Positions 1 through 21,256 of a stretch of 21,256 nucleotides of DNA are shown here, piece after piece (position 1 is the stretch's first letter; each line of letters opens with the position of its first letter). The notes beneath the pieces were generated by a model. It had not been told where the DNA came from and searched no databases. It saw nothing but the letters and a program-made list of their open reading frames with translations. This DNA comes from a virus, in IMG/VR virus record IMGVR_UViG_3300042544_002011, positions 1 to 21,256 of that record. One strand, given 5' to 3'. A program made the position numbers and the translations under genes.

Positions 1-2155
1 CGTAAGTAACTCCTTCTTGCGCGTCATAAGAGTTAATGACTTTAGTTTTGTCCATTTCCACATACAAGTATCCATAAAACTCCATCGCATAATTATCTAA
101 AGAGTTTCTATCAAGAGTTGATCTTGTTATTGTTCTTAGGTTAGTCATGTTCAGCTCTTGATCATAAACTCCCTGAACAGTATATGCTGGGAAATTATCA
201 ATTAGCGAATCAAAATCTGTTTTATTTTCTGGAGATGTTGATGGCCCAGCAACAACAGACCAAGCAGAAGCCCAATCGCCACCTAAAGCGCCCAATTCTG
301 GAATAACTCCAGCATTAGCTTTTAATGCTTTATATGTTGACTGGAAAGCTGGAGCAGTTATCTCTGCCCAAAAAGAAGTATTGACTGCGTTATTTACTAT
401 AGGAAATGGCTGCGATTCTCTTATCGCATTTGCTGTTGAAGCAGTAGTGTATGTTTCCGTTGATGTTGCTCCTGAGATTACAAACTTAAATGTATTTGTA
501 GCTACTTCTGTAATTGTTCTTGTTCCGTTTGCATAAACAGTTCCCGTTAAACCATCAACGACTACAACGTTGCCAACACTTAACCCATGAGAAGAGCTTG
601 TTACCGTTACTGTATCTAAATTTCTTGTCGCAGCAGTAATTGGTTTTGGAGAATATCCTGATTCAGTAGCTACAAAATAACGCGTCACTACAGCTGTAGC
701 GTTATTAGCTGCTGCATATGAGCCGTCTCCAGTTCCACTAGCTAAAACATAAGTAAAAGTGTTTGATGCTGGAGTAGATGTTATTGTTTTCGATCCATTT
801 ACATTTGGGCTTCCAGTTATTCCTGTTACCTCCACAATGTTTCCAGCCGCATATCCGTGATTTGTTTTCGTTGTTACCGTAACAGTCAAACTTGATATAG
901 TCGCTCCAGAAATATAATTTGTGTGAAGGTATTTCGTAACTTCTTTCTTTACGAATTTGTACGATGAATCAAATGTTGGGAAGTTTAAATTAGCAAATTC
1001 TGTTGGACCCCATTTTATCAAAGTGTTAAGTGGGTATGTAACAAAGTAATTTGCGGAAGTATTGATTGCGTTTGTTGCCTTTGTCTTTAACTGAAATGGA
1101 ATTGGATCATACGATCTATACGCCAAACCATTTTGAAACGCAAACGCTGTTTCTATTGCGATTGCGCCTTTCTTTGTCGCGGACAATTCTTTCCAATCAT
1201 AAACAATATCAGGATTGTAAGTAGATATATCAGGATTAGATACAACTTCTCCATTTGTTTTAACAATAACTTCAACTGGATCAGTAGCAACTTTTGCAGC
1301 TGAACTTGTAATAACATTAATATAGGAGTTTAATATATTAATGCTTGAGAATGTTTCGCTTTCAGAGTCGTTTGCTGATTGGTTGGTAGAGAATCCATCG
1401 GCATTTAAATTATAAGGAGATGGAGCTTCATCTTCTGAAACCAATTCAGTATAATCATTGATCGCCTTATCAGCAGGAGTCATCAACTGTTTAATGTCTG
1501 TGGCTAATGGATAATGGTTGGTTGCCGCACTAATTTGCGATGATCCCACTAACAATCTTCCATATCCAACAGGAACAGCTTGTCCTTGAGATACGTTGCT
1601 AGGTTTGTTGCCAAAAAGATAAGATTTGCCGCCAGCAGCTACTTCCTGATTAAAGTCTGGTTTAGGCTGCGGAAACAACAAAGTCATAACTCCTTGAATA
1701 GCCAATCCAGCTCCTATTGCCGCCACAGCGCCGCTCAACCCAGCTAAAGAACCAGCCGCTGTAGTTGCTACCGCTCCAGCAACACCCGCTGTGGTTCCTG
1801 CTGAAAAAATACCCAAACCAGCAAAACCAAGTCCTCCAGTCATTGCGATTAAAGCTACGCCAGCAGCCAACATCAATATGCCTCCTGAATTGCTTCCAGC
1901 GCCCCAAACAACAGGAACGATGTGCATTTCTTTTGGAGCCTTTTCAATATAAAGCTCTTTAGGATTACTTAATACTTCATCATCTATAACTATTCTGTAT
2001 AAAACTCCTTTGATAGCTAATTTTTTAACAGTATTAGCAAAGTTTTTTTTATTAGCGTTGATAGCTGAAAATACTTCTTTTGGAGAACTAATGTTTAAAT
2101 TAAAACATTCTCCAAATAAGTTACGCAACTCTCCATGTAAATATACGTTAGTCAT
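1..2155 (-). CDS. Lambda gpI-like tail-tip assembly protein with long repeat-bearing C-terminal extension (3' end outside window)
   Basis: The open frame runs from ATG at 2155 off the left edge (718 codons, no stop). Residues 1-80 look like the small ubiquitin-like N-terminal domain of lambda gpI (start MTNVYLHGELRNLFG). Residues about 87-161 are a Gly/Ala-rich hydrophobic stretch. Near residues 193-205 stands VPVGYGRLLVGS, a hallmark of gpI/TipI proteins. Lambda gpI is only about 220 residues, so at least 500 residues here are an extension. It contains two tandem 65-70 residue beta-rich repeats and further Ser/Thr/Asn-rich sequence. The start overlaps the stop of the JAMM gene by 8 bases with no clear Shine-Dalgarno, suggesting translational coupling. 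The order L-K-I matches lambda, so a gpJ-like receptor-binding protein is expected beyond the left edge. Alternatively the extension is itself part of the tip or fibre. The gpI assignment is from motif and order; the role of the extension is inference. Confidence 0.8.
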   Translation of the reverse strand, partial: MTNVYLHGELRNLFGECFNLNISSPKEVFSAINANKKNFANTVKKLAIKGVLYRIVIDDEVLSNPKELYIEKAPKEMHIVPVVWGAGSNSGGILMLAAGVALIAMTGGLGFAGLGIFSAGTTAGVAGAVATTAAGSLAGLSGAVAAIGAGLAIQGVMTLLFPQPKPDFNQEVAAGGKSYLFGNKPSNVSQGQAVPVGYGRLLVGSSQISAATNHYPLATDIKQLMTPADKAINDYTELVSEDEAPSPYNLNADGFSTNQSANDSESETFSSINILNSYINVITSSAAKVATDPVEVIVKTNGEVVSNPDISTYNPDIVYDWKELSATKKGAIAIETAFAFQNGLAYRSYDPIPFQLKTKATNAINTSANYFVTYPLNTLIKWGPTEFANLNFPTFDSSYKFVKKEVTKYLHTNYISGATISSLTVTVTTKTNHGYAAGNIVEVTGITGSPNVNGSKTITSTPASNTFTYVLASGTGDGSYAAANNATAVVTRYFVATESGYSPKPITAATRNLDTVTVTSSSHGLSVGNVVVVDGLTGTVYANGTRTITEVATNTFKFVISGATSTETYTTASTANAIRESQPFPIVNNAVNTSFWAEITAPAFQSTYKALKANAGVIPELGALGGDWASAWSVVAGPSTSPENKTDFDSLIDNFPAYTVQGVYDQELNMTNLRTITRSTLDRNSLDNYAMEFYGYLYVEMDKTKVINSYDAQEGVTY
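427..898 (-). repeat. Two tandem 65-70 residue beta-type repeats inside the gpI-like protein
   Basis: On the minus strand, 898-700 and 624-427 encode two copies of one pattern: (S/D)xxTVTVT, a Gly-His or His-Gly turn, (A/S)xGNxVxVxGxxG, then NGxxTIT and NTFxxV. The first copy contains NHGYAAGNIVEVTGITGSP and the second SSHGLSVGNVVVVDGLTG. The DNA is diverged, so this is an old protein-level duplication. Such repeats are common in exposed phage structural proteins; a surface or spacer role here is inference. Confidence 0.75.
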
Positions 2156-2510
2156 AGTATTTTTTGAGCATTTCTATATACTCTTTATTTACATGAGGAA
2201 CCTTGGGAACGATAAGATTAAATTTTTCTGTTTGTTTGCTGTAAATCAAGTAAGGAATACATGAATTTTCGCAGTTGAATCTATCAAATTTAGATTCATC
2301 TTCTTCTGTCTTTGGATGAGTATGATAAATAGCAGCAAGCTTTCCGCTTTTGATTTGCTTGATAACTTCTAAAGGATGAATCTCAAATACGTCGTTTTCG
2401 TAAACAGCGATATTTTTTGCTGGTTCAGTTTTGATTTCGCCGTTTTCAATATAGACGAATCCACAAACCTCAACACTAGATGTAGCTGCGTGATCAATAA
2501 TAGATTTCAT
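2148..2510 (-). CDS. JAMM/JAB metallopeptidase-type tail assembly protein (lambda gpK N-terminal domain, stand-alone)
   Basis: This 120-residue protein carries an intact JAMM zinc site: Glu14 in EVCGF, then HTHP with His63 and His65, Ser73 and Asp76, exactly H-x-H-x7-S-x2-D. It matches the N-terminal JAB domain of lambda gpK, which acts in tail-tip assembly. The C-terminal NlpC/P60 peptidase half of lambda gpK is absent, and the protein ends soon after the JAMM fold. The start lies 2 bases after the stop of the gpL-like gene, and the stop overlaps the gpI-like start, so the three genes form one coupled unit. Metal binding and peptidase activity follow from the family; the biological substrate is unknown. 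Confidence 0.85.
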   Translation of the reverse strand: MKSIIDHAATSSVEVCGFVYIENGEIKTEPAKNIAVYENDVFEIHPLEVIKQIKSGKLAAIYHTHPKTEEDESKFDRFNCENSCIPYLIYSKQTEKFNLIVPKVPHVNKEYIEMLKKYYD

Positions 2511-2512
2511 GG

Positions 2513-4030
2513 TTATTGTTGAGACATTCCGTATTCTTCTGTACCGGGGAATCCGCCAAAAGGAAGTCCATCTTGATTTCCAAATCTCAATTTGCAGCCT
2601 TTAATACTCTTGGAGCATTGGTCGGGAATCCAATATTCTTTATTGAAGTATGGATCTTTTGTACTGCTAGATGTATGGTTTTTAGCGCAAACAAATACTT
2701 TATGAATCGGCTCCCAATTTGGAATTGCGTTAATATCAGATTTAGTTACTTTGATATTGTGATTTTCTCTATAAACATAATCGCCAACTTTGTAATTATA
2801 GTTAGAAATCCATTTGTCCCTGTTGACTAATAAACCAAAAGTTGATTCATTAATGCCTACATATCTAGAGATTGCGGAGTCTGTTCCAAATCTTTGAGCG
2901 CTTGTTAATGTTGAAGCCTCATCCGCATCGTAGTAGTACCTAGAAACAGGAACAGCTGCCCATGATGTAACCGCTGGCGGTTTATAGTAAATAGTTAAAG
3001 CTCCACCATCTCCTTGATTATACCATCTAATTAAAACTCTATGATAACCTTCTTTTAAGAAAATAGTTCCTTCTTCTTGTGGAGCGGTTGTATTTTGTGG
3101 ACCACTACCATAATCTCCAGCAATTACGTCGCCATCAATAAATAATTCAGCAGCATCATCAGGATCAACTCCAAGAGAGTAGCTTCCAGCTTGCCCTTTA
3201 TCTACTTTGAAGTAACCGAGAAATTCAGTAAATACATAAGTATCGTTTGTCACTGTAACAGAACTAACGGCAGATTCAGAAGAGAATGTCGCTTGAGCAA
3301 TTTTGGTAGTAAACTCAGAAGAATTTGCTGGAGAATCTGGACTACCAGTAGTTGTGTAAACTCTTTTTAAAAGACCTGCTCTAAAATCAGTTGCAACAGA
3401 AAGTCTTAAATCGTTCTCGTCCGCAACAGGCGCGCCCATATAACGGCATCCGTTACCTCTATAATGAAAAGAACAATAACGAGACATTACAATTCTTTTT
3501 GGGAAATTTACTCCATCAAGTTCAAGCGGCGAAGCTAACTCAAATTCTACAACAGCTTTATTTTCACTAGAGCGTCTTAGAATAAAGAAAACTTGATCTT
3601 CTAAGCCCGCTTTTGGATCGGCGCTTCCATAAGGATTAGCTCCAAGTGGTTTAGCCGCTGTTGGCGAAAAGTTTTTATCGTCAAGAAATTTAACAAATGT
3701 GCGCTTTCTTACCACTTTTGCGCCAACTAAGTTGTTATATCTTCTGATTAAGTTAGATACGAAGAAGTCTTGATTAGAAACTGCTAATTTTGGTCTAGGA
3801 AGTGTTCCGTCGCCTTTACTCTCAAACCCAGAACTTTGAATTGGAAATGGCGCATACTCTTCACCTTGCCAATAAACCGAACCTTCTATTCCATTAGTGC
3901 CGCCATGAATGTAAAGTTTCTCATCAGGAAAGTTAACGTAATCATAGTAAATGACAAAAAACTCTAGCAGCGCGGATGGTTCCAGCGAGAATAGAGCAGT
4001 ATTGACTAAATGGTTAGATTCCCTTGACAT
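2513..4030 (-). CDS. Lambda gpL-like minor tail protein (Fe-S type) with inserted PA14-like and CBM-like domains
   Basis: At 505 residues this is about twice the length of lambda gpL (about 232). The N-terminal part has the gpL pattern: FELASPLELDGVNFPKR, then C186 SFHYRGNG C195, and near the end C472 SKSIKG C479 KLRFG followed by LPFGGFPG. Spacings of 9 and 7 between Cys pairs equal those of the lambda gpL cluster ligands as I recall them (173/182 and 205/212). About 255 extra residues lie between the two pairs. Residues about 262-352 resemble a PA14 domain (FLGYFKVDKG, YSLGVDPDDAAELFIDG, GYHRVLIRWYNQG). Residues about 405-470 resemble a small carbohydrate-binding module (YKVGDYVYRENHNIKV, NWEP, EYWIPDQ). 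The protein should sit at the tail tip; binding surface sugars is inference. The start is preceded by AAAGGA and a TATAAT box. Confidence 0.85.
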   Translation of the reverse strand: MSRESNHLVNTALFSLEPSALLEFFVIYYDYVNFPDEKLYIHGGTNGIEGSVYWQGEEYAPFPIQSSGFESKGDGTLPRPKLAVSNQDFFVSNLIRRYNNLVGAKVVRKRTFVKFLDDKNFSPTAAKPLGANPYGSADPKAGLEDQVFFILRRSSENKAVVEFELASPLELDGVNFPKRIVMSRYCSFHYRGNGCRYMGAPVADENDLRLSVATDFRAGLLKRVYTTTGSPDSPANSSEFTTKIAQATFSSESAVSSVTVTNDTYVFTEFLGYFKVDKGQAGSYSLGVDPDDAAELFIDGDVIAGDYGSGPQNTTAPQEEGTIFLKEGYHRVLIRWYNQGDGGALTIYYKPPAVTSWAAVPVSRYYYDADEASTLTSAQRFGTDSAISRYVGINESTFGLLVNRDKWISNYNYKVGDYVYRENHNIKVTKSDINAIPNWEPIHKVFVCAKNHTSSSTKDPYFNKEYWIPDQCSKSIKGCKLRFGNQDGLPFGGFPGTEEYGMSQQ

Positions 4031-4054
4031 TTCCTTTTACCTTTAGATTATATT
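4024..4054 (+). promoter_or_regulatory. Divergent promoter for the rightward 4061-13349 block
   Basis: TTGACA at 4024-4029 (inside the start of the gpL-like gene) is followed 19 bases later by TATATT at 4049-4054. The ATG at 4061 is only 6 bases after the -10 box, so a transcript from here would have almost no leader. It overlaps the leftward TATAAT, giving a compact switch between tail genes and the rightward genes. Confidence 0.45.
4047..4052 (-). promoter_or_regulatory. -10 box for the tail-tip unit
   Basis: The minus strand reads a perfect TATAAT whose 3' end lies 16 bases before the gpL-like ATG, followed by AAAGGAA as ribosome-binding site. No good -35 hexamer is visible at the normal distance, which would lie inside the divergent gene, so the box may need a phage factor. 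Position and consensus match are direct; activity is inferred. Confidence 0.45.
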
Positions 4055-4060
4055 ACACCC

Positions 4061-4543
4061 ATGAGTCAGAAAAACCATATAAAAATAGACTCTTTCAAAA
4101 TAACTAGAATGTATTTAAACGACATTCCAGAAGTTCTAAAACTCGCCATATCAGCGCAATCCAAATTCGGAGTTACTTCAACAGTAGCTCCTTCTTTGTT
4201 TTTTAGGGAAATCGGCGCGATACTTCAAAAAAACGCCATCACTTCATTTGTTTTCAGAGACATGAAAGATAGAATTTTTGCCGCTTTCGTTATCTCTCCA
4301 ATTACAACAGCATCGGCTGAGATTGCTCACGTTTTCGTTGACAGTCGAGTTATCCAAACTACAGAGATGCAGCAAGCGTTTAAAGACAAACTTGAAGAAC
4401 TCAAATACAAAGAGATCGCCGCAAATGTAATGAAAAGCCGTAAAAGATACAGTATCTACGTTAAATTTTTAAATACTTACGGTTTCAATGAAATAGCAAA
4501 TGACAATGATGCTTATTTAAAACTTATTTATAGAAAAAGTTAA
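4061..4543 (+). CDS. GNAT acetyltransferase-like protein
   Basis: This 160-residue protein has the size and alternating helix/strand order of a GNAT N-acetyltransferase. It begins with a basic strand and an N-terminal helix (ITRMYLNDIPEVLKLA). Central strands follow (FVFRDMKDRIFAAFVISPI, then AEIAHVFVDSRV), and the C-terminus is typical (YVKFLNTYGFNEIAND). The usual acetyl-CoA pyrophosphate loop (Q/R-x-x-G-x-G/A) is not clear; the equivalent region reads RVIQTTEMQQAF, so activity is uncertain. It is the first gene of the rightward block, with its ATG very close to the putative -10 box and no Shine-Dalgarno. Possible roles, such as modifying a host protein or a small molecule, cannot be chosen from sequence. 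It could also be a non-catalytic relative. Confidence 0.5.
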   Translation: MSQKNHIKIDSFKITRMYLNDIPEVLKLAISAQSKFGVTSTVAPSLFFREIGAILQKNAITSFVFRDMKDRIFAAFVISPITTASAEIAHVFVDSRVIQTTEMQQAFKDKLEELKYKEIAANVMKSRKRYSIYVKFLNTYGFNEIANDNDAYLKLIYRKS

Positions 4544-4562
4544 AGTTAATGTAATAATCATA

Positions 4563-4949
4563 ATGATTATGAACAAAATTAAATTATTCATCGTTTCGTT
4601 AACTCTAGCTCTTTTGGCTACCAATGCTCAGGCTGGTATCCCATTTTATCTTGAGTCCAAGAATAACACCTCCGCTACTAACTGGAATACCCAAACATAT
4701 TCCCATGAAGCTCGCGTTGGCGTAGCTTATCCTTGGGTTTATGCCGAAGTTGGCAAAGGTCGCCAATACGTCAACTCCTTTAACAAGGGCGAAAACATGG
4801 ACACCTTTGAAGTTGGTACGAAGATCACCGTCAAAAAGGTTGATGTTAAGCTCAAGTTTGAAGGAAGCAACGGCAAGCGTTTAAATTCTAAATTGCCGTC
4901 AAAATTCCTTGACACAGGCGGCGAAGTCCGCATTAGATATAACTTCTAA
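4563..4949 (+). CDS. Small secreted, outer-membrane barrel-like protein
   Basis: The N-terminus is a clear Sec signal peptide: MNKIK, a hydrophobic core (LFIVSLTLALLA), then cleavage after TNAQA. The mature part (about 104 residues) alternates polar and apolar residues (VGVAYPWVYAEVG, VKKVDVKLKFEG, GGEVRIRYNF). It ends in Phe, a feature of outer-membrane beta-barrels that use the BAM complex. It is short for a full barrel, so it may be a half barrel, an oligomeric barrel or a periplasmic beta protein. A second ATG two codons downstream (4569) would give a more standard signal start. The next gene begins in its stop codon (TAATG). No family is recognised; surface exclusion or receptor masking is possible but unproven. 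Confidence 0.7.
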   Translation: MIMNKIKLFIVSLTLALLATNAQAGIPFYLESKNNTSATNWNTQTYSHEARVGVAYPWVYAEVGKGRQYVNSFNKGENMDTFEVGTKITVKKVDVKLKFEGSNGKRLNSKLPSKFLDTGGEVRIRYNF

Positions 4950-5374
4950 TGAAGTTTGATCGTCTCGTAAACCTAGCAAAAAACCTAATTATCTATGACG
5001 ACACTGGAATCCGGTGTCGTCATTTTGCTTTTATACTGCACAAGAATCGTGTCGTTTCCATCGGAAGAAACTCAAATAAGTCTCATCCGATAAACAGAAA
5101 GTACGGTTACTTTGAAGGAAGCGGCATCCATGCCGAAGCGTGCGCCGTCATTAAATCTGGCAAGGTTGATCACTCAAAAAATACTTTAGTTACATTTCGT
5201 ATTGACAGAAACGAAAAAATAGCTATGGGTAAACCTTGCAAACACTGCCAAAAGCTTTTGGGCGATGTAATTTTCAAAGAAATTTACTACTCAAATGAAC
5301 AAGGCGAATTCACAAAATTTAATGAAAATCTTAATCATCGAAAGCACAAGCAAGAGAAAGCCGCTGTCAAATGA
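4949..5374 (+). CDS. Cytidine/deoxycytidylate deaminase-fold protein
   Basis: This 141-residue protein shows the zinc deaminase signature. GIHAEACAV has His61 and Glu63 as metal ligand and proton shuttle, and KPCKHCQKLL supplies Cys97 and Cys100. The spacing of about 34 residues between the motifs fits small CDA/dCMP-deaminase folds. Which base or nucleotide it acts on cannot be read from the sequence; a phage nucleotide-metabolism enzyme or a base modifier are both possible. The start is the A of the preceding TAA (TAATG), so it is coupled to the secreted protein gene. The 3' end overlaps the best start of the next gene by 53 bases, which is unusually long. Confidence 0.75.
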   Translation: MKFDRLVNLAKNLIIYDDTGIRCRHFAFILHKNRVVSIGRNSNKSHPINRKYGYFEGSGIHAEACAVIKSGKVDHSKNTLVTFRIDRNEKIAMGKPCKHCQKLLGDVIFKEIYYSNEQGEFTKFNENLNHRKHKQEKAAVK

Positions 5375-6311
5375 GTTTGACGATACATCAATCGTTCATT
5401 GCCGTAACAGCTTGATTCTGGCCGAGGCACTCGGCGCAGACTTATTGGATGGCGAATACAAACTGCCACAAATCTTAGCCAACCAGTATGACGTAATCAT
5501 TTGCGCGTATGCGTCGCCGTATATGCCTCATGTTCCTTACCGCGAGATTCTAACAAAGAATCCAAACGCGAGGTATGTTTGGCTAGTTAACGACCATGAC
5601 ATTGAAGACAATCAGCTTCTTCGTTACGGCGTAATCAATCATGGATTAAAGTATGACATGATCTGCAATAATCCTCGTAGCGGTTATCGCCACTGGATTC
5701 TCAACAAGAACATCGCGGGCAAAAAGCTGAATGACTTTATCATTGAGTGGCTCACTGTCAATCTCAACTCCTTGATTATGGATACGCGCAATCCTACGAA
5801 TCCTGCCGACAAGGACGGCATCATTTATTACGGCACTTATCGCAAGCACCGCCAAGTTTCTTTCGAGAAGTTCTTAACAGAAGGCGTTTCTCTTTCTTGC
5901 TCGCCAAAAAACGTCAAGAAATTCCAAGCGATCAACTGCAAATGCACTTACGTTGAAAAGTTATCTTGGAAGAAGAACGAAGAGGATTTACGCAAATATA
6001 AATACTCGATCTACATTGAAGATTTGCACACTCATTCAAACTACGCTTTCTTGGCGAATCGTTTCTATGAGTCTTTAATGAATGATGTTGTTATGTTGTT
6101 CGACGCTGGATGCGAAAATACTATTAAAAACTGCGGCTATAACTTATCTCCTAATATCATTATTGATGAAAAAAGATTGTCAAAAGGCTTGACAAATTAT
6201 GTTTCATCATTGAACTACGAGGAAGAACTTAAACATCAACGGCAGTTTGTCCAACAAGCTTTCCTTGAAAAAACCACAGCCATTCAAAACATTAAAGATT
6301 TCTTAACATGA
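5322..6311 (+). CDS. GT-B type glycosyltransferase-like protein
   Basis: From ATG 5322 the protein starts MKILIIESTSKRKP, a typical first Rossmann strand; an in-frame ATG at 5295 would add nine polar residues and lengthen the overlap, so 5322 is preferred. Further parts fit a GT-B fold: YDVIICAYASPYMPHVPYRE and YVWLVNDHD in the N-terminal half, and DGIIYYGTYRKHR opening the C-terminal half. Late in the protein comes YSIYIEDLHTHSNY...ANRFYESLMNDVVMLFD. This matches the acidic and 'bad at hiding' segment around the sugar-nucleotide site of GT-B enzymes (fucosyltransferase-like or GT4-like). Acceptor and donor are unknown. Phage GTs may modify phage DNA, virion proteins or host surface. It overlaps the deaminase gene and is followed by an ATGA junction. 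Confidence 0.65.
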   Translation: MKILIIESTSKRKPLSNEFDDTSIVHCRNSLILAEALGADLLDGEYKLPQILANQYDVIICAYASPYMPHVPYREILTKNPNARYVWLVNDHDIEDNQLLRYGVINHGLKYDMICNNPRSGYRHWILNKNIAGKKLNDFIIEWLTVNLNSLIMDTRNPTNPADKDGIIYYGTYRKHRQVSFEKFLTEGVSLSCSPKNVKKFQAINCKCTYVEKLSWKKNEEDLRKYKYSIYIEDLHTHSNYAFLANRFYESLMNDVVMLFDAGCENTIKNCGYNLSPNIIIDEKRLSKGLTNYVSSLNYEEELKHQRQFVQQAFLEKTTAIQNIKDFLT

Positions 6312-6622
6312 AATACGAAGTTACATTCGCCCTCACAGAAAAGTCGCGCAAGCATCTTAACCTTCAAGAACTTACGCTTTATAAAGCCTCGATTATTTCC
6401 ACAAATGATCTCGATGATACAAAACTAATGCTTCTTATCACCTTGTCCGAAGAAGGTCTTCCAATCGAAACCCCAAGAAGATTTGAAATGGAAGTTAAGA
6501 ATATTGGATTCGGCCTTGAGAAATTAAGAATTCTCGGCTGGCTCGCAACAACCGATTATGTTTGCGACTGTATGATTACCCTTCACTCTTTTCAACAGCC
6601 TGAAACCGGATGGAAAAGCTAA
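6308..6622 (+). CDS. Hypothetical phage protein (104 aa)
   Basis: This compact protein of about 104 residues starts in an ATGA junction with the glycosyltransferase gene. It alternates charged and apolar residues and looks alpha/beta (KYEVTFALTEKSRKHLNLQ, then LMLLITLSEEGLP, then FGLEKLRILGWLATTDY). It has one Cys pair (VCDC) near residue 85. No signal peptide or membrane segment is visible, and no family is recognised. It is probably transcribed and translated with its neighbours. Confidence 0.7.
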   Translation: MKYEVTFALTEKSRKHLNLQELTLYKASIISTNDLDDTKLMLLITLSEEGLPIETPRRFEMEVKNIGFGLEKLRILGWLATTDYVCDCMITLHSFQQPETGWKS

Positions 6623-6840
6623 TGAGTAAATACCTCGTTAAAAAAACCCACACTCTTCATTGTTTTAATTACGGCGAAAATATTCAAACTGTTCTTCCTG
6701 TATTTTCAGGAGACATTCTTAATGTTTTCTCTAAGTCTAAAGACTTATTCGATCAAGGAGTAGAGTATTGGGACTTTACAAAAAATTGGAGCGCAAAGAT
6801 CGACGCTGAAACACTATCTGCTTTGGAGGAAATACAATGA
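6622..6840 (+). CDS. Hypothetical phage protein (72 aa)
   Basis: ATG at 6622 lies in a TAATG junction with the previous stop and gives MSKYLVKKTHTLHCF; an upstream in-frame ATG at 6610 would add only MEKL. The small acidic protein contains aromatic motifs (VEYWDFTKNWSAKID) and no recognisable domain. Its last codons hold a strong GGAGG ribosome-binding site for the next gene. Confidence 0.65.
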   Translation: MSKYLVKKTHTLHCFNYGENIQTVLPVFSGDILNVFSKSKDLFDQGVEYWDFTKNWSAKIDAETLSALEEIQ

Positions 6841-7490
6841 TGACTTACGAAGAACAAGAAACAATTTTGTTTACAGAATTTTCTAAAGTAAAAAAAGATT
6901 TTGAATCTGTTTTAAAAAAGAAAATTACTCGTAAAAACTTTAAAGAAGCTATTGTTGATTTAACTAAAATCGCAGTCAACACTCAATTTGATTCAGAGAT
7001 TGATGCGGACATTAGAGAAAGACTATCTGTATTTTTCGCTGTTTGCCAGCCTTATCTTGGTGAGGTTATTTGGTCCAAGATAAAAGAAAAAACTCTTAAG
7101 ATCAGTATTGATTACGGTGATGACGCAATGGTTAGCTGGAATATTCCAGTAGAAACATTTTTTATAAATCAAAAACAATTTGAACTATCTCTTGGAATGT
7201 TAATCAGCAGCTTTAAGGATTGCTTCCTTGGTCTTTTCCTGTGCCCAGAATTGCGCGAAGCAGTTATGCAGGGCGACGAACTAGCGGTTAAAGCTCTTTA
7301 CTCCTCCTTCTCCAGACCATCTATGGAATCAACAGTTATTAATCTCAAGCTGTTTAAAGAATGTTTCCCTGATTTCTATGAGCATATCACTACCAAGTTA
7401 GATATTATGAAGGTAGAAGATATGAACGAGTTTATCAAAAATAAAAATAAAGAGTCCAAAGCCCCAGCAAAAAAGCGTAAAAAGAAGTAA
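6837..7490 (+). CDS. Hypothetical phage protein with basic C-terminal tail
   Basis: This 217-residue soluble protein begins MMTYEEQETILFTEFSKVKK. It has a largely helical N-terminal third rich in Lys and Glu, then a mixed domain (DDAMVSWNIPVETFFINQKQFEL, then SFKDCFLGLFLCPELREAV). A disordered lysine-rich tail follows (APAKKRKKK), which suggests contact with nucleic acid or another polyanion. GGAGG lies 7 bases before the start. Junctions on both sides are ATGA or TAATG. No family is recognised. Confidence 0.75.
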   Translation: MMTYEEQETILFTEFSKVKKDFESVLKKKITRKNFKEAIVDLTKIAVNTQFDSEIDADIRERLSVFFAVCQPYLGEVIWSKIKEKTLKISIDYGDDAMVSWNIPVETFFINQKQFELSLGMLISSFKDCFLGLFLCPELREAVMQGDELAVKALYSSFSRPSMESTVINLKLFKECFPDFYEHITTKLDIMKVEDMNEFIKNKNKESKAPAKKRKKK

Positions 7491-8152
7491 TGCCATACTT
7501 AAACGCCAACATTCCTGTTTTTCATGCTTATTTAAGCAGTGATTTTCTTTATAATCATACTAAAGCTGAAAAAGAGTATATTTCGTGTGAAGTTTTCGGA
7601 GTTACCTCATTAACTCGCCGCTGCCTTACATTTCAAGTAATGACGGAGTATGGCTCTAGACATGATAGAGTTCCTATTCAATATCTGACACTAGAACCTA
7701 AACACTCTAACTATCCTTTAGATTGGCTGCAACTTTGGGATTGTTACTCAAATGTCTTGTCTGTAACAAGATATGAGTATCATAAGAACGCCGCTGTTGA
7801 AGTTCAGCTCAAGAATCACGAATGGGTTAAGGGCAAATACTTATTCACAATAGACTGGCATGACAATCCTGATTGCGCTCTAGGTTATTCTGAAATGGCT
7901 GGAGGACACAAATGCGGCCATCTTATTTGGGGTCTTCAAGACTCAACAGGTAAAGAATGTAATCAATTATTCTTTCAGCCAAATAATAGAGTTGTTTGGA
8001 GAGATGGTGGCGCTTTTATCGCTAAAAAATTAGAGAAACCAGATTGGAAAGTCTTTGATAAAGAGTTCACTTGCGAAGGTAAAGGCAAGTGGGTCGCTTT
8101 AGATAACGACGATTACTTCTATCAATTCAAAGAATCTGATAAAAAAGTGTAA
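7490..8152 (+). CDS. Conserved phage protein of unknown function
   Basis: This 220-residue protein is of a type I recall as a conserved hypothetical in many large myoviruses, with the opening MPYLNANIPVFHAYL, the middle PLDWLQLWDCYS and YLFTIDWHDNPD, and the later QPNNRVVWRDGGAF. It contains two Cys/His-containing loops (GGHKCGH and FTCEGKGKW) and many Trp/Tyr residues, suggesting a compact beta domain. It has no signal peptide or membrane helix. The start is in a TAATG junction. It is the last gene before the curli block, with an 11-base gap, so the curli genes may be read through from here. Family resemblance is from memory, not from a search. Confidence 0.75.
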   Translation: MPYLNANIPVFHAYLSSDFLYNHTKAEKEYISCEVFGVTSLTRRCLTFQVMTEYGSRHDRVPIQYLTLEPKHSNYPLDWLQLWDCYSNVLSVTRYEYHKNAAVEVQLKNHEWVKGKYLFTIDWHDNPDCALGYSEMAGGHKCGHLIWGLQDSTGKECNQLFFQPNNRVVWRDGGAFIAKKLEKPDWKVFDKEFTCEGKGKWVALDNDDYFYQFKESDKKV

Positions 8153-8163
8153 TGGTATGATAA

Positions 8164-8619
8164 GTGAAGAAGGCATTTTTTCTAATTTTATTTATTTTTA
8201 TTTCCAGCTTGCGTGGAAGCGAGATGGTTCATGCCTTCAAGTCTCCGTTTTTCAATGGAGTTAACTATTCTGGACACGCTCTTACAGTAGAGAATTTAGC
8301 TCGTACCCGCAAGCAAGCCGTTAAAGATAACTTAAAGGCTGATCTTGAACAGAAGAAGATTCAAGAGACAAACACTCCGCTCAATACTTTCATAAATAAC
8401 TTACAAGCAAGAATTTATTCTCAGCTTGCTTCTCAAGTTACAGATCAGATTTTTAATTCAAACGGCGAAACGTTTGGGATTATCAACTTACAAGGTGGCG
8501 CAACCGTTACTTGGCAAAAGAACGGCGACTTAGTAACGCTTTATATCAATGACCCAGCAACAGGCAGTTCGACACAGATTCAGCTTCCTGTTGGAGTCCT
8601 CAAACCAGGAGGTGGTTAA
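8164..8619 (+). CDS. csgF: CsgF-like curli assembly protein
   Basis: This 151-residue protein has a signal peptide (KKAFFLILFIFISSLRG). The mature N-terminus VHAFKSPFFNGVNYSGHAL parallels E. coli CsgF TFQFRNPNFGGNPNNGAFL, the segment that inserts into the CsgG channel. The middle (NTFINNLQARIYSQLASQV) and the C-terminal strand pair (WQKNGDLVTLYINDPATG then SSTQIQLPVG) also follow CsgF. The start is GTG at 8164; no ATG fits this frame and no Shine-Dalgarno is seen, so expression may depend on read-through from upstream. In bacteria CsgF caps the CsgG pore and couples export to fibre nucleation. csgG follows 2 bases after the stop. Its presence in a phage context is the unusual point. Confidence 0.88.
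   Translation: MKKAFFLILFIFISSLRGSEMVHAFKSPFFNGVNYSGHALTVENLARTRKQAVKDNLKADLEQKKIQETNTPLNTFINNLQARIYSQLASQVTDQIFNSNGETFGIINLQGGATVTWQKNGDLVTLYINDPATGSSTQIQLPVGVLKPGGG
8607..8613 (+). promoter_or_regulatory. Strong Shine-Dalgarno of csgG
   Basis: AGGAGGT lies 8 bases before the csgG ATG at 8622, inside the last codons of csgF (encoding the Gly-rich C-terminus). It is the strongest ribosome-binding site in the block. It implies that the pore protein is made efficiently even if the GTG-started csgF is weak. Confidence 0.7.
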
Positions 8620-8621
8620 GA

Positions 8622-9416
8622 ATGAAATGGGTAATGCCATTTTTAATTCTTTTCTTGGCTGGTTGCTCATCTTTCCCGCAAAAACCCGCCATATTAGAAA
8701 AGCCGAAGCTGCAAGCTCCACCCTTGGAGCAGCAGCTAAAGAACTTGCCGCCGCCTGAAAGCCCAAGAATCAGCATTGCTGTTTATTCCTTCGTCGATAA
8801 GACTGGACAGCGCAAGACGGTAGATTCTTACGCCTCTTTCTCATCTGCCGTTACGCAAGGAGCGGAAAGCTGGCTTATAGACGCTTTGCGCGTGGCTGGC
8901 AGTGGCAAATGGTTTCAGGTGCTAGAGCGCACCAGTTTGGATAATATCATTAGAGAACGGCAGCTAATCAACCAAACAAGAGAAACATTTCAAGGTAGAG
9001 ACGCCGAAAAGCTAACTCCTATGCTTTTTGCTGGCATTATTGCGGAAGGCGGCATCATCGGATATGACACCAACATAATTACTGGTGGTGCTGGCGCAAG
9101 CGTTCTTGGTATATCTGCAAGCTCGCAGTACCGTAAAGACGTTGTTACAGTTTCGCTTCGTTTCGTTAGCGTACAAACAGGCGAGATATTACTTAGTGTA
9201 GCTGTAACTAAAACAATTTCTAGTGTCGCGGTTTCAGGCAACCTATTCAAGTTCTATGAACACGGCGTAACTCCTGTGGAATCTGAACTTGGATTAACTG
9301 CCAATGAACCAAATACAATAGCTGTTAGAAGTGCTATCGAACAAGCAGTGATAGAAATAGTAGATCAAGGAGATAAATCGGGACTCTGGAAATATAAAAC
9401 CCCACAAAAACAATGA
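8622..9416 (+). CDS. csgG: CsgG-like outer-membrane curli secretion pore lipoprotein
   Basis: This 264-residue lipoprotein has lipobox LAGC with lipidated Cys15. It follows E. coli CsgG nearly end to end: SIAVYSFVDKTGQ, FSSAVTQGAESWLIDAL, WFQVLERTSLDNIIRERQLI, AGIIAEGGIIGYDTN, GGAGASVLGISASSQY, then VSLRFVSVQTGEIL, TANEP and GLWKY. Length matches the family, and both hairpins of the 36-strand barrel appear present. In the constriction loop the Phe is kept (Phe73, E. coli Phe56). The neighbouring Asn is Ser72, and the Tyr position is ambiguous because the loop is one residue longer, so pore selectivity may differ. It should form a nonameric pore for unfolded curli-type subunits. It is coupled to csgF (2-base gap) and to the curlin-like gene (ATGA). 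Confidence 0.93.
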   Translation: MKWVMPFLILFLAGCSSFPQKPAILEKPKLQAPPLEQQLKNLPPPESPRISIAVYSFVDKTGQRKTVDSYASFSSAVTQGAESWLIDALRVAGSGKWFQVLERTSLDNIIRERQLINQTRETFQGRDAEKLTPMLFAGIIAEGGIIGYDTNIITGGAGASVLGISASSQYRKDVVTVSLRFVSVQTGEILLSVAVTKTISSVAVSGNLFKFYEHGVTPVESELGLTANEPNTIAVRSAIEQAVIEIVDQGDKSGLWKYKTPQKQ

Positions 9417-10129
9417 AAATCAAACTCTTAGCCTTATATGTATTTTTATCCGCCCTTTGCTTTGGGCAGAATCAAATCTACATCAACCAAATCACCACTA
9501 CTGGTACAACAACTATTGTTCAAACTGGTAGCGTTAATAAAATTGGTTCGTCTGGCACACCCAGCGAAATAACATCCGACAACCTCTCTTTTGAGATGAG
9601 ACAAGTTGGAGACAACAACGATGCTAACTTTTCCATGATCGGTAACAACTTGACCCTTAAATCTATTACTACTGGTAATAGCAATAACCTAAAGATGTTC
9701 ACAAATGGAGCAAATAACGATATTGATCTTACCTTCACTGGCAACTCAAATACATTCTTGCTTAATAAAGACGCTATCGCCAACAGCACAGATAAAGCTA
9801 CTACTGTTGATGGCGATGTTAAATTCGCTGTTACTGGTAACAGTAACGTAATGAAAGTTGGAATTGATGATGGTAAATATAACAAATTAGATTATCTCAT
9901 CACTGGTTCCAGCAATTTATTAACCACAACTCAGGCAGGTAATCCGGGCGGAAACGCTGCTGGCAGTGGTCACAGTCAAGTTGTAACTGTTTTAGGAAGC
10001 TCAAACACAATGAACTTCCAGCAAGCAGGTTCAGAAAAGCAAACTTTGACCTACAATTTGACTGGCAGCTTCAATACAGTTACTATTCAGCAAAGCACAA
10101 CTGCTGCTAGTTTACCTCCGATTCCTTAA
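9413..10129 (+). CDS. Curlin-repeat (CsgA/CsgB-like) secreted amyloid-type protein
   Basis: This 238-residue protein has a signal peptide (KIKLLALYVFLSALCFG, cleavage before QNQ). The mature part is about ten short Asn/Ser/Gly-rich repeats of the form x-G-x-x-N-x-hydrophobic-x-hydrophobic. Examples are QTGSVNKIG, QVGDNNDANFSM, TGNSNNLKMF, NGANNDIDLTF, TGNSNTFLL, TGNSNVMKV, TGSSNLLTT, LGSSNTMNFQQAG and TGSFNTVTIQQ. Classic curlin units are S-x5-Q-x-G-x-G-N-x-A-x3-Q; here several copies keep the Gly/Asn core but lose many of the Gln ladder residues. It is placed directly after csgFG, so it is the natural substrate of the pore. Starts in ATGA with csgG and ends in TAATG with the FecR gene. It could alternatively be a nucleator (CsgB role); no second curlin gene is seen. 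Confidence 0.8.
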   Translation: MKIKLLALYVFLSALCFGQNQIYINQITTTGTTTIVQTGSVNKIGSSGTPSEITSDNLSFEMRQVGDNNDANFSMIGNNLTLKSITTGNSNNLKMFTNGANNDIDLTFTGNSNTFLLNKDAIANSTDKATTVDGDVKFAVTGNSNVMKVGIDDGKYNKLDYLITGSSNLLTTTQAGNPGGNAAGSGHSQVVTVLGSSNTMNFQQAGSEKQTLTYNLTGSFNTVTIQQSTTAASLPPIP

Positions 10130-11304
10130 TGAGATTTGCCGTTATATTTTTATTAACGGCTTTATCTCTTTTTGGTTCATCTGGTAAAATAGTAGAGGCT
10201 ACTGGCCCAACTCAAATTACCAGAGATAAGAGCAAGATTGATGGTAAAGCTAACGTTGGGGTTGAGATGTACGACACAATCGAAACACTTCAATCTCGCG
10301 TTGGCATTACTTTTGAAGACGACACAAGAGTCCAGATTACAGAGTTCTCTAAATTAAAAATCGACGAGTTCGTTTATGACCCATCGAGCGGCAAAGGTTC
10401 TTTGTCAATCAAAGCTGCATCGGGAACAGTCAGATATACTTCTGGACTCATAGCGAAGAATAGTAGAGAAAATATAAAAATCAAAACTCCAACTGCTGTT
10501 GTTTCAGTTAGAGGAACAGATTTCTCGATGAGCGTAGGAGAAGACGGTAAAAGTTTAATTGTTCTTTTGCCGTCTCTTCCGTCGCTAACTGGCGCTTCAC
10601 CAGTTGTAGGCTCGATTGAAGTTGCCAACTCTAGCGGTACAGTTGTGTTGAATCAGGCTTACCAAGCAACATTTATCTCCTCTGCTTTCTCTAATCCAAC
10701 AGCTCCAGTTATTCTAGACTTGAATGACGAGTCTAAGATCAATAATAATCTTCTGGTAGAGAGTAACAAATCTATTACTAAGAATAGTAAAGAAACAAAA
10801 AAAGTTTCGTCTGAAAAAGATAAAGTCGAAGACAAGAAAGACGACAAATCAAATAAGAAAACCGTCGATACTAAAACTCAAGTGGCGCAACAAACTGTTT
10901 CTGAAACAGTAACAGAAGCCGCCAGCGCAACAGCAGACGCGCCGCCTCCACCTAAACAAGAAACAGAAGTTGCCCAAATAAAATTGGACGCTAAAATAGA
11001 AGCTCCAACAGTTGAAGCTCCAAAAGTAGAAGTTCAAACACCAGTGGTTGTTAAAGAAGTTCCTAAAATTGAAGTTCCTTCGATCACGAATCCAATTCAG
11101 ACAAATAATATAACATCAGGAACAACTACCGTTAACAACGGATTCACTACTGATGGAAAATACGCTTCATTATCTCTATCTACTGATAAAGGTGTAATCA
11201 AATTTACCACCAAATACGACGCTAACTCTACCGTTACTGTTAATGGTCAAGCTTACGTTTTAAACTACGGTGAAAAAAGTAAAGTTTACATTACTCAGAG
11301 ATGA
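10129..11304 (+). CDS. Secreted FecR-domain protein with Lys- and Pro-rich linker
   Basis: This 391-residue protein has a signal peptide (RFAVIFLLTALSLFG). A FecR domain covers about residues 20-200: GVEMYDTIETLQSRVGITFEDD, then VQITEFSKLKIDEFVYD, ASGTVRYTSG, and the hallmark IKTPTAVVSVRGTDFSM at 118-134. Next comes a Lys/Asp/Glu-rich, probably disordered region (about 205-250), then a Pro/Glu/Val/Lys-rich stretch (about 270-320). A short C-terminal beta domain (about 340-391) closes the protein. This is not the sigma-regulator FecR with a cytoplasmic helix: no inner-membrane segment follows the domain. Such secreted FecR proteins are often encoded next to CHASE2-cyclases, as here (ATGA junction). 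A periplasmic ligand or partner for the CHASE2 sensor is a reasonable inference; the linker length would allow spanning the periplasm. Confidence 0.82.
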   Translation: MRFAVIFLLTALSLFGSSGKIVEATGPTQITRDKSKIDGKANVGVEMYDTIETLQSRVGITFEDDTRVQITEFSKLKIDEFVYDPSSGKGSLSIKAASGTVRYTSGLIAKNSRENIKIKTPTAVVSVRGTDFSMSVGEDGKSLIVLLPSLPSLTGASPVVGSIEVANSSGTVVLNQAYQATFISSAFSNPTAPVILDLNDESKINNNLLVESNKSITKNSKETKKVSSEKDKVEDKKDDKSNKKTVDTKTQVAQQTVSETVTEAASATADAPPPPKQETEVAQIKLDAKIEAPTVEAPKVEVQTPVVVKEVPKIEVPSITNPIQTNNITSGTTTVNNGFTTDGKYASLSLSTDKGVIKFTTKYDANSTVTVNGQAYVLNYGEKSKVYITQR

Positions 11305-13349
11305 AGAAATATAGAATCTATACAGCAATCGCATCACTGTTGGTTTTAATTTGTCTAGTAACTTTAAGAGTTCAAGACCCGTTCTTCATTGAGACGGCGA
11401 GATTAAAAGCCTTAGATTACTATCAGATCACTCAAGAGAAAGTCCAAAGTGAAAGTGTTGTTGTAGTAGAGATAGATGAGAAGACTCTTGAGAAGCATGG
11501 TCAATGGCCTTTCCCAAGACAAATCTTAGCCGACGCAATAACAAAGGCATTTGATAACGGAGCAGAGATTGTCGTGTTGCCGATTATTTTTGCTGAGAGT
11601 GACCGATTCAATGGAGACGCCGCACTAAAAGAAACTTTCGGCAAGTATCCTGTAATCATTAGTCAATCTGCGGCAAATAAAGGAAAAGGCTCACCTGTGC
11701 CAAGAGGCGTAGCAGTTGTTGGCAGTGGCATCAATGATTGGCTATTTGATTACTCTGCGGCGATTGGGCCGACAAAAGAACTTGGCGAAGCTGCTGCTGG
11801 CGTTGGTATGCTCTTAACTGCGCCCGAAGTTGATGGCGTAGTAAGAAGATTACCGCTGATCGTTCAAGTGAACAAAGAGTTTTACCCAACACTGCCATTA
11901 GAAATTTTGCGCGTAGCTTCAAATGACCCAAGTTACCAAGCAAAAGTTAATCAAGCTGGCGTATCTGCCGTTCGTATTCCTAAATTTAAAACAATTAAAA
12001 CTGACGAGAATGGGCGAGTTTGGTTGAATTTCAAATACACCTTTGAGTCTTTTTCATTTACCAAAGAAGATTGGTCAGCAGTTAAAGGCAAGATCGTGAT
12101 GATTGCGCCAACAGCAGAAGGTCTTTCCAACACTGTCGCAACATCAGTTAATATCAAGAATGGTTACGAAATACCGCTTTTTGCCGCTCAAATGCTGCTA
12201 GATGACTCAAGACTCGAAAGACCGTCTGAATTCAATTTGTACGAGGTTCTGTATGGCACTCTTGCTGCATTGTTAGTTATAGTCACGTTCATTTGGCTGA
12301 ATTACTTAGTTTGCGCTGGATTATCCATCGGTTTGATGGTTGCACCAGTCATTTATGGCGTCAAAGCCTTTGGCAATGGACTACTTTTTGATTATAGTTG
12401 GATAGTCTTTACCCTTTTCATCTGCTTCTCTGTGTCTGCGTTCATGCGTTTCATCAATGAGTTTAAACAGAAGCAACAAATCAGAAAGCAGTTTGAACAC
12501 TATCTTGCTCCTGCGATGGTTAAAAAGCTCCAAACTAATCCAGAACTATTAAAACTTGGCGGTGAAACAAAAGACTTGACAATCCTTTTCTCTGACGTTC
12601 GCGGCTTCACTGCACTTAGCGAGCATTTCAAGACTGATCCTCAAGGATTAACTTCTTTGATTAACCGTTACATGACTCCTATGCTCAAGCTGGTTATGAG
12701 CAAAGATGGAACTGTTGACAAACTAATTGGTGATGCGGTTATGGCTTTTTGGAACGCGCCTGTTGATGTAGCGCGCCACAAAGAATTAGCTATTGAGTGC
12801 GCTGTTGAGATGTTCGTGAAACTCGATGAGTTAAATAAACAACTCGCACTAGAAAAATTGCCGCAACTTTCCATTGGCGTTGGCGTCAACTCTGGCTCCG
12901 TTGTTGTTGGAAACATGGGTTCAGAAAATCGTTTCGACTATACTTGCCTTGGAGATGCAGTTAATCTCTCGTCTCGCTTAGAAGGTCAGAGCAAACCTTA
13001 TCACGTTGGCATAGTCATTGGCGAGCAAACGGTGAAAGGCATCGAGAATTCATTCAATTTCCTAGAGTTAGACAACATCGCGGTCAAAGGTAAGAAAGAA
13101 GGGATTAAGATTTATACCGTAATCACGAACGATGAGAAGGCAAATAAGATTGTTTCTCATCACAAGAAGATGATGGATTTCTACTACGCGATGAACTGGG
13201 ACGAAGCAATGATCTACTTGACTAGACTCAAAGCAGAAAATCTAAAGATGATTGAGTATTACGAGATGCTAGAAAGCAGAATCTCTGAACTCAAAACCGC
13301 CAACTTACCCAAAGATTGGGACGGTGTTTATCACGCAACTAGTAAGTAA
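11301..13349 (+). CDS. CHASE2-domain class III adenylate/guanylate cyclase
   Basis: This 682-residue membrane protein has an N-terminal TM at about 7-25. A periplasmic CHASE2 sensor follows (about 30-300; LKALDYYQ, VVVEIDEKTLEKHGQWPFPR, ADAITKAF). TM helices fall at about 310-386, then a class III cyclase at about 420-615. Catalytic residues are all present. Metal-binding Asp432 is in LFSDVRGF and Asp478 in GDAVMAFW. The base-selecting pair is Lys474 and Thr548, and the transition-state pair is Asn555 and Arg559 (NLSSRLEG). Lys/Thr is the class IIIb pattern associated with ATP, so cAMP is the likely product, though GTP use cannot be excluded. A helical tail (about 620-675) follows. The start overlaps the FecR gene stop (ATGA). 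The stop abuts a convergent minus-strand gene. Confidence 0.93.
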   Translation: MKKYRIYTAIASLLVLICLVTLRVQDPFFIETARLKALDYYQITQEKVQSESVVVVEIDEKTLEKHGQWPFPRQILADAITKAFDNGAEIVVLPIIFAESDRFNGDAALKETFGKYPVIISQSAANKGKGSPVPRGVAVVGSGINDWLFDYSAAIGPTKELGEAAAGVGMLLTAPEVDGVVRRLPLIVQVNKEFYPTLPLEILRVASNDPSYQAKVNQAGVSAVRIPKFKTIKTDENGRVWLNFKYTFESFSFTKEDWSAVKGKIVMIAPTAEGLSNTVATSVNIKNGYEIPLFAAQMLLDDSRLERPSEFNLYEVLYGTLAALLVIVTFIWLNYLVCAGLSIGLMVAPVIYGVKAFGNGLLFDYSWIVFTLFICFSVSAFMRFINEFKQKQQIRKQFEHYLAPAMVKKLQTNPELLKLGGETKDLTILFSDVRGFTALSEHFKTDPQGLTSLINRYMTPMLKLVMSKDGTVDKLIGDAVMAFWNAPVDVARHKELAIECAVEMFVKLDELNKQLALEKLPQLSIGVGVNSGSVVVGNMGSENRFDYTCLGDAVNLSSRLEGQSKPYHVGIVIGEQTVKGIENSFNFLELDNIAVKGKKEGIKIYTVITNDEKANKIVSHHKKMMDFYYAMNWDEAMIYLTRLKAENLKMIEYYEMLESRISELKTANLPKDWDGVYHATSK

Positions 13350-13601
13350 TCAAGAGATTGCGCCAGCTTTTTTGTGCATCTGGATGATCTTATCGAGCAC
13401 TTGGACAGCTAAAGAGAAATTCATTGTGTCGATAGCTTGAATTAAAAGCTTTTTTAAATCATAAAGCTCTTCCTGATCTATTCCGTTAGGTTCGATTCTC
13501 TGAGGAGAAACTAGAGCGACAGGCGAGTTTTTCGCGTAGAGCGAAGCGACATCTTTAACAGATGGCCCAAAAGAAATGGAATTGACAGCAGAAATCTCCA
13601 T
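13350..13601 (-). CDS. Small hypothetical protein, lone leftward gene
   Basis: This 83-residue protein opens MEISAVNSISFGPSVKDVASLYAKN. Its C-terminal half is helical (EELYDLKKLLIQAIDTMNF, then AVQVLDKIIQMHKKAG). It is coded opposite to everything from 4061 to 21256, and its stop directly abuts the cyclase stop. There is no Shine-Dalgarno; TGTAAAAT on the minus strand lies about 10 bases before the ATG and could be a -10 element for a near-leaderless message. Composition looks protein-like and nothing overlaps it, so it is probably real. No family is recognised. Confidence 0.6.
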   Translation of the reverse strand: MEISAVNSISFGPSVKDVASLYAKNSPVALVSPQRIEPNGIDQEELYDLKKLLIQAIDTMNFSLAVQVLDKIIQMHKKAGAIS

Positions 13602-13645
13602 TGTAATTTATTTTACACTTTTTTCAAAAAAAATCCCAAAAACGC

Positions 13646-13673
13646 TTGACATACCCGCCAAAATCACTTTGAT
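13646..13673 (+). promoter_or_regulatory. Promoter of the 13685 gene
   Basis: TTGACA at 13646-13651, a 16-base spacer and TTTGAT at 13668-13673 put transcription start near 13680. The ATG at 13685 would have a leader of only a few bases and no Shine-Dalgarno. The same TTGACA plus 16-base geometry recurs before the RNA/tRNA unit and, with TTGACG as the -35, before rIIA. Confidence 0.55.
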
Positions 13674-13684
13674 CTCTCTTGTAA

Positions 13685-14083
13685 ATGAAATTCACACCCG
13701 AAAATATTACTTCTCTTGAGCCTCATCAAATCTTCGTGTTTGGCAGCAACTTTGCTGGAATTCATGGTGCAGGAGCTGCCGCTCTTGCTCACAAGAAATT
13801 TGGCGCAGTTTGGGGAAAAGGTGTTGGTCTTTATGGTCAATCTTACGCTTTGCCAACCAAAGATCATCAAATCATTACTCTTCATCTTTCTGATATTGAA
13901 TATCAAATTGACTTATTCTTAGGGACTGCTAACTGCTTTCCTCAACTTGAGTTCTTGGTGACTAAGATTGGTTGCGGTCTTGCTGGTTACGATAGTCAAG
14001 ATATTGGTAAATTGTTTCGCGGTAAAGAAATTCCTTCTAACGTTATCTTACCAGAATCATTTCACAAATTCGCTTTTGAATAA
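13685..14083 (+). CDS. Macrodomain-like A1S_2505-family phage protein
   Basis: This 132-residue protein carries the strongly recognisable HQIFVFGSNFAGIHGAGAAA, then AHKKFGAVWGKGVGLYGQSY and ALPTKD, and later FLVTKIGCGLAGY. These glycine-rich loops correspond to the ADP-ribose-binding loops of macrodomains. I recall the family (named after A1S_2505) as frequent in phages and in bacterial genomes. Length is close to a complete single domain. Hydrolysis or binding of ADP-ribose or related nucleotides is expected from the fold but not shown for this family, to my knowledge. Expressed from its own TTGACA promoter with almost no leader. Confidence 0.82.
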   Translation: MKFTPENITSLEPHQIFVFGSNFAGIHGAGAAALAHKKFGAVWGKGVGLYGQSYALPTKDHQIITLHLSDIEYQIDLFLGTANCFPQLEFLVTKIGCGLAGYDSQDIGKLFRGKEIPSNVILPESFHKFAFE

Positions 14084-14097
14084 TTATAAATTAACTT

Positions 14098-14310
14098 ATG
14101 AAAGCAATACTAGAATTTAACTTACCGGATGATAACTATGAGCATATGCGGGCTGTTCATTGCAATCAAGCATGGCATTCATTGTATGAAATTGATTCTA
14201 TGTGTCGCAATATACTGAAGCACGGAAGCGACAATTATAAAACCGTAGACGAACTCGCACATGCTATTCGTACTGAAGCAGGAAATGCTCTTCATCAGGT
14301 CGAGGAATAA
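14098..14310 (+). CDS. Conserved small phage protein (70 aa)
   Basis: The opening MKAILEFNLPDDNYEHMRAV, the middle WHSLYEIDSMCRNILKHG and the ending ELAHAIRTEAGNAL follow a small protein I recall from many tailed phages, always of unknown function. Predicted as a short strand followed by helices. No Shine-Dalgarno precedes the start; an AT-rich TATAAATT lies 5 bases upstream and might act in promoter or S1-dependent initiation. Separated by 14 bases from the macrodomain gene. Confidence 0.8.
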   Translation: MKAILEFNLPDDNYEHMRAVHCNQAWHSLYEIDSMCRNILKHGSDNYKTVDELAHAIRTEAGNALHQVEE

Positions 14311-14335
14311 TTATTGACTTTCTGTAAAAAAACTT

Positions 14336-14578
14336 ATGTTCATCACACTCACCAACAGTTCTCCTACATTAAAAGGAAATCCAATTGTTCTCAACACCGA
14401 TTTTATCGTAAGCATCTTTCGCACCCCTGTTACTAGAATGGACTACACGGTTGACGAAGTAACTTATATTAATTGCCCACCACACGGTACGTGGGAAGTT
14501 CAAGAATCGGTCGAAGAAGTTGTTGCTCTAATTGAAAAATCAACAGCAGAAAAGAAAAAATTCCAGACAACTGTTTAA
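14336..14578 (+). CDS. FlbD-like small beta protein
   Basis: This 80-residue protein has the FlbD-type layout: MFITLTNSSPTLKGNPIVLN, IVSIFRTPVTRMDYTVDEVTYI, then WEVQESVEEVVALIEK. FlbD domains are small all-beta folds with a C-terminal helix, found in flagellar operons and often in phages. No flagellar genes are nearby, so a flagellar role is not suggested. The leader (CTGTAAAAAAACTTATG) lacks a Shine-Dalgarno and resembles other AT-rich leaders in this block. Function unknown. Confidence 0.7.
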   Translation: MFITLTNSSPTLKGNPIVLNTDFIVSIFRTPVTRMDYTVDEVTYINCPPHGTWEVQESVEEVVALIEKSTAEKKKFQTTV

Positions 14579-14593
14579 AAGGAGATCGCTGAT

Positions 14594-15202
14594 ATGAAAA
14601 CAGAACTACAAGAAAAACTATTTAGTAAGTATCCTAAAATCTTTGGTGATCGCACCAAACCTATGACCGAAACTTGTATGTGTTGGGGTCTTGAAGTGGG
14701 CGATGGATGGTACGATCTTATTGACGTACTGTGCGAAGCTCTCACCTATACTTACTCTACAAGCGTCCAAGTAGATGAGGAAGATGGCAAACGTCTTGGC
14801 ATCAAACCGTACAAATGGGAACTTGAAAACAATTATTACTTTAGTGTGGAGCCTCCACAAATAATCGCCACTCAAGTCAAAGAGAAATACGGCACACTTC
14901 GTTTTTACTATCGTGAAGAGTATAGTGAAGAAGTCATGTCTCTTATTCAAACTGGAAAGTATCCTGATCTTCAAAGGATTATTGATCGTTATTCGGACTA
15001 CATTAATGGTATCGTTCACTTTGCGGAGACTGCTTCTGGTAGAACTTGTGAAGCAACTGGTCAATTCGGCGAACTGCACGCACAAGGAGGTACTCGCAAT
15101 GGTTGGGTAAAGACTTTAAATAAAGAATTTGCCAAGACTAATGTGACAACCCAAGGCTATGTTCCTTTTTCGGAGATTCCTAAAGATGAAGAACCAGCTT
15201 AA
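14594..15202 (+). CDS. Conserved phage/bacterial protein of unknown function
   Basis: This 202-residue protein follows a recurrent phage family: KYPKIFGD, then ETCMCWGLEVGDGWYDLIDVLCEAL, IATQVKEKYGTLRFYYR, and AETASGRTCEATGQFG with NGWVKTLNKEFA near the end. In relatives, as I recall, the last segment has a Cys pair (C-x-x-C-G) that could bind zinc. Here only the first Cys remains (CEATG), so that site is broken. It has a good AAGGAG Shine-Dalgarno 9 bases before the start, unlike most neighbours. Confidence 0.78.
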   Translation: MKTELQEKLFSKYPKIFGDRTKPMTETCMCWGLEVGDGWYDLIDVLCEALTYTYSTSVQVDEEDGKRLGIKPYKWELENNYYFSVEPPQIIATQVKEKYGTLRFYYREEYSEEVMSLIQTGKYPDLQRIIDRYSDYINGIVHFAETASGRTCEATGQFGELHAQGGTRNGWVKTLNKEFAKTNVTTQGYVPFSEIPKDEEPA

Positions 15203-15245
15203 ACAGTTTAAACTAAAAAACGAATATAACATAAAAAACAACAAA

Positions 15246-15452
15246 ATGAAAGTAGAAATTGATGCAGATACAGCTGACGGCATTACACGATGCTCTTTAA
15301 AACAAAGCATCGCGTACATTCGCGAAGACATTGCAAATATCAAAAAGAAAAAGAAACTTGAGTATTATCAAAAACACGAATTGGCTGAACTCATTATCAT
15401 TTTAGATGCTATTGAGAAAACATTTGATTATTATGGAGGAGATTTAAAATGA
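15246..15452 (+). CDS. Conserved small phage protein (68 aa)
   Basis: ATG 15246 gives MKVEIDADTADGITRCSLKQ, which matches the usual beginning of a small phage family I recall (MKVEID...DGI..ASLKQ). A further upstream in-frame ATG at 15159 would overlap the previous gene and add 29 unrelated residues, so it is rejected. The rest is helical with a Lys-rich turn and ends DYYGGDLK. The stop overlaps the next ATG (ATGA). The last codons supply the GGAGG for the next gene. Function unknown. Confidence 0.75.
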   Translation: MKVEIDADTADGITRCSLKQSIAYIREDIANIKKKKKLEYYQKHELAELIIILDAIEKTFDYYGGDLK

Positions 15453-15728
15453 AAATTAAAGTTACTCTTAAAGATATTGAAGAAGGATTTAGGGGGAGTT
15501 GTTATGATTGCCCCGTAGCTCTTGCATTTAAACGGGAAGTTAAACCGACAACCCAAATTGGGTTGAATGTTGGCACTGAACGAATACTTCATCGCGAAGT
15601 ACATGAATGGGACACATACACACTGCCTAAAAAGGCGCAAACTTTTATTAAACGATTTGATAATGGGAAACGGGTTGAGCCATTCACTTTTGAAATTAAA
15701 AAAGATTTAAAATGAAAATTAAAGTTAC
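15440..15728 (+). repeat. 26-bp direct repeat marking a tandem gene duplication
   Basis: The same 26 bases occur at 15440-15465 and 15703-15728, covering the end of one gene, the ATG and the first five codons of each paralogue (core AGATTTAAAATGAAAATT). Identity drops quickly downstream to protein-level similarity. This shows an in-tandem duplication of the whole reading frame, or repeated homologous exchange at the start region. Confidence 0.85.
15449..15715 (+). CDS. Hypothetical phage protein, tandem paralogue 1
   Basis: This 88-residue protein opens MKIKVTLKDIEEGFRGSCYD, followed by CPVALAFKREV, and ends LPKKAQTFIKRFDNGKRVEP then FTFEIKK. The pattern (I-x-V-x-x-x-DI-x-x-G, CP-A-A, LP-x-x-A-x-x-FI-x-x-FDN, PF-x-FEI) is one I recall from phage and bacterial hypothetical proteins. 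The next gene encodes a clear paralogue. A strong GGAGG lies 8 bases upstream of the start. Coupled to both neighbours by ATGA junctions. Confidence 0.75.
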   Translation: MKIKVTLKDIEEGFRGSCYDCPVALAFKREVKPTTQIGLNVGTERILHREVHEWDTYTLPKKAQTFIKRFDNGKRVEPFTFEIKKDLK

Positions 15729-16005
15729 ACAAAAAGATATTGACAAAGGCGTTCGATCAAGTTATTATTACTGTCCTATCGCTCATGCTTTCAGGCGTGC
15801 CGTTAAAAATAATAACGAACTTGATTGCTGCGTTGCCTCAAGTTATATAGTTTATCTTCCTGATGATAAACGGAATAGATACAAATTACCCAAAAAAGCG
15901 CGGAAATTCATTGAACATTTCGATAATTATCGACCTGTAGAACCATTTTCGTTTGAAATTAAAAAAGGCAAACCATTAACATTTCGCGCCGCTGCATTAT
16001 TATAA
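15712..16005 (+). CDS. Hypothetical phage protein, tandem paralogue 2
   Basis: This 97-residue paralogue of the preceding protein shares MKIKVTxKDI, the CPIAHAFRRAV block and LPKKARKFIEHFDNYRPVEP then FSFEIKKG, with an extra nine-residue tail. The region around both starts is nearly identical DNA, but the strong GGAGG is replaced by AAAGA here, so the second copy relies on coupling through ATGA. Function unknown. The middle parts have diverged, including the Cys content (two adjacent Cys in DCCVASSY here). Confidence 0.75.
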   Translation: MKIKVTQKDIDKGVRSSYYYCPIAHAFRRAVKNNNELDCCVASSYIVYLPDDKRNRYKLPKKARKFIEHFDNYRPVEPFSFEIKKGKPLTFRAAALL

Positions 16006-16011
16006 AAAACT

Positions 16012-16506
16012 ATGAAAAAGAATAAAGAATTAGAATACTACAAGAATGAGTGTATAGTTCTTCGCAATCAACTTAACTACAAGTTTAATACTGATACAGT
16101 AACCGCGCAAGCTGCTGTTAAAGAAGATAAACGCCTTTACCGTAAGGTAGGTAAGAAGTATGTTCCTATGAACGATCCCTATGCCTACGAAGGTCTTAGG
16201 GATGGCTTTTGGCTTGTTCATGTTAAAGATGGATGCACTTCTATCCGTCAGCAAATCTATCCAGACAAATCGCGGCTTACTGCTGCTGCTCTTCTTATCG
16301 AAGATAAGCTCGTTGGCATTATCCGTAAAGCATCAGAGGCTCGTCCTGCCAAAATTGCTCTTACGCATGAACAAAAGAAAGACTGGGATAAGTTTATCGC
16401 TAAACACGGTGAATCATTTAATACTCTTTGTTATCCTTCTATGCAAGAGAACGCAGAGAAGATCGTTATGGCAATAATAGACGAACAAGGATATGTTGGA
16501 TTATGA
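16012..16506 (+). CDS. Conserved phage protein of unknown function
   Basis: This 164-residue protein opens with a helical Lys/Glu segment. The characteristic LYRKVGKKYVPMNDPYAYEG then LRDGFWLVHVKDG and SIRQQIYPDK follow, a motif set I recall from many T4-like and other large phages. The C-terminal half is helical (LTHEQKKDWDKFIAKHGESF, then YPSMQENAEKIVMAI). No domain with known function is seen. The stretch TATAAAAAACTATG before the start has no Shine-Dalgarno; a -10-like TATAAA overlaps the stop of the previous gene. Confidence 0.8.
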   Translation: MKKNKELEYYKNECIVLRNQLNYKFNTDTVTAQAAVKEDKRLYRKVGKKYVPMNDPYAYEGLRDGFWLVHVKDGCTSIRQQIYPDKSRLTAAALLIEDKLVGIIRKASEARPAKIALTHEQKKDWDKFIAKHGESFNTLCYPSMQENAEKIVMAIIDEQGYVGL

Positions 16507-16715
16507 AACCTAAACAACACTGCAAAGATGGCAAAAAATATATGCTTGTTGGTCGCATTGGTATGTTTGGGCCAGAAATACTTTCGGCTGATGTTATTAA
16601 GGATTTTCGTTCATGCGATTTAACTGATGTTAACGATGGAAAAGCATTGCTATTAGTCGCAAAAGATGATAGCGTAGTTAGAATTAATCGTAACGGAATA
16701 AAATGGTATAATTAA
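16503..16715 (+). CDS. Hypothetical small phage protein (70 aa)
   Basis: ATG at 16503 forms an ATGA junction with the previous stop and gives MKPKQHCKDGKKYMLVGRIG; a longer frame from 16428 would lie inside the previous gene and is rejected. Short beta-rich sequence (ALLLVAKDDSVVRINRNGIK). No family is recognised. The 3' end contains ATGGTATAATTAA, whose TATAAT (16707-16712) could serve as -10 box for the next gene. Confidence 0.65.
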   Translation: MKPKQHCKDGKKYMLVGRIGMFGPEILSADVIKDFRSCDLTDVNDGKALLLVAKDDSVVRINRNGIKWYN

Positions 16716-16725
16716 ATTAATCTTT

Positions 16726-17058
16726 ATGAACAACCAAGAAAAAATTATTATGCTTGAAAAGCAACTCAAGCAAGCTTTTGAAAATTTAGATAAAGCAGAA
16801 AGTCGCCTAAATTGGTTAGAGATGTTTCTTCAAATTGGAGGCGCAAGCATCAGCTGCGTATCTTATGCTATCCTTAAAGATCATCCTGATGACACTGACG
16901 AAACATACTTTAATCTTCCATTTCAAATTGGAATTGAAGTAGAGAAAGAGAATCGTGGATGCTATGAATGGGTTGAGTTTAGTAACGGCGCAAAAGGTAT
17001 TCGTCCAGCTATTGACGCCGCTAAGATTAAGCATTATGAATGGCTAAAACAATTTTAA
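16726..17058 (+). CDS. Hypothetical phage protein with N-terminal coiled coil
   Basis: This 110-residue protein opens with a heptad-like helix (MNNQEKIIMLEKQLKQAFEN then LDKAESRLNWLEMFLQ, residues 1-38), probably a short coiled coil. A small alpha/beta part follows (FNLPFQIGIEVEKENRGCYE, then WVEFSNGAKGIRPAID). TATAAT lies 13 bases before the ATG with no Shine-Dalgarno. Last gene before the non-coding RNA region. No family is recognised. Confidence 0.7.
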   Translation: MNNQEKIIMLEKQLKQAFENLDKAESRLNWLEMFLQIGGASISCVSYAILKDHPDDTDETYFNLPFQIGIEVEKENRGCYEWVEFSNGAKGIRPAIDAAKIKHYEWLKQF

Positions 17059-17076
17059 AAAAGTGATTAGAAACAC

Positions 17077-17104
17077 TTGACATCTAATGTAAAATAAGTA
17101 GGTT
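17077..17104 (+). promoter_or_regulatory. Promoter for the structured RNA / tRNA-Gly unit
   Basis: TTGACA at 17077-17082, a 16-base spacer and TAGGTT at 17099-17104 predict a start near 17111. No gene begins for another 580 bases, so the transcript would be mainly RNA. It has the same geometry as the promoters at 13646 and 19752. Confidence 0.55.
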
Positions 17105-17110
17105 CTCTTT

Positions 17111-17512
17111 TGTTCTTTCACATCTTCCTTTCTGCGTGTTGCAGCCGCTATAATAAATATAGCGTGTATAAGTGCATTAAACTACTGAGAATTCTCGGTG
17201 GACTTATACAGCAGGGGGAACCAACTTCATCCGAAATGCCTCTATCGAGCATAGTGTTATTGACGCATAATTCTTAGTAGTCCCTGACTATTAATGCCTC
17301 TCATAACGCTACGAAACGTATTCAGCCTGAACTAACAGGTGATTCCATAGGACGCTATGGATGGATGCTCTATTTTAACATACACAGTAGTCCTCTTGAG
17401 TAGCATCAATGACAATAATGGCTGTGTGCAATTTCCCTACCTGCATTGAATGTCGGGTTCTATCCGTGTTAACCGTAAGGTTACTAGGCGCATGGTAGGG
17501 GATTCAATTTTA
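17111..17512 (+). ncRNA. Candidate structured RNA of about 400 nt upstream of tRNA-Gly
   Basis: No credible reading frame covers this stretch, but perfect or near-perfect helices are dense. They are 17146-17152/17158-17164 (7 bp); 17165-17173/17202-17210 (9 bp) enclosing 17182-17189/17194-17201 (8 bp, AATT loop); and 17252-17260/17303-17311 (9 bp). Further along are 17325-17329/17336-17340; 17345-17350/17355-17360 (6 bp, GACG loop); 17382-17387/17422-17427; and 17435-17441/17494-17500 (7 bp) enclosing 17470-17474/17479-17483 with a GTAA (GNRA) loop. The octamers ATGCCTCT and AGTAGTCC each occur twice. It has its own promoter and leads directly into the tRNA. Large ornate RNAs such as GOLLD and ROOL are known beside phage tRNAs, but I cannot assign it to either; tmRNA, RNase P and group I intron signatures were not found. 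Ends are approximate. Confidence 0.55.
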
Positions 17513-17587
17513 GCGATAGTAGCTCAGTGGTAGAGTCCTTGTTTTCCAAACAAGCTGTCGTGGGTTCGACCCCCACCTGTCGCTCCA
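17513..17587 (+). tRNA. tRNA-Gly, anticodon TCC, CCA encoded
   Basis: A full cloverleaf is visible. The acceptor pairs 17513-17519 with 17577-17583 (one G-U), and the D stem is GCTC/GAGT with loop AGTGGTA. The anticodon stem CTTGT/ACAAG carries loop TTTCCAA, giving anticodon TCC at 17545-17547 (reads GGA, and by wobble other GGN). The variable region has 5 nt, and the T stem GTGGG/CCCAC carries loop TTCGACC. Discriminator T is followed by encoded CCA at 17585-17587. No insertions or mismatches suggest decay. Confidence 0.96.
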
Positions 17588-17591
17588 GTTT

Positions 17592-17693
17592 CAAACACGA
17601 ATCAAAAAATCGCAAATAAGATATACATTAGAACCAAACATGAACGTTTTGCGGCCAAATAAAATCAAACACGAACACTTTTAGGACAAATAA
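17592..17693 (+). repeat. Three 28-bp iterons between tRNA-Gly and the next start codon
   Basis: Units at 17592-17619, 17635-17662 and 17666-17693 each read CAAACA(C/T)GAA, 11 variable bases, then CAAATAA. Spacing inside the unit is identical in all three. Units are separated by 15 and 3 bases. Copies 2 and 3 also share a TTTT-x-x-GG or TTTTAGG core in the variable part. The third unit ends on the base before ATG 17694, and its AGGA could serve as ribosome-binding site. Operator, replication iteron or translational control element are all possible. Confidence 0.8.
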
Positions 17694-18197
17694 ATGATAG
17701 AAATAGACCTACACCCGCAGCTCGTCGCAACCGCATTAGAATTGGCGGAAGATAAGCCGAAATTAAAAAACTCCATCCGAGACGGCGATGGCTGGAAAAT
17801 CGCCATGATCTCTGACTTAATGGTTCAGGAAGCTCTCGGCGGCGAGATCATCTCTCACGAAGATTACAACTCTGACTGGAAATCAAACAAAGGAAAACGT
17901 TTTGAAATCAAAGCCAAAGAACGCACAGTTAGACCAAAACCTTCTTACAACTGCACAGTTTATCAGTTCAACACCTTACAGAACTGCGATTACTATTTAT
18001 TCACCAGTATTCTCAAAGACTATTCAAAAGGCTGGATTCTTGGTTACATGAATAAAAAATCATTTTTAAATCAATCTTTGAACTGCAAAAAAGGAGAGCT
18101 GGACGAATCTTCTCCTGCTCACAAGCTCTATTACTATCCAGCGGACTGTTTGAATTTGCAGATCGGTAAGCTACAAAAGTTCAATCTTGACCAGTAA
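17694..18197 (+). CDS. PD-(D/E)XK nuclease-like phage protein
   Basis: This 167-residue protein has a nuclease-like core: helix with Glu46 (DLMVQEALGG), then EDYNSDWKSNKGKRFEIKAKER with Asp57 or Asp61 and Glu71-x-Lys73. This is the acid ... E-x-K layout of PD-(D/E)XK enzymes. A strand/helix half with aromatic residues follows (QFNTLQNCDYYLFTSILKDY). Overall size fits a single-domain resolvase-like or restriction-like nuclease. Substrate is unknown and catalytic activity is inferred only from motif placement. The gene sits immediately after the three iterons, with AGGA 7 bases before ATG. Confidence 0.6.
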   Translation: MIEIDLHPQLVATALELAEDKPKLKNSIRDGDGWKIAMISDLMVQEALGGEIISHEDYNSDWKSNKGKRFEIKAKERTVRPKPSYNCTVYQFNTLQNCDYYLFTSILKDYSKGWILGYMNKKSFLNQSLNCKKGELDESSPAHKLYYYPADCLNLQIGKLQKFNLDQ

Positions 18198-18239
18198 AAC
18201 CATTGACAAGCTAGACGGTTTATGATCTAGCTTCCTTGC

Positions 18240-19145
18240 ATGAAACTATCTCTCTGTTGCATATCCGAAATCCTTGCCGAGCACAAAGGCTTCAAGTTTG
18301 AGACTATGACTCTCACTCGATTCCTCTCCTTGAATCGTGACGAAGCTATTCGCGTTCTCAGCAAGCGCATCCTCCATAATTTTTTCATCACGCATCAAAT
18401 CATCAAGCATTGCCACAGCTACGGCATTGCTGGCTACCGTTTGTCCTCTAGTTTGACTCCTGTTATCAATCATCCTGACGTTAATCTTCGTCTGCAAGAC
18501 TTACCTGATTGGCCTGATATGCGTGACGCTCTGCGTAGAATCGCCAACGAAATCAAAACTAGTGGCGTCAGAATTTCAGCTCATCCTTCTGAATACATCA
18601 CGCTCACCAATCAAAATGCCGACACAATCAGCAACAGTGTGCGCGATTTAATTTCTCACGCCGAGCTATTTGATTTGCTTGACTTGCCTCAAGACTATCG
18701 CTCGCCGCTCAACATTCATTGCCGTCAAGATGGCGATTGCGAAGAAATCTCCAAACGATTTCTCGCCAATTACCGCACTCTACCTCACAACGTAAAGTCG
18801 CGTCTAGTCGTCGAGGTCAACGACAACGTTGGTGGCTCATGGAACGTCGCCAACTTGCACAAACATTTTTTCCTCACTAGCGGAATCCCTGTGACCTACG
18901 ACTCTCTGCATCGTCAATTCTGCAACTCTGGCACTACTGATGAAGAAGACTTCAATCTCGCTTACTCTACTTGGAACACCGCTCCTTTGTTCCACTTTTC
19001 CGAGGGCGTCAATGACACGCGCAAGCACGCTGATATGCCGATTGGCAAGCCCAACGCTTACGGCAAAGACGTTTTCTTCGATGTGGAACTCAAGGGTAAA
19101 GACAAAGCTATTTTCAAACTTTTAAATTTAGAGTATCACTTATGA
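18240..19145 (+). CDS. uvsE: UV damage endonuclease UvsE/UvdE
   Basis: This 301-residue TIM-barrel enzyme of full family length matches across its whole sequence: GIAGYRLSSSLTP, RISAHPSEYITL, LNIHCRQDGDCEE, RLVVEVNDN, PVTYDSLHRQF, LFHFSEG and VELKGKDKAI. All metal ligands of the Thermus enzyme appear to have counterparts: His78, His115, His160, Glu192, Asp221, His224, His252 and Glu283. UvsE nicks DNA 5' to UV photoproducts, so it would repair phage DNA, useful for a phage of sunlit water. A TTGACA box (18204) lies 30 bases before the start, but a standard-spaced -10 is not evident. No Shine-Dalgarno. The next gene overlaps by ATGA. Confidence 0.93.
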   Translation: MKLSLCCISEILAEHKGFKFETMTLTRFLSLNRDEAIRVLSKRILHNFFITHQIIKHCHSYGIAGYRLSSSLTPVINHPDVNLRLQDLPDWPDMRDALRRIANEIKTSGVRISAHPSEYITLTNQNADTISNSVRDLISHAELFDLLDLPQDYRSPLNIHCRQDGDCEEISKRFLANYRTLPHNVKSRLVVEVNDNVGGSWNVANLHKHFFLTSGIPVTYDSLHRQFCNSGTTDEEDFNLAYSTWNTAPLFHFSEGVNDTRKHADMPIGKPNAYGKDVFFDVELKGKDKAIFKLLNLEYHL

Positions 19146-19504
19146 ACCTACAAACAGAAATAGACCTAGTAGCAAAGAGAACAACTGATTTTCTTTTTAA
19201 AATGAGAATCGGATTCAGAACTGAACCAATGCCTCTGGCAGATTCTGCCAGCGAAAAAAAATACGTTGGCGTAGAAGTTCAGACCGAGCATCTTTACTCG
19301 ATCATCTGTCCAAATTACAGGAAGAACACAGTGGAGTTTTTGGTGCTGAATAAAAACCAAATGGAGAATATGATCTCACAAGGTTACAGCGACAAAGAGA
19401 TTGAACAGCATGGAAAAGTGTGGATTCACTTAGAAAAATTCATTGATTACGTTACTATGATTCAGCAAGCGAACGACCCAAAATTCGGATTAAAAATTAA
19501 ATAA
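19142..19504 (+). CDS. Hypothetical phage protein (120 aa)
   Basis: This soluble protein starts in an ATGA overlap with uvsE (MNLQTEIDLVAKRTTDFLFK). It looks alpha/beta, with a central strand segment (KYVGVEVQTEHLYSIICPNY) and helical C-terminal half (MENMISQGYSDKEIEQHGKV, then IHLEKFIDYV). No catalytic motif, signal peptide or membrane segment is seen, and no family is recognised. Probably co-expressed with uvsE. Confidence 0.7.
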   Translation: MNLQTEIDLVAKRTTDFLFKMRIGFRTEPMPLADSASEKKYVGVEVQTEHLYSIICPNYRKNTVEFLVLNKNQMENMISQGYSDKEIEQHGKVWIHLEKFIDYVTMIQQANDPKFGLKIK

Positions 19505-19506
19505 AA

Positions 19507-19755
19507 ATGAGCACCAAACACCAAATTTTCTCCTCTAAAAACCTCTCGGAAGTCTATGGGATTTACGAGCAAGTTTCAGATCAGTTTTTGAAGCAGTTCA
19601 AATTTCACGTTGAGTTCGTGATTTCGAGCTACACTTCTGATAAAAATTCGGTGCTTTCTGTTTTCTGCGAAAATTCTTCGCACGTTAAGTGGCTGGAAAA
19701 CAAGGCTTTGGAACTTTCTCAAAAAAACTTAAAAAAAGTTATCAAAACCACTTGA
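19507..19755 (+). CDS. Hypothetical phage protein (82 aa)
   Basis: Starts 2 bases after the previous stop with no Shine-Dalgarno. Mixed helix and strand (SEVYGIYEQVSDQFLKQF, then FHVEFVISSYT and SVLSVFCEN), ending in a basic helix (LSQKNLKKVIKTT). No family is recognised. Its stop codon overlaps the TTGACG of the rIIA-like gene's promoter, so the uvsE unit probably ends here. Confidence 0.65.
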   Translation: MSTKHQIFSSKNLSEVYGIYEQVSDQFLKQFKFHVEFVISSYTSDKNSVLSVFCENSSHVKWLENKALELSQKNLKKVIKTT

Positions 19756-19779
19756 CGGATAAGAAAAGTGTGGTAGAGT
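19752..19779 (+). promoter_or_regulatory. Promoter of the rIIA-like gene
   Basis: TTGACG at 19752-19757 and TAGAGT at 19774-19779 are 16 bases apart, predicting a start near 19786 and a leader of about 28 bases to ATG 19814. Same geometry as the promoters at 13646 and 17077. Confidence 0.5.
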
Positions 19780-19813
19780 GGTTGCAGATTAAATTACTAA
19801 CCAAATTGCTAAC

Positions 19814-21256
19814 ATGATTGTTAAATCCATCCAGAAAAACGTTGTTGAGTCACACGATTTCAAATCTGAAATCGCTACCATTGATGCGAGCGAAATGCGC
19901 TACATTTCGTCTCTCCTTCGTAACAATTACTCCGATACCATTCTCGCCACTGTGCGCGAAACTTGGGCTAACGCTGTTGACGCTAATGCTGCCGCTAAAA
20001 GCAGCACGCCAATCAAGATCAGTTTCCCAACCGTTCTCGCTCCCACTTATTCTGTGCGTGATTTTGGTACTGGACTCTCTGAACAAGAGTTGTTTGGTCT
20101 TTACACCAAGTATGGTCGCTCCTCCAAACGTGGCGACAACTCCGCTATCGGCGGTTTCGGTATTGGTCGATTCTCTCCTTTGTCTTATACCGACTCATTC
20201 ACCGTTGTTTCCTGCAAAGATGGCGAAAAGATCATTATCTCCGTCTATGTTGACGAAGGTGGCGACACTCGCTTTACTAAGCTCGCGGAAGAATCTACCA
20301 CTGAGCCAAACGGAGTCGAGATTTCCGTCGCAGTCAAAGCTGATGACGTTGCCAAGTTTGCGGAAGCTGCTTACAAAGTATTAAAGTTTTCGTCCGCTCC
20401 TTTCGTTGCCTCTGGCATCGACAAAGAACAACTCCGTTACGAATGGTTGATGAAGAATCATACTTGGGGCGTGTTGGAAATGCAAAACAAAAGCGGTTAT
20501 TATCATCGTCGCCAAGATGGGCCGTTGGTTGTTATGGGCGGCATCTCTTATCCACTCAATCTTGAGATTCTCTCTGATAAGCTCAAGGTCTTCCCAATCT
20601 ATAACTCTCTCAGAAATTCTTACGCTGCCGCATCCTTTGTCTTCTTTTTCCCTGTTGGTTCGCTTTCGCTTCATCACTCCAGAGAAAGTTTAGAATACAA
20701 CGAGCACACTAAAAAGAATATCGTTTCGTTCTTCTCTAACTTTGAGGCTGAGATCAAAGCGGTTTTCCAAAAGTCTCTCGATGATATTAACGACGTAGAA
20801 AAGTTTATGTCTAAAGTTAATAGCATCAGCGACAACTATGTATTGCAGAGCATCGCATCTGATATGCCGATGACGTTTAACGCTGCTAATGGCGACAAGA
20901 TCGAAGTTCGCCCAAACTTTACTCATAGCGTTGAAACTATTTATTGGGTCAATCGTAACAATAATTTTCGATCAGCTCATAAAGCTGATAAAAAAGGAAT
21001 TACCCCTGCTTCATTCTATTCTAATAGTAATTACTGTATTCTTGTAGCGGACAACGAAAGACACCTTTTTGCTAAAGCTCGTTGGATTCAGAAAAACTCT
21101 GAAAACGCAGACAAAAGAGGTTTCTGCGTATTTGTATTGACTCCAGAACAAGCTAAAGATTTCTTGACTACATATACTACTTGCAAACGTGTTTTCCTTT
21201 CTTCTACTACTCAAAAACTGAAACTCGATCAGGCCAATTCCTCGGAAGCTCGCATT
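19814..21256 (+). CDS. rIIA: rIIA-like GHKL ATPase, N-terminal 481 codons (3' end outside window)
   Basis: The frame is open from ATG 19814 to the right edge. The N-terminal 130 residues are a GHKL ATPase domain. The N-box helix TVRETWANAVDAN has Glu49, Asn53 and Asp56; the G1 box is VRDFGTGLSE with Asp83; and the lid/G2 region is YGRSSKRGDNSAIGGFGIGR then FSPLSYTDSF. The following part (about 220-330) resembles the transducer-like domain of rIIA proteins, with a conserved SLSLHHSRESLEYNEHTKKN. T4 rIIA is a membrane-associated protector that blocks RexAB-type exclusion and affects lysis inhibition; homologues in other large phages are less studied. The start is chosen because it follows the promoter and no earlier ATG is in frame. 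The partner rIIB would be expected beyond the edge. Confidence 0.88.
   Translation, partial: MIVKSIQKNVVESHDFKSEIATIDASEMRYISSLLRNNYSDTILATVRETWANAVDANAAAKSSTPIKISFPTVLAPTYSVRDFGTGLSEQELFGLYTKYGRSSKRGDNSAIGGFGIGRFSPLSYTDSFTVVSCKDGEKIIISVYVDEGGDTRFTKLAEESTTEPNGVEISVAVKADDVAKFAEAAYKVLKFSSAPFVASGIDKEQLRYEWLMKNHTWGVLEMQNKSGYYHRRQDGPLVVMGGISYPLNLEILSDKLKVFPIYNSLRNSYAAASFVFFFPVGSLSLHHSRESLEYNEHTKKNIVSFFSNFEAEIKAVFQKSLDDINDVEKFMSKVNSISDNYVLQSIASDMPMTFNAANGDKIEVRPNFTHSVETIYWVNRNNNFRSAHKADKKGITPASFYSNSNYCILVADNERHLFAKARWIQKNSENADKRGFCVFVLTPEQAKDFLTTYTTCKRVFLSSTTQKLKLDQANSSEARI

Follow-up and report, generated by a model that had tools for sequence, protein, structure and literature searches.

A new phage carrier of the curli, FecR, and CHASE2 adenylate cyclase module and a tentative link from its pore to cAMP

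Why would a phage keep genes for curli export beside a FecR-domain protein and a CHASE2 adenylate cyclase? The question is raised by a five-gene block at positions 8164-13349, + strand, of the DNA analyzed here (hereafter the window: 21,256 nucleotides, positions 1 to 21,256 of IMG/VR virus record IMGVR_UViG_3300042544_002011). The functions of all five products are assigned by homology, as follows:

8164..8619, + strand: csgF, with a GTG start (PF10614, 1.4e-15; phrog_35372, 9e-30)
8622..9416, + strand: csgG, outer-membrane lipoprotein pore with lipobox LAGC (PF03783, 1.7e-51; phrog_20175, 3.9e-72)
9413..10129, + strand: curlin-like gene, predicted secreted beta-solenoid (no Pfam match)
10129..11304, + strand: FecR-domain gene, product predicted to be periplasmic (PF04773, 2e-10)
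11301..13349, + strand: CHASE2 plus class III cyclase gene (PF05226, 3.2e-39; PF00211, 8.1e-24; phrog_35576, 4.3e-201)

Of the type VIII secretion (curli) components, the CsgG pore and CsgF both score above the Pfam cut-off in the window. The junctions of the block are, in order, a 2-base gap, an ATGA overlap, TAATG, and a second ATGA overlap, and on rereading the sequence we find all four as the initial annotation described them. That annotation further took them to mean that the five proteins are made together. The packing is indeed tight, but tight packing is the norm of this window: 12 of the 22 other adjacent + strand gene pairs overlap or lie at most 2 bases apart, in a control built from + strand genes chosen here with gene starts that are the analyst's choice from the ORF list. 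The junctions indicate co-translation at most, and we reject them as proof of one device. An Rfam scan of the window returned one tRNA as its sole match.

Conserved gene order supports a functional unit more strongly than the junctions do. We counted linkage separately for each fetching gene in clusters at 95% identity, omitting loci without enough flank; the scans took the best 80 loci each (43 in one scan), so that linkage is measured on near relatives. Among these best-ranked loci, the viral clusters fetched with CsgG carry csgF in 35/35, the curlin-like gene in 34/34, fecR in 32/32, and the cyclase in 18/18, and the clusters fetched with FecR carry csgG in 60/60 and the cyclase in 36/36. 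Clusters fetched with the full-length cyclase carry fecR in 39/40 and csgG in 36/37, where 37 of 84 clusters had flank enough to judge csgG; the sole csgG exception, L270, has the gene 13 kb away. Adding the cyclases that lack a full-length match gives csgG in 35 of 39 clusters; the other four are L270 and three cyclases that stand alone (L105, L107, and L110). A record-wide search of 15 records whose cyclase locus lacks csgG found the gene in 2 (L270 and L224) and not in the other 13 (L101 and L102 among them), most of which are short or end near the cyclase. Pooled counts, such as 119/119 from csgG to fecR, are partly circular, as the gene being counted had itself served to fetch some of the loci, and we prefer the recount by fetching gene. 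The spacing does vary, a point against the reading favored below: in 21 of 117 clusters >1.5 kb separates the cyclase from fecR, and in 8 the cyclase is on the opposite strand. We looked for csgF, csgG, and the curlin-like gene drifting apart from fecR and the cyclase and did not encounter it among near relatives, in agreement with the earlier proposal that the five genes form one unit.

The further proposal of a previously undescribed phage system is one that we reject, as the module appears in earlier papers and is known from ocean viruses. Excerpts of PMC9599517 (mSystems, 2022) describe curli, FecR, and adenylate cyclase modules in Pelagibacter podoviruses and myoviruses, the cyclase being frequent, not universal, downstream of fecR. 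The window block has this composition, with csgF, csgG, a curlin repeat gene, and fecR in order and the adenylate cyclase downstream. HTVC008M and Melnitz share the same families in the order csgF, csgG, curlin-like, FecR, cyclase, at identities to the window of 44.5-45.5% for CsgG and 39.6-40.9% for the cyclase, but have two curlin-like genes where the window has one. Podovirus modules are reported with an upstream histidine kinase, whereas the gene directly upstream of the block (7490-8152) has no Pfam domain, so there is no histidine kinase at that position in the window. The window is a new carrier of a known module, in an uncultured phage lineage of water bacteria. Its carrier has lambda-like tail genes by Pfam, and a megablast of the window against 50,697 phage records gave no match. 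The terminase of a related 68.8-kb contig shows 23-27% identity over 52-57% of length in the 12 of 67 phage matches listed, and the protein adjoining it gave no match.

CsgF is the extracellular chaperone and second constriction of the CsgG pore, and CsgE is the usual periplasmic gate of that pore. In the window, CsgF has a hydrophobic, signal-like start followed by the mature start FKSPFFNG, which is recognizable in relatives (17-row alignment), and CsgG is 43-81% identical to 12 aligned relatives; a Pfam search finds CsgE absent from the five genes. The curlin-like protein carries G-[NSD]-[SNDF]-N turns beginning at residues 66, 88, 110, 142, 165, 195, and 218, and AlphaFold2 models it as a beta-solenoid (pLDDT 85, pTM 0.80). 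The model matches solenoids with Z up to 18.5, these being generic ones, and a Foldseek search gave no clear match (best E 0.029). NCBIfam CsgB matches the protein weakly (E 0.024, far below its cut-off). Self-similarity is likewise weak: among the lags tried only 53 exceeds the 95th percentile of shuffles, with 11 and 22 next. We describe this product as a predicted beta-solenoid with curlin-like turns and a putative amyloid-fibre subunit.

The FecR protein comprises a putative signal peptide (~1-18), a FecR domain (~18-200) with a fold match to PupR (Z 15.2, 134 residues, 2.7 A), a Lys/Pro linker (209-334), and a C-terminal beta domain (~335-391) that ends in a curlin-like strand. The initial annotation's long disordered Lys/Pro linker is borne out: residues 209-310 and 315-334 have pLDDT <50 between two well-predicted beta domains in the AlphaFold2 model, and residues 209-334 contain 19 Lys and 10 Pro. 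In the FecI/FecR iron-citrate system, FecR has an N-terminal anti-sigma domain and an inner-membrane helix. PF04773 is matched by 33 of 33 diverse FecR proteins of the module, no other Pfam family, anti-sigma families included, is found in these 33 at E 0.01, and the single hydrophobic stretch of the window protein (residues 4-22) lies at the signal peptide. On this evidence we reject a role as an iron-citrate anti-sigma regulator, and annotation of the module FecR as an iron regulator is unwarranted.

A curlin-repeat matrix finds its best match at the FecR tail in 14 of the 33 diverse proteins, versus 0/33 shuffled sequences and 0/26 FecR proteins from other bacterial loci, the latter having ~1.5 kb of flank, with more distant csg genes possible. 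These scores are low (mean best 0.5 bit), the best match lies away from the tail in all four FecR proteins that come from genome bins (L122, L123, L124, and L143), and 13 of 148 CsgF proteins peak at their own end in the same matrix, which counts against the tail signal. We found no account of a curlin-like FecR tail in the literature we searched. As a lead only, FecR also matches the 'cell surface anchoring domain' 5ix9 (Z 7.1, 73 residues, 2.4 A).

The last gene has the architecture of a CHASE2 class III adenylate cyclase, with CHASE2 amid membrane segments (hydrophobic at 6-24 and 321-385) followed by the catalytic domain with its key residues. The key residues of the class are two metal Asp, an adenine Lys, a Thr/Asp/Ser, and an Arg; the window protein has D432, K474, D478, T548, N555, and R559, and the metal Asp pair, adenine Lys, and Arg are present in 174 of 174 aligned cyclase rows. 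As read from these residues, the adenylate-cyclase active site is complete. The catalytic domain also matches profiles of PycC (best 2.9e-28), the cyclase that works with an effector in the Pycsar anti-phage system, and no other PADLOC profile matches among the five proteins.

All computable comparisons of the module genes give dN/dS of 0.02-0.23, and the genes are, by their sequences, under purifying selection. Protein distances of CsgF, CsgG, FecR, and the CHASE2 half correlate with one another (Mantel r 0.42-0.72), and far less with those of the catalytic half (0.07-0.18). With CsgG distance controlled, the FecR N-domain follows CHASE2 (0.31, versus 0.17 for the C-domain) and the C-domain follows the curlin-like protein (0.38, versus 0.20 for the N-domain). 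Throughout, the csg genes co-vary more strongly with one another than with the sensor, and co-variation can reflect common ancestry of linked genes. The catalytic half appears to have been swapped repeatedly while pore, FecR, and sensor co-vary, a pattern of which we found no account in the literature we searched.

Papers of 2020 and 2022 offer competing explanations for phage curli modules, namely capture of siblings, exclusion, a pore for lysis, and uptake, and none draws on the sensor-cyclase linkage. There is direct support for the five gene families, for their inheritance together, for purifying selection, and for a complete adenylate-cyclase active site. Beyond these, we tentatively favor, at a little under an even chance, a type VIII secretion module that is carried by phages and coupled to a cAMP sensor, in which a signal would pass from pore to FecR to CHASE2 to cAMP. 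In the infected cell, CsgG and CsgF would make up a pore of the outer membrane that exports the curlin-like solenoid. Periplasmic FecR may touch the fibre protein or pore through its C-terminal curlin-like domain and, across the flexible linker, inner-membrane CHASE2 through its N-terminal domain, so that a change in export or pore state would alter cAMP synthesis. Such logic would be that of cell-surface signaling (an outer-membrane event, a periplasmic FecR, an inner-membrane output) with a cyclase replacing the sigma factor, and the fibre or pore would probably act on the infected-cell envelope, by aggregation or exclusion of rivals.

A precedent comes from Sinorhizobium, in which the CHASE2 adenylate cyclases CyaD1, CyaD2, and CyaK answer to the outer-membrane barrel NsrA, much as proposed here, but that system has a known cAMP receptor, Clr, and no FecR or curli genes are mentioned in excerpts of the paper (PMC13001267). 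The Burkholderia BiofilmReg operon pairs a periplasmic FecR-domain (FecR/LysM) protein with a CHASE2 sensor, but its output is a histidine kinase, and the available portion of that report mentions no csg genes (PMC5192318). Apart from the cited papers, the capped listings of our literature search, with most subscription journals outside its scope, showed no report of a phage CHASE2 cyclase or of jumbo-phage curli.

Few of the genomes sampled offer an ordinary receptor for cAMP: cNMP-binding domains score above the cut-off in 5 of 118 from the family of the Pelagibacter MAG and in 1 of 38 phage records. This rarity counts against the sensor reading and also against a fibre module with an ordinary regulator, in which curli-like fibres hold siblings or block rival phages while FecR and the cyclase only tune expression via host cAMP. 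The latter is the published view in excerpts of PMC7029224 and PMC9599517 and suits the predicted curlin-like solenoid, but a regulator independent of the pore would have no need to co-vary with it, and Melnitz cultures showed no clumping according to the available text of PMC9004378; we consider it unlikely. The authors of that text favor lysis, which was put forward for Melnitz on predicted structures and synteny, and this preference and the lack of clumping count against the sensor reading as well. A CsgG/CsgF gated pore would then time progeny release, with the cyclase sensing or setting the moment, and the missing CsgE gate fits this; a plain pore, however, has no need of the curlin-like genes and FecR conserved beside it, and complete modules also occur among ordinary bacterial genes (below), which makes a lysis or depolarization device improbable. 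Least credible is an ungated CsgG channel feeding large solutes to the infected cell, with the sensor reporting leak-caused envelope stress, which was raised in parts of PMC7029224 and PMC9599517 but leaves CsgF, the curlin-like protein, and their linkage unexplained.

For the favored pore-to-cAMP reading, a testable question follows from the linkage, from the way pore, FecR, and CHASE2 co-vary, and from the cyclase-half swaps: does cAMP depend on the pore or fibre protein? These observations also expose a gap, a phage adenylate cyclase under purifying selection where one known host's family mostly lacks the usual cAMP-binding domain. A fuller version is doubtful: a three-compartment phage export checkpoint in which pore and curlin, a curlin-tailed FecR bridge, and CHASE2 would co-evolve as one receiver, while the cyclase half would be a cassette that phages exchange, which might alter the nucleotide product or evade host defence, and a few bacteria would have captured the whole device.

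Complete five-family operons do occur in contigs of three alphaproteobacterial MAGs, two of Caulobacteraceae (L122 and L123) and one of Hyphomonas sp. TMED17 (L124), with csgF, csgG, one or two curlin-like genes, fecR, and the cyclase in a row amid ordinary bacterial genes. In trees these nest within the phage clade and so look captured from phages rather than their source, an arrangement of which we found no account in the literature we searched. Trees that keep phages alone in one clade fit less well, with p-AU of 0.019 in CsgG and ~5e-83 in the sensor half of the cyclase, in a test on quick trees with a group named after the first trees were seen and a root that rests on outgroups; with that post hoc choice, we reject the view that the chromosomal operons were the direct donor. 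In the cyclase tree, no branch has the chosen outgroup as one complete side, since viral L101 and L102 fall with it. Among the 80 best bacterial CsgG loci, 73 have no match to this type of fecR or cyclase in the fetched flanks, some of them short. The curli systems of Alphaproteobacteria resemble the module in having CsgG, CsgF, and curlin-type repeats with no CsgE, as described in portions of PMC3521004.

The five-gene block that the initial annotation placed at 8164-13349 (plus strand) is present as described, with csgF, csgG, a curlin-like gene, a FecR-domain gene, and a gene joining a CHASE2 sensor to a class III cyclase. Its claim of an undescribed phage system does not stand, as this kind of module is already published for HTVC008M and Melnitz and in the available text of PMC9599517; the window adds a new carrier to a known type of module. 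The Pelagibacter phage HTVC008M and the methylophage Melnitz encode csgF, csgG, a curlin-like gene, a FecR-type gene, a second curlin-like gene, and a cyclase. In the portions available of earlier reports, the csgF/csgG cluster is known in pelagimyophages and absent from freshwater fonsimyophages (PMC7029224), a lysis role is suggested for the Melnitz module (PMC9004378), and phages with curli, FecR, and adenylate cyclase genes include podoviruses with a histidine kinase upstream (PMC9599517). The same portions of PMC9599517 place FecR, kinase, and cyclase outside bacterial curli operons and report an ocean survey in which FecR and cyclase were sometimes absent, which counts against universality. 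Four of the five block genes match PHROGs phage families, all annotated as unknown function. A 39.5% identical CsgG also occurs in OR851715.1, a 1499-base 'Salmonella phage' entry from a phage collection that may be a host fragment.

IMG/VR loci were fetched separately by CsgG, cyclase, and FecR (best matches), ORFs were labeled with profiles from relatives of the window, and linkage was counted per fetching gene in 95%-identity clusters with sufficient flank. Among the matches listed, CsgG-fetched clusters contained csgF (35/35), the curlin-like gene (34/34), fecR (32/32), and the cyclase (18/18); FecR-fetched clusters contained csgG (60/60), csgF (57/57), and the cyclase (36/36); and full-length cyclase clusters contained fecR (39/40) and csgG (36/37). 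By these counts the five-gene order recurs in relatives, the sole csgG exception being locus L270, where csgG lies ~13 kb upstream on the same 72-kb contig. This recount by fetching gene had smaller denominators and the same outcome. In the pooled set of 117 clusters that contain all three of csgG, fecR, and cyclase, the fecR-to-cyclase gap was ≤50 bases in 46, 51-1500 in 42, and >1500 in 21, and the cyclase lay on the opposite strand in 8. Overall, the linkage, spacing, and strand counts show a module that stays together, with the cyclase the least tightly linked of its genes. The proposal that the five genes form a single device gains support.

Distances among CsgF, CsgG, FecR, and the CHASE2 half are correlated across 56 phage clusters (r 0.42-0.72). 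Against the catalytic half, the module proteins reach r 0.07-0.18 in the same clusters, two of these values exceeding nearly all permutations (0.16 for CsgG, 0.18 for the sensor half). FecR is predicted to comprise an N-domain, a disordered linker, and a C-domain. With CsgG distance held constant, CHASE2 tracks the N-domain (0.31 versus 0.17 for the C-domain) and the curlin-like protein tracks the C-domain (0.38 versus 0.20 for the N-domain), each exceeding all 499 permutations. The FecR tail resembles a curlin half-repeat, with the best match at the tail in 62/150 proteins (14/33 diverse ones), compared with 0/33 shuffled sequences, 1/142 CsgG, 0/166 cyclases, and 0/26 other bacterial FecR proteins; the CsgF control gave 13/148, and none of four FecR proteins from genome bins had such a match. 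The N-domain fold is that of FecR/PupR signaling domains. We infer a bridge in which the fiber or pore would act through FecR on CHASE2. Despite its name, the module FecR is ruled out as an iron regulator because neither the anti-sigma domain nor the membrane helix of iron-type FecR was found in it.

The cyclase alignment has 174 rows (173 distinct, 4 from bacterial bins), and every row keeps the two metal aspartates, the lysine specific for adenine, and the arginine. At the second base position, 116 rows have Thr, 33 have Asp, and 25 have Ser; Ser replaces the catalytic asparagine in 30. Ser at the asparagine position accompanies Asp at the base position in Melnitz (L120) and 29 other rows, and these cyclases may differ in activity or product. 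The top PDB matches are adenylate cyclases, followed by guanylate cyclases. The cyclases L249 and L215 are 96% identical in the sensor half but 49% in the catalytic half. Among 15,051 pairs, 67 combine at least 65% identity in the former with at most 50% in the latter. On the 138-row sensor-half tree built with FastTree, catalytic type requires 27 parsimony changes (43-50 in 30 shuffles), a figure that tree error can inflate, versus 5 on the catalytic-half tree. These mismatches show that the catalytic half has a separate history, in which this output half was exchanged repeatedly. In the 297-kb phage contig L037 (12803-15670), a 267-aa ORF with homing-endonuclease-like DUF723 and T5orf172 matches splits the cyclase gene, and an Rfam scan at E 0.1 found nothing. 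Phage class III cyclases also include a second group (L104-L119; mostly ~480 aa, catalytic domain 38-40% identical) whose fetched flanks lack csg genes, and Pfam finds no CHASE2 in L107. A cNMP-binding domain was found in 5/118 genomes of the family of the Pelagibacter MAG and over the cut-off in 1/38 phage records, the 297-kb one, with weak matches in two more. If cAMP is made, its usual reader would thus seem mostly out of view in Pelagibacter-family hosts.

Among the best 80 bacterial CsgG loci, 73 have no fecR or cyclase match, three (L125, L129, L141) are short contigs with a partial set, and four have all five genes: L122 and L123 (Caulobacteraceae MAGs), L124 (a Hyphomonas sp. TMED17 MAG), and L143. 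Ten proteins flanking L122 and L124 gave nine ordinary families (e.g. acyl-CoA dehydrogenase, amidohydrolase, TonB-receptor plug) and one without a match. Translations read by eye place glycosyltransferase-like and peptidase-like genes beside L123 and clamp-loader-like genes, as in T4-type phages, beside L143. The L122 and L123 modules are near-identical (CsgG 97%) in different surroundings, which suggests a mobile module and recent movement. The bins of L125, L129, L141, and L143 are named Pelagibacter, Pirellulales, Flavobacteriales, and Sphingobacteriales; these four are probably phage contigs binned with bacteria. No further carrier appeared in 398 genomes of the order, G001 and G003 included (344 and 221 bits versus 86 for the next), and G003 alone stood out in 385 genomes of the class (221 versus 138 bits). 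Ordinary CHASE2 cyclases are frequent (180/372 genomes of the class at 1e-60), and FecR adjoins one in 12/86 short bacterial loci counted by hand, bearing out FecR plus CHASE2-cyclase as a bacterial pairing. Phage-type CsgG forms a single clade with the MAG copies nested within it, and the cyclase tree agrees on this nesting; a clade of phages alone, a group chosen once the first trees had been seen, was rejected by a tree test. The MAG operons look to have been captured from phages. Ultimately, csgF and csgG probably came from Alphaproteobacteria, the conclusion also reached in the available text of PMC9599517.

The 21,256-base IMG/VR virus record holds the following genes:
2-4030, minus strand, lambda-type tail genes (tail proteins L and K, start of the tip protein)
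The carrier of the block is therefore a tailed phage, probably a siphovirus. Tail protein L occurs in 4/36 larger viral records (L001, L011, L013, L025) and a tail sheath in 10/36, including L037 and the 236-kb contig L226, so module carriers extend beyond the published podo- and myoviruses to lambda-like-tailed phages and jumbo-size sheathed phages. The 68.8-kb relative L013 (CsgG 95% identical) has a terminase with 23-27% identity across 52-57% of its length in the 12 listed of 67 hits. Within tail protein L of the window (2516-4030), residues 219-355 form a PA14 domain. The window also encodes a cyanophage-like small outer-membrane barrel (4563-4946; PF24653, 26.4 bits, cut-off 27), an adjoining pair of similar small genes, each starting MKIKVT.KDI, that is likely a tandem duplication (15449-16005), and a UvdE-type UV endonuclease (18240-19142; PF03851, 5.9e-36).
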